Shown here: piece after piece, positions 1 to 64,000 of the stretch
Numbering within the stretch: the first letter of the stretch is position 1
Layout of the letters: each line of letters begins with the position of its first letter
Assembly (NCBI RefSeq): GCF_000154285.1
Contig: NZ_DS483473.1
Span: 62,001 to 126,000, forward strand
Reading direction: 5' to 3'
Length of the DNA: 64,000 bases
Source of the DNA: Amedibacillus dolichus DSM 3991
GTDB lineage: Bacteria; Bacillota_I; Bacilli_A; Erysipelotrichales; Erysipelotrichaceae
Notes under the pieces: generated by a model
What the model was told of the DNA's origin: nothing
The model's database searches: none
What the model saw: only the letters and a program-made list of their open reading frames with translations
Position numbers and translations under genes: made by a program

Positions 1-2173
1 ATGCATGGGTTGCTAAAATCTTACGAATCCCATATTTTTTATCAAAAGCAATCACTGCAAGCTCACCCTCTAGTTTGATAACGATTCCCTCACCAAATAC
101 ATCATGAACAACCAAATCTCCCTTACGTATTTTTCCTTTTTTCTTTGATGTATGCTCGATTGCTTCATCAGTTGTATTGCCAAGTGATGAAAAACCACTT
201 CCCTGATAAGTATCCACATCGCTTGCAAAGCTGTTGCGAGGCTTTGCTCCTACCTCCTGTAAGCAGTCCTGTGGAATTTCTTTTACGAAACGTGAGGTTG
301 TTTTCAGCTTGTCCAAAACATAGCTATAACCATAAGAGTCTGATAAAAACAGCTGTTTTTTAGCACGTGTAAAGGCAACATAAGCTAAACGACGTTCCTC
401 TTCCAAGGCTTGCTGTCCTCCTTCATTGATAGAGCGTTCATTGGGAAAGATTCCATCGCATAGACTATATACGAAAACGCGATCAAATTCCAAGCCCTTT
501 GCGGCATGAATGGTCATCAGCTGAACAAACTCTCCATTATCCAAATCCTCTTTATCGCTGTATAATGAGATTTCCTGTAAATAATCCAACAAGCTTCCGT
601 CTGGGTTATTTTCTACATAATTAGCAATATCGCTAATCAATTCCTTTAAGTTTTCTAAACGCTCGATTTCCGCATCGTTTCTCAGCATTTCCATGTAGCC
701 GCTATCTTCTAAGACCTTGCTTAGCAGCTGATCGATACTGATGGTATCCACACAGCTGCGACAAGCCTCGATAACCTCAACAAATTTCGCAATGCTTTCC
801 TTTGCCTTTCCCTTTCCAAAGCCTCCCTGCTTTAAGATCTCATACATATTCGTATCCTTAGCTGCGGCTTCCTGTTCAAGTGTTTCTAGGGTCTTGGCAC
901 CGATTCCACGCTTTGGTAAATTGATGATACGCTTAACTGCCAAATTCTTAAACAGCTCCTTATCATCACCCTCCACCTTTGGAGCCAATAAGCGCAAATA
1001 GCTTAAAGCATCTTTGATCTCCGCACGATCATAGAAACGTACTCCACCGTAAATTCGATAAGGAATATGTTGATCCAACAATGCCTTTTCCAAACCTCTG
1101 GACAAATAATTAGAACGATACAATACCGCAATATCGCGATACTTCACACCGTTATGATGAAGGCTTAGAATTTTTCCCGCTACCCATATCGGCTCATTAT
1201 AATCGTCCATCGCGGTAAAGTGAACGATGCGCTCATCACTTTCATTGCGTGTAAACAATTCTTTTTCAATACGATTGCGATTGTTTTTTATCAATTCGTT
1301 GGAGGCCTGCAAAATCGGCTGTGTACTACGATAATTTTCATTTAAAATAACAGTATGACTATGTGGAAAATCCTTTTCGAAATTCATGATGATATCGACC
1401 TGTGCTCCACGCCATGTATAAATGGTCTGATCAGGATCTCCTACAACACATAAATAGCTATCTTCCTTTACCAACATTTTAATAATCTGATATTGCAGCA
1501 TATCCACATCTTGAAACTCATCAACATGCAGATAGGTAAAACGCCGCTGCCATTTTTTGCGTACCTCCACATGCTCCTTTAAGATATGATATGTAAAAAT
1601 AAGCAAATCATCAAAATCCAACCCAAACATTTCCGCTAATCTTTTTTCGTAGAAAGCATAGACATTCGCCATAATTCTTTCACCTTCATAATTAGCACGT
1701 GCCAAGGCACTGTTTGCATCAATGAAGTTGGTTTTATTATTACTGATATAGGAAAGCACTCGATGATAACTGTAAGTTTTCACATCTACTTGTAGCTGCT
1801 TATAAGCATCACGTAAAATACTGCGTTGATCGTCTGCATCTAAAATCGTAAAATTACGTGGATATCCATGTACCAAAATATCCTCCCTTAGCAAACGCAC
1901 ACAAAAAGAGTGAATGGTGGAAATCATCACTGCCTGTGCAGTATCCCCTAAAAATCCCTCTACTCGCTCCTTCATCTCTCTGGCAGCCTTATTGGTAAAC
2001 GTAATCGCCAGTATTTTATTCGGATATATATGACATTGTTCAATCAGATACGCAATCCTTGTGGTTACAACACGTGTTTTCCCGCTTCCCGCACCGGCGA
2101 TGATACGCAAATGTCGATCGACACAAGTAACTGCTTCTAATTGCTGCTGATTTAATTGCTCTAATAATGACAC
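1..2173 (-). CDS. pcrA: ATP-dependent DNA helicase PcrA/UvrD (3' end cut by window edge)
   Basis: Superfamily 1A 3'-5' helicase for DNA repair and for clearing recombination and replication intermediates in the cytoplasm. The minus-strand frame stays open for about 724 codons. It starts at a GTG (2173) preceded by AGAGGTGA. The N-terminus reads LEQLNQQQLEAV (Q motif), followed by the Walker A motif AGAGSGKTR at about residues 28-36 and ITFTNKAAREMKER (motif Ia). The last readable residues, GIRKILATHA, match the C-terminal tail typical of PcrA, so probably fewer than about ten residues lie outside the window. Length agrees with PcrA (roughly 725-750 aa). In other Firmicutes pcrA is followed by ligA, which would lie off the left edge here. 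Very likely PcrA; UvrD is the same family under another name. Confidence 0.95.
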   Translation of the reverse strand, partial: MSLLEQLNQQQLEAVTCVDRHLRIIAGAGSGKTRVVTTRIAYLIEQCHIYPNKILAITFTNKAAREMKERVEGFLGDTAQAVMISTIHSFCVRLLREDILVHGYPRNFTILDADDQRSILRDAYKQLQVDVKTYSYHRVLSYISNNKTNFIDANSALARANYEGERIMANVYAFYEKRLAEMFGLDFDDLLIFTYHILKEHVEVRKKWQRRFTYLHVDEFQDVDMLQYQIIKMLVKEDSYLCVVGDPDQTIYTWRGAQVDIIMNFEKDFPHSHTVILNENYRSTQPILQASNELIKNNRNRIEKELFTRNESDERIVHFTAMDDYNEPIWVAGKILSLHHNGVKYRDIAVLYRSNYLSRGLEKALLDQHIPYRIYGGVRFYDRAEIKDALSYLRLLAPKVEGDDKELFKNLAVKRIINLPKRGIGAKTLETLEQEAAAKDTNMYEILKQGGFGKGKAKESIAKFVEVIEACRSCVDTISIDQLLSKVLEDSGYMEMLRNDAEIERLENLKELISDIANYVENNPDGSLLDYLQEISLYSDKEDLDNGEFVQLMTIHAAKGLEFDRVFVYSLCDGIFPNERSINEGGQQALEEERRLAYVAFTRAKKQLFLSDSYGYSYVLDKLKTTSRFVKEIPQDCLQEVGAKPRNSFASDVDTYQGSGFSSLGNTTDEAIEHTSKKKGKIRKGDLVVHDVFGEGIVIKLEGELAVIAFDKKYGIRKILATHA

Positions 2174-2639
2174 GAAATCACCTCTGAATTATTATACTAT
2201 ACTTCATATGGAAATTGGAAACTATACTTTTTAAAAATTTCGTATGAATTTATCACCACGATAAAATGTGTATCTTGTTTTTTACCTACACATAAATATT
2301 ACTATTTTGATTGGCTTTTCTTTTTTAGTATCGCCTGCTTATAATGGAATCAAATAATGTTGTTTGGTTAATTTACCTTCCATTGCAAATTGCTATCGTT
2401 TCTACTGATAAATATCGGGAAGCACCTATTACGAATTGAAAAGATAAAGTAACAAGAGATTTTTATTTTAGTTTTAAACGAGAATAAATGTATTTATTAA
2501 ATAAAGATAAAACAGTCCCCATACAAATTGCCCCATTTTTACAATTTTGAACTCTTTTATGTTAAAATAAAATAGTAGAATCTCAAGATCATAAAGAAAT
2601 AAAGTAAAAGTAAATATATTTGTTATTAAGGAGGTTATT
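2174..2639. other. AT-rich intergenic region between divergent pcrA and the 2640 gene
   Basis: No supportable gene. It must hold divergent promoters for pcrA (minus) and the surface protein (plus). A TTGAAC near 2547 followed by AT-rich sequence is a possible -35 for the plus gene, but spacing is not convincing. A minus-strand open frame (2474-2746) crossing this region is a low-complexity antisense frame without a ribosome binding site. Confidence 0.5.
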
Positions 2640-3779
2640 ATGGATAATAAAAAATCAGAAATATCAACAAAAAAGAAAGTCATACTGACTAGCTTATTGC
2701 TTTTATGTTTTATAGGAATTGCTTGTCTTTTTTTGTGGTCAAACAATCAAGAACCCCAAAAACAAATAGCACAACATGAACAACAAAAAGAAAAAATAGA
2801 CTATCTTAGTAAGATTCATGGCTTAAGGAATTGGAAAATTGCTGTAAATTCAAAAGATGTTGATTTTTTAGAAGGAGTTACTTGGGATAAGAATTATATC
2901 AAAGATGTTCAGGTAAATCATCAAAAAGTAGATTTTCAAAAAGTCGGAAACTATCAAATTACCTATACAATCCTACCTATTGATAAAAAAGCTAGTATTA
3001 TAAAAATCAACAAAAATGTAACTGTTACCGATAAAAAAAACTTGATAAGCAATAATGATAACAAGCAATCGAAAAAGCTTGCAAAAAAGAAAGATAAAGA
3101 CAGTTCTGCCAAAAAAGAAGATAACAAAGAAAACAATAAACCCTCTAGTAAACCTTCCAACAAGCCTTCAAACAACAATTCTTCACAAAAACCTTCCCAA
3201 CCAACAAAGCCACACACACATCATTGGGTACATGTAAGTCCGGAACAGAGCGGACATATGGAATATGGTGTAGAATGCAGATCACATGGTTACTCCGGAA
3301 GTGATCCGATGTTCTTTATGACACAAAACGATATGCTACTTCATCATATGGCTGATGGTTGCAATTCTAGTTGGGGACATGGTTTTAAAGGACTTGCCTA
3401 TAAATATTGTAATGCGTGTGGGCAGGAAATCATAACTGGACATGTTCATAATTTCGGAACCATAGAAAAAACAGTATATACAAAAAGTATCGTATGTGAA
3501 TGTGGCATGAAATTCAGTGGAGGCAGTGGTTATACAGCAAAACAAAATTGGGAACAGCATGTAGCCATTTATACCTCTCATGGTTATCCAAAAGAAGCTC
3601 ATGATACATATAGAGAAGATACATCAAGTTGGGCAAAATATTACGAAGCAACACATGCCTGCTCTTGCGGTTGGCTACCGATTGACAAAAACTTAGTAAA
3701 TCTTCGTAATTTACGTAATAACGGTTATGTTGAGGTTGGCGATGTTGTAGTAAATGGTGTTCACGGTCAGCCACTATAA
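2640..3779 (+). CDS. Membrane-anchored extracellular protein with Cys/His-rich C-terminal domain
   Basis: Function unknown. It starts at ATG 2640 after GGAGG. A short Lys-rich N-terminus precedes one hydrophobic segment (about residues 16-34, VILTSLLLLCFIGIACLFLW), an uncleaved anchor or signal. Residues about 60-135 (ending VGNYQITYTI...NKNVTVTD) look like a DUF5011/bacterial Ig-like module. Residues about 140-195 are a Lys/Ser/Pro linker with repeated KPS(N) units, typical of cell-wall-spanning spacers. The rest is rich in Cys and His, with HTHHW followed by spaced C-x-C-G or CxxCG knuckles (YCNACG, VCECG, ACSCG) and extra Cys at VECRSHG and DGCNSSW. This implies bound metal ions or disulfides outside the cell. 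Other Firmicutes surface proteins carry comparable HxHxW...CxxCG modules. It sits alone with its own terminator. Confidence 0.7.
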   Translation: MDNKKSEISTKKKVILTSLLLLCFIGIACLFLWSNNQEPQKQIAQHEQQKEKIDYLSKIHGLRNWKIAVNSKDVDFLEGVTWDKNYIKDVQVNHQKVDFQKVGNYQITYTILPIDKKASIIKINKNVTVTDKKNLISNNDNKQSKKLAKKKDKDSSAKKEDNKENNKPSSKPSNKPSNNNSSQKPSQPTKPHTHHWVHVSPEQSGHMEYGVECRSHGYSGSDPMFFMTQNDMLLHHMADGCNSSWGHGFKGLAYKYCNACGQEIITGHVHNFGTIEKTVYTKSIVCECGMKFSGGSGYTAKQNWEQHVAIYTSHGYPKEAHDTYREDTSSWAKYYEATHACSCGWLPIDKNLVNLRNLRNNGYVEVGDVVVNGVHGQPL

Positions 3780-3819
3780 AAGATTGTAGAAATTATTGCT
3801 TCATTTTATTTAATCCTTC

Positions 3820-3841
3820 AGCGTACATCGTGCGCTTTTTT
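3820..3841 (+). terminator. Intrinsic terminator of the 2640 gene
   Basis: AGCGTA-CATCG-TGCGCT stem (one T-G pair) followed by a T run, 40 bases after the stop codon. Confidence 0.6.
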
Positions 3842-3936
3842 ATTTTCAAACCCTTTATTACAAAAATTTCATATTTAGCCAATAGCATTTTCACAAGATA
3901 TATACTATAATAAAGAGCGATTGAGGTGTAAAAACA

Positions 3937-5547
3937 ATGGAAAATGAACAAAAGAAAAAACGTTATTATCGCCGGACGATCGATTTAATGTTTTTATTCG
4001 TACTACTGATCGTATATATCTATGCCTTTTATAAGGCCTTTAACTTCTCTATGCTGCCTAATAAATATGTATTTATGGCGCTTATGGTAGCAGCTGTCAT
4101 TTATTTGATCCTATTCGTATTAGCTTTACAGCGCTATCCGACATGGTTTGTCGTTATTAAACGGATATTTATCGTTTTGCTATGTGCCCTACTTGGAACG
4201 GTTGGCTTCTTTTTACGCAAAGTCGAATCTACGACCGAAAAAATCGCAACTGTTAATAGTACAGCTCAAACCAAGCTTTTCATTCTCACACGTTCCGACA
4301 GCAACATCGACAGCATCGAGGATTTGCAAGGAGCTGTGATCGGTTATCAAAACGGATCTGATGTTGCCAGTGCAACCTATATGAAAAATTTGATTGAAAA
4401 TGAAGTAAGTGGCACACAAGCCTATGATTATTTAGACTATACTTCATTATATTCCTTCTTAACCAATGGACAGATTGACGCACTTGCGATCAGCGAACAA
4501 TATTACGGTATGACAAAAGCAACCCAAGAAGGCTTTGATGAAAAGGTAAAAACCATTCATACCTTTGAAAAGGAAGCCGAGCAGGTCGAAAATAAAATTG
4601 ATGTAACCGAAGATGTCTTTACCGTATATATCAGTGGTATTGATGATGCCGGATCTCCTGATCAAATGGCAAGAACCGATGTCAATTTACTTATGATCGT
4701 AAATCCTAAAAACAATCATGTAGATATGGTAAGCCTGCCTCGTGATGGTTATATTCCAAATCCGGCACTAAACGGCTTCAACGATAAGCTTACGCATACT
4801 TCTTTACACGGTATTCAAAACAGCATTACTTCAATTGAAGATTTTGTAGGTATTCCAATCGACTATTATGCACGTATCAGCTTTACTTCGGTTGCTCAAA
4901 TCGTTGATGCTGTCGGTGGCATTGATATCGACGTTGAATTATCGGTTTGCTCTTACGACGAATCACAAAACCGTACACATGATGAATTAGAAAGTCATGA
5001 AGGACAAGAGGTCGTATGTGCACAGCAAGGTGAAAACCAACATTTAAATGGAGCTCAAGCCTTGGTTTATGCCCGTCATCGTAAAACCGAAGGATATGGT
5101 ACCGAAGGTCGTGAACGTGCACAGCGTCGTGTTATCATGGGAGTTATCAATAAGCTTCTTTCTTTAAATGCTTTGACTTATATTAACAACCTATTGGAAG
5201 TTGCACCAAACTTCATTATTACAAATATGCCTAGTGATCAAATCACAAGCTTCATCAATCATCAGTTAAGTGATTTCCAGCCTTGGACCATTCACTCTTT
5301 GATTAGCGACAGCGGTATCAATGATCGTCAGCAGGTCGCAAGCTTAAGCACTGAAAACGGTCCTTATGATGTCTACTTATTCAGTCAGGAAGAAATCCAT
5401 GAAATCATGAATGCTTATGATGGAGCCAAAAAGCTTATGCAGCTAAAGGATTTCAGCTTTGATCTTGACAACTTATATGAGAATACACCGGCTATTAGCG
5501 ATGATCCTAATCTTGTTTGGTCCTCTATGTCAGGAGTGGTATATTAA
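3937..5547 (+). CDS. LytR-CpsA-Psr (LCP) family cell-wall glycopolymer ligase, CpsA type
   Basis: LCP enzymes transfer undecaprenyl-linked teichoic acid or capsule polymers to peptidoglycan on the outer membrane face. Start ATG 3937 follows GAGGTG. The N-terminus has three hydrophobic segments (about residues 13-31, 40-63 and 72-90). Residues about 105-210 (KLFILTRSDSN, IEDLQGAVIGYQNGSDV, LTNGQIDALAI) form a small substrate-binding-protein-like accessory domain, as in pneumococcal Cps2A. The LCP core follows, with ARTDVNLLMIVNP, SLPRD, VDAVGGIDIDVE and the Arg-rich YARHRKTEGYGTEGRERAQRR. These carry the Asp and Arg residues that bind the pyrophosphate and the metal. No polymer biosynthesis genes are adjacent. 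The gene is monocistronic, with a strong terminator straight after the stop. High confidence in family, unknown polymer. Confidence 0.92.
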   Translation: MENEQKKKRYYRRTIDLMFLFVLLIVYIYAFYKAFNFSMLPNKYVFMALMVAAVIYLILFVLALQRYPTWFVVIKRIFIVLLCALLGTVGFFLRKVESTTEKIATVNSTAQTKLFILTRSDSNIDSIEDLQGAVIGYQNGSDVASATYMKNLIENEVSGTQAYDYLDYTSLYSFLTNGQIDALAISEQYYGMTKATQEGFDEKVKTIHTFEKEAEQVENKIDVTEDVFTVYISGIDDAGSPDQMARTDVNLLMIVNPKNNHVDMVSLPRDGYIPNPALNGFNDKLTHTSLHGIQNSITSIEDFVGIPIDYYARISFTSVAQIVDAVGGIDIDVELSVCSYDESQNRTHDELESHEGQEVVCAQQGENQHLNGAQALVYARHRKTEGYGTEGRERAQRRVIMGVINKLLSLNALTYINNLLEVAPNFIITNMPSDQITSFINHQLSDFQPWTIHSLISDSGINDRQQVASLSTENGPYDVYLFSQEEIHEIMNAYDGAKKLMQLKDFSFDLDNLYENTPAISDDPNLVWSSMSGVVY

Positions 5548-5578
5548 AAGCTTTCGTCAAAAATACGAAAGCTTTTTT
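5548..5578 (+). terminator. Intrinsic terminator of the LCP gene
   Basis: Stem AAAGCTTTCGT / ACGAAAGCTTT with a 7-base loop and T6 tail, starting directly at the stop codon. Confidence 0.92.
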
Positions 5579-5631
5579 CATATAATCAGCATAAAACTAT
5601 GCTATAATTTTTGTATTAGGAGGATTTGACC

Positions 5632-5844
5632 ATGGAAAAGAAAATGTTTGTATGTCCCAAATGTGGCTGTCATGAATTTATAAATGATCAATTTCAAGCA
5701 ACCGGTGGAAATTTTGCCAAACTATTTGATGTCCAAAACAAAAGATTCATTACAGTAAGCTGTAAACAATGCGGTTTTACCGAGATTTATCGCGAAGAAA
5801 CCGATAGCGGAATGAATATCTTAGATTTCCTTATCGGCGGATAG
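5632..5844 (+). CDS. Small zinc-ribbon protein (DUF2082/PF09855-like)
   Basis: A 70-residue protein of unknown role. The ATG at 5632 is chosen because AGGAGG lies 8 bases upstream; an in-frame TTG at 5626 is too close to it. Two knuckles, CPKCGC at the N-terminus and CKQCG near residue 45, make one zinc ribbon. The middle segment (GGNFAKLFDVQNKRFITVSC) and the C-terminal LDFLIGG are typical of the family annotated as nucleic-acid-binding zinc ribbon. It is flanked by terminators on both sides, so it is its own transcription unit. Confidence 0.85.
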   Translation: MEKKMFVCPKCGCHEFINDQFQATGGNFAKLFDVQNKRFITVSCKQCGFTEIYREETDSGMNILDFLIGG

Positions 5845-5869
5845 AGCCTGCTTATCTTTGCAGGCTTTT
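5845..5869 (+). terminator. Intrinsic terminator of the zinc-ribbon gene
   Basis: AGCCTGC / GCAGGCT stem with 8-base loop and short T tail. It overlaps the stop codon of the convergent gene at 5868. Confidence 0.85.
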
Positions 5870-6191
5870 ATAATGTCTTAATATATTCATGATAGCGATA
5901 TACACCCACCATTTTAACAATACCTTGAATAACTGCCGCTAACAAAAACAATATCCGTAACAAAGCATATCCATGAAAAAGAAAGCTAATTCCTATTGCT
6001 AAAGGAATATGGAAACATTCACTTAACAATACCAGTAGCATACAGCTTCTACGAGAACAAATTACCAAAACTTGCCGCACACTTTGATGACGAATCCTTG
6101 CATAACAAGAAACACAGCCATATAACATCACCGACGATAACAACCAATCAAGCTCTATAACAACAATCCACAACAAAATCCATTTCCACAT
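5868..6191 (-). CDS. Small integral membrane protein, unknown function
   Basis: A 107-residue hydrophobic protein with about three membrane segments (residues about 3-26, 50-72 and 74-92). It has several Cys residues (YGCVSCYARI, VICSRRSC) but no recognised domain. It begins two bases after the stop of the upstream 404-residue gene and is therefore the last gene of a three-gene operon (lipoprotein, 404-aa protein, this protein). I do not recognise the family. Confidence 0.6.
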   Translation of the reverse strand: MWKWILLWIVVIELDWLLSSVMLYGCVSCYARIRHQSVRQVLVICSRRSCMLLVLLSECFHIPLAIGISFLFHGYALLRILFLLAAVIQGIVKMVGVYRYHEYIKTL

Positions 6192-6192
6192 A

Positions 6193-7407
6193 TCAATGCT
6201 TTAAGCTTTCCTCCGCCTTTTTCTGATAGATGCTAAGGCTTAGCCACTGCAAGATTTCCTGAAGCATTGCCTCTTCACAAGCAATAGCCTCCACATACAG
6301 ACATTCTTTCTCCTTGTTAATCTGAACGTCCATACGATAATAATCATCTTCCTTTTGAATACATGCCTTTCCTTGCATATCCGTAAATGTTAAGGGAATC
6401 GTTTGCGCATTTTCAAAGCATGGAAAATAACTGCTCTCTCCTTGCTCATGCGGCATTGCACTTGCCTTGATAAGCCATGACCATGGTGCGTCCTCCTGCT
6501 TATAAGGTGCCATGATATTTAAAGTATCCATTACGCTGTCGTAGCTTTTTTCCGCTACACCCATACATGCGATTTTAAAATTTCCTACGGAATAAAAAAC
6601 CAATTCCTGACGATAGCCGATCATCATCTTTCTTGGCGCAGCTTGTCCATGAAGCAATTCCTCACGCCCCATTACTTGACATAGCTGAGAATATAAATCG
6701 TATGGCAAGGTCAAAAGATTATCCTTGTCATAGGCAGCTTCCAAATAATCAATGATCTTATGTGCATAGCTTGCACTATAAGCATTCATCGCACTGTAAT
6801 CGAAAAAGCACTCTTTCCACAAAAGTGCATACGCACAGTTGCGATAAAAATGAGCATCGCGCTTTTGATTATGCCAAATAAAAAAGCTTTGTGCTAGTTC
6901 ACTGTCCTCTTTTTCAAATTCTTCGATTGCCATATAACCAAGTGGAGTAACGACATACCCGTCTTTTCCAAGTGGCTCATAATCATCAAAAGACCAGCAA
7001 AGACACATATTTGCTTGCTGCTTATGCTCCAAAACATAATCTGCAATCGTTCGCAGCCATGGATAAAAATAGCGATACTTCAATTCCTCAAAATCGCGCT
7101 TTTCATAATAACCGGTGGGATCATTGACTTGAAACGAAAGTCCACTGTCCAATAAAATATCATCATAAATAGACGCAACACAGGCATGAAAGCCCGGTCC
7201 AGCTACATTCGTCTGTGCAGCAATACTTACAAACTTATCCTCAAAGCTACATTCAATTACTCCCTCCGGACAAACCTCCATCGTTAGCAGCATATGAAAA
7301 TCTTCCCATTTCACCTTATGCTTCTGGGCAATCTGTTTCCACATTTCACGAAAGGAATCCTGTTCCTTTACACTTTGCAGTTCTCCTTCCATCAGCATTT
7401 CGATCAT
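6193..7407 (-). CDS. Uncharacterised soluble protein, 404 aa
   Basis: Not recognised. ATG 7407 is chosen because AAAGGAGAGG lies just upstream; the in-frame TTG further upstream is part of that site. No signal peptide or membrane segment is visible. The protein is acidic and rich in Trp and Tyr (for example YFYPWLRTIADYV and WHNQKRDAHFYRN), with no nucleotide-binding or catalytic motif I can name. It lies between a lipoprotein gene and a small membrane-protein gene on the same strand, so a membrane-associated system is possible but unproven. A hairpin with a short T run in the gap upstream may lower its expression relative to the lipoprotein. Confidence 0.7.
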   Translation of the reverse strand: MIEMLMEGELQSVKEQDSFREMWKQIAQKHKVKWEDFHMLLTMEVCPEGVIECSFEDKFVSIAAQTNVAGPGFHACVASIYDDILLDSGLSFQVNDPTGYYEKRDFEELKYRYFYPWLRTIADYVLEHKQQANMCLCWSFDDYEPLGKDGYVVTPLGYMAIEEFEKEDSELAQSFFIWHNQKRDAHFYRNCAYALLWKECFFDYSAMNAYSASYAHKIIDYLEAAYDKDNLLTLPYDLYSQLCQVMGREELLHGQAAPRKMMIGYRQELVFYSVGNFKIACMGVAEKSYDSVMDTLNIMAPYKQEDAPWSWLIKASAMPHEQGESSYFPCFENAQTIPLTFTDMQGKACIQKEDDYYRMDVQINKEKECLYVEAIACEEAMLQEILQWLSLSIYQKKAEESLKH

Positions 7408-7423
7408 TGTAACCTCTCCTTTC

Positions 7424-7444
7424 AAAAAGGAGCTAACGCTCCTT
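7424..7444 (-). terminator. Intercistronic hairpin, partial terminator
   Basis: AAGGAGC / GCTCCTT stem with GTTA loop and T5 on the minus strand, between the lipoprotein stop and the ribosome binding site of the next gene. Probably attenuates read-through. Confidence 0.6.
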
Positions 7445-7450
7445 CCTCTT

Positions 7451-8122
7451 TTATTCCATGCTTAATACTTTATATGTATTGTAGCGTTCTCCTTCAAAAT
7501 CCGTATAATCCTTATATACCTTAGTGCGATCGTATTTAAAATCATTGATACCGATCACATGTAAAACCATCTCGGTTTTTAAATCCTCCGCTTTCAATCC
7601 GCCTTCCTTATACGTAAGCTGAAGTGTAACATCGTAGCCGTTATATTGCTCCCCTAAGTACGTGTAGACACCTTCTGTAACAGAATTAACCTTATAATCA
7701 ACAACCTCCGGTAAAGCATCTTTGCCTTCCTCATTTACAATATAGTTATAATTATTGTAATAATAGGATTGTGCATATTCTTTAAACTCCCAAGACATTG
7801 TAGTCGGAATAAAGCTCATTCCTCCAACGTCCTCACTTCCGCTTTTATTGGACATGGTAAAGAAATCAAGAGCAAAGCTTACTGCCGCCATTTCTGCTTC
7901 TTTTGCATAATTTTCTTCCTGTACCGACGTTGATAATTCGTTATATGCCCGAATCTGTAACTCTGTTGGATTCAAAGGCTCTACATAGAGATCGTTTTTC
8001 ACCAACACCGCTTTTTCTTCCTTTTTTACTTCTTCCTTGGGTTCATCTTTACTGCCACAGCCGCCTAAGGTTAAAGCCAAAACACCTGCGCACAATAAGA
8101 AGCGTTTTATATTCTTATTCAT
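7451..8122 (-). CDS. Lipoprotein, unknown function
   Basis: A 223-residue exported lipoprotein. ATG 8122 follows GTGGAGG with 6-base spacing; the upstream in-frame start has none. The signal peptide (KRFLLCAGVLALTLGGC) ends in a lipobox, so Cys at about residue 22 would be lipidated. A short Lys/Glu-rich spacer (DEPKEEVKKEEK) follows, then a globular domain with no family I can name. First gene of the operon that continues with the 404- and 107-residue proteins. Confidence 0.8.
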   Translation of the reverse strand: MNKNIKRFLLCAGVLALTLGGCGSKDEPKEEVKKEEKAVLVKNDLYVEPLNPTELQIRAYNELSTSVQEENYAKEAEMAAVSFALDFFTMSNKSGSEDVGGMSFIPTTMSWEFKEYAQSYYYNNYNYIVNEEGKDALPEVVDYKVNSVTEGVYTYLGEQYNGYDVTLQLTYKEGGLKAEDLKTEMVLHVIGINDFKYDRTKVYKDYTDFEGERYNTYKVLSME

Positions 8123-8213
8123 AAAAAACCTCCACAAACTGTTCTTAGTATATCATACTTCCCCTCTTTTGAAAGCAGACAATGCATAATATTAAGAAAA
8201 TTTTATGATACTT

Positions 8214-8241
8214 AAAAAAATCCGATAAAATTTATCGGATT
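8214..8241 (-). terminator. Intrinsic terminator of the alanyl-tRNA editing gene
   Basis: On the minus strand AATCCGATAAA / TTTATCGGATT with a single-base gap at the apex, then T7. It begins at the stop codon. Confidence 0.9.
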
Positions 8242-9397
8242 AGGACGCTAATTTCTGATGGATTTCTTCAAACATTCCTTCTTTATAAATACCTCCGCCT
8301 TGCGCCATCGCACGGTTGCCGCCGCCTTTTAAATGATACTGCTCAGCGAATTGTGCAAAGACTTCTTTCGCATCAAAGCTTGCTGTATCACCAGAAGCAA
8401 CTACAATATGCACATTATCATAAATTTTAGCTGCAAATACTACATTCTTATGGTAATTTTTCACAACATACTGTGCCATCATACTTAAAGAACGTGCATC
8501 AATATCATCAAAACAATGAACAACTACATCACTATGATCCTTGATCAACTCTTTTGCTAGCATTTCATAATACTTTTGTTTCCACACCAGCACATTGCGA
8601 TTCAGCTGACGATTTTCGTTGATCACACGATGCACTCCGGTAACTGCATATAAATGCGGAACTGCCAAGGTTTGACTGACCTCATCTAATACCTTATAAC
8701 GCTTACTTGTGCAATCCAACAGCTGATCTCCTACGATATAACGAATCTTGTAGCCTTTTGTTGTCTTTTCAAAACCACTGATATAGAGCATCTGTAAGTA
8801 GCGCAAGCTCGGCACATGCATACAGCCGCAAAGATTATAGTCTAAGGTTCCAATTCGTACCACACGTAAATCATCGCGATTCACATCTTTTCCGGATACA
8901 TGTTTCTTAGCCTCCGAAGGAGTCGGGTATTGTATCGTAACTGCTAAATCATCGCGAATCAAGCCATTGCATAGCACCTGAAGCTCAAATGCCATTTTCT
9001 CATTAAAATCTTTTAAATCAAATTCCACATCGTTTTCTTCATCACCGACATGATGTGCCAAGGTTTTTACTTTATATACATTTTGCATTAAAGCGCTGAT
9101 CAAATGTTGAGCGGTGTGAATCTGACACTTGCGAAAACGCTCATGCAGATTGACGCTCATCGTTACCGTACCTTCTAGCTTTTCATCAAGCAAATGCCAC
9201 ATATAACCATCTTCTAACTTTAAATCCTGCACCAAGTGGTCATTGATCATACCGATATCACTTGCCATGCCGCCGCCTTCTTTATAAAAAATGGTATCCT
9301 TGCACGCATGCCAATACATTCCGTTTTCCTCTACTACCTTTACCACACTTGTATTCCACTGGGTTGTAAAGCAATTATCATATAGCTTGTTGATCAT
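8240..9397 (-). CDS. Free-standing alanyl-tRNA editing protein (AlaX-L type) with DHHA1 domain
   Basis: It hydrolyses mischarged Ser- or Gly-tRNA(Ala), the same reaction as the editing half of AlaRS. The N-terminal part (about 1-90) is the AlaRS-like beta-barrel with FYKEGGGMASDIG. The editing domain shows the zinc site HTAQH at about residues 94-98 and CGCMHVPS (Cys and His) near 190. The C-terminus (about 230-385) is a DHHA1 domain ending in the Gly-rich LKGGGNRAMAQGGG, typical of the AlaRS C-terminal region. At 385 residues it fits the long AlaX class. Start ATG 9397 follows AAGGAGGGATTGTT. Single-gene unit. Confidence 0.9.
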   Translation of the reverse strand: MINKLYDNCFTTQWNTSVVKVVEENGMYWHACKDTIFYKEGGGMASDIGMINDHLVQDLKLEDGYMWHLLDEKLEGTVTMSVNLHERFRKCQIHTAQHLISALMQNVYKVKTLAHHVGDEENDVEFDLKDFNEKMAFELQVLCNGLIRDDLAVTIQYPTPSEAKKHVSGKDVNRDDLRVVRIGTLDYNLCGCMHVPSLRYLQMLYISGFEKTTKGYKIRYIVGDQLLDCTSKRYKVLDEVSQTLAVPHLYAVTGVHRVINENRQLNRNVLVWKQKYYEMLAKELIKDHSDVVVHCFDDIDARSLSMMAQYVVKNYHKNVVFAAKIYDNVHIVVASGDTASFDAKEVFAQFAEQYHLKGGGNRAMAQGGGIYKEGMFEEIHQKLAS

Positions 9398-9536
9398 AAC
9401 AATCCCTCCTTCTACACATTATTATTTATTCATTGTATCATAACTTTCTCAATTTTATTCATGAAACTGTTTTCATAAGTATAGTCCTAGTACCTTCCTT
9501 ATGATATAATATTAACACGAAGCAAGGAGTGTTGAT

Positions 9537-10412
9537 ATGAACAGAGTCGCAAATCATTGGAAGGATTATGAATGCATAGATGCAGGAAACGGAGAGAAAT
9601 TGGAGCGTTGGGGAAATATTATTTTACGTCGTCCGGATCCGGCTGTTATTTGGCCCAGTGAAACAGATGCCGATTGGCAACATGCGCATGCCCACTATCA
9701 TCGTTCCAAAAGCGGTGGTGGACATTGGGAATATAAAAAGCAATTCAAGGACAGTTGGACCATTACTTATAAAAACCTACGCTTTAAGGTTTCTCCTACC
9801 GGCTTTAAGCATACCGGTCTTTTCCCCGAACAAGCAGCAAATTGGGATTTCATGATGGATAGGATTGCCAACGAGCAGCGTGAAATTCGGGTACTGAATC
9901 TATTTGCGTACAGTGGTGGAGCAACGATGGCATGTGCTGCTGCCGGTGCAGGCGAGGTTGTTCATGTCGATGCCAGCAAGGGTATGGTTGCTTGGGCAAA
10001 GGAAAATATGATACTTTCTCATTTAGAAGATCGCAAGATTCGTTTTATTGTTGACGACGTATTGAAGTTTGTGGCAAGAGAAAAACGGCGTGGCAGGACC
10101 TATCATGCCATTATCATGGATCCTCCAAGCTATGGCCGCGGCCCAAATGGTGAAGTGTGGAAAATCGAAGAACAGCTTTATCCGCTGATTCAAGCATGTA
10201 TGGAGATCTTAGATGATGACCCTTTATTTTTCTTAGTAAATTCATATACGACCGGCTTTCCTCCTACTGCATTGGAAAACCTCTTACACGCAACGATTGG
10301 TAAAAAATACGTAAATGGCGTTATAGATGCCGGTGAAATCGGATTACCGATTACTAAAAGCAAAACAGTTTTACCATGTGGAATTTATGGCAGATGGGTA
10401 AAGGAAGAATAA
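9537..10412 (+). CDS. Class I SAM-dependent methyltransferase, RlmI/RlmK-like (COG1092 group)
   Basis: Probable rRNA methyltransferase. ATG 9537 follows AAGGAGTGTTGAT and a TATAAT box about 40 bases upstream. An N-terminal domain of about 110 residues (HYHRSKSGGGHWEYKK, GFKHTGLFPEQAANWDFM) is followed by the Rossmann core: NLFAYSGGATMACAAAG (SAM motif I), VVHVDASKGMVAWAKEN (motif II) and AIIMDPPSYGRG (DPP catalytic motif). This is the arrangement of PF10672 enzymes. It lacks the PUA domain of RlmI, so the exact base target is unknown. It is convergent with the patatin gene and shares the hairpin between them. Confidence 0.88.
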   Translation: MNRVANHWKDYECIDAGNGEKLERWGNIILRRPDPAVIWPSETDADWQHAHAHYHRSKSGGGHWEYKKQFKDSWTITYKNLRFKVSPTGFKHTGLFPEQAANWDFMMDRIANEQREIRVLNLFAYSGGATMACAAAGAGEVVHVDASKGMVAWAKENMILSHLEDRKIRFIVDDVLKFVAREKRRGRTYHAIIMDPPSYGRGPNGEVWKIEEQLYPLIQACMEILDDDPLFFLVNSYTTGFPPTALENLLHATIGKKYVNGVIDAGEIGLPITKSKTVLPCGIYGRWVKEE

Positions 10413-10450
10413 AAAAATTAGGACTGTATAGCATCTAAGCTTTACAGTCC
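10411..10450 (-). terminator. Terminator of the patatin gene
   Basis: GGACTGTA / TACAGTCC stem; read on the minus strand it is followed by TAATTTTTTT. It may also stop plus-strand transcripts of the methyltransferase. Confidence 0.8.
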
Positions 10451-10456
10451 CATTTT

Positions 10457-11314
10457 CTATTCTTCCATAAATTTACGTATTTCTTCAATACGTGCTTTGG
10501 TATCATCATAACCAAGCTGCATCCAACGCGATAACAAATCCTTATCATGCGTATAGCGAGTAACATTGTAATCGGCACTTGGTCGAAGCACCAACGCTTT
10601 CCCTTCTTCCTCCAGCTTTTTTACAATTCCCCATTGGCGATTATAATTCTCATGGCGAATACGCAGATTTTCCTTTACCTTCTTTTTCCCGGGGTAAAAC
10701 AAAGAAGATAATCTCAACTGCCAAGATGGTGCCGGTTTGCGTACATAATTTTCTTCCTTAGTAGAAATAAATATATGCTTATCCATTCCTTTACGAATAC
10801 TTTGTTCAATCGGAATCATATCCACCAATCCGGCGTCCATATATGTATGTCCGTTCCATTTATACGGACGTGTTAATAGGAATAGTGCACAGCTTGCCTG
10901 TACCAAAATTTGTTCCTGCGGATCTAAATATTCTTTACCATAATACTCGACCTCATCATTATCCATATTATATAAACCGATATCCAATTCCGTTTCATTT
11001 TCCATAAAGGTTTGATAATCTAAAGGAGCCAGTTCTTCAATAAACTTACAAACATATTGGATACCAAATACTCCTCTTTCCTTCAACAGCGGATATAAAC
11101 CGATCGCCTTAGGATTACTAGCGGCATCAACACCGGCTACCTTCAAGCGTTCTCTTTGTTTGGATACAAATGCAACCAACACTTCCGCCCCTGCACTGAT
11201 TCCAACTGTATATGGAAAATTGATATTTTCATCAAGAAAGCACTGCAAGACACCACATGTATAAGCAGCCTTTGTGCCGCCTCCTTCACAAATCAATCCA
11301 ATCTTTTTTTTCAT
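10457..11314 (-). CDS. Patatin-like phospholipase
   Basis: Serine acyl hydrolase acting on lipids (RssA/YjjU-type patatin fold). ATG 11314 (MKKKIGLICEGGGTKAAY) is preferred: GAGGTG lies just upstream, and the Gly-rich oxyanion loop EGGGTKAAYTCGVL begins near residue 8, where patatins place it. The nucleophile elbow GISAG (Ser at about residue 39) and the DAGLVD motif (catalytic Asp of the DG/DA dyad, near residue 160) are both present. At 285 residues it is a normal length. It lies downstream of cardiolipin synthase on the same strand, which suggests a membrane-lipid turnover unit. Confidence 0.9.
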   Translation of the reverse strand: MKKKIGLICEGGGTKAAYTCGVLQCFLDENINFPYTVGISAGAEVLVAFVSKQRERLKVAGVDAASNPKAIGLYPLLKERGVFGIQYVCKFIEELAPLDYQTFMENETELDIGLYNMDNDEVEYYGKEYLDPQEQILVQASCALFLLTRPYKWNGHTYMDAGLVDMIPIEQSIRKGMDKHIFISTKEENYVRKPAPSWQLRLSSLFYPGKKKVKENLRIRHENYNRQWGIVKKLEEEGKALVLRPSADYNVTRYTHDKDLLSRWMQLGYDDTKARIEEIRKFMEE

Positions 11315-11392
11315 ACTTTTACACCTCAACGTCTTATTATACTCTTTCCGCATGCCTGCGTAAAGAGTTCTTTTATTTACAAAACACGCTTC

Positions 11393-12931
11393 CTAAAGCA
11401 TTGGCGAGAACAGATAAAGAATTGCTCTTAATATACGCACAAAAATCGAAACCTCTGTACATTCCTCTAAGGTTACCTGATGACTTTTTTCTAAGGTTGC
11501 CAAAAAGTCCTTTTTCACGTCCATAACTACACTGGAGCGATAAAACCATATCCCACACTCATAATGTAAATAATAAGAGCGATAATCCATATTGACTGTT
11601 CCTACAACTGCCATCTTATCATCGGCAACAAAGCTTTTCGCATGCACAAACCCCGGTGTATATTCGTAAATCTTTACACCTCCGGCAATCAAATCACGAT
11701 AATTCGCACGTGTTACCTCAAAAACATACCATTTATCCGGAATATGCGGTGTTAAGATACGCACATCGACTCCGTTTTTTGCAGCTAATAAAAGTGCTGT
11801 TTTCATCTCTTGATCGATCACAAGATACGGTGTTGTCATATAGACATACTTATTCGCTCCGTTGATCATATTCAAATGTGTATTTTCCCCAACATTTTCC
11901 TCATCGGTTGGCGAATCACTGAACGGCTGTACATACCCATCTTGTTGAATATCGCAAAGCTCCTCTTCACTCGCCTTATAATCATACACATTATCCCTTA
12001 CTTCTTCATCATAATTCCAAAACTGCAAAAACATCAAAGTAAAATTCCAAACCGCTTCTCCCTTGATCATAACACTAGTGTCTTTCCAATGACCAAAGCG
12101 TTCCTTCTCATTGATGTATTCATCTGCTAGGTTGATTCCACCGGTCATTGCCACCTTCCCATCAATGACCAAAATTTTACGGTGATCGCGGTTGTTCATT
12201 TGAATCGCCAAACGCGGTTTCACCGGATTGAATACCTTAGCTTTGATTCCAAGCTTACGCAGAATTAAATAATAATCGTTTGGAAGGTAGGTAATACAAC
12301 CGAAATCATCGTACATAACACGCACTTCAACGCCCTGCTTTACCTTTTCAATCAAGATTTCCAAGATGGTATTCCACATAACTCCCGGTGCAATAATAAA
12401 ATACTCCAAGAAAATAAAGCGTTCGGCTTTTTTTAATTCTTCAATCATGGCTTCGAATTTCTTTTCACCAATCGGAAAGTAGGTTGTTTCCGTATGTTGA
12501 TAAATCGGATAAAAGGCATTCTTCCACAAGTATCTTGCTTGCTTATGTGCAACGCTGTCCTCTTGTTCCAAAAGCTCCATAATTTCCATATTTTGTCCTG
12601 CTTCGTCATGATACAAGCCATAGCTTTCCAAATCACGCTTACGCAATGCTTTCGGTACCTTTTGACCGCCAAACAACAAATAGATCAGCCCACCGAATAC
12701 CGGTACTGCTAAGATGAATAAAATCCATATAATTTTGAAACTGGGATTATCGTTTTTATTGATGATATAGATACTCATTGCAACGCTTAAGATAACCAAA
12801 ATAAAATAAATCGGTACAAAATATTCACTTAATACGAGAATCAATCCCAAAAATATGAAAAGCTGAAGAAGAATCAAGCCACTAATAATAACGATTTTTT
12901 TTGATAACAGATTAAATAGCTTACGCAGCAT
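11393..12931 (-). CDS. cls: Cardiolipin synthase
   Basis: Condenses two phosphatidylglycerols into cardiolipin plus glycerol at the cytoplasmic membrane. Two N-terminal membrane segments (about residues 12-32 and 36-55, plus a hydrophobic stretch near 70-88) are followed by two phospholipase D catalytic repeats: HRKILVIDGKVAMTGG at about residue 250 and HAKSFVADDKMAVVGT near 425, each with the HxKxxxxD signature. At 512 residues it has the usual length of Firmicutes Cls. ATG 12931 follows AGGAGGAGATTCC. It precedes the patatin lipase gene. Confidence 0.95.
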   Translation of the reverse strand: MLRKLFNLLSKKIVIISGLILLQLFIFLGLILVLSEYFVPIYFILVILSVAMSIYIINKNDNPSFKIIWILFILAVPVFGGLIYLLFGGQKVPKALRKRDLESYGLYHDEAGQNMEIMELLEQEDSVAHKQARYLWKNAFYPIYQHTETTYFPIGEKKFEAMIEELKKAERFIFLEYFIIAPGVMWNTILEILIEKVKQGVEVRVMYDDFGCITYLPNDYYLILRKLGIKAKVFNPVKPRLAIQMNNRDHRKILVIDGKVAMTGGINLADEYINEKERFGHWKDTSVMIKGEAVWNFTLMFLQFWNYDEEVRDNVYDYKASEEELCDIQQDGYVQPFSDSPTDEENVGENTHLNMINGANKYVYMTTPYLVIDQEMKTALLLAAKNGVDVRILTPHIPDKWYVFEVTRANYRDLIAGGVKIYEYTPGFVHAKSFVADDKMAVVGTVNMDYRSYYLHYECGIWFYRSSVVMDVKKDFLATLEKSHQVTLEECTEVSIFVRILRAILYLFSPML

Positions 12932-12962
12932 GGAATCTCCTCCTTCCTATTTCAGATTAACG

Positions 12963-13907
12963 TTAGTGTTTCAAATAGCCTAAAAGCATTTCCTTCACAC
13001 GATCAAGTAAGCCCTCATCAAGCTCCGTGTCTTTACCAGTATGCGTTCCAAGCACGCACAGATCTTCGCCCTCCAACTCACCGCAGGCAACCATGACCGC
13101 TTTTTTGAAATATGCCATCATGTGCTGAGAACGCATTGTTTCATTCAGTTTGACACATTCAATGGTTGTCTTACTTGGATCATGCTTGGCAAGTTCTGCC
13201 GCCAGCTTACGATTTTGTGGATTAAAGCCAATTTGCATACAGCTTCCCTTACCGATACAATCAAGTACGATCAGCTCCGGCTGTTTATGCTGTTCGTGGA
13301 AATAATTTGCACTTGCTTCTGCACCTAAAAAATACTGTTTATTTTTATCCGTAAATAAGAAGCCGGTTTTGGCACGCTCCTCCTTGGATAAAGAATGTGC
13401 AACCTCCACAGCACAAGCAATTGCCGCAGAGTTACGGTTATAATTTTTACGATTTGAGAATCCATGCAGTAAATTATAAATCAATAAAATCGCAATCAGG
13501 AACATGGAGCTGCTTACCAATAAGCCTGCCATTGCATCGCTAATCTTCGGCTGTACTAAATATACCCCAACAAATAAAACAACAAACAGCACAATCGCAG
13601 GAACATATAGTGGAACCATAGATTTGCTAATTGTTTTCGATCCGTTTAACGGATAATATCGCACCGTTGGCCAAAAGCGTTTCTCCGGTGTATCGTATGG
13701 CACAACAATAACCTGCTTCATCTGCTTTACATTTCCATACAATACATTATTAGCACGAGAAAACAAACGCTTTCCCTGAATATCTGTCGACTCATAGCCA
13801 CACTCTGCCATTTCTTTATGCAAAACCTCTAAAAACTTATTTTTCTGCCTTCTTGTATAGCGACAGCCATACTCCTTTGTATATCGTTCTAATCTTTGCT
13901 TATCCAT
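12963..13907 (-). CDS. Two-TM membrane protein with degenerate M28-peptidase-like domain
   Basis: 314 residues from ATG 13907. GGAGGCG overlaps the weaker in-frame TTG upstream, so that TTG is not used. Two central hydrophobic segments (about residues 98-117 and 125-146) follow a soluble N-terminus. After them, NRNSAAIACAVEVAHSL, GFLFTDKNKQYFLGAEAS, PELIVLDCIGKGS and a C-terminal DTELDEGLLDRVKEMLLGYL follow the order of M28 aminopeptidase motifs. The metal-binding His/Asp/Glu residues are replaced (NRNSAA where DNASG would be, NKQ where EE would be). I infer a non-catalytic peptidase fold. It is just upstream of cls with a 31-base gap, so co-transcription is likely. Confidence 0.6.
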   Translation of the reverse strand: MDKQRLERYTKEYGCRYTRRQKNKFLEVLHKEMAECGYESTDIQGKRLFSRANNVLYGNVKQMKQVIVVPYDTPEKRFWPTVRYYPLNGSKTISKSMVPLYVPAIVLFVVLFVGVYLVQPKISDAMAGLLVSSSMFLIAILLIYNLLHGFSNRKNYNRNSAAIACAVEVAHSLSKEERAKTGFLFTDKNKQYFLGAEASANYFHEQHKQPELIVLDCIGKGSCMQIGFNPQNRKLAAELAKHDPSKTTIECVKLNETMRSQHMMAYFKKAVMVACGELEGEDLCVLGTHTGKDTELDEGLLDRVKEMLLGYLKH

Positions 13908-14346
13908 TTGATTCGCCTCCAAACAATATGTTTATTATACCTTAAAATAACGCTACATAAAAGCACTAACAAGACTTGTTTATCAAGATGTTTTTATTCT
14001 TCTGCTAAAAACATTTATTTCCTAGGAAATTCCTAATCTGTTACCAGTTTTCTACTATGAAAAAATATATCATCAAAAAAATGTTCATAGAAAAAAACAA
14101 ACATAAATGCACCTGCAAGTTTCTAAGAAATCCGGCAAACCTCTATCCATTAAAAAATCCATATCCCCATGCTTACTCATAAAAATCTTTATTTACACTT
14201 ATCACTTAATAGATAAAAGCCTATCATCAACAGGACAATAGGCTCTCTTTACTGCTTGTTAAATAAGAAACGTTGAAACCATAAGATAGAAATCTTTGTC
14301 CTTCAACATATCTTTATCTTAAACAGCTTTCTATTTTATAAAAATT
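13908..14346. other. Non-coding stretch of about 440 bases
   Basis: No open frame or RNA gene that I can support. The right part holds two inverted repeats downstream of the ABC exporter operon: GTTGAA/TTCAAC near 14272-14307 and the AGCCTAT/ATAGGCT hairpin at 14218-14244. The left part must carry the promoter of the M28-like gene. Confidence 0.5.
14215..14244 (-). terminator. Probable terminator of the ABC exporter operon
   Basis: AGCCTAT / ATAGGCT stem with a 13-base loop. On the minus strand it is followed by TTTTA, so the tail is short. Confidence 0.5.
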
Positions 14347-16131
14347 CTATTCACTTGCATTCGCAAACTGTGAATTGTATAGCTTTTCGTATGCTCCCTT
14401 GCGCTCCATCAGCTCATCATGTGTACCCTGTTCCACAATATCACCGTTTTGAATAACAAGAATCAAATCCGCACTGCGAATTGTCGATAAACGATGGGCA
14501 ATAACGAAGCTGGTACGGTTTTTCATGACATTCTTCATTGCTTCTTGAAGCATTTTTTCCAAGCGTGTATCAACACTAGAGGTTGCTTCATCTAAAATCA
14601 GAATTTCCGGATTTTTCAAGATTGCACGTGCAATCGTTAAAAGCTGTTTTTCTCCTTGTGAAATATTATTGGCTTCCTCATTGATATAGGAATCATAGCC
14701 ATTTGGCATCGTTTTGATAAAATGATGCACATTTGCCATACGTGCTGCTTCAATAACCTCATCTTTACGGGCATCTAAGCGACCATAGCGAATATTATCA
14801 TAAATCGTTCCCGAAAACAGCCAAGTATCCTGAAGCACCATACCAAACAAGTCGCGCAAATCTCCACGCTTCATATCTCGAATATCTACGCCATCAATCG
14901 TTATTCTTCCTTTATTTACATCATAGAAGCGTAAAAGCAGATTGATAAGGGTTGTTTTCCCTGCTCCGGTCGGACCGACGATTGCGACCATCTGTCCACG
15001 CTTTACATCTATGTTGAAATCATGGATAAAGTTTTCTTCTCCATATCCAAAAGCAACATGCTCAAAGCGTACACCTTCTTCTACATTTTCCACCTTTAGC
15101 GGTAAGCTCTTTTCCGCAGGCTCTTCCTCTTCATCAAGAACCTCCATGATTCGTGTCATTGCCGCTGCAGCTGCCTGAATCTGTGAGGATAATGCCGAAA
15201 TTTGAGAAAGTGGATCATTGACCTGCCAAACATAACGAATAAATGCCTGTAAATCACCGATTTGTAACCCCCCCTGCAATACCTTTAAGGTTCCGTAAAT
15301 TGCCAACACACAAATAGTTAGATAAGTTACCAAAGCATTTAAAGGACCGATGATGGAAGAAATAAACTGTGCTTTAAAGCCATTTTCTCGTAGTGTATCA
15401 TTAAGCTCTTTAAATTTTTCAATGCTTTCCTGCTGTTTGTTATACAATAGAATTTCATGATATCCGCCATACATTTCGGTAATTGCGCCATTAAGATTAC
15501 CAAGTGTCTCCTGCTGTGCTTTAAATCGTTTCTGTGAATAGCGAACGATCGTTTGAGTTACCAACAAAGACAACGGTATGATCATAAAGGCAATACAAGC
15601 CATAACCGCATGAATACCAAACATCATAACAATCGCAAAAAGCAGAGTCAATACTCCGGTTACCACATTGATAAAGCTTTGCTGCATCGCAATGGATACC
15701 GTATCAATATCATTGGTAATTCGACTTAAAATATCACCGACATGATGGGAATCAAAATAGCGCACCGGCAAACGACGTATTTTTCTTAACACCGCATTAC
15801 GCAAATCACGCATTGCATGCTGAATGGCATTGGTAAGCCATATTGTCGCAAACATTTGCGAAATCGTTTTGATAAGATAGATGCCTAGCAAAATAACAAT
15901 CAAGCGCAGGATATTTTCAAAATTAATAACAATGTTACCCTCTGGACTATTTACAACATCATTAGCGATTGAGGTTGTAATCCTGCCCTCGAAGGTAGGT
16001 GCCATCGTCATCGTAAAGACTGCCACAACCCCCATGAGAATAGCACCGATAAAGCCCCATTTATAAGGTGCTAAGAAAGACACGAAGCCTTGAATGCTGC
16101 GCTTCACATTGATTTTCTTATTCTTATTCAT
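14347..16131 (-). CDS. ABC exporter, fused permease-ATPase (catalytic-site half)
   Basis: Half of a heterodimeric multidrug or peptide-type exporter. Six membrane segments in about residues 20-320 are followed by the ATPase domain with Walker A GPTGAGKTTL (about 385), Q-loop GMVLQDTWLFSGT, signature ISQGEKQLL, Walker B EILILDEATSSVD (catalytic Glu present) and H-loop IAHRLST. The signature is non-canonical (ISQGE, not LSGGQ). Its start codon overlaps the end of the partner gene by 8 bases (ATGAATAA), giving tight translational coupling. No substrate can be assigned. Confidence 0.92.
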   Translation of the reverse strand: MNKNKKINVKRSIQGFVSFLAPYKWGFIGAILMGVVAVFTMTMAPTFEGRITTSIANDVVNSPEGNIVINFENILRLIVILLGIYLIKTISQMFATIWLTNAIQHAMRDLRNAVLRKIRRLPVRYFDSHHVGDILSRITNDIDTVSIAMQQSFINVVTGVLTLLFAIVMMFGIHAVMACIAFMIIPLSLLVTQTIVRYSQKRFKAQQETLGNLNGAITEMYGGYHEILLYNKQQESIEKFKELNDTLRENGFKAQFISSIIGPLNALVTYLTICVLAIYGTLKVLQGGLQIGDLQAFIRYVWQVNDPLSQISALSSQIQAAAAAMTRIMEVLDEEEEPAEKSLPLKVENVEEGVRFEHVAFGYGEENFIHDFNIDVKRGQMVAIVGPTGAGKTTLINLLLRFYDVNKGRITIDGVDIRDMKRGDLRDLFGMVLQDTWLFSGTIYDNIRYGRLDARKDEVIEAARMANVHHFIKTMPNGYDSYINEEANNISQGEKQLLTIARAILKNPEILILDEATSSVDTRLEKMLQEAMKNVMKNRTSFVIAHRLSTIRSADLILVIQNGDIVEQGTHDELMERKGAYEKLYNSQFANASE

Positions 16132-17857
16132 TGGCTAATTCCTCCTCACGAAACTGTGAAAGAGCGATTTCACGATAAATTTGACAATTCTTTAACAGCT
16201 CCTTATGTGTCCCATGCCCGATCATCTTGCCTTCATTCAGCACGATAATCTGATCTGCGTCCATGATACTTGCGATACGCTGTGCAACTACCATTACAAT
16301 ACTGTCCTTCGTTACACGCTTAAGTGCCTTACGCAAATTCGCATCGGTCTTAAAGTCAAGCGCCGAGAAGGAATCATCGAAAATATAAATTTCTGCCTTA
16401 CGTACCAACGCACGTGCAATGGATAAACGCTGCTTTTGTCCTCCGGATACATTGGTAGCTCCTTCAGTAATTTCTTCCTTAAATTGCTGCTCCTTATCCA
16501 TAATAAAATCATAGCCCTGTGCAATCTTAGCCGCTTCCACAATTTCTTCTTCACTGGCATGCTCTTTCCCAAAGCGAATATTATCCTCAATCGTTCCGCT
16601 AAACAATACCGCCTTTTGCGGAATAATTCCAAGCTTACTGCGCAGTGCCTGCAAATCATAGTCGCGTAAATCCACACCATCAATATAAATATGCCCCTCG
16701 CTTACATCATAAAAGCGTGGAATCAAATTTACCAAGGTACTTTTTCCGGAACCGGTACTGCCGATAAAAGCAATCGTTTCGCCTTTTTTGGCACGGAAGC
16801 TGATATCCTTTAAAATTGCTTCCTCGCCATCAGGATATACAAAGGTTACATGATCAAATTCAAGCGTTCCTTCATGGTTTCCTTCTTTAACACCATTTTT
16901 AGGGTTTTCAACTAACGGCTTGGTATTTAGCACCTCTTCGATACGTTTTGCACTGACCTCTGCACGTGGATATTGCATAAATACGGTACAAAACAGCATT
17001 ACGGAAAACATCGCATGGAATAAATAGTCCATAAAAGCAACCAGTTGTCCTACCGGAAGACTTCCTTGTTCAATCAAAATTGCCGCTACCCAAAAAATTG
17101 CCAATACCGCAAGATTCATCAACAAAAAAAAGATCGGACTTGTTAAAGACATCAGCTTAAAGAGCTTCTTAGAATACCCGGTGAACTGCTCATTAGTAGC
17201 TTCAAAGCGGTCCTGTTCATGCGCATCGTTGTGGAAAGCACGAATGACGCGAATACCGCTAATGTTTTCCCGTGAAATACGATTTAAACTATCAAGCGAG
17301 TTTTGTTGATTGGTTGAAAGCGGCTTACTTTTCTTAGCTACATAAACAACCCCTAAAATAATGATTGGAATGGTTGCTAAAATAACCATGGAAAGCGGTA
17401 TGCTTGCTTTCGCAGTCATAAAAGCACTTGCCACAAACATTACCGGTGTCATCAAAGCAGTACGTAACAACACATTCACAAAAATCTGAATTTGATAGGC
17501 ATCATTTGCCGTACGAGTAATCATACTGGATACACCGAAGCGGTTAAACTCATAAGCCGTAAAGCTTTGCACCTTTTCAAAAATATCATTACGAATATCA
17601 CGTGTAATACAAGTGGAGATTTTTGCGCAGCAATACCCTAGTAAAATTGTTCCGCACACTCCGATGATGGATATCGTAATCATTACCGCTCCCATCTTGT
17701 AAATATAGCCGGCATCATTGTTCATTACTCCGTTATCGATCATCAATGCCACAATCGTCGGTATCCCAAGTTCGACAAGGGCAAAGCCGAAAACGGAAAT
17801 CACATTGATGATTCCAAGCTTCTTGTATTTTTTTAAATAATGCCAAATAAAACGCAT
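16124..17857 (-). CDS. ABC exporter, fused permease-ATPase (degenerate-site half)
   Basis: Partner of the downstream ABC protein. ATG 17857 follows AAAGGAGGGG. Six membrane segments are followed by Walker A GSTGSGKSTL, signature VSGGQKQRLS and Walker B IYIFDDSFSALD. Asp replaces the catalytic Glu, and the switch His is changed as well (VVAQRIAS, where the partner has VIAHRLST). In TM287/288 and BmrCD one subunit likewise carries a degenerate ATP site, so an asymmetric heterodimer is expected. 577 residues, normal for the family. First gene of the operon. Confidence 0.92.
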   Translation of the reverse strand: MRFIWHYLKKYKKLGIINVISVFGFALVELGIPTIVALMIDNGVMNNDAGYIYKMGAVMITISIIGVCGTILLGYCCAKISTCITRDIRNDIFEKVQSFTAYEFNRFGVSSMITRTANDAYQIQIFVNVLLRTALMTPVMFVASAFMTAKASIPLSMVILATIPIIILGVVYVAKKSKPLSTNQQNSLDSLNRISRENISGIRVIRAFHNDAHEQDRFEATNEQFTGYSKKLFKLMSLTSPIFFLLMNLAVLAIFWVAAILIEQGSLPVGQLVAFMDYLFHAMFSVMLFCTVFMQYPRAEVSAKRIEEVLNTKPLVENPKNGVKEGNHEGTLEFDHVTFVYPDGEEAILKDISFRAKKGETIAFIGSTGSGKSTLVNLIPRFYDVSEGHIYIDGVDLRDYDLQALRSKLGIIPQKAVLFSGTIEDNIRFGKEHASEEEIVEAAKIAQGYDFIMDKEQQFKEEITEGATNVSGGQKQRLSIARALVRKAEIYIFDDSFSALDFKTDANLRKALKRVTKDSIVMVVAQRIASIMDADQIIVLNEGKMIGHGTHKELLKNCQIYREIALSQFREEELANE

Positions 17858-18074
17858 AAATTCCCCTCCTTTTATCAATGTATAATGATAAACGAAATAA
17901 AAATTTTACGCAAGCATAGCTAAGAGAGAAATTACAATTCCTAATTATGATTTGTAATCGTAAGCTTTTAAAGCAATCCCAAAAAAGTATACTTTTACTG
18001 GCGAAAATATGGGGGAAGTATAATAGAATTATCCGATAGCATTATATAGGAACGATCATAAGGAGGAACACTTC

Positions 18075-18581
18075 ATGAATGCGAAAAAACAAAAACGACT
18101 TTCAACCCTGCTCTATGCTTCTTTGCTGCTTTGGCTTATCTATGCCATCTTGACTTCTCTTATCAGCTTACTTCCACAAACCTTCTTACCGCTTGTATTT
18201 GGGGATACCTTGATAAAAGAAGCGGTGCAAAACTTTTATCAAATCGCTGAATTGATAATAACCGGCATCATCTATTTGCTATGCTTCTACTTTTCAAAAA
18301 GGAAAATACACTCTCAAGCAAATAATCCAACTGCACTAGGCGTCGGCAATATTTTAATGTCAATTTGTGTATGCTTCCTTATCCCCTTTGCATTTACTAT
18401 TTTATCCTCACGTTATAGCATTACCTTGCTTGCAAACTCTGAAGCCGCCTTTTCTTGCTTCAGTGCTACCATCAAATTCACTGAATTTCTACGTCCTTTC
18501 CTTTATAGCAGTATAGCACTCTTTTTATGTGCTTATGGCACGTATTGGTTGGATATGAGCTGTCAAGAGCATGAAAAATAG
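18075..18581 (+). CDS. Small polytopic membrane protein, unknown function
   Basis: 168 residues with four hydrophobic segments (about residues 12-33, 56-76, 92-113 and 140-160) and charged ends, the layout of DUF2975-type proteins, but family membership is only a guess. ATG 18075 follows AAGGAGGAACACTTC. Divergent from the ABC exporter; own terminator downstream. Confidence 0.7.
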   Translation: MNAKKQKRLSTLLYASLLLWLIYAILTSLISLLPQTFLPLVFGDTLIKEAVQNFYQIAELIITGIIYLLCFYFSKRKIHSQANNPTALGVGNILMSICVCFLIPFAFTILSSRYSITLLANSEAAFSCFSATIKFTEFLRPFLYSSIALFLCAYGTYWLDMSCQEHEK

Positions 18582-18600
18582 ATTTCTAAAATAAGCAGTA

Positions 18601-18631
18601 AAAAAGCTGATCACTCCTGATCGGCTTTTTT
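18601..18631 (+). terminator. Intrinsic terminator after the 18075 gene
   Basis: AAAAAGCTGATCA / TGATCGGCTTTTTT stem with CTCC loop. Confidence 0.9.
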
Positions 18632-18695
18632 CACATAGATCCTATATTTAAAAAATATAATCTTCAAAGTATTACCAAAGAAAAAGCTTCTTGTC

Positions 18696-19901
18696 TTATT
18701 CATGAACCGTATAGTATTCTAAGCCAAACATGCTTCTTCTAATACACACTTTTTTTTGATCTCCTATTTCACTTTCCTGATACACACTTCTTGGAACACT
18801 GAACTGTTCTTCTTTCCCATTCCACTGTCCATAAAGATAATAATCCCTTGTCTTTCCGCTACTAATGCTTTTATCGCTAACACGTATGGTTTCATGCCTT
18901 GCCGGTTCAAAGGTTAACAAAAAATTGATTGTAAAGGTACTGCTAAAAGCCATGATAAAGATTGCACAAATAACGGACAACTTACGTGTCAATCTTTGCG
19001 CGATAGAATTTCTCATAGATTTAATCATAAATATCCCTATAAGTATTAGCATGATGACAGCTGTAATTTGCAACAAAGCATTGAAGTTATAATTATAAAG
19101 CTGAGTAAGCGAAAGATTGATGAGCATGGCAATCGCCGCAGCAAAGAACGGTAGCTGCAAAGATTGTTTTTGTCCTTTTTTGCTAATCGTATCAACATAA
19201 ATATACGGATAGTAGATAATATATATACTATAAGTAATAAAAATAACCGCAAGTGAAAGAACAAGCATTGTCTTACCACCGATGATATAAGCTACTACAT
19301 CAGTAAGAAATAAAATCCAGCCTAGTATTTTCAATCTCTTTTTTGTCTTTTTATAATGAAAGTGCGGTTTTTTCTTCGTCATAGAATCCACGGTCTTGTT
19401 TTCACTATCAATAGATTTGTAATAATTTCGCTCGATCATCGTCAAAGTATTCCCATAAAGTGCTGCCTGTTTTTCATCTTCAGCCAACTCTGCAAAATCA
19501 ATCAACTGAATATTTTTCTGCTGCAATATTTCAAACAGAGGATCGAGATTAACAAGCATATTGTCCAAAGAAATCAAACGCTCATACGTTTTAGATATAA
19601 GTGCCATGTGCATCTGATTGTTCAGTGGAATAAATAATAAGCAATGAATATCCGCATAAGGAATATGCAGCGTATTTTTCAACAAATAGTGAAAAGTCAG
19701 TTCTTGATCATCGAGAATAATAACCTGCTTTCGATATGCCAGAAGCAATGCTGCGCCAAGCAAAACAAAAGGAAAAAAACAAAGTGCCGCGATAATATTT
19801 CCCGTAAACAATAAGAAGCCCGTAGGTATCATAAATATCACAACTGTAATAATACCAAGTACCTTGGTAAACTTACTAAGACGAATCACCTTATCCTCCA
19901 T
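18696..19901 (-). CDS. Multi-pass membrane protein, unknown function
   Basis: 401 residues. Two membrane segments (about 14-33 and 36-56) precede a domain (about 60-160, YRKQVIILDDQELTFHYL... ISKTYERLISLDNML) resembling bacterial PH-like domains. A Lys-rich loop follows, then six further hydrophobic segments (about 190-325), and a C-terminal soluble part that ends in RRSMFGLEYYTVHE. ATG 19901 follows GGAGGGAAAAGAAG. No functional motif is visible and neighbours give no clue. Confidence 0.7.
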   Translation of the reverse strand: MEDKVIRLSKFTKVLGIITVVIFMIPTGFLLFTGNIIAALCFFPFVLLGAALLLAYRKQVIILDDQELTFHYLLKNTLHIPYADIHCLLFIPLNNQMHMALISKTYERLISLDNMLVNLDPLFEILQQKNIQLIDFAELAEDEKQAALYGNTLTMIERNYYKSIDSENKTVDSMTKKKPHFHYKKTKKRLKILGWILFLTDVVAYIIGGKTMLVLSLAVIFITYSIYIIYYPYIYVDTISKKGQKQSLQLPFFAAAIAMLINLSLTQLYNYNFNALLQITAVIMLILIGIFMIKSMRNSIAQRLTRKLSVICAIFIMAFSSTFTINFLLTFEPARHETIRVSDKSISSGKTRDYYLYGQWNGKEEQFSVPRSVYQESEIGDQKKVCIRRSMFGLEYYTVHE

Positions 19902-20064
19902 CTTCTTTTCCCTCCTTCTTCCATATATTTCTATGCAATATAGTATCTATATGGTAGCATAGATACCATTTCATCACAATAAGCTGCGTATTTTAACGTC
20001 ATATCAAAAAAAATGTATGACTGGTGGTGCTGTTCACATACTAATGGTAAACGGAGGTAAGAAT

Positions 20065-20796
20065 ATGAATCATTGTTTACATGGAAAGGTAGCCCTTATC
20101 AGTGGCTGCTCACAGGGCTTAGGCTATGAAGCCGCAAAAATATTAGCTGCGCATGGTGCTGATATTTTCGGTATCAGCATCGGTGATGATGAACAGTTAA
20201 AAAAAGAAATCGAAGCTATGGGAAGATCGTATCACTCCATGACTGCCGATTTATCAACACCGGATATTATTCATCAAGTGGTAAAAGAGGCGCTGGCAGC
20301 TTATCAACATATCGACATTCTTTTAAATTTTGCACATGTTCTAAAAAAAGAGGACACGCTTTCCCTTTCCCGCATAGCTTGGAAACAGGCATTGGATATT
20401 AACTTGACGGCTGCTTTTTTCCTTTCTCAAGAAGTAATCAAACAGTTTCTAAAACAAAAGCAGGGTGGAAAAATCATCAATGCCAGTGGTATTTTACCTC
20501 TTGAAGCCGATAGTTATGCCGCCTATGTTGTCGGAAAGGGCGGTATGGAGGCCATGACTCAATATCTAGCATCTGCATTTGCGAAAGATAACATTCAGAT
20601 CAACGCCATTCGCTTTGGCTATATGCAGGAGGGAAGTTCACTTTATGAAGATAAAGAAATTCTCAAAGCAATTCCGGCAAGACGTTTAGGAACCGCAAGC
20701 GATATGGAAGGAGCTTTGCTGCTGTTGGCAAGTGATCAAAGCAATTATATGTGTGGAGCCTGCATTCCTGTCGATGGTGGCTGTTCGATTCGTTAG
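20065..20796 (+). CDS. Short-chain dehydrogenase/reductase (SDR)
   Basis: NAD(P)-dependent oxidoreductase of unknown substrate. ATG 20065 is chosen because CGGAGG lies just upstream and the Rossmann strand VALISGCSQGLGYEAAK (TGxxxGxG-type motif with Cys in the variable part) then starts at residue 10. The active site has NASG (Ser, about residue 138) and YVVGK (Tyr/Lys, about 153-157). The structural NNAG motif is altered to NFAH. The C-terminus (ASDQSNYMCGACIPVDGGCS) is typical of FabG/KduD-like SDRs. Monocistronic and divergent from the 18696 gene. Confidence 0.88.
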   Translation: MNHCLHGKVALISGCSQGLGYEAAKILAAHGADIFGISIGDDEQLKKEIEAMGRSYHSMTADLSTPDIIHQVVKEALAAYQHIDILLNFAHVLKKEDTLSLSRIAWKQALDINLTAAFFLSQEVIKQFLKQKQGGKIINASGILPLEADSYAAYVVGKGGMEAMTQYLASAFAKDNIQINAIRFGYMQEGSSLYEDKEILKAIPARRLGTASDMEGALLLLASDQSNYMCGACIPVDGGCSIR

Positions 20797-20915
20797 TATT
20801 CTTTTTAGCTTCAATGAAATGCGATAATTCTATTATAAAAATCCACGTTTTGTTTACTTTCCTACACAAAGACCACATTCTTTCTTATAATAAATAAGAA
20901 AAAGGAAGTGTATTT

Positions 20916-21257
20916 ATGGAAAACTTTGGCGAACTTATCAAGCAAGCCATAATCGAACAAAACTTAACCCAACGTGAAGTTGCAGATCGTATTCACGTTT
21001 CCCCACAAACACTCAGCGCTTATGTAAATAACCGCCGCTCTCCAAGCCTACAATGCTTTATTGACCTTGTCGATTTATTAGGCCTGCAGGATTCCTTATT
21101 CCCACCCAATATCATCGAACAGCTCGATCTCGATCGATGCAATAAGGAGTATTATAAAATGCTGAAATACGAACAAAAGAAGGTCATTCTCGTGATCCTA
21201 CGCTATTTCGTACAAACCAATCAAAAAGAGGCAAAAGCCTCTATAAAAACAAATTAG
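20916..21257 (+). CDS. XRE-family helix-turn-helix regulator
   Basis: 113-residue DNA-binding protein. Residues about 5-60 are a Cro/C1-type HTH: LIKQAIIEQNLTQREVADRI, then HVSPQTLSAYVNNRRSPSL for the recognition helix. The C-terminal 50 residues are helical with no known sensor domain. ATG 20916 follows AAAGGAAG. Its last codons contain the terminator hairpin of the convergent azlCD operon. Target unknown. Confidence 0.88.
   Translation: MENFGELIKQAIIEQNLTQREVADRIHVSPQTLSAYVNNRRSPSLQCFIDLVDLLGLQDSLFPPNIIEQLDLDRCNKEYYKMLKYEQKKVILVILRYFVQTNQKEAKASIKTN
21227..21242 (-). terminator. Terminator of azlCD, inside the 3' end of the XRE gene
   Basis: AGAGGC-AAAA-GCCTCT hairpin; on the minus strand followed by TTTTT. 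The plus-strand copy encodes the last residues of the XRE protein. Confidence 0.85.
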
Positions 21258-21555
21258 CAAGATAAACCATCACACAAGCCGCAATAGCAACCGTTAGTAA
21301 GCTCTTTTTACGATAAGCCAGATAGATTGCGGTCAAGCAGCCAAGCGTAGCGGCTGCTACCTGCTTAGGTTCTGTTCCTACTGCTGTAAAAATAGCCGGA
21401 AATGTCATTGCACCGAGTACCGCATAAGGAACATAAAAAAGAAACGATTTCACAAACACACTTTTTATTTCCTGTTGACAAAAAACGAGCGGCAGCATAC
21501 GGATCAAATACGTTACAAGTGCCATTACCAATATATAAGGAAGATATTTAAACAT
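21241..21555 (-). CDS. azlD: AzlD-family branched-chain amino acid exporter subunit
   Basis: Small subunit of the AzlCD exporter (branched-chain amino acids or analogues). ATG 21555 gives 104 residues and sits 9 bases after GGAGG; it overlaps the azlC stop by 8 bases. Three or four membrane segments: YILVMALVTYLIRMLPLVF, VKSFLFYVPYAVLGAMTFPA, and a C-terminal helix. The Leu-Pro of RMLPLVF and the PYAVLGAMTFP motif are typical of AzlD. Confidence 0.9.
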   Translation of the reverse strand: MFKYLPYILVMALVTYLIRMLPLVFCQQEIKSVFVKSFLFYVPYAVLGAMTFPAIFTAVGTEPKQVAAATLGCLTAIYLAYRKKSLLTVAIAACVMVYLANLFL

Positions 21556-22261
21556 GTCCATTCTCCTCCACCGGAAATAACCAAGCACATATTGCCGAAG
21601 CAAGCACCGTACATACGATAATCACAAAGCCCGAGCTGATTGCAACCCAATGTTGAAGAAAAGCAAACAAACAGCTCAAAGAAATCGAAAGCAAGAGTAC
21701 CACTCGTATAGCTTTTATTTTTTGTGCCGGTGGAATGATGATAGCCAAAAACATACCGTAAATTGCGATTCCAAGTGCATCACGAATCGCCAAAGGTAAT
21801 ATTTCGCTCGCCGCTCCGCCTAAAAAAGTTCCAAATGTCCAACAAGCAATCGGAAATGTCATAAGTCCCAGCATATACCATTTTCCTATCCGTTCATAGC
21901 GGCTGCTGGATAATGCAAAAATTTCATCAGTAATCCCAAAAGCTATCATCGCTCGCTCGTAAGCCTTCATCTTTTGATCTACTTTTTGCGAAAGTGATAA
22001 CGACATTAAAGCATAGCGCAAATTGATAACAAGCTGCGACAAAGCCAATTCAAACAAACCGGCTTGTTCAATGATAAGGGTCAATGCCGAAAACTGTCCT
22101 GCACTTGTCAAATTGGTTAATGACATGATAACCGCAGCCCCTAAAGGAAGCCCACCGCTAACTGCTGCCATACCAAAGGTAAAGGATACCGAAAGATACC
22201 CTAACCCAATCGGAACACTATCTCTGATTCCTTGTGAAAAACGATTTTCCAAATATTCCAT
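21548..22261 (-). CDS. azlC: AzlC-family branched-chain amino acid exporter subunit
   Basis: Large permease subunit, 237 residues. The N-terminal SVPIGLGYLSVSFTFGMAA and SLTNLTSAGQFSALTLI are hallmark AzlC stretches. About five to seven membrane segments. ATG 22261 follows GAGGTAGGGT. Translationally coupled to azlD (stop and start overlap). Confidence 0.93.
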   Translation of the reverse strand: MEYLENRFSQGIRDSVPIGLGYLSVSFTFGMAAVSGGLPLGAAVIMSLTNLTSAGQFSALTLIIEQAGLFELALSQLVINLRYALMSLSLSQKVDQKMKAYERAMIAFGITDEIFALSSSRYERIGKWYMLGLMTFPIACWTFGTFLGGAASEILPLAIRDALGIAIYGMFLAIIIPPAQKIKAIRVVLLLSISLSCLFAFLQHWVAISSGFVIIVCTVLASAICAWLFPVEENGHV

Positions 22262-22334
22262 ACCCTACCTCATTTGCTTTGAAACTATTATACATGATGC
22301 TGCCAAGCAAGAAAAGATTTCTTTGCCACGCTAA

Positions 22335-22354
22335 GAAAAAAACGTCTTTCGACG
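22335..22354 (-). terminator. Terminator of the niacin transporter gene
   Basis: CGTC-GAAA-GACG hairpin with a T7 tail on the minus strand, immediately after the stop codon. Confidence 0.85.
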
Positions 22355-22355
22355 C

Positions 22356-22928
22356 TTATTTCGTATGAAGAGCAAGCTTGACTTCCTTAACATTAGAAAT
22401 GCTTGAAACTTCTCGACTATGGCAAATAACCTTCCAAACCACAATACTGATAATGAAATCAACCGTACTGTGAACAACTGTACCGATACCGACAAGTCCA
22501 AATACCATATACAGAAAATCATTCACACTTGTTGTACCTACATAGATTGGCAATACAATAATGACCTCACATACCGCATGCAACAAGCCGATTGCCAACA
22601 CAAACAATGCAGTGTGTGCAAAAGAATTTAAAGCATCGCTATGCTTCTTCAAATAATAGGCACCGGCGTATGCCCATACAACATGACTTAAGGCACGTAA
22701 TACGACCGGAAGCGGAAACGCTATAAAAACAAATCCAAGCGTTGTTCCCAATGCAACCGCAACCGCAACACTAGGCGATACAAACATCGCCACCATGATT
22801 GCTACATGAGATGCCAACGTAAACGACATCGGTTCGATCAAAATTTTAATCGGCGCTATCACCGGTATCAAAATACCAACCGCAATCAACATGGCAGAAA
22901 GCACCATGCGTGAAACATTTTTATTCAT
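22356..22928 (-). CDS. niaX: ECF transporter S component, probable niacin transporter
   Basis: Substrate-binding membrane subunit that pairs with shared EcfA/A'/T subunits (not in the window). ATG 22928 follows GGGAGGA with 6 bases spacing; two earlier in-frame ATGs fall on or before that site. 190 residues with about six membrane segments. APIKILIEPMSFTLASHVAIMVAMF and LRALSHVVWAYAGA match the NiaX group as I know it. Two facts support niacin: NiaR is encoded just upstream, and a perfect palindrome lies at this gene's transcription start. QueT/other S-components are less likely alternatives. Confidence 0.82.
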   Translation of the reverse strand: MNKNVSRMVLSAMLIAVGILIPVIAPIKILIEPMSFTLASHVAIMVAMFVSPSVAVAVALGTTLGFVFIAFPLPVVLRALSHVVWAYAGAYYLKKHSDALNSFAHTALFVLAIGLLHAVCEVIIVLPIYVGTTSVNDFLYMVFGLVGIGTVVHSTVDFIISIVVWKVICHSREVSSISNVKEVKLALHTK

Positions 22929-22956
22929 TTCCATTCCTCCCAAGCTTATCATAAGC

Positions 22957-22980
22957 TAACATGTGTCAAGACACATGTTA
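22957..22980 (-). promoter_or_regulatory. Probable NiaR operator (perfect 11-bp inverted repeat)
   Basis: Arms TAACATGTGTC and GACACATGTTA separated by AA, directly downstream of the -10 box of the niaX promoter. The TGTCxxGACA core agrees with NiaR-type operators as I recall them. Position over the start site fits simple repression by niacin-bound NiaR. Confidence 0.8.
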
Positions 22981-22985
22981 GGACT

Positions 22986-23015
22986 ATTATATATTTTATT
23001 TTATAAAAATGTCAA
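22986..23015 (-). promoter_or_regulatory. niaX promoter
   Basis: -35 TTGACA (23015-23010), 18-bp spacer, -10 TATAAT (22991-22986), both consensus. Confidence 0.88.
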
Positions 23016-23016
23016 T

Positions 23017-23064
23017 GAAAAAAGTTCGGCTCCACTGCATATTTATGCAATATTCGTCGAACTT
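23017..23064 (-). terminator. Terminator of the HAD-niaR operon
   Basis: AAGTTCG / CGAACTT stem closing a 29-base loop with an inner TGCATA/TATGCA repeat. A/T runs lie on both sides, so it may act bidirectionally. Confidence 0.75.
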
Positions 23065-23105
23065 CTTTTTTATAAAAGTCAAAAAAACTTTTTCTTTATG
23101 CATCA

Positions 23106-23621
23106 CTAGCCTTTTTCATAAAGGAAGCCTTCTTCCTTTAAAGCATTCAAAACTCGCTGCACCATTTCCTCATCTTTACATTGAATGGTATGTAAATGCA
23201 AGCCACTGGTTAAAGAAGAAAGAGGCTTTGCTTCATCTCCTTGAATACGCTCCATGAACTGCTCAACATCATAGCGTGAAGCAATATGCAGTTTTCCCGA
23301 TAGCTGACCATATACAGCATGCTCCACGATAACATCAAGAACTATCGCTCCTTGATCCACGATCGTATAAAGCTCCTGTGCCAAACGAGAGTAATCATGC
23401 ATAACCGCAACCGTACACAATACCCCTTGCTCCTTTGGTTCCATAACATAGCCTCGTGGTGTCGCAATGATTTGAATACCGCTCGCTCTTAACAAAGCCA
23501 CATCACCTACGATAATTTGTCTGGAAACATGCAGCTGTGCAGCCAATGCGCTTGCAGATAAAGGACGTTTGCTTTGTTGGATCAATTCCAACACCTTTGC
23601 TTTTCGATCACCAGACTTCAT
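23106..23621 (-). CDS. niaR: NiaR (YrxA) niacin-responsive transcriptional repressor
   Basis: Represses NAD-biosynthesis or niacin-uptake genes when niacin is bound. The N-terminal winged helix (about 1-60) contains SASALAAQLHVSRQIIVGDVALLR. The C-terminal 3H domain contains HAVYGQLSGKLHIASRYDVEQF and LSSLTSGLHLHTIQ, with the conserved His residues that bind metal and ligand. 171 residues, normal length. ATG overlaps the stop of the HAD gene (ATGA). The niaX operator next door is its obvious target. Confidence 0.93.
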   Translation of the reverse strand: MKSGDRKAKVLELIQQSKRPLSASALAAQLHVSRQIIVGDVALLRASGIQIIATPRGYVMEPKEQGVLCTVAVMHDYSRLAQELYTIVDQGAIVLDVIVEHAVYGQLSGKLHIASRYDVEQFMERIQGDEAKPLSSLTSGLHLHTIQCKDEEMVQRVLNALKEEGFLYEKG

Positions 23622-24448
23622 ACAGCCTTCCTTTCCGTAAACACAAAGCGTTCAATAGCCTCCGCTACTCCTCCATCATTATGATTGGCTTGCGTAACAT
23701 AGCTGCTTACCGCTTTGATATCATCATGTGCATTTACCATAGCAACTGAAGTTCCTGCCACCTTCAGCATACCGACATCATTGTAATTATCTCCGATTGC
23801 CATTGTCTCCTCCATGGCAATTCCTAAGCTTCCTGCTAAATCCGAAAGTCCAAGTCCTTTATTAACACCTTCTCGATTAAACTCTAAATAGCGCCCACTG
23901 GAAAAGGATACGTAAACACCCTGTGTCAACTCTTTCATACCATCTGCCACCTGTTTCAGATAGTCCATATCCGGCTTTACAAACAACACCTTGATAATTG
24001 CTGTATCCTTTAAAAAATCAATATCTCCTTCGCACTCATCGGCAATAAAATCATATTTCTTTAAGTTTTCTCTTTCATCATCATTCATATTAAAGGAATA
24101 GACGTGATGTTCCGTAAATACTTCTACGCATATTCCAATGCTTTTTCCGTATGCAACTAACTCCTTGGCTTTTGCAAAAGGCAGAGCATGAAACGCTAAG
24201 CGCTTATAGTCCTTACATTCACAAACCATTCCGCCATTAAAGCCGATGATATATTCATTAGGCTGATGCAGCATGCCCAATGTTTCCAAAATAGGTTTAA
24301 TTCGTGTGCAGGATCTTCCACTAGCAATTACAAACTTCACTCCATATTCCTCACGTGCCTTGCGGATAGCCTTCAGATTACGTTCACATATCTTTTTATC
24401 ATCATTCAACAATGTTTCATCTAAATCACAAGCAATCAGTTTAATCAT
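23618..24448 (-). CDS. Cof-type HAD-superfamily phosphatase
   Basis: 276 residues. Motif I DLDETLL (nucleophile Asp near residue 8), motif II Ser in FVIASGRS, motif III Lys before the cap return, motif IV GDNYNDVGML. The large C2 cap (about 85-190) places it in the Cof/IIB family, whose substrates are sugar phosphates, FMN or PLP. It is the first gene of the operon with niaR, so a nucleotide or cofactor phosphate is conceivable but not shown. Ends in UGA inside the ATGA overlap. Confidence 0.9.
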   Translation of the reverse strand: MIKLIACDLDETLLNDDKKICERNLKAIRKAREEYGVKFVIASGRSCTRIKPILETLGMLHQPNEYIIGFNGGMVCECKDYKRLAFHALPFAKAKELVAYGKSIGICVEVFTEHHVYSFNMNDDERENLKKYDFIADECEGDIDFLKDTAIIKVLFVKPDMDYLKQVADGMKELTQGVYVSFSSGRYLEFNREGVNKGLGLSDLAGSLGIAMEETMAIGDNYNDVGMLKVAGTSVAMVNAHDDIKAVSSYVTQANHNDGGVAEAIERFVFTERKAV

Positions 24449-24651
24449 GTTTTTCTCCTTTTTCTATATTAGCTATTATAGCATGTTTTCAATTTGTTGT
24501 TCTTCGCTTGTGGAAAATATATTCAAAAACATATTTACACAAATAATTTTAGCCTATTTGTAAAAAAAGATAACAAAATGATAAAATAAAAATATCTTTG
24601 TAACCTTTCCATCAATAAATTGTATTAACTTATGAAAAAGGAGGGATTGAT

Positions 24652-25122
24652 TTGCAAAAGTGCTTTCATGAGCTATACGAAACATATTCCAATAGCATTT
24701 ATCGCTATTTGCTCGTATTAACACATGATAAAGATATAAGCGAAGAAATCACACAAGAAACCTTTTATCAAGCCTTTAAAAATATCAAGTCTTTCCAAGG
24801 TAAATGTTCTATCTATACATGGCTATGTACAATCGTAAAAAACCGATGAAAAGCATATTATACGAAAAATGCTAAATATACATACGATATGAAGTTAGAA
24901 GATATAGAACAGGTTACAAGCGATATTGATGTTTCCCCATTGTACGAAGCACTATCTACTTTAAAAAGTCCTTATCGAGAGATTATACAGCTTCATGTTT
25001 TTGATGGCTATTCGCTTAAAGAAATCTCGAAGAAATACAACAAATCCGAAAGCTTTGCGAAAGTTGCGTTTCTACGAGCCAAAAAAATGCTTAGGGAGGA
25101 GCTAATGAAAAATGAAATGTGA
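24652..25122 (+). pseudogene. ECF sigma factor with in-frame UGA at a conserved Trp position
   Basis: Starts at TTG 24652 after AAGGAGGG. Region 2 reads ELYETYSNSIYRYLLVLTHD...ISEEITQETFYQAFKNI. Region 4 reads LYEALSTLKSPYREIIQLHVFDGYSLKEISKKYNKS...FLRAKKMLREEL. The frame is the same on both sides of a single TGA at 24847-24849, within IVKNR-UGA-KAYYTK. ECF sigma factors of this type usually have Trp or another aromatic residue at this site, one base away (TGG). Without read-through only region 2 (65 residues) is made. The downstream part lacks its own obvious ribosome binding site. The anti-sigma gene overlaps its 3' end. Either a recent nonsense mutation, a sequence error, or programmed read-through. 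Confidence 0.85.
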
Positions 25123-26023
25123 GATTATACAAGATTTAATTCCTATATATTGTGAGGGTGTTTGCAGTGAAGAAACGAAGATTCTTGTTGAAGCACATAT
25201 CCAAGAATGTGCAGCATGTCGGCAAGAAATAGAAGCCTATCAAGAAATCGAAACAATGGATCTTCCTACGATTGATGAAAAGAAACCCTTTAAAAAAATA
25301 ATCAAAGGCTATCAGAAAAAACTGTTTCTTTTATGCCTTGCTTTCCTTATGATTTTTTTATTGTTTGAGACAAGGATTACCAGCGAATTGATGAAACTGC
25401 GATTTTTAAGCTATGTAACTAGACATTATGCACAATATGATTTGGAAATGACTTCATTTTCTTATGATGACCCCCAAGTGAGGGGCTTTGGGATAGACAA
25501 TGGTTATTATACTGCTAGCTTTCAATCAAAAAATAAGCAAGAAAAGGACATTGCTTTTCAAGTTTATACAGATGGTTTTATATTTTCCATTAAGGATTCC
25601 TATGAGCATCAAATCAATCAAAAATGGAATACACATGATCGTTTAATAAATGCCTATGGTGAAGATGTGAAAAAAGCATTCCTTCGACAAGCGGATTTTG
25701 CTTTACTTGATGCATCTGCCTCTCTTGCATGTATAAGCGATTATTTCGATAAAAATCTAGCTGAGCATTTAAAACTTAATCAAGAATTTGACAAAAGTAT
25801 TGATTCGATCCTGCCAATAAATATTATGCTAACACTTCATGCAACAGAAACGGATATTGAAAATATCCAAACATATACCCAAAATATCGTTAATATCTTA
25901 CATAGCCTCGATTTTTCTCCGCTTCGTTTATCTCTGCGTTTAGAAACAGCAAAACAAAGCTATCGAATCGACAACATTGACTGCACAAAAGATATTGTTG
26001 CACTAGAGCTCATATTAGAGTAA
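25112..26023 (+). CDS. Anti-sigma factor with zinc-finger (zf-HC2) domain
   Basis: Membrane-spanning partner of the ECF sigma factor just upstream; the two overlap by 11 bases. The cytoplasmic N-terminus has a ZAS-type site (YCEGVC, then HIQECAACRQE with the HxxxCxxC zinc ligands). One membrane segment (about residues 72-90, LFLLCLAFLMIFLLF) leads to an extracellular domain of about 210 residues with no recognised fold. The ligand or stress sensed is unknown. Intact, although the sigma gene is interrupted. Confidence 0.88.
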   Translation: MKCEIIQDLIPIYCEGVCSEETKILVEAHIQECAACRQEIEAYQEIETMDLPTIDEKKPFKKIIKGYQKKLFLLCLAFLMIFLLFETRITSELMKLRFLSYVTRHYAQYDLEMTSFSYDDPQVRGFGIDNGYYTASFQSKNKQEKDIAFQVYTDGFIFSIKDSYEHQINQKWNTHDRLINAYGEDVKKAFLRQADFALLDASASLACISDYFDKNLAEHLKLNQEFDKSIDSILPINIMLTLHATETDIENIQTYTQNIVNILHSLDFSPLRLSLRLETAKQSYRIDNIDCTKDIVALELILE

Positions 26024-26132
26024 TCTACATAGCTTTTTATAAGATAAACCGTTTTTGTCAAATGGAAAATGGTAATAAATTAGATAACATATAAGTGAAG
26101 TATAGATTTACACCAAACTGAAAAATGAGTAT

Positions 26133-26154
26133 AAAAAAAGCCTTTACATAAGGC
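26133..26154 (-). terminator. Terminator of tRNA-Leu
   Basis: GCCTT-ATGTA-AAGGC hairpin with T7 on the minus strand, 13 bases beyond the CCA end. Confidence 0.85.
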
Positions 26155-26166
26155 ATTTTAACAAAA

Positions 26167-26252
26167 TGGTGCAGAAGAAGAGATTTGAACTCTCACGCGA
26201 TTGCTCGCACTGCCGCCTGAAGACAGCGTGTCTGCCGTTCCACCACTTCTGC
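26167..26252 (-). tRNA. tRNA-Leu (anticodon CAG)
   Basis: Minus strand. Acceptor GCAGAAG pairs with CTTCTGC, followed by A and CCA. The anticodon stem CTGTC/GGCAG carries loop TTCAGGC. A long variable arm (TGCGAGCAATCGCGT) marks a class II tRNA, and the T loop is GTTCAAATC. CCA is encoded. Confidence 0.95.
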
Positions 26253-26408
26253 ATTTTTTATGTGCATATATCATACACCTTTTTCCCACATTCGTCTAGC
26301 ATAATCCTAAAAATATCCCTGCCACTACAAAAATATTCTATTCCTTTTCCTTGCATTATTTCTGCCGATAAGCTACTATCTCCTTAGCAAAAAAACGAGG
26401 TGATCTGC

Positions 26409-27065
26409 ATGGTGAATCTATCCACATGGCTCCATACTTTTTTATCAGCATTAGAAGAAACCTTTCCAAATCGTGTTTGGTTCGTTGGTTTACAAGGAAG
26501 CTATGCACGTGGGGAAGCAACAGAAGCAAGCGATATTGATATTGTCGTAATTCTTGATGAATTATCTTATGATGATATTCAAAGCTACGACAATATGCTC
26601 AATACACTTCCTCACCGCAATCTGCTTTGCGGTTTTATATCCGGAAAAACCGAGCTTTTACATTGGGAGCCTTCCGATCTTTTTCAGTTTTATCATGACA
26701 CAATCTCAATCAAAGGAAGCCTTGATGAATTGCTGGTACAAATTGATAAGACTGCCGTTTGTAAAGCAATAAAAAGCAGCGCATGCAATATCTATCATAG
26801 CTGTGTTCATAACATGCTTTATGAAAAAAACGATGCTATCTTAAAAGACTTATACAAATCTGCTTCCTTTGTTATCCAAGCTATTTATTTCCAACAAAGC
26901 GGAACCTATATTCGTCATCAAAGTGATTTGTTATATATGGTAGAGCCTGCGGAACAACAGATTATAAAAACTTTTTTAGAATTGAAGAAAGGCGGAGAGG
27001 TTGCTTTTCAAGCAATGTCAAACACCCTATTTACTTGGTCTAAAACATGGATCAACCAAATATAA
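26409..27065 (+). CDS. Nucleotidyltransferase-domain protein
   Basis: 218 residues. GSYARGEATEASDIDIVVIL (about residues 25-44) is the GSxxxGxxxxxSDID signature of the pol-beta-like nucleotidyltransferase fold, as in MNT/aminoglycoside adenylyltransferase-like proteins. The C-terminal part is helical and HEPN-like (KSSACNIYHSCVHNMLYEKNDAI). ATG 26409 is preferred over GTG 26400 because the latter overlaps the GAGGTG ribosome binding site. Substrate unknown: small molecule or protein AMPylation are both possible. Confidence 0.82.
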   Translation: MVNLSTWLHTFLSALEETFPNRVWFVGLQGSYARGEATEASDIDIVVILDELSYDDIQSYDNMLNTLPHRNLLCGFISGKTELLHWEPSDLFQFYHDTISIKGSLDELLVQIDKTAVCKAIKSSACNIYHSCVHNMLYEKNDAILKDLYKSASFVIQAIYFQQSGTYIRHQSDLLYMVEPAEQQIIKTFLELKKGGEVAFQAMSNTLFTWSKTWINQI

Positions 27066-27146
27066 TAAACACATATCGTCCCTCTTATATACTTCTATAA
27101 AAGCATTCATGGTATTTATAAACAAGAAAGACAAAAGGAGATAAGC

Positions 27147-27389
27147 ATGAATCAACACCCACTTATTACCAATATCGAAAGCTTACACACAACATCATTA
27201 GGTGTTCAGCGCATAAAAAGAAATCTGCCAATATGCTGTGATGATGTTGTTGCTTACTGCAAGGATAGTATTCTACAAAAGCATGCTGTCATTTATAAAC
27301 AAGGAAAAAACTGGTATTGTGAAAGTGATGGAGCAATATGGACCATCAATGCACATAGCTATACCATCATTACCGCTCATCTTCTGTAA
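27147..27389 (+). CDS. DUF3781 family protein
   Basis: 80 residues. LGVQRIKRNL, DDVVAYCKDSIL, YKQGKNWYCES and the C-terminal ITAHLL-type end (WTINAHSYTIITAH) follow the DUF3781 pattern. ATG after AAAGGAGATAAGC. Function unknown; the small soluble fold is widespread in gut Firmicutes. Followed directly by the promoter of the acetyltransferase leader. Confidence 0.88.
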   Translation: MNQHPLITNIESLHTTSLGVQRIKRNLPICCDDVVAYCKDSILQKHAVIYKQGKNWYCESDGAIWTINAHSYTIITAHLL

Positions 27390-27394
27390 AAACA

Positions 27395-27423
27395 CTGACT
27401 TTTTCATATTGCTATGCTATACT
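27395..27423 (+). promoter_or_regulatory. Promoter of the leader peptide/acetyltransferase unit
   Basis: -35 CTGACT, 17-bp spacer, -10 TATACT, ending about 26 bases before the leader ATG. Confidence 0.6.
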
Positions 27424-27449
27424 ATAACTACGAAAGGCAGGTGGTCGTT

Positions 27450-27509
27450 ATGAAATTTATCTACTCACTTCAAGGAAAGAAAACGACATGCCTGCCTATA
27501 TCCATATAA
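27450..27509 (+). CDS. Putative 19-residue leader peptide
   Basis: ATG 27450 behind AAAGGCAGGTGG encodes a 19-residue peptide rich in Lys, Thr, Ile and Ser, ending LPISI, then TAA. Its translation start lies inside an inverted repeat: GGCAGG and GTCGTT on the 5' side pair with AACGAC and CCTGCC at 27483-27494. An intrinsic terminator follows 10 bases after the stop, ahead of the acetyltransferase. The layout is that of ribosome-mediated attenuators in front of resistance genes. No homology evidence is available for so short a peptide. Confidence 0.5.
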   Translation: MKFIYSLQGKKTTCLPISI

Positions 27510-27518
27510 CAGCCTGTC

Positions 27519-27543
27519 GAAGTATCCTTGCGATACTTTTTTT
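27519..27543 (+). terminator. Attenuator-type terminator before the acetyltransferase
   Basis: AAGTATC-CTTGC-GATACTT stem with T7, between the leader peptide stop and the ribosome binding site at about 27563. Confidence 0.85.
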
Positions 27544-27576
27544 CTTTCTATCTATACAACAGAAAGGAAGAATTTT

Positions 27577-28440
27577 ATGAATATCATAGTCTGCAACAAC
27601 ACTTATCTTACCAAAATGACTTCAATGCCTTCTAGCAGCTTGGCACAAAACCAAGCACTTGCCGATAGTATCGCATGCGGTGAAATCGCACTTACTGATT
27701 GCTACCTCTTATTAGAACATGATGAAGTAAAAGCGCGTGCTGTAATTATGAAGGACATTTCCTATATCGGCTATCTTACCATAGAAGCTATCACAACAAA
27801 GGAACTGCAAACCTTCTTACAAGAAATACAAAAAGAGTTAAACCCAAAGCAAAACTGGTTTTGTGATGTATACTCCGATAAAAAGCATTTCCCCATTATC
27901 CAACAGGCACTTCATCAATGCTTTGCGATATGTATAGAGCGTGAAAGCTATACCATTTCAACCTATCCAATAGATACTTCAAAATATAAGCATACCGACT
28001 GCACAGCAATCAGTGATACACAGCTCCTTTCACTTATAAAAGATGCGAATGAAAGCACCCTTGATACAAGTATTCAAAACAGTATCCGTCAAGAAGGAAG
28101 CCATGCTTACGCCAAACAATTCCTAAATGAATTAACCGATAGCAAGGAAAAGCGAAGTATGTTTCGCATTCTATGGCATCAAGAACAAATCCTTGGCTTT
28201 GTTTGTGTCCAACGTCTAAGCAAAGAAATCGGCGGAATCGGCTATATCGGTGTCCGCAGACAATTCCAATCGCATCAATACAGCAGTATCCTCTTACAAA
28301 TCGCAATTACGATTGCTTATCAAAATAAGCTTAATATACTGATTGCCGATATTGATAAAAAGAATGCTCCGATGCGAAACAACTTACTGGCAACCGGCTT
28401 TACAAAAGACTGTGAGCAATACGTTTATTACACTTATTAA
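27577..28440 (+). CDS. GNAT-family N-acetyltransferase
   Basis: 287 residues, two-part architecture. The N-terminal half (about 1-140) is unassigned; it may be a degenerate GNAT repeat. The C-terminal half (about 145-287) is GNAT-like, with GFVCVQRLSKEIGGIGYIGVRRQFQSHQYSSILLQIAITIA, i.e. beta4, a V-R-x-x-x-Q-x-x-Q/H-x-x acetyl-CoA loop and the following helix, then NAPMRNNLLATGF. ATG 27577 follows AAAGGAAG. Expression probably depends on read-through of the upstream terminator. Acceptor substrate unknown. Confidence 0.75.
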   Translation: MNIIVCNNTYLTKMTSMPSSSLAQNQALADSIACGEIALTDCYLLLEHDEVKARAVIMKDISYIGYLTIEAITTKELQTFLQEIQKELNPKQNWFCDVYSDKKHFPIIQQALHQCFAICIERESYTISTYPIDTSKYKHTDCTAISDTQLLSLIKDANESTLDTSIQNSIRQEGSHAYAKQFLNELTDSKEKRSMFRILWHQEQILGFVCVQRLSKEIGGIGYIGVRRQFQSHQYSSILLQIAITIAYQNKLNILIADIDKKNAPMRNNLLATGFTKDCEQYVYYTY

Positions 28441-28464
28441 AAAAAAGTCCGTTATGGACTTTAA
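28438..28464 (-). terminator. Terminator between convergent GNAT and M42 peptidase genes
   Basis: AAAGTCC-GTTAT-GGACTTT stem. A-run on its left gives T7 for the minus strand; likely bidirectional. Confidence 0.85.
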
Positions 28465-29525
28465 AAACTTAGAATATCCTGACTGCTTATATCCTCAATA
28501 ATATGCTTTGCCAATTCTACTGCTTCACGATAATCATCATAAGCGCATATTCCATAGCACGAATGCGCATAGCGTACCGGTACGCCAATGACAATCGTCG
28601 GGATTCCCTCATACGCTGTATGTGTAATACCACCATTGGTGCCACCGCCTTTGCGTACACTTTCTTGCACATGAATACCATATTTTTCCGCAATCTCCAA
28701 AGTAAAACGCTGAAATCTCGGATTGGTTATCATACTGCGATCAAAATGGCGCAGCATAACCCCCTTTTTCATTCCGCTTTGAATCATATATGGTTCTTCA
28801 AATGTATCATCAGCAGGACAGCCCTCAAAACAAATGACGATATCGGGTTTCACATTATGGATTGCACAAGCCATACCACGCTCTCCCACCTCCTCTTGCG
28901 AGGTCAATGTTGCTACTACCTTCGTATGCAGTTTTTTACTATCCAGCTCCTGCATTGTTTCCAATAAGGCAGCACAGCCAATACGACAATCAAAGCCTTT
29001 TCCCATGAAGGTCTTTTGCTTTTCATTGTATTCACATTCTACAGCCGGAACTACCGGTGATCCAATTCCGATGCGATAAACCTCCATAAGTTCTTGAGCA
29101 CTTGTCGCACCAACATCTATTAACAAATCATCAAAGTCTATGCTCTTTCCTTTTTCCACATCTTTCATAAAATGAGGTGGCTTACTACAAACAACGCCGC
29201 TAATCAGTTCATTGTCCTTATTTTTAATCCATACCTTATTACCGATGATATTTTTCGGATCCCAACCACCTAACGGAAGAAAACGTAAAGTGCCATTAGG
29301 CTTAACGGCTTGAACAATAAATCCAACCTCATCACTATGGGCATCTAACAAAACCGTAGTTTCTTTTTCCTCTGCCGGTAGTTCCATGTATAGATTACGC
29401 ATGTGATCTTCCTTCAGAGTGCATACATCACGAACCTGTGTTTTCGCATATTCAATAACATCATCTTCAAATCCACTTGGTCCAAAAGCATTAGACAGCT
29501 TTATAATACATTCTTTTTCTCTCAT
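28461..29525 (-). CDS. M42 family metallo-aminopeptidase
   Basis: Dinuclear zinc or cobalt aminopeptidase (glutamyl aminopeptidase/PepA-YsdC-FrvX group) that degrades cytoplasmic peptides as a dodecamer. ATG 29525 follows AAGAGGGATAAG. Metal ligands and catalytic residues are visible: LLDAHSDEVGF (His, catalytic Asp), GKGFDCRIGC (bridging Asp), LTSQEEVGERG (Glu pair), FEGCPADD (Asp) and ITHTAYEGIPT (His). 354 residues, normal length. Monocistronic. Confidence 0.94.
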   Translation of the reverse strand: MREKECIIKLSNAFGPSGFEDDVIEYAKTQVRDVCTLKEDHMRNLYMELPAEEKETTVLLDAHSDEVGFIVQAVKPNGTLRFLPLGGWDPKNIIGNKVWIKNKDNELISGVVCSKPPHFMKDVEKGKSIDFDDLLIDVGATSAQELMEVYRIGIGSPVVPAVECEYNEKQKTFMGKGFDCRIGCAALLETMQELDSKKLHTKVVATLTSQEEVGERGMACAIHNVKPDIVICFEGCPADDTFEEPYMIQSGMKKGVMLRHFDRSMITNPRFQRFTLEIAEKYGIHVQESVRKGGGTNGGITHTAYEGIPTIVIGVPVRYAHSCYGICAYDDYREAVELAKHIIEDISSQDILSF

Positions 29526-29884
29526 CTTATCCCTCTTTTCTGCCTTTATTATAAAATAATTCATAGGGTATGTCCAATAGTGAAAAATAAAAATGAATCT
29601 TAATGTGTTTGATTATCGAGCTTGATATTTGAATCCTTCCTTTTGGTTCTATCCGCAATTCACTTATAGAGAGTCTAGACAACTGTTTTACTTTCCTTGA
29701 TGGCAATATGCCATTTTTACTTCTTTTTTTCGATAACAGATAATATACACTTCTTTTTCTTTAAGCTCTTGTACTAATACCCTTTATCATAAAAAACAGT
29801 TCTTACTTTAGAAGTATACAAAAACAGGAGTTTCAAAGAAATTTAACCGTATCATAAAAAAATTCACTTTTTTTTAATTTAGGG
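29526..29884. other. Non-coding stretch upstream of tRNA-Asn
   Basis: No supportable gene. An ATGGCA-ATA-TGCCAT hairpin followed by T5 lies at about 29700-29722 and could be a plus-strand terminator of unknown origin. The rest is AT-rich without recognisable motifs until the tRNA promoter. Confidence 0.4.
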
Positions 29885-29913
29885 TTGCCAACTTAGAATT
29901 ATTATGATATTAT
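29885..29913 (+). promoter_or_regulatory. tRNA-Asn promoter
   Basis: -35 TTGCCA, 17-bp spacer, -10 TATTAT, ending 20 bases before the mature tRNA 5' end. Confidence 0.8.
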
Positions 29914-29933
29914 ATCTAAGCACTTAAGGAAAT

Positions 29934-30009
29934 GCCTGAATAGCTCAGTCGGTAGAGCATCCGGCTGTTAACCGGCAGGTCACAAGTTCGAGTCTTGTTT
30001 CAGGCGCCA
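29934..30009 (+). tRNA. tRNA-Asn (anticodon GTT)
   Basis: Acceptor GCCTGAA/TTCAGGC, D arm AGCTCAGTCGGTAGAGC, anticodon loop TGTTAAC on stem CCGGC/CCGGC-type pairing, T arm with GTTCGAGTC, discriminator G, encoded CCA. Confidence 0.96.
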
Positions 30010-30020
30010 TTAAAAAGTGT

Positions 30021-30051
30021 AAGCGATTGGTGAAAGCTAGTCGCTTTTTTT
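30021..30051 (+). terminator. Terminator of tRNA-Asn
   Basis: AAGCGA / TCGCTT stem followed by T7. Confidence 0.85.
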
Positions 30052-30111
30052 GTTTTAAAGATAAAACTAATATATTACTAGCTTATTGCTGAATTTCGAT
30101 ATATTTTTGAT

Positions 30112-30143
30112 AAAAAACAGGAAGCATGAAAATCATACTCCCT
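30112..30143 (-). terminator. Terminator of the ydcC-like/mazF operon
   Basis: Minus strand AGGGAGTATG / CATGCTTCCT (two G-U pairs) then GTTTTTT; overlaps the mazF stop region. Confidence 0.75.
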
Positions 30144-30474
30144 GAATATCCAAACTGATACAAATTGCATGATCGATTTTTTTAATGGTTTCTTTATCTA
30201 ATGTGCATATCCATTGCCCCAAGCGCGTTTTATCAATCGTACGCAGTTGTTCACAAAGAATCATAGAAACATAACTTAATGCGTGATCACTAAATATGAC
30301 ATGAGTTGGAATCGGTGGCTTCGATAGCTTTTTCGAAATCGGTGCAATGATAATAGTCTTGGAATAACGATTGCCTTTATCATTTTGAATCACGACAACC
30401 GGACGCACCCCTCCCTGTTCACTTCCAACCACAGGAGAAAGGTCAGCATAATAAACATCTCCGCGTTTGATCAT
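30133..30474 (-). CDS. mazF: MazF/PemK-type endoribonuclease (EndoA-like)
   Basis: Sequence-specific mRNA interferase. 113 residues: IKRGDVYYADLSPVVGSEQGGVRPVVVIQND is the hallmark N-terminus, containing the catalytic Arg in GGVRPV; IIIAPISKK with a downstream SYVSMILCEQLRTIDKTRL segment supplies the conserved Ser/Glu/Arg region. The reading frame is intact. Its start overlaps the stop of the upstream gene by one base (TAATG). In Bacillus the homologous region is ydcC-alr-ndoAI-ndoA. Here neither alr nor an antitoxin gene lies between the ydcC-like gene and this one, and none follows. The antitoxin must be elsewhere or absent. Confidence 0.94.
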   Translation of the reverse strand: MIKRGDVYYADLSPVVGSEQGGVRPVVVIQNDKGNRYSKTIIIAPISKKLSKPPIPTHVIFSDHALSYVSMILCEQLRTIDKTRLGQWICTLDKETIKKIDHAICISLDIQGV

Positions 30475-31460
30475 TATTTCATCACTGCCACCTGCATACT
30501 GGTAATCACACTCATCATTTCATCAGGGCTTAAATCCTCTGAGAATACGGTGAACTCAACATTATCATAAATCGCACTTACATGATTTCCATCATAGAAA
30601 CCAACCATATCAAGCACATCAATCATTTGTCCCGGCATAATAACGGTTTGCGTCTTTTCCACACTATCCTTTTTCATCTGCACAACCGTAAAATTCGCAT
30701 CACCGCTATACTCCAAAACATGCTTCACCTTTCCATTGATATTCATACGACTGGTATTCGTTAATTGTGCACCATGAAGCGTCATCGGATATAGCGGTAA
30801 ATCCTCCTCTTGAATTGCCGAAACACTTGCTTTTTTGTCAAGCGTTTGCGGAACATCAAAATAAGTATCCTTTATTGGAGCATCGTACTTCACTTTCTTA
30901 AATGCAATTTTTAACTCCGCAACATCATCTTTATTATAAATTTGAAGCCACTTCACTTTTGCTTCCTTATCAAACATGATTTCTTCACGATAGAAGTTCT
31001 TATTATTCGGATAATGCACCCTGCTTGATACCAAATAACCATCGTCCTCTTTTTCAACTTTTGCTTCTTTCTTCTGTGCAATTTCCACAATGGATTGCAG
31101 AAGGTATGGCTTTGGAGAATTCAAAGGCCAATTTCCTTCAAATTTAAAAATCTGATTCAAGCTTGGTGTTACCACAAAAACACCTGCATCATTTCGTAAA
31201 ATAATTTGTTCCTGATTCAATTCCTTATCTACAATTGATACACGAAACAAATCCTTCTCTTGTTTTTTGTATCCAATCTCCAACGCATAGCTTTTAATAT
31301 CCTCCCCTTTTGTAATTTCCATATCTCCGATTAAAACATAGGAATCCATTTCAGCCATCGTATTCGCAAGCTGTTTATCAAACGACTTCGGACGTATCGC
31401 AAACAATAAGGCAATCATTAACACCAGGATACCTGCTGCGGCTATCACTTTTGTTTTCAT
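30474..31460 (-). CDS. Membrane-anchored LolA-like protein (YdcC type)
   Basis: 328 residues. One N-terminal hydrophobic segment (about 4-21) without a lipobox Cys, then an extracytoplasmic domain of the LolA/LppX/DUF4367 kind (SYALEIGYKKQEKDLFRVSI, VTPSLNQIFKFEGNWPLNSPKPYLLQSI, then TYFDVPQTL). This matches B. subtilis YdcC in layout, and the mazF gene immediately downstream is the same neighbourhood. Bacillus YdcC is a predicted lipoprotein; this one seems membrane-anchored. Role unknown, possibly lipid or envelope-related. Confidence 0.8.
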   Translation of the reverse strand: MKTKVIAAAGILVLMIALLFAIRPKSFDKQLANTMAEMDSYVLIGDMEITKGEDIKSYALEIGYKKQEKDLFRVSIVDKELNQEQIILRNDAGVFVVTPSLNQIFKFEGNWPLNSPKPYLLQSIVEIAQKKEAKVEKEDDGYLVSSRVHYPNNKNFYREEIMFDKEAKVKWLQIYNKDDVAELKIAFKKVKYDAPIKDTYFDVPQTLDKKASVSAIQEEDLPLYPMTLHGAQLTNTSRMNINGKVKHVLEYSGDANFTVVQMKKDSVEKTQTVIMPGQMIDVLDMVGFYDGNHVSAIYDNVEFTVFSEDLSPDEMMSVITSMQVAVMK

Positions 31461-31558
31461 AAGACTCTCCCTTCACTCTCAACATACTTTATGCAGACAA
31501 TCACCTTTTCATTCATAAGTTCATAAGCATATCATAAGATAGAAATGGTGATAGCTAT

Positions 31559-31753
31559 ATGAACAAGCTGCAAAAGTGGGCTCTTATTTTTTCCGTATTC
31601 TTCGGCATCAACTATGCCATTTATATATTGTTCCATTTTGACATTTGTTATTCTTTCCTTCATAGTAAGCCATGGATTGAACATACCTATGCATTTTTCA
31701 TTGGTACGTGTGCCTTTATCAATCTCACCTTACTTCAAAATAACGACAAATAA
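31559..31753 (+). CDS. Small two-TM membrane protein
   Basis: 64 residues: two hydrophobic segments (about 7-29 and 43-58) with a WIEHTY loop. The ribosome binding site is weak (GGTGA 9 bases before ATG), but a strong terminator begins at its stop codon, so a short dedicated transcript is likely. Function unknown. Confidence 0.6.
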   Translation: MNKLQKWALIFSVFFGINYAIYILFHFDICYSFLHSKPWIEHTYAFFIGTCAFINLTLLQNNDK

Positions 31754-31792
31754 AAACCTATGCGATCCATTTTAGATCAACATAGGTTTTTT
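31753..31792 (+). terminator. Terminator of the 31559 gene
   Basis: AAAACCTATG / CATAGGTTTT stem, T6 tail, with an inner GATC repeat in the loop. Confidence 0.9.
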
Positions 31793-31814
31793 AACATCTT
31801 TCAATTAGCAAGCA

Positions 31815-32006
31815 TTACAAAATACGAAAGCCCAAATCATTGATTACCTTTCTGGCAACGGCAACCATATCCGTATTTCCCTCAATCACAACACACTGCT
31901 TTTCTAAATTCACTTCATAATCCGTACGTGTCTGTGATAAAGCTTGTTCAATTCTTTTTGCATCTTCTTGATTGTTTAAATTGCGCACCAATATTACATT
32001 TCTCAT
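31815..32006 (-). CDS. Small ferredoxin-fold (HMA-like) protein without CxxC
   Basis: 63 residues from ATG 32006, 9 bases after GAGGTG; the in-frame GTG at 32018 is part of that site. The pattern strand-helix-strand-strand-helix (NVILVRNLNNQEDAKRIEQAL ... YEVNLEKQCVVIEGN, then MVAVARKVINDLGFRIL) is that of heavy-metal-associated domains. The metal-binding CxxC is replaced by NLNNQ-type residues, so copper binding is unlikely. It lies 60 bases downstream of the ACT-less aspartokinase. Confidence 0.65.
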   Translation of the reverse strand: MRNVILVRNLNNQEDAKRIEQALSQTRTDYEVNLEKQCVVIEGNTDMVAVARKVINDLGFRIL

Positions 32007-32066
32007 AATGGTATTCACCTCAGTGCTATTATATCACAAATCATTCCGTATAAAACGGTCATTTCC

Positions 32067-32795
32067 TTAATATCTCGGTTGAATCCGCGTTCCCGATGAA
32101 GAAGAAAAGCTTCCTCGCAAATGAATGATGAGCTTATGCTTTTTTGCATAGTTCACACAGCGATCATGCAAAACACGCGACTTCATATTCAGCATCTCAT
32201 CATAAGTCAGTACATCATACTTCACAGCCATATTGTCAAGGCGTGGATCACGATCATACACTCCATCAACATCGGTATAAATCTCAACTTCTTTTAAACC
32301 TAGCATATCCGCAAACAATGCAGCACTGTAATCGCTGCCCCCTCTACCCAAAGTCGTAATTCTTCCATGCGTAGATACTGCCACAAAACCACCAACTACT
32401 ACCACATCGTAATGCTGTAGCTTTTTCTTAATTCCACGACTATCCATTTTTAACACACTGGCATATTCATAATTATCATCAGTAAAAATGCCGGCTTGAA
32501 AAAAAGAAAGTGCACAGGCACGTATCCCCATCTCCAATAATTCACTACATACCTTCAAGGCCGAAAGCTGCTCCCCCATCGAAACCAAACGAGCCTTTTC
32601 CTCTTTGCTAAGACGAGGACTGCCTAAGGAAAGCAGTGTATCCGTAGCGTAGGTATCCGGATAACGTCCCATGGCAGAAACCACAACCACGACCTTGTGA
32701 GATATAAGATTTTTTACGATATGACGATAAACATAGGCTCTTGTTTTTTCATTTTTCAAAGAGGTTCCGCCAAACTTCATCACCTTTATATCCAT
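32067..32795 (-). CDS. Aspartokinase catalytic domain protein without ACT domains
   Basis: 242 residues; amino acid kinase fold only. KFGGTS at residue 7 is the aspartokinase signature. SMGEQLSA, GFVAVSTHGRITTLGRGGSDYSAAL and VEIYTDVDGVYDRDP are strongly conserved aspartate/ATP-binding motifs. ATG 32795 follows GAGGTAAGATATC. Full-length aspartokinases carry two C-terminal ACT domains for lysine/threonine feedback. Here the protein ends after the kinase domain and no remnant of ACT coding is seen before the next gene. It should phosphorylate aspartate for lysine/diaminopimelate/threonine synthesis, but would lack allosteric control. Confidence 0.85.
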   Translation of the reverse strand: MDIKVMKFGGTSLKNEKTRAYVYRHIVKNLISHKVVVVVSAMGRYPDTYATDTLLSLGSPRLSKEEKARLVSMGEQLSALKVCSELLEMGIRACALSFFQAGIFTDDNYEYASVLKMDSRGIKKKLQHYDVVVVGGFVAVSTHGRITTLGRGGSDYSAALFADMLGLKEVEIYTDVDGVYDRDPRLDNMAVKYDVLTYDEMLNMKSRVLHDRCVNYAKKHKLIIHLRGSFSSSSGTRIQPRY

Positions 32796-32858
32796 GATAT
32801 CTTACCTCGCATTCCTTATAGGATATGCAAATAAGCACGCATACCATAGGAAAGGAGC

Positions 32859-33434
32859 CTAGATTATATGTTTTTTTGACAACAGACGCTGCTTTGCAAT
32901 CAACTTGCGATAGATAGGAAGCATGTGTTCCTCCTTTACATAAGCCTCCAATTCATCAATGGCAATCCATTTCACTCCACTGTTTTCATCGGGCTTACAC
33001 CGTAAAAGTTCCTCTTCATCGCCTACACATAAGTAGGTAACATTTAAATGCTTATGGGCTTTGATACGCTTTCCGTTTTTTATATGCTCCGCAACGGATA
33101 ACACCTCAATGGAAAAAATATCCTTTAGCAGTGGACTCAGTTTTTTTACTCCGGTTTCTTCCTTTCCTTCCTTCAAAGCATTTTTTAATAAATCCTTTTC
33201 TCCGTCGCTATGACCTCCACACCAGCTCCAAGAATCATAAATATTGTGATACACCATCAGTACATGCGTAGCAGATGGATTGATGATCCATGCCGATGAG
33301 GTCATATGCGCAACTTCATTTGTTCGCTCGTAAATATTTGAATACCTTCGCATATAGTCCAATATTTGCTTGCGATCTCTACTTTCCTGCTCATCAAAAG
33401 GCTCATATCGCTGTATCTGTTCATATACTTCCAT
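32859..33434 (-). CDS. NUDIX hydrolase
   Basis: 191 residues. Nudix box: GGHSDGEKDLLKNALKEGKE followed by ETG (about residues 77-100), where KEGKEE replaces the usual REUxEE (first Arg is Lys). It hydrolyses nucleoside diphosphate derivatives; no specific substrate is evident. Located 9 bases downstream of mutY on the same strand, so it could have a sanitising role beside base-excision repair, although MutT-like specificity is not proven. Confidence 0.88.
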   Translation of the reverse strand: MEVYEQIQRYEPFDEQESRDRKQILDYMRRYSNIYERTNEVAHMTSSAWIINPSATHVLMVYHNIYDSWSWCGGHSDGEKDLLKNALKEGKEETGVKKLSPLLKDIFSIEVLSVAEHIKNGKRIKAHKHLNVTYLCVGDEEELLRCKPDENSGVKWIAIDELEAYVKEEHMLPIYRKLIAKQRLLSKKHII

Positions 33435-33443
33435 AGTGTTCGT

Positions 33444-34490
33444 TTACTCCTTTTCCAAGGCATCTTTATAAGCCTTATATGCCGTTGGAATAGCATAACT
33501 TGCTTTTAATTCCTCCAACGTGCACCAGACTCCTTCCTCACATGGCATTTCCACTTCAACAAGATACCCCTTCATGTGCCATTCGATATGTGAAAAAACA
33601 TGCTTCGCATCAGGTAGCTTGCGGATATTCTTAACTACATACATTTTATAATATTCACTGACTGCTTTCTTGCTTTGATATCCTTCTAGCCAATCAAATT
33701 CATACAATCCTGCTAACAACCCTTGAGAAGCACGCTGACGAACATGGAACTTATCCTTATAACGTAATACACAAATCGTCTTTTTTTCTATGCGACGTGT
33801 TTTCTTAGCTGCTTTATTGGGTAAATAATGTGCCTTTCCACATTGATACCCCTTGCAGTTATCTGCAATCGGACAAATATTACAGCGTGGTGCGGCATTC
33901 GGAACACAGATAGTTGCGCCCAATTCCATCAATGCTTGGTTAAAAGCAGAACTTTCATGCTTCGGTATGTACATCTGAACAATTTTCGCATATTGTCGCT
34001 TGACACTTTCCTTTAGGATATCCTCTTCCAAAACAAGTACACGTGAAAATACACGTAAAACATTCCCATCAACTGCTGCCACACATTCTCCAAATGCAAT
34101 TGATGCAATCGCACCTGCCGTATATGCACCGATTCCCGGCAGCTCTAACAGTTCTGCATACGTATTGGGAAGCTTTCCACCATGTTTTTCCACACATACC
34201 TGTGCACATTTCTTCATATTATAGACACGTCGATAATAGCCAAGTCCTTCCCACAGCTTTGCCAACACCTCATCTTCTGTATTTGCAAGTGTTGGAATAT
34301 CCGGTATCGTCGCAATAAAACGTTCAAAATAAGGCTTTACAGCCTCCACACGTGTTTGTTGAAGCATGATTTCACTAACCCATACACGATAAGGTGTTGC
34401 TTTTTCTCGCCAAGGCAACACACGTGCATTTTGTTTGTACCAATCTAATAATTGTTTTGTAAGCTGTTCTTTATCATGTTGTATATTCAT
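33444..34490 (-). CDS. mutY: A/G-specific adenine glycosylase MutY
   Basis: Removes adenine opposite 8-oxoG in base-excision repair. From ATG 34490 it has 348 residues. VLPWREKATPYRVWVSEIMLQQTRV (catalytic Glu in SEIMLQQT), helix-hairpin-helix LPGIGAYTAGAIASIAFGE with Asp in VAAVDGNVLRV, then the [4Fe-4S] loop CVPNAAPRCNICPIADNC (spacing 7-2-5). The C-terminal NUDIX-like 8-oxoG-recognition domain is present (about 235-348). No Shine-Dalgarno precedes the ATG; an extended -10 TGCTATAAT lies 6 bases upstream, suggesting a leaderless message. A TTG 45 bases upstream is an alternative start. Confidence 0.92.
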   Translation of the reverse strand: MNIQHDKEQLTKQLLDWYKQNARVLPWREKATPYRVWVSEIMLQQTRVEAVKPYFERFIATIPDIPTLANTEDEVLAKLWEGLGYYRRVYNMKKCAQVCVEKHGGKLPNTYAELLELPGIGAYTAGAIASIAFGECVAAVDGNVLRVFSRVLVLEEDILKESVKRQYAKIVQMYIPKHESSAFNQALMELGATICVPNAAPRCNICPIADNCKGYQCGKAHYLPNKAAKKTRRIEKKTICVLRYKDKFHVRQRASQGLLAGLYEFDWLEGYQSKKAVSEYYKMYVVKNIRKLPDAKHVFSHIEWHMKGYLVEVEMPCEEGVWCTLEELKASYAIPTAYKAYKDALEKE

Positions 34491-34496
34491 GCGGGT

Positions 34497-34505
34497 ATTA
34501 TAGCA
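34497..34505 (-). promoter_or_regulatory. Extended -10 promoter of mutY
   Basis: TGCTATAAT on the minus strand, ending 6 bases before the ATG, so transcription would begin at or next to the A of the start codon. Confidence 0.6.
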
Positions 34506-34579
34506 TATTTTCTCATTTCGATACACGTACAACACCCTTGAAAACCACTTGGTTCAATAAGCTGACGAAAAGTGATGAT

Positions 34580-34619
34580 AAAAAAGGCTTCTTATTCGTT
34601 TCCTTGCGAATAAAAAACC
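34580..34619 (-). terminator. Terminator of the mreB-family gene
   Basis: TTATTCG / CGAATAA stem extended by AGG/CCT pairs, flanked by A/T runs; T6 on the minus strand. Confidence 0.8.
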
Positions 34620-34634
34620 TCATCATTTCATTTC

Positions 34635-35606
34635 CTACAAGCTCTTTAACATGATGTTACAGCCATCAACCACACAGTTCAATGCATTTTCCGCAACATA
34701 TACCGGAATTTTTAATTCGTCTTTCAACAGCTGATCCAAATTTTTCAGCAATGCACCTCCACCGGTTAGCACCAAACCATGCTGAACAATATCAGCAGCA
34801 AGCTCCGGCGGTGTTACCTCCAAAATGGTACGTGTTGCATGGACAATTTCCTGCAAGCTATTGCGAATATAGGACTCTACCTCATTGCTGTTAATCTCAA
34901 TCGAATGCGGCAGACCGGTTTCCACATCACGTCCGCTGATCGTCATTTTTTCCGGACGGTTCGAATGCAGTGCGTTTCCTACCCTAATTTTAATTTCATC
35001 GGCGCTTTGCTCACCGATATACATTTTTTTATTTACACGAATACCCTCGATAATATCATTGGTCAGCTTGTTTCCGGCTACCTTAATTGATGTAGAGCAT
35101 ACGATATCGCCTAAGGATAGTACCGCAATATCACTTGTTCCTCCACCCATATCCAAAACCATGTGTCCACTAGGCTTTCCGATATCTAAACCGGCACCAA
35201 TTGCCGCTACCTTCGGTTCTTCTTCCAAATACACCTTCTTAGCACCGGCACGATATGCACAATCACGAATAGCATTCTTTTCTACTGAGGTAATCTTGGT
35301 CGGATGGCAAATCAAAATTACATTTTTCTTGAACATTCCTTTTAGCTCACACTTTTTCAAAAAGTAGTTCAGCATCATATCGGTTGCTTCAAAATCCGCA
35401 ACCACACCATCTTTTAACGGACGAATACAAATCATATTCTTCGGTGTTCTTCCCAGCATATCTCTTGCATCTATACCGGCCGCAATACATTTTTTCGATG
35501 TTGCATCTACCGTTATAACCGATGGTTCATTTACGATAACCCCTTTATTGTCAAGGCAAATCAACAAGTTGGTCGTTCCTAAATCAATACCTATTTTTCT
35601 AACCAT
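34635..35606 (-). CDS. MreB/Mbl rod-shape-determining protein
   Basis: Bacterial actin that directs lateral cell-wall synthesis under the membrane. 323 residues: IGIDLGTTNLLICLDNKG (phosphate 1), VILICHPTKITSVEKNAI, MVLDMGGGTSDIAVLSLG (phosphate 2) and LVLTGGGALLKNLDQLL (adenosine motif). ATG 35606 follows TGGAGGCGTAGCGT. No mreC/mreD follows, so it resembles the stand-alone Mbl/MreBH type. Monocistronic with strong terminator. Confidence 0.93.
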   Translation of the reverse strand: MVRKIGIDLGTTNLLICLDNKGVIVNEPSVITVDATSKKCIAAGIDARDMLGRTPKNMICIRPLKDGVVADFEATDMMLNYFLKKCELKGMFKKNVILICHPTKITSVEKNAIRDCAYRAGAKKVYLEEEPKVAAIGAGLDIGKPSGHMVLDMGGGTSDIAVLSLGDIVCSTSIKVAGNKLTNDIIEGIRVNKKMYIGEQSADEIKIRVGNALHSNRPEKMTISGRDVETGLPHSIEINSNEVESYIRNSLQEIVHATRTILEVTPPELAADIVQHGLVLTGGGALLKNLDQLLKDELKIPVYVAENALNCVVDGCNIMLKSL

Positions 35607-35722
35607 ACGCTACGCCTCCATTTTCTAATTCATGTAATGTATTTCAACGCCTTAAATATACCACGAAATCAATCACTTTTGTAGTTTTTTCACAAAATTG
35701 CATCAATTCCACTTTCTTCTAT

Positions 35723-35760
35723 CAAAAAAGCGACCTTGTCTCTTAAGAGAACAAAGCCAC
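35723..35760 (-). terminator. Terminator of the P-type ATPase gene
   Basis: Minus strand: GTGGCTTTGTTCTCTT pairs imperfectly with AAGAGACAAGGTCGC, then T6. Confidence 0.75.
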
Positions 35761-35777
35761 TATTTATACAGCCTATT

Positions 35778-38390
35778 TTATTGATGACGAATCAAGCCGA
35801 ATGCTTTTGATAATTCCATGACCAATACCGGTACAGCAATTAAACCTAAAGCAATCAAATGAAGCTCTATCGGTAAATCAATAAGTCCAAACAATACTTT
35901 AAGCGGTGTAAATACAACAAGCAATACCAATACGATAGATACAAGACAAGCCATATTTAACTTCTTATTGGTAAAGACACCAATCTTAAACAAGGAGTGA
36001 TCAGAACGCATATTGTATGCCTGAATCACTTGGGATAAAGACAATACGATAAATGCCATCGTTTGTCCTCCTGCCAATTCTCCGGTTATATTTTCACCTA
36101 GTAGGAAGGCAATGATTGCCAATGTCGCAAACATAACTCCTTGCAAAGCAATGCGAATACCAAAGCCATGAGCAAAGATACTTTCATCTTTTGGTCGTGG
36201 TTTTTTATCCATGATATCCGCTTCAACCTTTTCCATACCCAAGGCAATAGCAGGAAGGCTATCGGTAACCAAATTGATCCATAACAGCTGCATGGAAAGA
36301 AGCGGTGCCTTATGCCATAGCAACATGACAACAAATACCAAAATAACTTCTCCGATATTTGTTCCCAATAAGAAACCGACTACCTTTTTAATATTTGCAT
36401 AAATACCACGTCCCTCTTTGACAGCTTCTACGATCGTCGCAAAATTATCATCGGTCAATGTCATATCAGCAGCATTCTTCGCCACATCGGTACCGGTAAT
36501 CCCCATGGCACAACCGATATCCGCAGCCTTTAATGCCGGAGCATCATTGACGCCATCTCCGGTCATGGAAACAATCTGCCCTTTATTCTGCCAAGCCTTT
36601 ACAATACGTATTTTATTTTCCGGTGAAACACGTGCATATACTGAGATATGTTCTACTTCATTTGCCAATTGTTCATCACTCATCGCATCTAGCTCTAAGC
36701 CGGTAATCGCTTTTTCACCTTCATGTAAGATACCAAGTTCTTTGGCAATCGCACTGGCTGTTACGACATGATCACCGGTAATCATTACCGGACGAATACC
36801 TGCATGACAACAAACTTCAACTGCTTTCTTAGCTTCTTCACGTGGTGGATCGATCATTCCGACAAGACCCATCAACGTTAATCCGTTTTCCATTTCTTCC
36901 GCAACCAAATTTTGCGGTAACGCTTCAATTTCTTTATATCCGATAGCCAATACACGCAAAGCCTGTTTACTCATGTCATCATTCATGTTGCGTGCCTTTT
37001 TCAAATCGCCACGCACACAGCGCTTTTCCATAATATCAAAAGCACCCTTAACAATAACCATATATTTTCCATCTATGCGATTGATCGTTGTCATCAGCTT
37101 ACGATCGGAGTCAAATGGAATTTCTCCCAAACGCTCATAGCGCTTCAAAAGTTCTTCCTTTGGCATACCATTTAGATAGCTTGCTTTTAAGATGGAAGTT
37201 TCGGTTGGATCACCGATATGCTTTTCGCCGCTTGCCTCTACTACATAAGAGCCATCGCAGCACAATGTCGCATACATCAAAAGTTTACGTACAGCTTCAC
37301 TGTTATGCTCGCTGATTTTTTCTAATTCATCACTTTGATCTACATAAGCATTCACTAAGGTCATGCGATTTTGAGTTAAGGTTCCGGTTTTATCTGAGCA
37401 AATAACCGAAGCACTTCCCAATGTTTCCACTGCCGGTAAACGACGAATGATTGCGTTTTTCTTAACCATACGCTGAACCCCAATAGAAAGCACAATCGTT
37501 ACGATTGCCGGTAATCCCTCCGGTATTGCGGAAACTGCTAAGGAAACAGAGGTCATAAAGATTTCCAATACCGGTATGCCATTAAACAAGCCTACGACAA
37601 AAATAATCGCACAGGCAGCTAGTGCCAAAATACCTAAATAAGTTCCAAGCTGTGCCAACTTTTTTTGCAAAGGTGTTTGCGTATCGTTCTCATTATTCAA
37701 CAAATCAGCAATCTTTCCCATTTCCGTCTGCATTCCCGTTGCACTGACAACTGCAGTTGCGGTTCCATAGGTAATGCTGCACCCGGAAAACATCATATTG
37801 GAGCGATCTCCTAATGGGGCATTTTCTTCAATTTGAGCTAAAGCATCTTTTTCCGCAGATACCGATTCACCGGTTAGAGCCGATTCCTCACTTTTCAAAC
37901 TGGCACTTTTCAACAAGCGTGCATCGGCGGGAACAAAATCCCCTGCCTCCAGCTTAATGATATCACCAGGAACAAGCTCTGCGGCATCTATGACACTCTC
38001 CACTCCATCACGCAAAACGCGAGCATGTGGTGCCGATAAGCTTTTCAAAGCATCTAAAGCTTTCTCTGCCTTACTTTCCTGTAAAACGCCCATAATAGCA
38101 TTCAAAATAACAATCAATAAAATCAAAGCCGGTTCAAAGAACTCCGCAACATCGCCTTCTACCATTGCGATACCAAACGAAACCGCAGCCGCAATCAATA
38201 GAATAATAATCATCGTGTCCTTGAATTGATCTACAAAACGCTGCCAATTGGTTTTCTTCTTTTTTTCCACCAACTGATTGCGCCCGAATTGCGCCTGCTT
38301 GCTTTTTACCTGTTCACTTCTTAAGCCTTGTGCTTCATCACTTTCTAAAGCTGTTAATACTTCTTCCTTTGAATCAAAGTACGGGTTCAT
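35778..38390 (-). CDS. P-type (P2A) cation-exporting ATPase, likely Mn2+/Ca2+
   Basis: 870 residues, SERCA-like. ATG 38390 is the third of three consecutive ATGs and the only one well spaced from AAGGAGG. The N-terminal cation ATPase domain begins MNPYFDSKEEVLTALES. LTGES in the actuator domain, IPEGLPAIV in TM4 (PEGL metal site), CSDKTGTLTQN (phosphorylated Asp), KGAFDIM (nucleotide site), MTGDGVNDAPALKAADIG, and NLVTDSLPAIALGME in TM6 (N and D ligands). The yybP-ykoY riboswitch in its leader responds to Mn2+ in known cases, and L. lactis YoaB is the best parallel, so Mn2+ efflux is the likely role. Confidence 0.92.
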   Translation of the reverse strand: MNPYFDSKEEVLTALESDEAQGLRSEQVKSKQAQFGRNQLVEKKKKTNWQRFVDQFKDTMIIILLIAAAVSFGIAMVEGDVAEFFEPALILLIVILNAIMGVLQESKAEKALDALKSLSAPHARVLRDGVESVIDAAELVPGDIIKLEAGDFVPADARLLKSASLKSEESALTGESVSAEKDALAQIEENAPLGDRSNMMFSGCSITYGTATAVVSATGMQTEMGKIADLLNNENDTQTPLQKKLAQLGTYLGILALAACAIIFVVGLFNGIPVLEIFMTSVSLAVSAIPEGLPAIVTIVLSIGVQRMVKKNAIIRRLPAVETLGSASVICSDKTGTLTQNRMTLVNAYVDQSDELEKISEHNSEAVRKLLMYATLCCDGSYVVEASGEKHIGDPTETSILKASYLNGMPKEELLKRYERLGEIPFDSDRKLMTTINRIDGKYMVIVKGAFDIMEKRCVRGDLKKARNMNDDMSKQALRVLAIGYKEIEALPQNLVAEEMENGLTLMGLVGMIDPPREEAKKAVEVCCHAGIRPVMITGDHVVTASAIAKELGILHEGEKAITGLELDAMSDEQLANEVEHISVYARVSPENKIRIVKAWQNKGQIVSMTGDGVNDAPALKAADIGCAMGITGTDVAKNAADMTLTDDNFATIVEAVKEGRGIYANIKKVVGFLLGTNIGEVILVFVVMLLWHKAPLLSMQLLWINLVTDSLPAIALGMEKVEADIMDKKPRPKDESIFAHGFGIRIALQGVMFATLAIIAFLLGENITGELAGGQTMAFIVLSLSQVIQAYNMRSDHSLFKIGVFTNKKLNMACLVSIVLVLLVVFTPLKVLFGLIDLPIELHLIALGLIAVPVLVMELSKAFGLIRHQ

Positions 38391-38433
38391 CATCATTCCT
38401 CCTTCATTAATTATATGATGTCCGCTATTCGAA

Positions 38434-38556
38434 TAAAAAAACAAGACTTATTCCACTAGTGGACGATAAGTCTTGTCATTTCAGATGTTGCCAGGATCAA
38501 AAATCCATGATGTTGACAGCATCGCACCAGTGTGCCGACTACTCCCTTATACATTT
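38434..38556 (-). ncRNA. yybP-ykoY (Mn2+) riboswitch with terminator
   Basis: Minus-strand leader of the P-type ATPase. It contains AAGGGAGTAG (5' L1-type motif) near 38548-38539, GCTGTCAACATC, CCTGGCAACATC (L3-type motif), and ends in a terminator with arms CAAGACTTA / TAAGTCTTG and T7 (38475-38434). The motif order and the P-type ATPase context match the yybP-ykoY class. In known members Mn2+ binding disfavours the terminator and turns the exporter on. Confidence 0.85.
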
Positions 38557-38558
38557 TT

Positions 38559-38587
38559 AGTTTATCAAAATCAGCTTAAAAGGTCAA
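38559..38587 (-). promoter_or_regulatory. Promoter of the riboswitch/ATPase transcript
   Basis: -35 TTGACC, 17-bp spacer, -10 TAAACT on the minus strand, just before the GGGAGTAG motif. Confidence 0.6.
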
Positions 38588-38630
38588 TATTTCCATGTCT
38601 TTCCCATAACTTCACATTTTTTGTCGTCAA

Positions 38631-39386
38631 TTACACTTCATACCTTTTTCCTACCGCATAAAGCACAATCATAAAGATACTTATTCCTACAATCACAACA
38701 GGAAGCCAAAACTCTCTCCATAATACCTCACTATACCAACATATTCCTATACAAAGCAAAGGATAGAGTACCGCAAAGCTAAGAGTAAACACTCTGCATA
38801 CAATGCAAATATATCTCCAATTATGATTATTAAGAGATAAACCAACGATATGGATCTTAAATATTCCTTGTGAAACATAATTGATTTTATTATTGTCATA
38901 ATAGGAAGGCAGAAAATCTTTCGCGAAGAAACAAAACCAAAAAGCAAAGAGCAACATGAGCACACTAAGATACAGCGTATCTTTCACATAGGTATCCCTT
39001 ATATCCAAGCCCCAAAGCCAAAAAGCTTCCAATCCAAATACAACAGCAACGATGAAAAATGCATATCTTCGATTTCGTTTATGCCCACGTAATGTACCTT
39101 CCATAGCTATATCAACAGAGCAATTCACCAACGCTTCTTCCCTTGTTTTCGCCACACTCTCTTGTGTTAGCTTTTCTCCCTTTAACAGCTCATTCACACT
39201 GATATCCAATAACTCTGCCAATGGAGCGAGCAAAACGATATTGGGCATACTGATGCCATTCTCCCACTTACTGATCGTTTTATCACTCACAAATAGCTGA
39301 TCGCCCAATTCCTTCTGTTTCATATTTTTCGCCTTCCGCATTTCACTGATAAAGTGTCCGATTTTTTCATGATCTAGTGATTCCAT
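38631..39386 (-). CDS. XRE-family regulator with C-terminal membrane domain
   Basis: 251 residues. HTH at about 10-65 (ISEMRKAKNMKQKELGDQL, then FVSDKTISKWENGISMP). The C-terminal half has about four hydrophobic segments (about 108-125, 137-155, 195-215 and 222-243). This is the common Firmicutes layout of an N-terminal HTH joined to a DUF-type membrane region, probably a membrane-tethered regulator. ATG follows AGAGGTGGTGGATAA. Target and signal unknown. Confidence 0.85.
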   Translation of the reverse strand: MESLDHEKIGHFISEMRKAKNMKQKELGDQLFVSDKTISKWENGISMPNIVLLAPLAELLDISVNELLKGEKLTQESVAKTREEALVNCSVDIAMEGTLRGHKRNRRYAFFIVAVVFGLEAFWLWGLDIRDTYVKDTLYLSVLMLLFAFWFCFFAKDFLPSYYDNNKINYVSQGIFKIHIVGLSLNNHNWRYICIVCRVFTLSFAVLYPLLCIGICWYSEVLWREFWLPVVIVGISIFMIVLYAVGKRYEV

Positions 39387-39620
39387 TTATCCACCACCTC
39401 TGCCACTATTGTAAAATCATTCTTTGAAATACGCAATCTACGAAACGGAGAATTAAGCATTTACCTATATCTTTTCACTTATTCTATAAACATGATACTT
39501 TTGTTTACACCTAGTGTCAGTCATGAAAAATTTGCATAAAAAAACTTTTCTACCTTTACTGCAATACTAAATACAGCTTCTAATATGCAATACATTCGAT
39601 ACCATTATTAAAATCAAGCT

Positions 39621-40367
39621 TTACTTCTCCAATAGCTTCAAAAATTTCTTGTCATTCAGAAGCTCATTGGCAATAAAATTACCATCAAAAAACAATGCAT
39701 ACGTTGTAACCGCTGTTACTACATTTTGAGCCTGTTCTTTGCTTTGCAAATGAACTGCTTTAAATGGTATGGATTTTTCTTTGGCGATTGCTTCGATCAT
39801 AGGTACATAGCGTGCATTGAACGGACATTGATCGGTATAGTACAGAACATATCCCTTTTCATCAATATGAGGATTTTTCGCACATTCCTTAAACCTAGGT
39901 AAATGAACATTTTTATCAAATGGCAAATACCATAATTGAATACCATTAGTGGCTTCATCACATACTCGAAATCCTTTATATTTTAAAAATTTAGGATCTG
40001 CTAAGAAAGGTTTTTTCTTTGCCGCCGACAAAATACACAATCCCTTTTTCCCTTTATTTTTACTATCCTCGATACAAGCATTTAATAAATCTGATGAATA
40101 GCCATGCCCTTTCAACGAACCTGCAACCCATAAACAGTTAATATACATATAGCCCTCAGCCAAAATCGGATTCCAAGCATTTTCAGCAGGGATATACTCA
40201 ATAAAGCACTTGCCTCTTTCGATACTTTTCAAAAAAACTAAGCCTTCTTTAAACTGCCTTGACAGCCACGCTTTTTTTGAAGCCACTTGAATATCACTAG
40301 TGTTAGAAAGCGCACAGCAAATATGTTCTTTTTCTATATTTTCACTTGTAACCTTAATATATTCCAA
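39621..40367 (-). CDS. GNAT acetyltransferase with YoaP-like C-terminal domain
   Basis: 248 residues. TTG 40367 is the likely start, 8 bases after TGGAGGTTTT. The N-terminal GNAT domain (about 1-150) has YMYINCLWVAGSLKGHGYSSDLLNACI, the V-x-G-x-x-x-G-x-G/A acetyl-CoA loop. The C-terminal YoaP-like domain (about 175-248) has YYTDQCPFNARYVPMIEAIAKE, then the ALFFDGNFIANELL segment, a thioredoxin-like fold with a single Cys. Related proteins are annotated as N-acetyltransferase YoaP; substrate unknown. Confidence 0.88.
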   Translation of the reverse strand: MEYIKVTSENIEKEHICCALSNTSDIQVASKKAWLSRQFKEGLVFLKSIERGKCFIEYIPAENAWNPILAEGYMYINCLWVAGSLKGHGYSSDLLNACIEDSKNKGKKGLCILSAAKKKPFLADPKFLKYKGFRVCDEATNGIQLWYLPFDKNVHLPRFKECAKNPHIDEKGYVLYYTDQCPFNARYVPMIEAIAKEKSIPFKAVHLQSKEQAQNVVTAVTTYALFFDGNFIANELLNDKKFLKLLEK

Positions 40368-40726
40368 TGTATAAAACCTCCATCAATTGCACATTGATTT
40401 ATTACTGTTTAGTATAGCATAGAAAATCATACAGTCATTATTTTTTAGCTATCTTTTTTACTCAATGGATTATTAAGAATATAAACGTTATTACATAACA
40501 GCTTCTAACCGATTATGCTCTAAAAAGAATATCAATACAGAATTATCACTAAAAAAGACATTCCATTTGAAAATATGAAATGCCGATTTGCTTATGATCT
40601 CCTAATGATGTGAATAATCAAACTTTTCATTCTATTTATTCAGAAATAATTTTTCTGATAAAACTATCAATCATAAAGCTTATGTATCAAATCACATCAT
40701 ATTCTAAACATACATAAAAAGTATAA
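40368..40726. other. Non-coding stretch, AT-rich
   Basis: About 360 bases between two acetyltransferase genes on the same strand. I see no open frame, RNA gene or clear hairpin terminator. Confidence 0.5.
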
Positions 40727-41290
40727 TCATGAGGAAAGAACAAAATAGAAATCATATTCCGTTCCATCATGACCTATCAGCTTTTCATCTGTGTAATGAA
40801 AACCTAATGCTTTTAAAGCTTTGATACGCTCCGTAGCCTCATGAATAGCTTTTGTAGCGATTTTATCACAATGAAATAACGAATACGTCGGTTTCAAAAT
40901 CAAATCAAGTATTTTGACAATCTCATCTGCTTTCTCATAATCACTTCGCAGATCCAATCTTAACAAGCCGCAGTTGGTAAAATAATCTGTTGCATCTCTG
41001 TGAAATAGCTCAATCGTTCCGATAGCTTCCTTTGATGCTTTTGATAGGATTGCCCAACGTACAAATCCACTTCGCTGATATTCAAAATCCCAATACTCGA
41101 TTGCTTCTTGCATTCGTTGCTCGCTCGTATAATAGAAATCATCGCCTCCGCAATTATCACTGTTAAAAAAACAAACAGCTTTACGATCAGAATATACCTT
41201 CAACAAATCATCACGATCTTGCTTTTTTACTTGTCTTAAATAGTAAAATTCATTTTCAAATACCGGACAATTTTGATATACATCTTTCAT
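40727..41290 (-). CDS. RimJ/RimL-like GNAT acetyltransferase
   Basis: 187 residues from ATG 41290 (AAGAAGGG upstream). Layout fits GNAT (PF13302): FYYLRQVKKQDRDDLLKVYSD at the start, AILSKASKEAIGTIELFHRD for beta3-4, LRLDLRSDYEKADEIVKILDLIL for the acetyl-CoA loop and helix, then ATERIKALKALGFHYTDEKLI near the end. The acetyl-CoA loop is poorly conserved (no QxxGxG/A). Substrate unknown. Confidence 0.8.
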   Translation of the reverse strand: MKDVYQNCPVFENEFYYLRQVKKQDRDDLLKVYSDRKAVCFFNSDNCGGDDFYYTSEQRMQEAIEYWDFEYQRSGFVRWAILSKASKEAIGTIELFHRDATDYFTNCGLLRLDLRSDYEKADEIVKILDLILKPTYSLFHCDKIATKAIHEATERIKALKALGFHYTDEKLIGHDGTEYDFYFVLSS

Positions 41291-41438
41291 TATAAAACCC
41301 TTCTTTCTATAAAAGATATCTTTAAAATAAGTATAGCACACCCCTCCTTTTTACAATTACAAGAATATACTTTGATACATCGAAGTTCTTACAATCCTAT
41401 AAAAAAGTACCTATTCCTCAATAGATACTCAATACAGT

Positions 41439-41464
41439 TAAAAAAAGACCGGCATACACCGATC
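41439..41464 (-). terminator. Terminator of the GGGtGRT operon
   Basis: Minus strand AGATCGG-TGTATG-CCGGTCT (one U-G pair) then T7. Confidence 0.85.
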
Positions 41465-41476
41465 TCTCTCTATTTA

Positions 41477-42478
41477 TTATTTATTCATTGCTTCAGAAAT
41501 CGCAACTGCAACCGCAACAGAAGCTCCAACCATAGGGTTGTTACCCATACCGATTAGACCCATCATTTCTACGTGAGCAGGAACAGAAGAAGAACCTGCA
41601 AACTGAGCATCAGAGTGCATACGTCCCATTGTATCTGTCATACCATAAGAAGCCGGACCAGCAGCCATGTTATCTGGGTGAAGCGTACGTCCTGTACCAC
41701 CACCACTTGCTACTGAGAAATACTTTTTACCTTGTTCGTTGCATTCTTTTTTATAAGTACCTGCAACTGGGTGCTGGAAACGTGTAGGGTTTGTAGAGTT
41801 ACCGGTAATAGAAACGTCTACACCTTCGTGATGCATAATTGCAACACCTTCACGAACATCATCTGCACCATAGCAGTTTACTGCAGCTCTTTCTCCATCA
41901 GAGTAAGCTGTTCTTGATACTTCCTTCAATTCTCCTGTGAAGTAATCAAACTTAGTTTCAACATGTGTGAATCCGTTGATACGAGAAATGATCTTAGCAG
42001 CATCTTTTCCCAAACCGTTAAGGATAACGCGTAGTGGTTCTTTACGAGCCTTGTTAGCGTTACGAGCGATACCGATAGCTCCTTCTGCCGCAGCAAAGCT
42101 TTCGTGTCCTGCCAAGAATGCGAAACATTTTGTTTCATCACTCAACAACATAGCAGCTAGGTTACCATGACCTAAACCTACCTTACGATCATCTGCAACA
42201 CTTCCCGGAATACAGAATGCCTGTAAACCTTCACCAAGTGATTTTGCTACATCGTAAGCTGTTTTATCTCCTTTTTTGATGGCAATCGCAGCCCCTGTGA
42301 TGTATGCCCAGCAAGCATTTTCAAAACAGATTGGCTGAATACCTTTAACGATGTCATAAACATCGACACCTAAATCATCACATAGTTTTTTTGCTTCTTC
42401 AATGGAAGAAATACCATATGAATTTAATACTTCATTGATTTTATCTATACGTCTTTCGTATCCTTCAAATAATGCCAT
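41477..42478 (-). CDS. GGGtGRT family protein
   Basis: 333 residues. SVASGGGTGRTLHPDNMAAGP contains the motif that names the family. The protein begins MALFEGYERRIDKINEVLNSYGI and ends with a Gly/Ala-rich GMGNNPMVGASVAVAVAISEA helix. Function unproven. It is consistently next to the NifU-like scaffold gene, as here (12-base gap), so a role in a metal- or sulfur-dependent process is inferred. ATG follows TAGGAGGAAAAATC. Confidence 0.92.
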   Translation of the reverse strand: MALFEGYERRIDKINEVLNSYGISSIEEAKKLCDDLGVDVYDIVKGIQPICFENACWAYITGAAIAIKKGDKTAYDVAKSLGEGLQAFCIPGSVADDRKVGLGHGNLAAMLLSDETKCFAFLAGHESFAAAEGAIGIARNANKARKEPLRVILNGLGKDAAKIISRINGFTHVETKFDYFTGELKEVSRTAYSDGERAAVNCYGADDVREGVAIMHHEGVDVSITGNSTNPTRFQHPVAGTYKKECNEQGKKYFSVASGGGTGRTLHPDNMAAGPASYGMTDTMGRMHSDAQFAGSSSVPAHVEMMGLIGMGNNPMVGASVAVAVAISEAMNK

Positions 42479-42489
42479 GATTTTTCCTC

Positions 42490-43182
42490 CTATTCGTGAC
42501 GTGGGTCGATGTACTTAACAGCATCTGCAAATCGACCGTAAGTTTTCTTAGCGTTGTTTAATGCTTCCTCAGGATTAACACCCTTCTTAACAGCGTCCAT
42601 GAATACACCCATGTTTACATATTCGTAACCGATGATTTCATCGTTTGCGTCAAGACCCATACGTAGGATATATCCTTCTGCAAGCTCTAGGTAACGAGGA
42701 CCTTTTACCTTTGTAGAATAAACAGTACCAACCTGAGAGCGAGTACCCTTACCTAAATCCTCTAGACCTGCACCGACAGGAAGTCCGTTTTCAGAGAATG
42801 CAGACTGTGTACGACCGTAAATGATCTGTAAGAACAATTCACGCATTGCTGTGTTGATTGCATCACAAACAAGGTCTGTATTAACAGCTTCCAGCAAAGT
42901 CTTACCAACGATTGCTTCACTAGCCATTGCCGCAGAGTGAGTCATACCGGAGCAGCCTAATGTTTCGATCAATGCTTCTTCGATAATACCTTCCTTAACA
43001 TTTAATGTCAGCTTACATGCACCCTGCTGAGGAGCACACCAACCGATACCGTGAGTCAAACCAGAGATATCTTTGATTTCTCTTGAGTACACCCATTTTC
43101 CTTCTTCAGGAATAGGTGCACAACCATGGCTTGCACCACATTTTACTGTGCACATGTTTTCAACTTCTTTTGAATAAATCAT
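42490..43182 (-). CDS. NifU/IscU-like iron-sulfur scaffold protein paired with GGGtGRT
   Basis: 230 residues from ATG 43182 (AAGGAGAAATGAC upstream; longer starts lie in the structured leader). Cys at VENMCTVKCGASHGCAP and HGIGWCAPQQGACKLTL, then EEALIETLGCSGMTHSAAMASEAIVGK, which is the IscU-type Cys region with following helix, and LGKGTRSQVGTVYSTKVKGPRYLELAEGY. Annotated in related genomes as an iron-sulfur cluster assembly scaffold. No cysteine desulfurase is adjacent. Confidence 0.88.
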   Translation of the reverse strand: MIYSKEVENMCTVKCGASHGCAPIPEEGKWVYSREIKDISGLTHGIGWCAPQQGACKLTLNVKEGIIEEALIETLGCSGMTHSAAMASEAIVGKTLLEAVNTDLVCDAINTAMRELFLQIIYGRTQSAFSENGLPVGAGLEDLGKGTRSQVGTVYSTKVKGPRYLELAEGYILRMGLDANDEIIGYEYVNMGVFMDAVKKGVNPEEALNNAKKTYGRFADAVKYIDPRHE

Positions 43183-43331
43183 GTCATTTCTCCTTTCCGC
43201 TATATCCATGATTATAAACGTGCCACTTTTGAAAGCAGCTTGCGATTTCGCAATGTTATATACGAACATTACGTCTGACGAATCCGTCGTTTTTTGATAT
43301 TTGTAAAAATATTCACAAAAAGACGCTCCGC
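43183..43331 (-). promoter_or_regulatory. Structured 5' leader of the Fe-S scaffold/GGGtGRT operon
   Basis: About 150 transcribed bases before the start codon contain four inverted repeats in a row on the minus strand: AAAAAGGCG/CGTCTTTTT, GACGGATTCGTC, AATGTT/AACATT around a 7-base loop, and TTGCGA-AA-TCGCAA. The first resembles an early terminator. I do not recognise a known riboswitch. Confidence 0.55.
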
Positions 43332-43337
43332 CTTTTT

Positions 43338-43366
43338 ATTGTAATTCTTTTCTTTCTTTATGTCAA
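43338..43366 (-). promoter_or_regulatory. Promoter of the Fe-S scaffold/GGGtGRT operon
   Basis: -35 TTGACA, 17-bp spacer, -10 TACAAT on the minus strand. Confidence 0.8.
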
Positions 43367-43401
43367 TGTTTACAAGCCCTCATTACTTACAAAAAATGCG
43401 T

Positions 43402-43424
43402 AAAAAAAAGAGGATTTTCACCTC
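43402..43424 (-). terminator. Terminator of the histidine phosphatase gene
   Basis: GAGG/CCTC short stem with GTGAAAAT-type loop and T8, overlapping the stop codon. Confidence 0.55.
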
Positions 43425-43977
43425 ATAGAATGCGTTTTGCCTCTCCATGCTCGGCAATTCTGATTTCACAGTTTCCAATCATCACACTATGCAAATCTTC
43501 AAAATCATAGCCATGAAAATGACAATAGAAAGGAATACTTACTCCCCCATGAGCAACCAGCAAAATATTTTGATCCTCAGCAAGCTTTATAAGTTCATCA
43601 AGAAAGCTTTCGACACGTCTGTAAAACCGATTGGCACTTTCACTTCCTTCCCAAATAATCTCATCACTGCATGACCAAATCTTTTGAAAATCAATATGTT
43701 CATCACATACTCCCTCATGAACACCGAAGCAGCGCTCTGCCAAACGCTCATCTACCGTAATCGGAAGTTTCCAATTTTCGTTGATAATTTCCGCTGTTTT
43801 CTTTGCTCTTTGCAAAGGGGAACAATAGATGCGATCCATACGTACATTCGCAAGCTTATCACGTGCAATCATCGCTTGATGAATCCCATTTTCATTCAAT
43901 GGAATATCGGCACTTCCCTGCCAGCGATGTGCCACATTCCAATCGGTTTCTCCATGCCGTACAAAATAAATGCTCAT
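43423..43977 (-). CDS. Histidine phosphatase family protein (phosphoglycerate mutase-like)
   Basis: 184 residues. YFVRHGETDWN carries the catalytic RHG at the N-terminus; YCSPLQRAKKTAEII holds the second Arg, LAERCFGVHEG the acid region, and LLVAHGGVSIPFYC the second catalytic His. The family includes cofactor-dependent phosphatases of small metabolites such as alpha-ribazole-P or sugar phosphates. ATG overlaps the stop of the PHP gene (ATGA), so both are co-translated. Confidence 0.92.
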   Translation of the reverse strand: MSIYFVRHGETDWNVAHRWQGSADIPLNENGIHQAMIARDKLANVRMDRIYCSPLQRAKKTAEIINENWKLPITVDERLAERCFGVHEGVCDEHIDFQKIWSCSDEIIWEGSESANRFYRRVESFLDELIKLAEDQNILLVAHGGVSIPFYCHFHGYDFEDLHSVMIGNCEIRIAEHGEAKRIL

Positions 43978-44765
43978 ACTAACTCCTCCAATACTTTCAT
44001 CATTTCTTTTATATAACTTCCTACATGTGCAGGCTGATGCGCATCACTGGCAGTGATAATATTTACACCGGCTTGCTTTAGGATCGTTAAAAAAGTGAGG
44101 TTGGTTCCTAAATCCTCATGCTGATAACGATAATGAATACCGGTATTACTTTCCATGGAAACATGATGTTTGTAAGCCAGCAATGCAATACGTCGATAGG
44201 TAGGCTTCAGATCATAGCGTGGTTCATAATGAAAAAGCTTTAGCTGATCGGGGTGGGCGATTTGTGTAAATAAATCGCTTTCGATCATATCTTCCATAAT
44301 TTCATAATAGCGCTGATAAATCGCATCTGTATCAAGAATATCCCAAAGAATTTCTTTTGAAAAGCTCGGCATATCATAAAGCTTTCCATCAATGGAATGA
44401 ATACTACCGATCAAAAAATCATACGGATATTGGCAAAGGATATTCTTCAAAAAAGCTTCCTGCTTAGGTACATAGCATACCTCTAAGCCAAATTTTACCT
44501 CAATAGGAAGCTCTGTCTGCTTCATTTCCGCAATCAAACGATGATAGTTGGCAAGAGGCTCTTTTAACTTCTTAGCAAACCAATCCCGTTGGCTTTGATT
44601 ATCTTTTCTCAAATCTTCATAAAGAGGGGCAAATTCACAAAATCGGTGTGTATGATCCAAAATATGCAAGCAATCAATACCAGCCTTTTGCGCCGCTTCC
44701 ACAAACTGCATAACATACTCCTTAGTAAGCGGTCCATTTTCTAAATGCACATGTCCATCAATCAT
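43974..44765 (-). CDS. PHP-domain phosphatase, histidinol-phosphatase (HisJ/HisK)-like
   Basis: 263 residues. DGHVHLENG at the N-terminus, LDHTHRFCEFAPLYEDL, FGLEVCYVP, IGSIHSIDG, AHPDQLKLF and ITASDAHQPAHVG give the full set of PHP metal ligands (His, Asp, Glu). The spacing is that of trinuclear PHP histidinol-phosphate phosphatases. No other histidine genes are nearby, so a general phosphoesterase is possible. Followed by the coupled histidine phosphatase. Confidence 0.88.
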   Translation of the reverse strand: MIDGHVHLENGPLTKEYVMQFVEAAQKAGIDCLHILDHTHRFCEFAPLYEDLRKDNQSQRDWFAKKLKEPLANYHRLIAEMKQTELPIEVKFGLEVCYVPKQEAFLKNILCQYPYDFLIGSIHSIDGKLYDMPSFSKEILWDILDTDAIYQRYYEIMEDMIESDLFTQIAHPDQLKLFHYEPRYDLKPTYRRIALLAYKHHVSMESNTGIHYRYQHEDLGTNLTFLTILKQAGVNIITASDAHQPAHVGSYIKEMMKVLEELV

Positions 44766-45162
44766 TCCACACCCTCCTTATTCTTACTTTAACTCCTTTA
44801 ATATAGCGCATTTCTCTTTAAAAAACAATAAAGAGAGGTACCTCTTCCCTCCCTTAATATATATTGCATCTTTTTCTGAGATAGCACACCATATTTAATG
44901 AATAGAAAATAGCCTCTATCAATCAACAAGGGACAACAGCATTGAATTATGAAAAACCTGCCTTAATTTTCTACTTACCGAAAGCAATCCATAAAGCTGT
45001 AAAAAGTATAAAGAAAAGCCGCTTCCTCTCGTTTGACAAACGAATACAGCTACTTACAAAACACAGATACAACGCTTATATTTTATCTTTTATTCTATCC
45101 GATAAATCGAAAATACAAACATTTCCTTTAGCACTCTATCTTTAAAGAGCGGCGTTTCTTTA
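44766..45162. other. Non-coding stretch downstream of the PfkB kinase
   Basis: About 400 AT-rich bases. A GAGGTACCTC inverted repeat lies near 44834-44843. A plus-strand frame from a TTG at 44942 has no ribosome binding site and is not accepted. Must contain the promoter of the PHP operon near 44780-44810. Confidence 0.45.
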
Positions 45163-46131
45163 TCATTTCATTTGGTTTAAAAACTGTTCTAACTCTGATC
45201 GTGATGCCATAGCCGACATTGCTCCCTGCTTGGTTGTAGTATGCGCACCATAAGCATTGGCAAATCTCAACATCTCTAAAGTTTCTTCTTCAGTGCAAAT
45301 AGAAATATCCTTTCCAAGCATTAACAGCTTATATAAAAAGGCTCCAATAAAAGCATCTCCGGCTCCGGTCGTATCCTTTGCATCAACAAAATAACCTGCT
45401 GTTTCTACCCAAAACCCGCTTTTATGATATGCTCTAGCTCCGTTTTTCCCCATTGTATAAATCACACACGAAACGTTTCCGACAAACAAGTCAGGAAGTG
45501 CAGCTTTTATTGTTTGTTTTCCGCTAATAAACTCCAGTTCTTCATCGGAAAGCTTTAAAATATGTGCATAAGGCAAAAATTCTAAAACCGTCTGTCTAAG
45601 CTTTTCTTTATCTTTCCATAAAGGAAAACGCAAATTCGGATCAAAGCTTACCGTAAGTTGTTTCGCAAGAGCTAGCTCAATCAGCTTTTTATGTGCATAG
45701 TGCATAGGACTTTCCACCAAATCTACACTGCAAAAATGTAAAATGCCACAATCATCAAGCATTGATTCCTGTATTTGTACAGGTTCTAACAATAAATCCG
45801 CACTTGTTTTACGATAAAATTGAAAATCTCGATTACCATCTTCAGCTAACGAAACAAAAGCAAGTGCCGTATCTCCTTCTTCACTGCGTTGAATATCACT
45901 CGTATCAATCCCATAGCTTTGCATCGTGGCTACTAAAAAATCACCGAATGCATCTTTACCGAGTTGCGTAATAACCTTACTACTGCCACCCAATCTAGCC
46001 ACTGCCGCCGCAACATTGGCAGGTGCTCCTCCGGCTGTTCTTTGAAAGGATACAACATCTTTTAAGCATACTCCCTTTTGAGAAGGAATAAAGTCAATCA
46101 AAGCTTCTCCTATTGCACATAGCTTTTTCAT
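45163..46131 (-). CDS. PfkB-family carbohydrate kinase, fructokinase-like
   Basis: 322 residues from ATG 46131 (AGAGGTGTTAAGT upstream). GEALIDFIP and TAGGAPANVAAAVARLGG (PfkB motif 1, sugar binding), then DTTGAGDAFIGAFLYKLL (motif 2 with catalytic Asp and anion hole). Best fit is ScrK/fructokinase for sucrose or fructose use, but no transporter or sucrase is adjacent to confirm it. Monocistronic. Confidence 0.9.
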   Translation of the reverse strand: MKKLCAIGEALIDFIPSQKGVCLKDVVSFQRTAGGAPANVAAAVARLGGSSKVITQLGKDAFGDFLVATMQSYGIDTSDIQRSEEGDTALAFVSLAEDGNRDFQFYRKTSADLLLEPVQIQESMLDDCGILHFCSVDLVESPMHYAHKKLIELALAKQLTVSFDPNLRFPLWKDKEKLRQTVLEFLPYAHILKLSDEELEFISGKQTIKAALPDLFVGNVSCVIYTMGKNGARAYHKSGFWVETAGYFVDAKDTTGAGDAFIGAFLYKLLMLGKDISICTEEETLEMLRFANAYGAHTTTKQGAMSAMASRSELEQFLNQMK

Positions 46132-46366
46132 ACTTAACACCTCTTTTTGTTCTGTTATTTGCTTTTCATTATAGATTTGCTATATGGAAAAGTCAATGAA
46201 TCCCAATCTTGATTTTTTGCCTTTTCTTATTTAACAAGCTATTTCATGTCAAACAACAGATACTTCAAGTATCCTAGTCCAATAAAGCAGTATTTGAATT
46301 GTTAAAACATACTTGATTTTACCATCAAAATGTATTCATACGAAAAAAATAACCCAAGTATTTGGA

Positions 46367-46810
46367 TTATTTCTTCTCATCTAATTTATATTCCTTTACA
46401 AAATCATCAAAGTCATCTTCCTCGGTAAGACCTAAAATTTCTTCCTCTATTTTTCCATCTTTTACGTAATAAAGTGTCGGAGTACTATCCAATTCTTTAA
46501 AGGTTTTACGTATTTTCTTTAAATTCTCAGAGCGTTCTTCCTTCGGTGCTTCATCTAATACTACTTCATATAAGGTGATATTGTGATATAAAAGATATTC
46601 ATCAAGCATTTCATGGAATACAATACAATGAGAGCATTGTGTTTGCGTAAAAACAATTGCGAAAGATTCCTTTTTATCAATCATAGACTGCATCTCACCT
46701 ACTGTTACACGAACAACCTCACCCGGTGTACTATCACGTTCATAAGATGATGAGCACCCGCCTAACGCCAGTGTCATGATACATGCAAATATACATACTA
46801 TTTTTTTCAT
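46367..46810 (-). CDS. Thioredoxin-like lipoprotein
   Basis: 147 residues. Signal peptide with lipobox LALGGC (Cys near residue 19). A thioredoxin-like domain follows: SFAIVFTQTQCSHCIVFHEML has a CSHC redox motif, and STPTLYYVKDGK supplies the cis-Pro loop. Predicted outer-face thiol oxidoreductase or bacteriocin-transport-accessory-like protein (PF20207 type). Lies 19 bases downstream of the C_GCAxxG_C_C gene, likely the same operon. Confidence 0.88.
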   Translation of the reverse strand: MKKIVCIFACIMTLALGGCSSSYERDSTPGEVVRVTVGEMQSMIDKKESFAIVFTQTQCSHCIVFHEMLDEYLLYHNITLYEVVLDEAPKEERSENLKKIRKTFKELDSTPTLYYVKDGKIEEEILGLTEEDDFDDFVKEYKLDEKK

Positions 46811-46829
46811 ATAGCGACTCCTATTCTGT

Positions 46830-47243
46830 TTATTTCTTAAGCATGTGATCTAAAATATCACAAGCACTATGGATACAGTGAATACAGCATACACGTTTAT
46901 TATCTTCCATATCCTGACTTCCATTACGTAAAATATCAAAACAGTTCAAATATCCATTTGCTTCCACAAATTGTTCTACCATTTCTTTCACAATCGGATA
47001 CGTTTGTTGTTTACTGCTCATATCTTCTACACCCTTACTAATTTGGCTGCCGGCAACCATGACCATGGCACTGCATGCTCCACAGGTATGCCCATAATGT
47101 CCCATACCACCGCCAAATCCTTCACTGATTCGATAGGCAGCGTCCTCACTCAATAACAAGCTGTCATGATAAGCGCAAGCAACTGCCTGTGCGCAGCTAT
47201 ATCCTTTTTTATACAGTTGAATTGCTAGTTCTTTACGTTCCAT
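46830..47243 (-). CDS. C_GCAxxG_C_C family protein
   Basis: 137 residues. Cys pattern YSCAQAV, CGACSAMVMVAG (GCAxxG-type core), YLNCFDI and VCCIHCIHSACDIL defines the redox-active/metal-binding C_GCAxxG_C_C family, whose function is not established. ATG 47243 follows a weak site. Operon position between a GNAT gene and the thioredoxin-like lipoprotein suggests thiol or metal chemistry. Confidence 0.92.
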   Translation of the reverse strand: MERKELAIQLYKKGYSCAQAVACAYHDSLLLSEDAAYRISEGFGGGMGHYGHTCGACSAMVMVAGSQISKGVEDMSSKQQTYPIVKEMVEQFVEANGYLNCFDILRNGSQDMEDNKRVCCIHCIHSACDILDHMLKK

Positions 47244-47258
47244 TTCCTTACACCCTTT

Positions 47259-47795
47259 TTATTTGTTTCCTTTCCATGTAAATTCTACACGATATACATA
47301 TTTATAAATATCCGGTATCATATCCACCACATCAACCTCTTGTAGCTGTTTATTGAATGTCATCAAATACAAAGGCAATGGTTCATGCTCTTGATGTAAT
47401 GGCGGCATTGCATAGTCTATTTCATCAAATAGTTTTGCTCCTAATCGCTGATACAATCGAATCCTGCGCCTAGCTATTTCCGTTGTCGGATACTCTACTT
47501 CAAAGATACTTGGCTTTTTTAATGTGGAAATAAACTGTTGTAAGATCCTGCTTCCATAGCCCTTTCCACGTACTGCCGAAGTAAGTGCAAAATGTTCGAT
47601 AAAGGTAAAGTTCTTTTCTTCGTAGATTGCTAAAAAGCCAATCAGCTGATTCTGTTCGTAAAAACCGTACACATGATAATCCTCTCGTTCAAACAAACGC
47701 TTTTGTTCCTTATATGTACGCATTTCCGTTATCGGAAAGCTTTCCTGCATGATTTGAAACATTGCATCAAATTCTTCTAGTGTTAATTCTTTCAT
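47259..47795 (-). CDS. GNAT-family acetyltransferase
   Basis: 178 residues. ATG 47795 begins one base after the stop of the membrane gene upstream, with TGGGGATT as a weak ribosome binding site. LDEFD-type start, then HFALTSAVRGKGYGSRILQQFI (acetyl-CoA loop RGKGYG) and RRRIRLYQRLGAKLF. Resembles small-molecule GNATs. Second gene of a four-gene run ending with the thioredoxin-like lipoprotein. Confidence 0.88.
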   Translation of the reverse strand: MKELTLEEFDAMFQIMQESFPITEMRTYKEQKRLFEREDYHVYGFYEQNQLIGFLAIYEEKNFTFIEHFALTSAVRGKGYGSRILQQFISTLKKPSIFEVEYPTTEIARRRIRLYQRLGAKLFDEIDYAMPPLHQEHEPLPLYLMTFNKQLQEVDVVDMIPDIYKYVYRVEFTWKGNK

Positions 47796-47796
47796 G

Positions 47797-48354
47797 CTAA
47801 ATCCCCATTTCTGCGATTGATTTGTTTTCATAATGTCGCCATACCCATAGTCCGATTATCCCATTGACAACAAGAATAGAGCCTATCGCCATATAAACGA
47901 TATCTACCTCTCTTAAGCATACGATAAGTATAGCACAAATGATCGAGCTGAAAGCTAATAAGTAACTGATCCAACCTACCTGAGAGCGTAGAAGCCGCAG
48001 ACGATAGCCTAACAATAGGTTTTCAACCATGTGCAGTACCATAATAAAGGCAAATGCCAAGTGAATATAGTTTACTGCTTCATAGCTTCGTACCATGAGC
48101 CAAATGCCGGTAAAGCTTGCACATACGCTATGTATAAGGCTGACTATGGAAAAACGAAAATGCTCATCTTCTTGAATAAACAACAGTAGCTGTCCGACTC
48201 CCTGTACCACCAAAAGCGTGCCGGCTAGTTTAGCTACTACCAGTTTATTATCATTGTCCATAACCCAAAATATAACGCCGCTTAAAATCCATAAAATAGA
48301 TTGAAAAAAACCATTCCATTTTAGTTTTCGTATATGTGCTTTTTTAAACTGCAT
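47797..48354 (-). CDS. HdeD/DUF308-like membrane protein
   Basis: 185 residues from ATG 48354, preceded by CGGAGGAATATGT; a longer frame upstream lacks a site. About six membrane segments in hairpin pairs (FFQSILWILSGVIFWVMD, LAGTLLVVQGVGQLLLFI, LIHSVCASFTGIWLMV, IHLAFAFIMVLHMVENLL, WISYLLAFSSIICAILIVCL, and YMAIGSILVVNGIIGLWVW). This is the DUF308 pattern, best known from acid-resistance protein HdeD. First gene of the run of four. Confidence 0.75.
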   Translation of the reverse strand: MQFKKAHIRKLKWNGFFQSILWILSGVIFWVMDNDNKLVVAKLAGTLLVVQGVGQLLLFIQEDEHFRFSIVSLIHSVCASFTGIWLMVRSYEAVNYIHLAFAFIMVLHMVENLLLGYRLRLLRSQVGWISYLLAFSSIICAILIVCLREVDIVYMAIGSILVVNGIIGLWVWRHYENKSIAEMGI

Positions 48355-48503
48355 ACATATTCCTCCGCAATTGGTAATATCGTAACACTTTTTTGCTAAG
48401 TTGAAAAGCACTAAAGCTTTTCGTTTTTTCTTACCTGCATGAAGAACAAACAATAAAACATGGTTAGAGCAGTTATGGTGATTCTGAATATGTTCCTCAT
48501 GTC

Positions 48504-48725
48504 ATGCGATATTATCAGTTCGCACAGCTTGTTTTTCTATTGTTTATGAAAAAAGTAATTCTTGAAAAGAAAGTTCATTCTAAATTAAATGCTTCCATAA
48601 ATGATTTTAACAATCGTTTTTATGATTTAAAAATCAAAGAACAAAAAGCATGTGAAAAATTAATAAATGATTTAATTCAGGAACAGATTGAATTTTTAAA
48701 AGAAAGAAATGAGGAAGTAGAATGA
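48504..48725 (+). pseudogene. Small coiled-coil ORF, probably a 5'-truncated remnant
   Basis: Open frame of 73 codons with no ribosome binding site at either ATG (48504 or 48546). The C-terminal 58 residues are highly charged and helical (KLNASINDFNNRFYDLKIKE...LKERNEEVE). It overlaps the next gene by 4 bases (ATGA). It marks the left end of the accessory island and is much richer in A+T than the chromosomal genes to its left. I do not recognise it. Confidence 0.45.
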
Positions 48726-49157
48726 ATCCTATTGAATCATACAAAGAATATTTAAAGATATTAAAGAATCATCACTACAAAAATTACGAAATTGATTATA
48801 TTCTTCAAATGAACAAATCTAATGATCATCATTTTATTGGTTACGCAACATCAAAAGAAAATAATGATGAAATGGTTTATGTCAAATTCAAAGATAAGAG
48901 TATGTCAGAAGTCTATTCTATTCCAGATTGGGATTTTAATGTAGATGGATATCTTTTATCTGAACTTGAACAAGGATATACAATTGATTATATGTCTTTA
49001 GAATGTCATTATAATACATGGTGTAGTATAGATGAATGGCGTGATGAATTAGAACATACCAATGGACTTCAAAATATCTATCGTATTGTCAGAAAAATGC
49101 TTTCAAAAATTATGAAGAACGTTGTCATGATATGTTAGAAAATCATCTTTCTTTTTA
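48722..49157 (+). pseudogene. Uncharacterised island gene with probable frameshift near its 3' end
   Basis: The frame from ATG 48722 gives 138 residues (IESYKEYLKILKNHHYKNYE..., CHYNTWCSIDEWRDELEH, IYRIVRKM) and stops at 49138. After an A5 run near 49092-49096 another frame continues as KNAFKNYEERCHDMLENHLSF and stops at 49157. That continuation is compositionally like the rest, so a one-base indel in the homopolymer is likely. Acidic, Tyr-rich, no recognised domain. Confidence 0.5.
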
Positions 49158-49285
49158 AAAAAATAAAACGAAACCAAAAGAAAAAAGTTTTGAAAGATAA
49201 AATATATGTATATTTATATTAAGAACGGTAATAATAGACTAATATCCAGATTTAATAAAATTATAAGTTTATCAAACATTTAAAT

Positions 49286-49362
49286 AGGGATTTGCGTATA
49301 TTTTGCAATTTCATGAATGGGGATTTGCGTATTTTTAGTGTTTACTTGAACGGGGATTCAAG
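49286..49362 (+). repeat. Three direct repeats in exact 33-bp phase before the ATPase gene
   Basis: Units start at 49286, 49319 and 49352: [A/G]GGGATTTGCGTAT is shared by the first two and GGGGATT by the third, each preceded by a TTAAAT/TGAAT/TGAAC-like box. The third overlaps the spacer of the ATPase promoter. Confidence 0.75.
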
Positions 49363-49369
49363 ATATAAT
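49341..49369 (+). promoter_or_regulatory. Promoter of the DUF4143 ATPase
   Basis: -35 TTTACT, 17-bp spacer containing the third GGGGATT unit, -10 TATAAT. Confidence 0.7.
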
Positions 49370-49391
49370 AGGTAATGTGAGGTGATGTTCT

Positions 49392-50732
49392 GTGGAAAAA
49401 CCAGTTTTTAAAAGAAAAATATATAATGAGATACTTGAATGGAAAGAAAATCGAAGCGATAAGTATGCATTACTAATCAAAGGAGCAAGACGTATTGGTA
49501 AAAGTACAATTGCTGAAGAGTTTGCAAAAAATGAATTTAAATCATATATTTTAATCGATTTCGCACATACAAGTAAAGAAATCATAGAACTTTTTAATGA
49601 TATGTATAATCTAGACTTTTTCTTTTTACAACTTCAACAGTTTACAGGTACTAGGTTGCATGAAAAAGAATCCGTTATTATTTTTGATGAAGTTCAACTT
49701 CTACCTAAAGCTAGACAAGCAATAAAATATCTTGTAGCTGATGGAAGATATAAATACATTGAAACAGGATCACTATTATCAATTAAGAAAAACACTAAAG
49801 ATATTTTGATTCCTAGCGAAGAACACAAGATATCTATGTATCCTATGGATTTTGAAGAATTTTTATGGGCAATTGGCGATGATATGACAGCAGATACAAT
49901 AAAATTACTAATAAAAAGTAAGAAACCTGCTGGTAATTCTTTGCATAGAAATCTCATGCGAACTTTCAGACTCTATATGCTTATAGGTGGAATGCCCCAA
50001 GCTATAGAATCATATCTAGAAAATAATAATTTACAGATAGTAGACGAAGTAAAAAGAGAAATAATTGATTTATATGAAGAAGATTTTGTTAAAATTGATG
50101 GTACAGGGCTTGCAGGAGATATATACGATGCAATACCAGCTAATTTAAGCAGTAATGCATCAAGATATGTTTTATCAACCGCTAGAGAAGGAATAAGAAC
50201 AAATAGAGTACGTGAATTAATTCCTGATATGCTTAGCTCATTTACTGTAAATATTGCGTATCATGCAAACAATCCTAATGTTGGATTTGCTTTAGAGAAA
50301 GATACTAGTCGTTATAAACTCTTTCTTTCTGATGTGGGATTGTTTATAACACTTGCATTTAAAGACAAAGATTTTACTGATAATGTTATCTATAATAAAC
50401 TATTATCAAATAAACTTGATACAAATCTAGGGTATATATATGAAAATGTTGTGGCTCAAATGTTATTAGCAAAAGGTAATAATTTATTTTACTACACAAT
50501 GGATAGTGATAGTTCAAACCGATTATATGAAATTGATTTTTTATTTTCAATAGGGAACAAAGTATGTCCAATAGAAGTTAAATCTGGAAATTATAGATCT
50601 CATAAATCATTAGATTTATTTTGCACTAAGTTCAGTAGTAGAATTAAGGAAAAATACGTCGTTCATACAAAAGACTATAAATTTGAAAATGGAATAAAAT
50701 ATCTTCCCATTTATATGGTTCCGTTTATCTAA
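49392..50732 (+). CDS. AAA_14/DUF4143 family ATPase
   Basis: 446 residues from GTG 49392 (GAGGTGATGTTCT upstream). Walker A GARRIGKST near residue 32, Walker B VIIFDEVQLL near 95, ETGSLLSIKK sensor region, then the C-terminal DUF4143 domain with LYEIDFLFSIGNKVCPIEVKSG (PD-(D/E)xK nuclease-like pattern D...E-x-K). A widespread accessory family in gut Firmicutes and Bacteroidetes, of unknown biological role. Its original terminator appears to have been displaced by the group II intron inserted downstream. Confidence 0.92.
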   Translation: MEKPVFKRKIYNEILEWKENRSDKYALLIKGARRIGKSTIAEEFAKNEFKSYILIDFAHTSKEIIELFNDMYNLDFFFLQLQQFTGTRLHEKESVIIFDEVQLLPKARQAIKYLVADGRYKYIETGSLLSIKKNTKDILIPSEEHKISMYPMDFEEFLWAIGDDMTADTIKLLIKSKKPAGNSLHRNLMRTFRLYMLIGGMPQAIESYLENNNLQIVDEVKREIIDLYEEDFVKIDGTGLAGDIYDAIPANLSSNASRYVLSTAREGIRTNRVRELIPDMLSSFTVNIAYHANNPNVGFALEKDTSRYKLFLSDVGLFITLAFKDKDFTDNVIYNKLLSNKLDTNLGYIYENVVAQMLLAKGNNLFYYTMDSDSSNRLYEIDFLFSIGNKVCPIEVKSGNYRSHKSLDLFCTKFSSRIKEKYVVHTKDYKFENGIKYLPIYMVPFI

Positions 50733-50793
50733 AAATGTAATCAAATGAATGTAATAGAGTAGAGGGAAAATAAATTATTTTCGCCCCTCTCAT

Positions 50794-50826
50794 TGCACCG
50801 TACGTACGGTTCTCGTATACGGCGCT
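50794..50826 (-). ncRNA. Group II intron domain V
   Basis: Two-helix hairpin with a 2-nt CG bulge and AGC near its 5' end, upstream of the domain VI hairpin. Confidence 0.8.
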
Positions 50827-50847
50827 ACATTTACATGTTACTACAGC

Positions 50848-52140
50848 TTATCCTAGGTAATATGTTAGAGGATTGACCAATCCCGGTCTTTCCTCTTTTT
50901 TCATGGCTAATATTTTATCATTCAATAAAAAGTTGACTACATTTCCATTAGCTTGTTTATATAAACCTAATCTTGTATTCGCTACTGCATATATCTTCTC
51001 ATCACTGAATTTATATGGTAACTTTCTATTCAATTTCTGTAAATTTACATATATTGTTTCGGGTTTCTTCCATTGTTTGAGTATAATTACCCTTATTTTG
51101 TGTCTTACCCATTCTCCAAACTTCGTTATGAACATTTTCATGCTACCTATTCGGTAATAATTTATCCACCCTCTCATGATTTGATTTATCTTTTTAAAGG
51201 TGATTGCGTTTGGTCTTGCCACACATTTCTTTCGGATTAACTCTTTCCGACATTTGTCATATAAGTTTTTCTTACTTCTCTGTGTTGGTCTACATTTCCA
51301 CTCTGTGGAATTCTTGTAATATGTAAATCCCAGAAAGTTACTGTCCGTTGGTCTTACAACTTTTGTTTTAGTTGCACTGACTTTTAAAAACAGTTTTCTT
51401 TCTAGCCATGACGTTACTGACTTCATTACTCTATTGGCTGCCATTTCACTCTTTACAAAGATATTACTATCATCTGCGTAGCGTACAAATCGCAATCCTC
51501 TGTTTTCCAATTCTTTATCAAATTTATCTAAATAAACATTAGATAAGATTGGACTTAAAGGACCGCCTTGTGGCATTCCTATGGTATTAGCTTTCGCTAA
51601 TCCATTTTCCATAACTCCTGCTCTGAGGAATTTTCTGATTAAATATAATGTTGTCGAGTCATTCACATCTTCTCTAAGGATTGATATTAATTTATCATGA
51701 TTTACTGTGTCAAAATATGCTTTTATATCTAAGTCTATTACCCACTCATATCCCTCATTTAGATATTGTAATGTTTTCGTGATAGCATCTTGCGCACTTC
51801 GCTTTGGTCGATAGCCATAGCTGTTTTCACTGAATTGATTATCATATATATGTGATAATTTCTGTGCGATTGCTTGTTGTATAACTCTATCTTTTACCGT
51901 CGATATTCCCAACGGTCTTTTCTTACCGTTTGCCTTAGGTATATACACTCTTTTGACTGGCTGAGGTTTATATTTCTTTTCAAATATACTTTGCTTTATT
52001 TCTTCCTTATACAAGTTGAAATATTCGTCAATTTCCTCCACTGTCATTTTATCAATGCCTGGGGCACCTTTATTTATTTTGACCCTCTTGATTGCTTCCT
52101 TAAGATTTTCTTCTCTCAGTATTTCATCTATTAATCTCAT
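50848..52140 (-). CDS. ltrA: Group II intron reverse transcriptase/maturase
   Basis: Intron-encoded protein for splicing and retrohoming. ATG 52140 follows AAAGGAGAGCAACAGC; a longer frame to 52197 has no such site. RT motifs: INKGAPGIDKMTVEE (RT1), RRVYIPKANGKKRPLGI-type block, RVIQQAIAQKLSHIYD, SYGYRPKRSAQDAI, WVIDLDIKAYFDTVNH, IGMPQGGPLSPILSNVYLD and RFVRYADDSNIF (YADD active site). Domain X follows: INQIMRGWINYYRIG. No HNH endonuclease domain is seen at the C-terminus, as in class C proteins. 430 residues. Confidence 0.95.
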   Translation of the reverse strand: MRLIDEILREENLKEAIKRVKINKGAPGIDKMTVEEIDEYFNLYKEEIKQSIFEKKYKPQPVKRVYIPKANGKKRPLGISTVKDRVIQQAIAQKLSHIYDNQFSENSYGYRPKRSAQDAITKTLQYLNEGYEWVIDLDIKAYFDTVNHDKLISILREDVNDSTTLYLIRKFLRAGVMENGLAKANTIGMPQGGPLSPILSNVYLDKFDKELENRGLRFVRYADDSNIFVKSEMAANRVMKSVTSWLERKLFLKVSATKTKVVRPTDSNFLGFTYYKNSTEWKCRPTQRSKKNLYDKCRKELIRKKCVARPNAITFKKINQIMRGWINYYRIGSMKMFITKFGEWVRHKIRVIILKQWKKPETIYVNLQKLNRKLPYKFSDEKIYAVANTRLGLYKQANGNVVNFLLNDKILAMKKEERPGLVNPLTYYLG

Positions 52141-52687
52141 GCTGTTGCTCTCCTTTCCCTTTGTAAATGTACTTGGAATTATTCCCTCTATCTTCATTCC
52201 ATAGAGTTACGTTCTCTATTTATAAAACTATCTTCGATTTCGAATTATCCAAGCATTGCGCTTTGGCGAGTTGCTCCATATAAACATTAAGTCCTTCAGT
52301 ATTCGGTGCAAAATACCTACTATGACTTCAGCTGACTTCTTGTGATTAACCTTTTTCGACCGATGGTACCATCACTGTTTTTAAAGTTTATTGGATTTCA
52401 TCGTCCACAAGACCTCCCAGGGTAATTCATGAATCCTATTTCTTTCACAACGTCTTAATTTACTGTCTTGGTTTTACGTCTATCGTTTGGGCTTCGGTTT
52501 GCAATGCAACCTTACCCACCATTTAGCCTTATATCAAGTTTCTGTTCGTACGCTCAAAAGAATTGCTACACCACTTCCTCCACCCTTGACATCACTGTCA
52601 ATAGCTTGTGGTTCACTACACTTGGCGATAGATACCTGTGGTTGGTTTATCTCCAACTGAATTCATGCCATGCCTGGCACACATTAC

Positions 52688-52723
52688 AAAGGAACTTCAA
52701 TGTTAGAGTTCCTTTTATTTTGT
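52688..52723 (+). terminator. Displaced terminator of the ATPase gene
   Basis: AAGGAACT / AGTTCCTT stem with 10-base loop and T-rich tail on the plus strand. Before intron insertion it would have lain roughly 30 bases after the ATPase stop codon. Confidence 0.8.
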
Positions 52724-52871
52724 CTAATTAAAGCACAATTCTTCAAATATAAATAATAAGAAAATAGCAAAACAAGTATTTACTTTTTTCAATTTTCTAT
52801 TGATATATCTAATATGATATAAAATGATTTAATTACTCTAGCTAGATTTTACATTTTAATTAACTGATTGA

Positions 52872-53446
52872 TTAGAATTTGACCTCGATGACCTTAATCA
52901 TGACCTTAATGATCTTATTATTGACCCAAATGACCCAAAAAAATGACCCAGATGACCCAAATGAATCTGAAAATAAATTTACTTCCTTTGTATAAGAAAC
53001 ATAACTTATCTAGAAGATTTTATATCTACACTATTACAAGTAAATATAATTCGTTTTACTAAATAAATTGTTAAATAAATGGAATGAAACAATTAATAGA
53101 ATTCTTGTTGTCGCAGTAAATGGCGCAGTAAATAAAAATACAAATTAGTACAGATATTGATTTCAAAATAAATATTTATAGAGATCCAATTAAACTAAAT
53201 GGTATCAACCAAGATACATTTCTGATACCATTGATACTATTCTTGATACCAATTCAAATCAAAGTATTAAGGACAATTTTTTGGAACACATGAATATTCA
53301 TACGAATTTTACGAAAAAAAGCTGAACTCTTGAATATTTCTATTGCAACGAAAAAAAGAATATTTGATAGACTGCAAATTAATAATCGTATAGAAAGAGA
53401 AGGAACAAATGGTAAAATAATACTTAAAGTATACTTTAAAATTTAG
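52872..53446 (+). pseudogene. Decayed AlbA/RecG-like DNA-binding ATPase gene, C-terminal part
   Basis: No intact frame, but plus-strand fragments in different frames resemble the C-terminus of AlbA_2-type RecG-like proteins: an Asn/Asp-rich tract (DDLNHDLNDL, DPNDP, shifted after an A7 run), INRILVVAVNGAVNK, SDTIDTILDTNSN, and a final winged helix AELLNISIATKKRIFDRLQI followed by IEREGTNGK, ending at TAG 53446. Several frameshifts and stops separate the pieces; the N-terminal half is missing. Confidence 0.6.
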
Positions 53447-53463
53447 TTTTATAATTTAAAAAA

Positions 53464-53520
53464 CTTGCTAATTTCCAAATTAGCAAAACGCCCATTTTCA
53501 TTAGCAAAAATAGGGCAAAA
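53464..53520. repeat. Pair of hairpins sharing ATTAGCAAAA
   Basis: A perfect palindrome TTGCTAATTT-CC-AAATTAGCAA is followed by a second inverted repeat GCCCATTTT / AAAAATAGGGC. The segment ATTAGCAAAA occurs in both. Confidence 0.6.
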
Positions 53521-53534
53521 AAGTTCGAATTGCA

Positions 53535-53564
53535 TAAAAAAACAATCAGTAGTTAAACCGATTG
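53535..53564 (-). terminator. Terminator of tRNA-Arg
   Basis: Minus strand CAATCGGT-TTAACT-ACTGATTG with T8. Confidence 0.75.
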
Positions 53565-53664
53565 CTTTATAAATAGATATGAATTTATATTAATAAAATC
53601 AATATCTAAATTACCATATAAAAATAGCTTAATAGTTAAGAAAAACCCTATTTATCAACAAAAA

Positions 53665-53741
53665 TGGCGCCCTCGATTGGACTCGAACCAACCACAGATC
53701 GCTTAGGAGGCGATTCCTCTATCCTGATGAGGTACGAGGGC
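53665..53741 (-). tRNA. tRNA-Arg (anticodon CCT)
   Basis: Minus strand. Acceptor GCCCTCG/CGAGGGC, anticodon loop CTCCTAA on stem ATCGC/GCGAT, T arm GGTTCGAGTCC, discriminator G, encoded CCA. Its 3' end faces the accessory island. Confidence 0.95.
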
Positions 53742-54041
53742 AAGTATTCAATTATATAAGAATCTCTTATAAACATAGCTTCATTCAGCACTTATATAGT
53801 ATAGCATATTTCCTGTAGAGGAAAAAGTAAAAATGTGTCTTTATAGCACCTCCTATCAAACATACTGCCTCTCCTATTCTTCCATTCAACAAGGTCATCT
53901 AAGCCATAAAAATTTTTAACCAATCAAATAAAGTTAAACTATCTGTTTTATAGCTACCAAGACAACTTTCTAAATACTAAAAAAGCAGCTACCCCATTAT
54001 AAGAGATAACCGCTTTGTAAAACTGTATATATTTAATACTT
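53742..54041. other. Intergenic region between tRNA-Arg and the DUF885 gene
   Basis: Contains the tRNA-Arg promoter region (a TATACTATATA-like stretch on the minus strand near 53798-53808) and, at 53978-54016, a minus-strand terminator of the DUF885 gene (GCGGTTA/TAGCTGC with G-U pairs, then T6). Nothing else seen. Confidence 0.5.
53978..54016 (-). terminator. Terminator of the DUF885 gene
   Basis: RNA hairpin AAAGCGGTTA / TAGCTGCTTT with two G-U pairs and T6 on the minus strand. Confidence 0.65.
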
Positions 54042-55823
54042 TTATTTTGCTTCTATATATGCATCTACATGACGCTCTACAACCTCAAAAGGTACTGTTC
54101 CGGATTCCAAGATTGCCTGATTAAATTCTTTTACATCAAATCTTTCTCCTAAAGCTGTTTCCGCATTTTCACGTAACTCCTTAAATTCCGCATACCCTAC
54201 ATAATATGGCATAAATGCGGCAGGATTTGCTTGTAGCTGATTATACATTTCCAATGCTTGATCATCTGGTAAATATAAACCTTTATCTTGGAAGAAAGTT
54301 ACAAATTCATCTAATTTCCAGCCTTCATAATGAATACCGATGTCCGCTAAAACGATAACGCAATACGTTGTAAGCTCATTCAAACGATAAGCATCTAATA
54401 AAGCAGAATTGATTTCCTTATCTTCCAAATACTTCAAAGAATTCATCTGCGCATACACAGCATAGCCCTCTATATAGGCTAAATTGTTTGACAATGCTTT
54501 AATAAAATTGCTATCGACATTTTCACTCATATACGCATATTGATACATGTGCCCCGGGAAGCCCTCATGTGATACAGTGCTGAAGGTTGAAATGCTGCTT
54601 GGATCGGCACCATTCGGATTTACTCTTAACTGCTTTACGGGATTACCGTCCATTTTAGGAATTACAAAGTAAGCTGCAATTCCATCAGAAGCAACCTCTG
54701 TATTCATATTTTTAATGTTATATTCTAGGTTTTTAACCTTTGGATATTCCTTTGTGATCTTAGATTTCATATCATCAAGAATTTCCGTATAGCTCTTATA
54801 ACCGGTGCTAGGAAGCTGTTGAGAAACAATCGGCTCTACTTCTTCAGGATTTTCCATAACAACTGCGGTCATTTCACGCAAATATTCATCATAAGCATCT
54901 TCCATCATTTTCTTAACATCTTCAACAGACTTATCACTACCGATGTTTTGCTGAACCAAAAGTTCATAGTATTCTTTGCCGTTTTCAAATTTGGCATATC
55001 CCTCGCTATTGTTTTTTCCGGCTTTTTTAATTTCCTTCATAGTCGCACTGATATCCTGATATGCAGGAATGAAGGATTCGGTAAATACAGCACGTGCTTG
55101 TTCCTTATAAATATTCGCTTGCTCACCCTTCATGCCTGATTTATCAATGTTTTCCTTAATAGAAGTCAAAACCGAACTGTTTTCGCCACTTGCGACAATT
55201 CTATCACAATATTCAATAACCGCATCGATATCCGTCATCAATAAATTCTTTTCGCTTTGTTTCTTGGTATAATCTAAGGCGCTTTTTACATAAGCTCTGA
55301 CATCACTCAAGCAAGTAAGCATTTGCACAACCTCTTCCTCACTGTCTAACTGCCAATCCGCAAACAGTGTCGGAAGCTGAAACTGCAAACCGGACATGCT
55401 GGAAAATAACTGTGCATAATAGTCATACTCCTGTTCACCCATTTCCAAAGCTAAAGACTGTTGAAATTCATAGGCATCGTATTCATCTTGCTGTTCTTTT
55501 GTTAATAAATCACGATCAAATCCCTCAAACTCCTCATAAGCCTTTTGCATTTCCTTATAATCGCTCTTTGCTGTTTTAGCATCAAAACGTGAGCCTAAAT
55601 TTACTTTTACCTTGCTCATATCAATACCATAAGCTTTCGGATCTTCTAAGTATGTATTGATCAAAAGATACTCACTTTCCATCGTATCAACAAATTCATC
55701 TTTCATAAAGCTCGCAAATGCTTTTTGTTCCTCTTTGGCATCTGGCTTTGAACAGCCGATAAGCGATAATGCCAAAGTCGATGACAATGCTAACAGACTT
55801 GTTTTCTTCCAAAATCGGTTCAT
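54042..55823 (-). CDS. DUF885 family lipoprotein, putative zinc metallopeptidase
   Basis: 593 residues. Signal peptide with lipobox LSLIGCSK (Cys at about 24). The long helical DUF885 domain contains FSTVSHEGFPGHMYQYAY near residue 410, where HEGFPGH supplies an HExxxxH-type zinc site, and LAYIEGYAVYAQM, with the third-ligand Glu. DUF885 proteins are relatives of M32/M3-like gluzincin peptidases. Probably a surface-bound peptidase. It is divergent from an M32 carboxypeptidase gene, a second zinc peptidase. ATG after GGAGGTTTTTT. Confidence 0.9.
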   Translation of the reverse strand: MNRFWKKTSLLALSSTLALSLIGCSKPDAKEEQKAFASFMKDEFVDTMESEYLLINTYLEDPKAYGIDMSKVKVNLGSRFDAKTAKSDYKEMQKAYEEFEGFDRDLLTKEQQDEYDAYEFQQSLALEMGEQEYDYYAQLFSSMSGLQFQLPTLFADWQLDSEEEVVQMLTCLSDVRAYVKSALDYTKKQSEKNLLMTDIDAVIEYCDRIVASGENSSVLTSIKENIDKSGMKGEQANIYKEQARAVFTESFIPAYQDISATMKEIKKAGKNNSEGYAKFENGKEYYELLVQQNIGSDKSVEDVKKMMEDAYDEYLREMTAVVMENPEEVEPIVSQQLPSTGYKSYTEILDDMKSKITKEYPKVKNLEYNIKNMNTEVASDGIAAYFVIPKMDGNPVKQLRVNPNGADPSSISTFSTVSHEGFPGHMYQYAYMSENVDSNFIKALSNNLAYIEGYAVYAQMNSLKYLEDKEINSALLDAYRLNELTTYCVIVLADIGIHYEGWKLDEFVTFFQDKGLYLPDDQALEMYNQLQANPAAFMPYYVGYAEFKELRENAETALGERFDVKEFNQAILESGTVPFEVVERHVDAYIEAK

Positions 55824-55927
55824 AAAAAACCTCCTTTTTATTGATTATATCATACTTAGGACAAAAACTATATCATTTTCTTCCTTCAGCGTTTTATGCT
55901 AAAATATAAAAAACAGGAGGACCTATT

Positions 55928-57424
55928 ATGAAGGAACAATTATTAAAACAATTTCAGGACTATAAAAACAAAAGCAATGCGTACTCACTAGCCATTTCAA
56001 CCGTTTATTTCGATTTACAAACCGTAGCACCAAAAGACGGCAAGCCTTATCGTAATGAAATGCTTTCCATTCTTTCCGGTGAAGGCTTTGCCCATGAAAC
56101 AGACCCTAAGCATTTGGCTATGCTAGAGGAATTATCAAAATGTGAGTTAGATGCAACCACACGTCGTGAAGTGGATCTGCTCATGCGCGATTTAGAAAAG
56201 ATCCGAGTTTTACCAAAAGATGTTTTCATTGCTAATGAAAAAGTAATTGCGGACAGTCAAAATGCTTGGCAGGAAGCGAAGCAAACCGATAATTATGCAC
56301 TTTTTCAACCACATTTAAAAAAAGTAATCGAAATGCAGAAAAAGGTACTTAGCTATGTGGATAAGTATTGTGATGATTATGACTTTTTGTTAGACAGTTA
56401 TCAAGAAGGACTTAACAGTAAGATTTATGATGAATTTTTTGCAAAGATCAAATCGGAGCTTTTGCCATTCATTCAAAAACTACAAAAGGAAGGTACACCG
56501 ATTGATGATCGTATCATGTTTACGCATGTTGATCAGCAGAAGCAAGAACGCTTTATGGATATTTTAATGAAGCATCTGCAAGCAAATCGCAATAAAATCT
56601 ATTTAACAACGAGCGAACACCCCTTTACCGATTTCTATTCTACCGATGAATCACGCATTACCACACACTACTATGAGGAGAATGTAATGTCTGCTATTTT
56701 CTCTACGATTCATGAATTCGGTCATGCCAATTACGGCTTACATGTCGATCCTGCTTACAATGGTACAACCTTAAAGAACAACATCGGCTTTGCTATGCAT
56801 GAATCACAATCTCGTTTAATGGAAAATAACATCGCCCGCCGCCCTGCATTTTGGGAACCGTTATATCCTTCCTTCCAAGAATGCTTCGAAGAATTCAAAG
56901 AGGTTAGCTTTGAAGATTTTATGAAAATGATCAACGTTTCTTACGCAAGCTTCATTCGCACCGAAGCTGATGAATTAACCTATCCAATCCATATCCTCAT
57001 TCGCTACGAGTTAGAAAAAGCTATCTTTGATGGAACTGCCGACATAGCACACCTCGATGAAGCATGGAATGATAAATATGAGGAATACCTAGGCATTCGC
57101 CCAAGCAATGCAAGTGAGGGAATCCTGCAAGATATGCATTGGGGTGCCAGCAATTTCGGTTACTTTCCAACCTATGCTCTAGGAAGTGCTTATGCGGCGC
57201 AGTTCATGTCCGCAATGGAAAAAGAGCTTGCGGTAGATGAGTTGTTAAATCGTGGAGAGCTTACACCGATTTATGAATGGTTAAAGAAAAACATTCACAC
57301 CCATGGGGCATATAAAACCGCTGATGAAATTATGAAAAATACCACCGGTGAAGCTTTTGATGTTACTTACTATATCGAATATCTTAAGCATAAGTTTGCG
57401 CCACTCTATAACATAGATCTATAA
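55928..57424 (+). CDS. M32 family metallocarboxypeptidase (thermostable carboxypeptidase 1-like)
   Basis: 498 residues, cytoplasmic zinc carboxypeptidase of broad specificity. STIHEFGHANYGLHV holds the HExxH motif (near residue 265), followed by GFAMHESQSRLMENNIARRP with the third ligand Glu. ADELTYPIHILIRYELEKAI, ISRPSNAS-type IRPSNASEGILQDMHW and GYFPTYALGSAYAAQ are conserved M32 blocks. ATG 55928 follows CAGGAGGACCTATT. Single gene with strong terminator. Confidence 0.95.
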   Translation: MKEQLLKQFQDYKNKSNAYSLAISTVYFDLQTVAPKDGKPYRNEMLSILSGEGFAHETDPKHLAMLEELSKCELDATTRREVDLLMRDLEKIRVLPKDVFIANEKVIADSQNAWQEAKQTDNYALFQPHLKKVIEMQKKVLSYVDKYCDDYDFLLDSYQEGLNSKIYDEFFAKIKSELLPFIQKLQKEGTPIDDRIMFTHVDQQKQERFMDILMKHLQANRNKIYLTTSEHPFTDFYSTDESRITTHYYEENVMSAIFSTIHEFGHANYGLHVDPAYNGTTLKNNIGFAMHESQSRLMENNIARRPAFWEPLYPSFQECFEEFKEVSFEDFMKMINVSYASFIRTEADELTYPIHILIRYELEKAIFDGTADIAHLDEAWNDKYEEYLGIRPSNASEGILQDMHWGASNFGYFPTYALGSAYAAQFMSAMEKELAVDELLNRGELTPIYEWLKKNIHTHGAYKTADEIMKNTTGEAFDVTYYIEYLKHKFAPLYNIDL

Positions 57425-57445
57425 ATATCAACACAGGATCAAAAG

Positions 57446-57491
57446 AAAAACAAATGCAAGACAATTATTTTGTCAAAATGCATTTGTTTTT
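57446..57491 (+). terminator. Strong terminator after the M32 gene
   Basis: 13-bp perfect stem AAAAACAAATGCA / TGCATTTGTTTTT with an inner GACAA/TTGTC repeat in the loop. A/T-rich on both arms, so it can act for both convergent genes. Confidence 0.92.
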
Positions 57492-57579
57492 CATATATAG
57501 ATAAAATACATAATTAAACATCTCAAGCTATTTACGAGAATAAAAAGCAAATGATATTCATATCACTTACTTTTTTCAC

Positions 57580-58722
57580 TTAAACACTTTTCGGCTTTCC
57601 GGCTGTTTTTAAAGCTACTCTACGATTGATTTCTTCGCGCAACAAGAAATAGATAACCGAGAAGGTCGGAAGTCCCAGCAACATACCGACAAACCCAAAC
57701 AATCCACCGCCGATGGTGATTGCGAACAATACCCACAGCCCGGAAAGACCAACACTTCCTCCAACTACCTTAGGATAAATCAAATTGCTTTCGAACTGCT
57801 GCAATACAATTCCAAAGATGACAAAGAACACGCCCTGCAATGGATTTACAAATGCTACCAACAAAGCACTGACTGCTACACCGAAGATAGCACCGAAAAT
57901 AGGAATGATATTCGTACAGCCGATAATAACCGATAAGATTGGTGCGTATGGGAATCTGAACACTAAACAACCGATATAACACAGTACACCGATAATGAGA
58001 GCTTCGGTCAACTGACCGGTTAAAAAGCTGGAAAAGGTTTTATTTACAAGCTCTCCTACATGCAAGAGATAATGATATTTTTTCTCACTGCAAAAAGCAA
58101 ACAAAGCTCGTTTCAACTGGCGAATCAAACGATCTTTTGATACCGTTAAATATACAGCAATGACCACTGCCATAAAGGTATTCGCAATTCCATTCGCAAA
58201 GCCGCTTGCCATGGACAACAGCTGTGGTAGTTTTTCTTTCACAAAATTACTTGCTGCTTCTACAAAACCATCACCGAATTCATTGATTTGTTCCACCAAT
58301 TCACTAGGTATCTTTTTACCGCTGATTGCCTGTTCCAGCATTCCCATGACATCTTCAACATAACCCGGTAAGGTTACAATCAAAGAACGAACACTATCTA
58401 CAACCTGTGGTACAACGATCCAAAAAATAAATGTCAGTAAACCGATAATGACCAACAAAGCTAATATCGCCGCAACGATATTTCGTGTTTTCCCCTTTAT
58501 AGATTTCGGCAGCTTTCTTTGAAAATACGATAAAGGAAGGTGAAAGACAAATGCAATCATGATACCGTAAATAAATGGTTTGCATAGTCCAAGAATCATC
58601 AAAGCTGCCTCAATGCATTCATTGAAATGCAGGATCACCCAAACTAATGCAATGGTAAAAGTGATGATAAACAGGATATTTTTCATCGTCAAACGATTTA
58701 ACTTTTTATCTGTTTCTCGCAT
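57580..58722 (-). CDS. AI-2E family transporter (PerM/YtvI-like)
   Basis: 380 residues, eight hydrophobic segments with a large extracytoplasmic loop (about 120-185, SVRSLIVTLPGYVEDVMGMLE). PYAPILSVIIGCTNIIPIFGAIFG and GIVLQQFESNLIYPKVVGGSVGLSGLWVL are the hallmark motifs of PF01594. Members export small solutes or Na+; AI-2 transport itself is doubtful for most. ATG follows AAGGAGAGGAATT, 18 bases after uvrB on the same strand. Confidence 0.92.
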   Translation of the reverse strand: MRETDKKLNRLTMKNILFIITFTIALVWVILHFNECIEAALMILGLCKPFIYGIMIAFVFHLPLSYFQRKLPKSIKGKTRNIVAAILALLVIIGLLTFIFWIVVPQVVDSVRSLIVTLPGYVEDVMGMLEQAISGKKIPSELVEQINEFGDGFVEAASNFVKEKLPQLLSMASGFANGIANTFMAVVIAVYLTVSKDRLIRQLKRALFAFCSEKKYHYLLHVGELVNKTFSSFLTGQLTEALIIGVLCYIGCLVFRFPYAPILSVIIGCTNIIPIFGAIFGVAVSALLVAFVNPLQGVFFVIFGIVLQQFESNLIYPKVVGGSVGLSGLWVLFAITIGGGLFGFVGMLLGLPTFSVIYFLLREEINRRVALKTAGKPKSV

Positions 58723-58740
58723 AATTCCTCTCCTTACTAC

Positions 58741-60717
58741 TTACGTGCTTTGTAATTCAAATAAAATATCTCGCAGCTGTGCCGCACGTTCGAAATCTAA
58801 AACCTTAGCTGCTTCCTTCATTTCTTTTTGTAAATTAGCAATGAGCTTATCCTTATCCTTTTTATTAACAGCAGCTTTCTTATGGATATATTTCGCAGTC
58901 ATTTCCTGCGTTTCTTTACTACGTACCACTTCATGAATCGGTTTAATAATGGTCTGCGGTGTGATATGATGCTCCTTATTATAGGCGGTTTGAATTGCTC
59001 GACGACGTGATGTTTCTTCCAACGCCTTATGCATAGAATCGGTAATATGATCTCCATACATGATAACCTCACCATGCGCATTACGTGCAGCACGCCCAAT
59101 GATCTGAATCAAGGAGCGCTCGCTTCTAAGGAAGCCTTCCTTATCCGCATCAAGAATCGCTATCAATGACACCTCCGGAATATCTAAGCCCTCTCGTAAA
59201 AGGTTAATACCAATCAATACATCGTATTTTCCCTTACGCAAATCTCGAATGATTTCCGTTCGTTCAATCGTTTTGACCTCATGATGCAGCCATGCCACCT
59301 TAAAATCCATACCCTTAAGATAGCTTGTTAAATCCTCAGCCATACGTACGGTTAGTGTCGTGATTAAAACACGTTCGTTTTTTTCAATACGCTTACGAAT
59401 TTCATCAGTTAGATCATCAATTTGTCCCTGTGTCGGACGTACACTGACCAATGGGTCCAATAAGCCGGTCGGACGAATGATCTGTTCGACAATTTCTCCA
59501 TGTGTCTTTTCTAACTCATAATCCCCCGGTGTGGCAGATACAAAGATTGCCTGATGAATCATATCTTCAAATTCTTCAAAGCGCATCGGTCGATTATCCA
59601 ATGCACTTGGTAAACGAAACCCATAGTTTACCAGTGTTTCCTTACGTGCTCGATCGCCGTTATACATTCCTCGAATCTGTGGCAAGGATACATGCGATTC
59701 ATCTACAACCAACAAGAAATCATCGGGAAAATAATCAAATAAGGTGTATGGACGCTCGCCCGGTTTTCGCCCGTCAATATGTCGTGAATAGTTTTCGATA
59801 CCGGGACATACCCCAAATTCTCGCAATGCTTCCATATCGTAGCGTGTACGTTGTTCCAAACGCTGCTTTTCCAACAACTTGCCCTCTTGTTCTAGTACGG
59901 CAAGACGCTCCTCAAGTTCTTCACCAATGGTATCGGCGGCACGATTGATAATTTCCTGCTTCGTTGCATAACCGCTCGCCGGATATACGACATAAACAGT
60001 ATAGGCATTCAATACTTTTCCGGTTAATGGATCAACCTCACAAATACGCTCGATTTCATCATCGAACATTTCGATTCGTAAAATATACGCATCGCTATGT
60101 CCTGGAGCTACCTCAATCACATCACCACGTACGCGGAAGCAGCCACGTCCTAACTCCATATCATTCCTAGTATATTGGCGAGCTACCAGTTTGCTCATTA
60201 GTTCCTTACGATCAATCACATCACCGACACGTATGGAAAAAAACATATCCCGATATTGCTCCGGATTACTGGCACCGTAAATACATGCTACCGAGGCAAC
60301 AATAATCGTATCTCTGCGTTCCAATACAGAATTAACCGCTGCCATACGCAGCATATCCAATTCCATATTGGTTGTTGCATTTTTATCAATATAAGTATCC
60401 GAGCTTGGAATATATGCCTCCGGCTGATAATAATCGAAATTTGAGACAAAATATTCGACTCGATTGTGAGGGAAAAATTCTTTAAATTCACTATACAACT
60501 GCCCTGCCAAAGTTTTGTTATGCACAAAAATTAAAGTAGGCTTATTTACCTGTGCAATCACATTGGAAATCGTGAAAGTTTTTCCGGTTCCCGTTGCTCC
60601 TAGTAATACCTGCTGTTTCTTACCTTCCTTTACACCTTCTACCAACGCCTTGATTGCTTTGGGCTGATCGCCCTGTGGCTTATATTCTGATACCAGATCA
60701 AATAATTTATCTTCCAT
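58741..60717 (-). CDS. uvrB: Excinuclease ABC subunit B
   Basis: Damage-verification helicase of nucleotide excision repair. 658 residues: [11 protein letters not shown] at the N-terminus, Walker [13 protein letters not shown], beta-hairpin [15 protein letters not shown] box [12 protein letters not shown], motif [18 protein letters not shown] and a C-terminal UVR domain ([25 protein letters not shown]) for UvrC. ATG 60717 overlaps the end of the S41 protease gene by 11 bases. uvrA is not in the window; an AI-2E permease gene follows instead. Confidence 0.97.
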
Positions 60718-62182
60718 TTGCTATCTCCAACGCTTTCGTAAGCTGTGTATCGTAAACCTCATGTAAACGCCATTGCTTCACAACACAAGAAATCAGCTTC
60801 TCGATTGTTTCCGCATGAATCTTTCCATCTGCCGTTAAGCCCTCCGCTTTTTGAAACATGGCTAAGGCTTTTGAGGATTGTAGAGAAAAATATTCATCGC
60901 TACGATCTACCGGATAGCCTAAGAATTTCAAATATAACTGTACGCTTTTTGCCGCAACATTTACCGTATCTGCTTCAAAGACCTCATCTTCGATATCCGG
61001 AGCACCGATCGTAATTGCTTCATCGAGCTTTACCTCTACGTCCGGAGTAATTCCTACTCCATCAATACATGTATCACTTGGAGTCAGCCATTGTGCTACG
61101 GTGTATTTCAAATAGCTTCCGTCTTTAAACGTCAAAGGCACCTGCACCGTTCCCTTTCCATAGGTTTGTGTACCGACAAGGGTAACATTGAGATGCTTAT
61201 TTTCCGCAAGAGCAGCTGCCAACACCTCGGCTGCACTGGCAGTATCCTCGTTTACGATTACTACAATCTGTTCAAAGGTATATTTTGGATAATCCAATGC
61301 ATAATATACCACCGGATCTTCACTTTTTGTTTTTTCTTTGAAAATCACATCATCACTTGGAATCAAATAGCTGGCAATTTCCTGTGCCGCATTCAAATAG
61401 CCTCCGCCATTATTACGTAAATCAAGCACAAGCTGCTTACAAGCCTTCAAATCTTCTAAATGTGCATGAAATTCATCACTGCTTGTATCAGCGAAGGAAT
61501 CCAAGGTAATTAAACCGGTATTTCCACGAATTTCACTGAATACTGTCCCGGAAACCGCACGTCGTGCCATCGTTTTGGTTATATGCTTTCCATCACGAAT
61601 AAGCTCGATTTCCACATCACTGCCTTCTTTTCCTTTGATCAGCTTTTCAATATCATCAAGCTTCATATTTTGGCATACCGTACCATTAACAGCATAAATC
61701 TGATCCTTTGCTTGCACTCCGGCTTCCTCGGCAGGAGAATTTTTTAGCACCTTATCGACAATAAAGGTATTTTCGTCAATACTATAATAACGTACACCGA
61801 TACCGACAAAGCTGCCTTCCATCGAGCTGGTAAATTCCTTTGCCTCAGCAGGAAGCATATAGGCTGTATGACGATCACCACCGGATTCTACCATACCGAA
61901 AATAGCTCCGTTCAACAACGTTTCATCTAAATTTTCGATATCTTTTCCGAAATAAAAGTCATTTTTCATAATTTCATAAATACTTGCAAGCTTTTCAAAG
62001 TCCTCATCATTTTGCACACTGCTGCTTCCTACGACTGTATGTACAAAGTAACCGGCTACGAAACAGCATATACAAGCTGCCACAACCGCAAAGCGCTTCT
62101 TGCGACGATCACGCTCTGCCTTAATCTCATCTGGCCATTTATGCTTTACTAATTTATATCTTACAACTTTCTTTTCTGCCAT
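60707..62182 (-). CDS. S41 C-terminal processing protease (CtpA/CtpB type)
   Basis: 491 residues, membrane-tethered serine protease outside the cytoplasm. One N-terminal membrane segment (about 32-52), a PDZ domain (about 125-205, [22 protein letters not shown]...SPAEEAGV), then the S41 core with [18 protein letters not shown] (catalytic Ser) and [11 protein letters not shown] (catalytic Lys). A C-terminal peptidoglycan-binding-1 domain follows ([11 protein letters not shown]...[17 protein letters not shown]). ATG follows GAGGTGAGGTTTTC. It lies between ftsX and uvrB, as ctpB does in Bacillus. Confidence 0.95.
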
Positions 62183-62327
62183 GAAAACCTCACCTCAGTT
62201 TATAAATAATATTTATTATCATACCATATTTTTCATATTTATAATACCCTTGCAAGAAGCATTTCCTTATGTAATAAACAACGCTTTCTATATGTAATAT
62301 TGTCTATAAAGTAAATCTGCATTTCAC

Positions 62328-62365
62328 AAAAAAAGAACAACTGCGCATAGCGTAAATTGTTCTTT
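62328..62365 (-). terminator. Terminator of ftsEX
   Basis: AAAGAACAA / TTGTTCTTT stem with a GCGCATAGCG-containing loop; A/T runs flank it. Separates ftsEX from the S41/uvrB unit. Confidence 0.85.
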
Positions 62366-62382
62366 CTCTGTTTTCTTCTGAT

Positions 62383-63285
62383 TTATCGTTTCCAATGCAA
62401 ATATTTGGTTGTTGAGAAAAAGCTTCCAAACAGACCGACAAGCATTCCCGCAACAATTAAGATTGCACAGATTTCCAAGGTAAATGGCATAACCGGCTGC
62501 AAGCTAAACATATTGCTGAAAATCTGCCCACCCATTACATCGAATAAATAGCGATAACCGAAATAGGTGATCAAGCATGGAATTAGAGAACCGATAAAGC
62601 CGATAATCATTCCTTCCAGCATAAATGGAACCTTGATATAACCATTGGTAGCACCGACATTACGCATGATGCTAATCTCTCGATTACGAGCATAAATGGT
62701 CATCTTAATCGAATTACTAATAAGGAACAATGCTAAAAGAGCCAATAAAACAATAAAGATCATACCACCAAAGCGAACAGTATTCAACATATTGATCATA
62801 TCGGAAACCGAAGTACCGCCATAAACCGCTTGACGAATTCCTGCTACCTGTTGAACTTGCTTCGTGATTGATGCAATCTGATCTGCTTTTTTCACTGTAA
62901 TGAAGAAAGCTCCGGTCAAAGGATTTTCTTCACCGCGAAACATAGCAAATTCTTCTCCCTGCTCCTCGATATATAACTCCAATTCTTCCTCAGGCGTAGA
63001 ATAGCGAACCTGTTTTACACCATCAATGGATTGGATTTCTTTCTCAATGAATTGAATATCCGCTTCTTCTTTTATGTCTGTTGATAAAACAGCATGAATG
63101 CTCAAATCTTCTTCAATCGAGCTTGTAAATAAGCTGATATTTCCGGCTAATACTAAGAATACCGCCAAAAGCACCAATGTGATCGTTACCGCACTGGCAG
63201 CGGATAGCGACATTGCCAAATGACGAAAGATGCTAAGAAAGGCTGTTTTTACATGACGGGGAAATGCTTTCAAGAAACTAATCAT
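62383..63285 (-). CDS. ftsX: Cell-division ABC permease FtsX
   Basis: 300 residues, four membrane segments (about 21-43, 172-195, 225-247 and 268-291) with a large extracellular loop (about 45-165) that contacts peptidoglycan hydrolases in related species. TIYARNREISIMRNVGATNGYIKVPFMLEGMIIGFIGS is the conserved coupling-helix region. The start overlaps ftsE by 8 bases (ATGATTAG). Confidence 0.95.
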   Translation of the reverse strand: MISFLKAFPRHVKTAFLSIFRHLAMSLSAASAVTITLVLLAVFLVLAGNISLFTSSIEEDLSIHAVLSTDIKEEADIQFIEKEIQSIDGVKQVRYSTPEEELELYIEEQGEEFAMFRGEENPLTGAFFITVKKADQIASITKQVQQVAGIRQAVYGGTSVSDMINMLNTVRFGGMIFIVLLALLALFLISNSIKMTIYARNREISIMRNVGATNGYIKVPFMLEGMIIGFIGSLIPCLITYFGYRYLFDVMGGQIFSNMFSLQPVMPFTLEICAILIVAGMLVGLFGSFFSTTKYLHWKR

Positions 63286-63967
63286 GCTTTAAATAACCAC
63301 CCTTCATGATATCCGCAACAATGTAGCCTTCCTGTAAACAAATCGTACGTTTTTTAAATTGATCTACAATATTAGAATCATGCGTAACCATTAAAATTGT
63401 CGTACCCTCTACCTGATTGATTTTCTCTAACAATTCCATAATCTCCGCAGATTTCTCCGGATCTAAATTTCCAGTCGGTTCATCTGCAATCAGCACCTTT
63501 GGGTGATTAGCAATCGCACGTCCGATCGTTGCACGCTGTTGCTGTCCACCGGATAGCTCATTAGGAAAGGATTTTGCCTTATCCTCTAGTGATACAAGCT
63601 CTAAAACCTCTCGAACACGACGGCGAATTTCCACCTTGTCCATACCAATAACCTCTAAGGCGAAGGCAATATTCTCAAAAATAGTCAATCGTGGCAATAA
63701 GCGGAAATCCTGAAACACCACTCCAATGTTACGACGATAGACCGGAACCTTGGAATGCTTTAATTTTCCAACATTGATATTTTCTACCATAACAGTACCG
63801 CTATTGGGAATTTCCTCTCCGTCTAAAAGCTTAATTAAGGTTGATTTCCCTGATCCTGTCGGACCGATAATATAAACAAACTCACCATCTTCAATTGATA
63901 AATTGATATCACGTAGCGCATGTACGCCATTTTTATATTCCTTTGATACATTTTCCAAAAGGATCAT
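63278..63967 (-). CDS. ftsE: Cell-division ATP-binding protein FtsE
   Basis: 229 residues. Walker A GPTGSGKSTLIK, Q-loop VFQDFRLLP, signature LSGGQQQRATIGRAI, Walker B VLIADEPTGNLDP, H-loop MVTHD. The QDFRLL and E-T-x-x-FVYIIGPTG stretches are typical of FtsE. ATG 63967 follows TAGGAGTTGAGATT. ftsEX drives cell-wall hydrolase activation during division or elongation; upstream context (often prfB) is outside the window. Confidence 0.96.
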   Translation of the reverse strand: MILLENVSKEYKNGVHALRDINLSIEDGEFVYIIGPTGSGKSTLIKLLDGEEIPNSGTVMVENINVGKLKHSKVPVYRRNIGVVFQDFRLLPRLTIFENIAFALEVIGMDKVEIRRRVREVLELVSLEDKAKSFPNELSGGQQQRATIGRAIANHPKVLIADEPTGNLDPEKSAEIMELLEKINQVEGTTILMVTHDSNIVDQFKKRTICLQEGYIVADIMKGGYLKHD

Positions 63968-64000
63968 AATCTCAACTCCTAACCTTACATTTCACTGTAA

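What the first reader, a model, noticed from the sequence alone, without database searches (positions are those of the whole stretch)
49286..49391. 33-bp-phased direct repeats over the promoter of a DUF4143 ATPase
Three GGGGATT(TGCGTAT) units begin exactly 33 bp apart (about three helical turns). The last lies inside the -35/-10 spacer. That geometry suits cooperative binding of one protein on one face of DNA, perhaps autoregulation by the ATPase, or an origin-like/recognition array for the ATPase itself. The biological role of this ATPase family is unknown.
Basis: seen in the sequence. Interest (0 to 1): 0.6.

Follow-up and report, generated by a model that had tools for sequence, protein, structure and literature searches.

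The report
Phased DNA array marks ATPase-nuclease genes
The three repeats before this ATPase gene belong to an array of evenly spaced DNA sites that accompanies the gene almost wherever its relatives occur (every 33 bases in one branch of the family, every 23 in another), which points to the protein recognising its own promoter and gives the first handle on one of the commonest, still untested, candidate phage-defence genes.

Summary
The repeats are real: three cores exactly 33 bp apart, the last inside the -35/-10 spacer. One detail was wrong: core 1 is AGGGATT and core 3 lacks TGCGTAT. 28 of 29 close homologues carry phased GGGGATT cores, and in 24 genomes holding the gene the core occurs almost nowhere else. 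More widely, 143 of 164 homologues down to about 27% identity carry a 31-34-bp (or double) array with a subfamily-specific core; controls give 4-6%. A sister clade of the same ATPase-nuclease family has arrays at 23 bp in 84 of 90 cases, one helical turn less. A third clade has none. Array plus gene is the unit that moves: homologous pairs sit in different surroundings in 314 of 323 comparisons, and similarity runs from the first core to the stop codon. Core sequence tracks the predicted winged-helix region, with modest statistics that replicate only partly. The protein is a PDC-S01: a STAND-like ATPase with winged helix and intact PD-(D/E)XK nuclease. Best reading: the ATPase binds its own phased array cooperatively, as an iteron-like self-operator of a horizontally mobile single-gene unit. 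Binding, autoregulation and mobilisation mechanism are inferred, not shown.

The parts
49286..49299 (+). array core 1, AGGGATTTGCGTAT
   Evidence: 33 bp before core 2
49319..49332 (+). array core 2, GGGGATTTGCGTAT
49352..49365 (+). array core 3, GGGGATTCAAGATA (degenerate), inside the -35/-10 spacer
49341..49369 (+). predicted sigma-70 promoter TTTACT-17-TATAAT
   Evidence: 10 of 12 consensus matches; the same layout (TTTACA / TATAMT around the last core) is seen in most of L062-L087
49379..49384 (+). likely ribosome-binding site GAGGTG
   Evidence: read from the sequence
49392..50732 (+). AAA_14 + DUF4143 protein (PDC-S01), 446 aa, GTG start
49464..49865 (+). AAA_14 ATPase domain (residues 25-158; Walker A G36-K37, Walker B D99-E100)
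50109..50327 (+). predicted winged-helix region (residues about 240-312), the part of the protein that best tracks core sequence
50430..50729 (+). PD-(D/E)XK nuclease domain (residues 347-446; E351, D382, E395, K397 conserved)

Best explanation
The repeats are a phased array of binding sites for the ATPase encoded next to them. The winged helix of each protomer reads one core of about 14 bp. Protomers on cores spaced 33 bp (or 23 bp in the sister clade) assemble side by side through the STAND-like AAA+ module into a cooperative complex over the gene's own promoter, so the gene controls its own expression, most likely by repression. Array and gene travel together as one horizontally mobile single-gene unit whose core diverges with the protein. 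Shown by sequence: the array, its near-universality, the clade-specific period, its privacy to the gene, the moving unit, the intact ATPase and nuclease motifs. Inferred: binding by the ATPase itself, cooperativity, repression, and what releases the nuclease (possibly phage infection, since the family is a defence candidate).
For: 28 of 29 close homologues carry phased GGGGATT cores. 143 of 164 homologues have a 31-34-bp or doubled array; controls 4-6%; 239 of 312 core-to-core distances are exactly 33. Arrays also in Vibrio, Acinetobacter, Collinsella and Agathobacter plasmids. Sister clade: 84 of 90 at 23 or 46 bp, 208 of 221 distances exactly 23, controls 2 of 83 and 1 of 83. The core is private to the gene: 32 of 34 GGGGATTTGCGTW matches in 24 genomes lie in the gene's own array, one in a truncated relic of the unit, one inside a coding sequence. 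Residues about 256-289 of the winged helix best track core similarity (permutation p 0.003-0.02 in the 33-bp clade); the corresponding helix is the second peak in the 23-bp clade. Fold is closest to archaeal Walker ATPases 2qen (Z 16.7) and 2fna (Z 15.3), then STAND/NLR proteins. The promoter lies within the array.
Against: No binding or expression data. Overlap of promoter and array is partly geometric: any promoter inside a 33-bp-phased array touches a core. The covariation is weak (r about 0.18); in the narrowest identity range (0.48-0.70) the top window lies in the nuclease domain, and in the 23-bp clade the strongest window lies beside Walker B. About 13% of 33-clade members show no array above threshold, and the third clade (PDLC04787 type) has none, so the array is not needed by every AAA_14/DUF4143 protein. 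Both periods exceed whole turns by 1.5-2 bp.
Confidence: 0.68

Rival explanations
1. The array is the recognised end of a single-gene mobile element: ATPase and PD-(D/E)XK nuclease mobilise array plus gene, as TnsC/TnsA-like activities in one chain, and promoter overlap is secondary.
For: Shared DNA runs from the first core to the stop codon, and 314 of 323 pairs have unrelated flanks. 97-99% identical units sit in different flanks (L064/L066/L067/L068). The L105 unit carries 21 bp of the gene end that flanks the L104 unit and sits at a site uninterrupted in L104. An empty site exists for L063/L082. A truncated second copy exists in one genome.
Against: No terminal inverted repeats; no target duplication in the clearest occupied/empty pair (L082 against L212); array at one end only; no case of many near-identical copies in one genome was found. 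Mobility could be passive horizontal transfer.
Confidence: 0.22
2. The array is an origin-like iteron set: the Orc1/Cdc6-like ATPase binds it to start replication of an excised form.
For: Direct repeats in near-helical phase beside the gene of an AAA+ plus winged-helix protein; ORC/Cdc6 structures are among the fold matches.
Against: Mostly chromosomal, often several per genome; no replication proteins in the unit; the nuclease domain has no role in this reading.
Confidence: 0.05
3. The sites are bound by another host regulator and the ATPase is only its target.
For: Promoter position of the cores.
Against: The core changes with the ATPase subfamily, not with the host; the 33/23-bp period follows the ATPase clade; the core is absent elsewhere in the genomes.
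Confidence: 0.06
4. Neutral tandem duplications in an AT-rich leader, or an RNA-level (guide or riboswitch) array.
For: Stretches between cores look like degenerate copies of one unit in some loci (L076, L093).
Against: Cores are kept while the intervening DNA drifts; period fixed at 33 or 23; recurrence across phyla with different sequences; the promoter sits inside the last unit, so most of the array is probably not transcribed; no Rfam match.
Confidence: 0.03

Closest known systems
PDC-S01 (PADLOC phage-defence candidate; AAA_14/DUF4143, COG1373-like)
   Same: The protein is a member: PADLOC E 1e-100, both Pfam domains. Published descriptions give an ATPase fused to PD-(D/E)XK, fourth most common defence across prokaryotes, untested (PMC12988326).
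   Different: No description found in the searched library mentions an upstream array, its clade-specific period, or the array plus gene as the moving unit.
Plasmid iterons with their Rep genes (own knowledge)
   Same: Direct repeats in near-helical phase, about 22 bp apart in many plasmids, beside and partly over the promoter of the protein that binds them.
   Different: No Rep-family initiator, AAA+/nuclease instead; chromosomal; 33 bp in the main clade; subfamily-specific cores.
MalT and other STAND regulators with repeated operator sites (MalT boxes, own knowledge)
   Same: STAND-type ATPase, cooperative binding to several direct repeats at promoters.
   Different: MalT activates a regulon and lacks a nuclease; here the sites occur only at the protein's own gene.
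Orc1/Cdc6, MuB and TnsC-type AAA+ proteins on DNA
   Same: AAA+ fold; assembly on DNA.
   Different: No sequence relationship shown; array and single-gene layout differ.

Membership tests
PDC-S01 / AAA_14-DUF4143 | profile match to PADLOC PDC-S01 and Pfam AAA_14 + DUF4143 | tested here: met
   clades map to PDLC04786/88/92 (33 bp), PDLC04790 (23 bp), PDLC04787 (none)
PDC-S01 as a defence system | protects against phage | not testable with these tools
   only guilt by embedding; the papers call experimental validation pending
PD-(D/E)XK nucleases | catalytic E, D, ExK motif on the nuclease fold | tested here: met
   E351, D382, E395, K397 invariant or at least 90%; the C-terminal domain alone matches McrC, Can2, Hjc and restriction enzymes, best Z 9.0 to 6hz4_N
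STAND ATPases | NOD architecture of ATPase, lid and winged helix | tested here: inconclusive
   fold matches 2qen and 2fna, then CED-4/NLR/Avs5; STAND-specific sequence motifs not checked
Iteron replicon | phased direct repeats beside the binding protein's gene | tested here: met
   (that the neighbouring protein binds them is inferred)
Iteron replicon | Rep-type initiator | tested here: not met
   Pfam finds only AAA_14 and DUF4143
Transposable element | defined unit found in unrelated flanks | tested here: met
Transposable element | terminal inverted repeats or target-site duplication | tested here: inconclusive
   none in the L082/L212 pair; flank repeats at 14 of 104 loci, often terminators, but L063's copy looks secondary
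CRISPR/TIGR-type guide arrays | constant repeats with unique spacers, transcribed | tested here: inconclusive
   inter-core DNA often looks like drifted copies of one unit and the promoter lies in the last unit; transcription not testable

The most novel reading that the evidence does not exclude
PDC-S01 is not primarily a defence gene but a very widespread class of single-gene mobile element, in which an ATPase-nuclease recognises its own helically phased array (three turns or two turns, by clade) to control and move itself.
Probability: 0.2. Interest if true: 0.92.

Novelty: new variant of a known kind. Interest (0 to 1): 0.77.

Why it matters
PDC-S01 is reported as the fourth most common defence system in prokaryotes and the most frequent one in rumen genomes, yet untested (PMC12988326, PMC13356809). 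A private array of DNA sites of known sequence beside nearly every member of two clades gives each protein a predicted substrate, so binding, autoregulation, nuclease triggering and mobility can be tested directly. The array also acts as a classifier (33, 23 or none) and offers a natural set of protein-site pairs with different specificities.

Tried and rejected
GGGGATT counts alone say nothing (6 against 6.1 expected). Terminator copies on both sides were first taken as long target-site duplications; the empty site showed that L063's copy is secondary and L082 has none. Array as a feature of all AAA_14/DUF4143 genes: rejected, the PDLC04787-type clade lacks it. Same-genome paralogues using different cores by selection: not separable from background (61 of 62 same-genome pairs differ, 97% of random pairs do). 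Rfam: no match. NCBIfam and PHROGs give nothing useful; no solved homologue by sequence. Plasmid homologues of Fusobacterium and Runella show no clear array. Literature searches on AAA_14, COG1373 and PF13173 returned noise.

Full report
THE OBSERVATION. The window holds cores at 49286 (AGGGATTTGCGTAT), 49319 (GGGGATTTGCGTAT) and 49352 (GGGGATTCAAGATA), exactly 33 bp apart. The last core lies in the 17-bp spacer of TTTACT/TATAAT. GGGGATT by itself is not rare in the window, but the phased similarity scores 20.5 where shuffles of such upstream regions reach 12.5 at most. In the 2.19-Mb genome the longer core occurs exactly only here.

THE GENE. 49392-50732 encodes 446 aa with AAA_14 and DUF4143 and matches PADLOC PDC-S01 at 1e-100. 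An AlphaFold2 model (pLDDT 91) shows an ATPase domain, a helical and winged-helix middle and a C-terminal alpha/beta domain. The nearest folds are the archaeal Walker ATPases 2qen (Z 16.7, rmsd 3.8, 267 aligned) and 2fna (Z 15.3, rmsd 4.2, 263 aligned), then CED-4, plant NLR and Avs5 proteins. Modelled alone (pLDDT 83), the C-terminal domain matches PD-(D/E)XK nucleases: McrC (Z 9.0, rmsd 2.9, 105 aligned), Can2, Hjc and restriction enzymes. E351, D382, E395 and K397 are invariant or nearly so in 119 homologues.

Absence of repeats upstream of close homologues would have refuted the finding. 28 of 29 close homologues (73-100% identity) carry GGGGATT-like cores at 32-34 or 65-67 bp phase. In 24 genomes that hold such a gene, GGGGATTTGCGTW occurs 34 times. 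32 matches lie in the gene's own array. One lies inside an NAD synthase gene. One lies in a truncated relic of the unit (array plus the first about 60 bp of the gene, 94% identical to L065) elsewhere in the same genome.

THE WIDER FAMILY. The upstream 200 bp of 164 homologues were scored for self-similarity at lags of 15-70 bp. 143 pass a threshold that 4-6% of control stretches pass. The best lag is 33 in 95, 32 in 17, 34 in 13, 31 in 2 and about double in 16. Of 312 core-to-core distances 239 are exactly 33. The core differs between subfamilies, for example GGGGATTTGCG, TTGCGGAAATTGGA, AAACATTTTGCCGT, TTGAAAAAGTGT. Plasmid homologues in Vibrio, Acinetobacter, Collinsella and Agathobacter carry the array too.

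A SECOND PERIOD. A search by the DUF4143 profile brought in relatives whose arrays repeat every 23 bp. On a tree these form one clade, sister to or near a clade without arrays, while 33-bp arrays spread through the large clade that holds the window gene (quick tree, 8 of 9 rows of the clade). A dedicated search then gave 90 loci: 84 have a 23- or 46-bp lag, controls 2 of 83 and 1 of 83, and 208 of 221 core distances are exactly 23. The two periods differ by 10 bp, close to one helical turn. That is expected of proteins docking side by side on DNA and not of neutral repeats. The clades correspond to different PADLOC models of PDC-S01.

WHAT READS THE CORE. After removing overall identity, similarity of cores tracks best the protein segment around residues 256-289, in the predicted winged helix (within-clade permutation p 0.003, and 0.017 over a narrower identity range; at 0.48-0.70 identity the winged-helix segment is still raised but a nuclease-domain window ranks first). 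In the 23-bp clade the equivalent helix (241-262) is the second peak and a segment beside Walker B the first, both above the 99th percentile of permutations. This supports self-recognition but is not proof.

WHAT MOVES. Among 323 pairs of the 33-bp clade with at least 72% nucleotide identity and flanks on both sides, 314 have unrelated flanks. In the 78-85% identity class shared sequence runs from a median of -111 (the first cores) to -1 relative to the stop codon. L064, L066, L067 and L068 carry 97-99% identical units, with at least three different flanks. The unit in L105 begins with 21 bp that in L104 are the end of the neighbouring gene, and lies at a junction that L104 has uninterrupted. 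Relatives of L063/L082 supply an empty site: the unit was inserted just after a host terminator without duplication. Terminator-like hairpins lie within 130 bp upstream of the first core in 40 of 136 loci against 17 of 271 windows further upstream, a crude control because those windows often lie in genes. So array plus gene is a horizontally mobile unit. Whether the protein drives its own movement is open.

MECHANISM. Best supported: protomers bind the cores through the winged helix and join through the ATPase module into a cooperative complex over the promoter, giving self-regulation, most likely repression. The promoter lies in the array, but contact with a core is then nearly forced by geometry, so repression is inferred. 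What the nuclease cuts and what triggers it are unknown. The defence label rests on embedding only (PMC12988326).

LIMITS. The sample is weighted to gut and rumen Bacillota and Bacteroidota and contains many metagenome-assembled genomes. Related sequences are not independent. Start codons were chosen by rule. The two archaeal loci examined fall in or near the array-free clade, so archaeal PDC-S01 of the array clades is untested. The paper library lacks subscription journals and bioRxiv, so a prior description of the array cannot be excluded.

Noticed in passing
L062:28-52, L066:1851-1875, L073:1171-1195, L223:1856-1880, L234:31-55: An IS21-like terminal sequence GTGTCYACTTTTCTTGACTRSTACA lies 20-65 bp before the array in five loci, two of them (different ATPase subfamilies) in one genome whose contigs both start inside this repeat. 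It may be an insertion hot spot or IS-aided mobility; the IS21 assignment is from memory.
   Followed up: partly
window 50848-52197 (-): A group II intron reverse transcriptase/maturase gene directly follows the ATPase gene, tail to tail.
   Followed up: no
L063, L074, L083, L051, L118, L129: Near-copies of the same flank stretch, often a terminator hairpin, on both sides of the unit in 14 of 104 loci against 0.5% of permuted pairs. L063's copy appears secondary; the others are unexplained.
   Followed up: partly
L208 about 2200-2300 (-): A 417-aa AAA_14/DUF4143 gene of the array-free clade has a palindrome AGGTCATATGACCT before its start instead of an array.
   Followed up: no
L244 upstream of its ATPase gene: A very long 23-bp array (self-similarity score 132), more than 70 bp away from the start codon, in a small-genome relative.
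   Followed up: no
L208:2603-4417 (-): A 604-aa protein with an extra N-terminal part and an AAA_14 domain sits beside the truncated relic of the unit and another AAA_14/DUF4143 gene.
   Followed up: no
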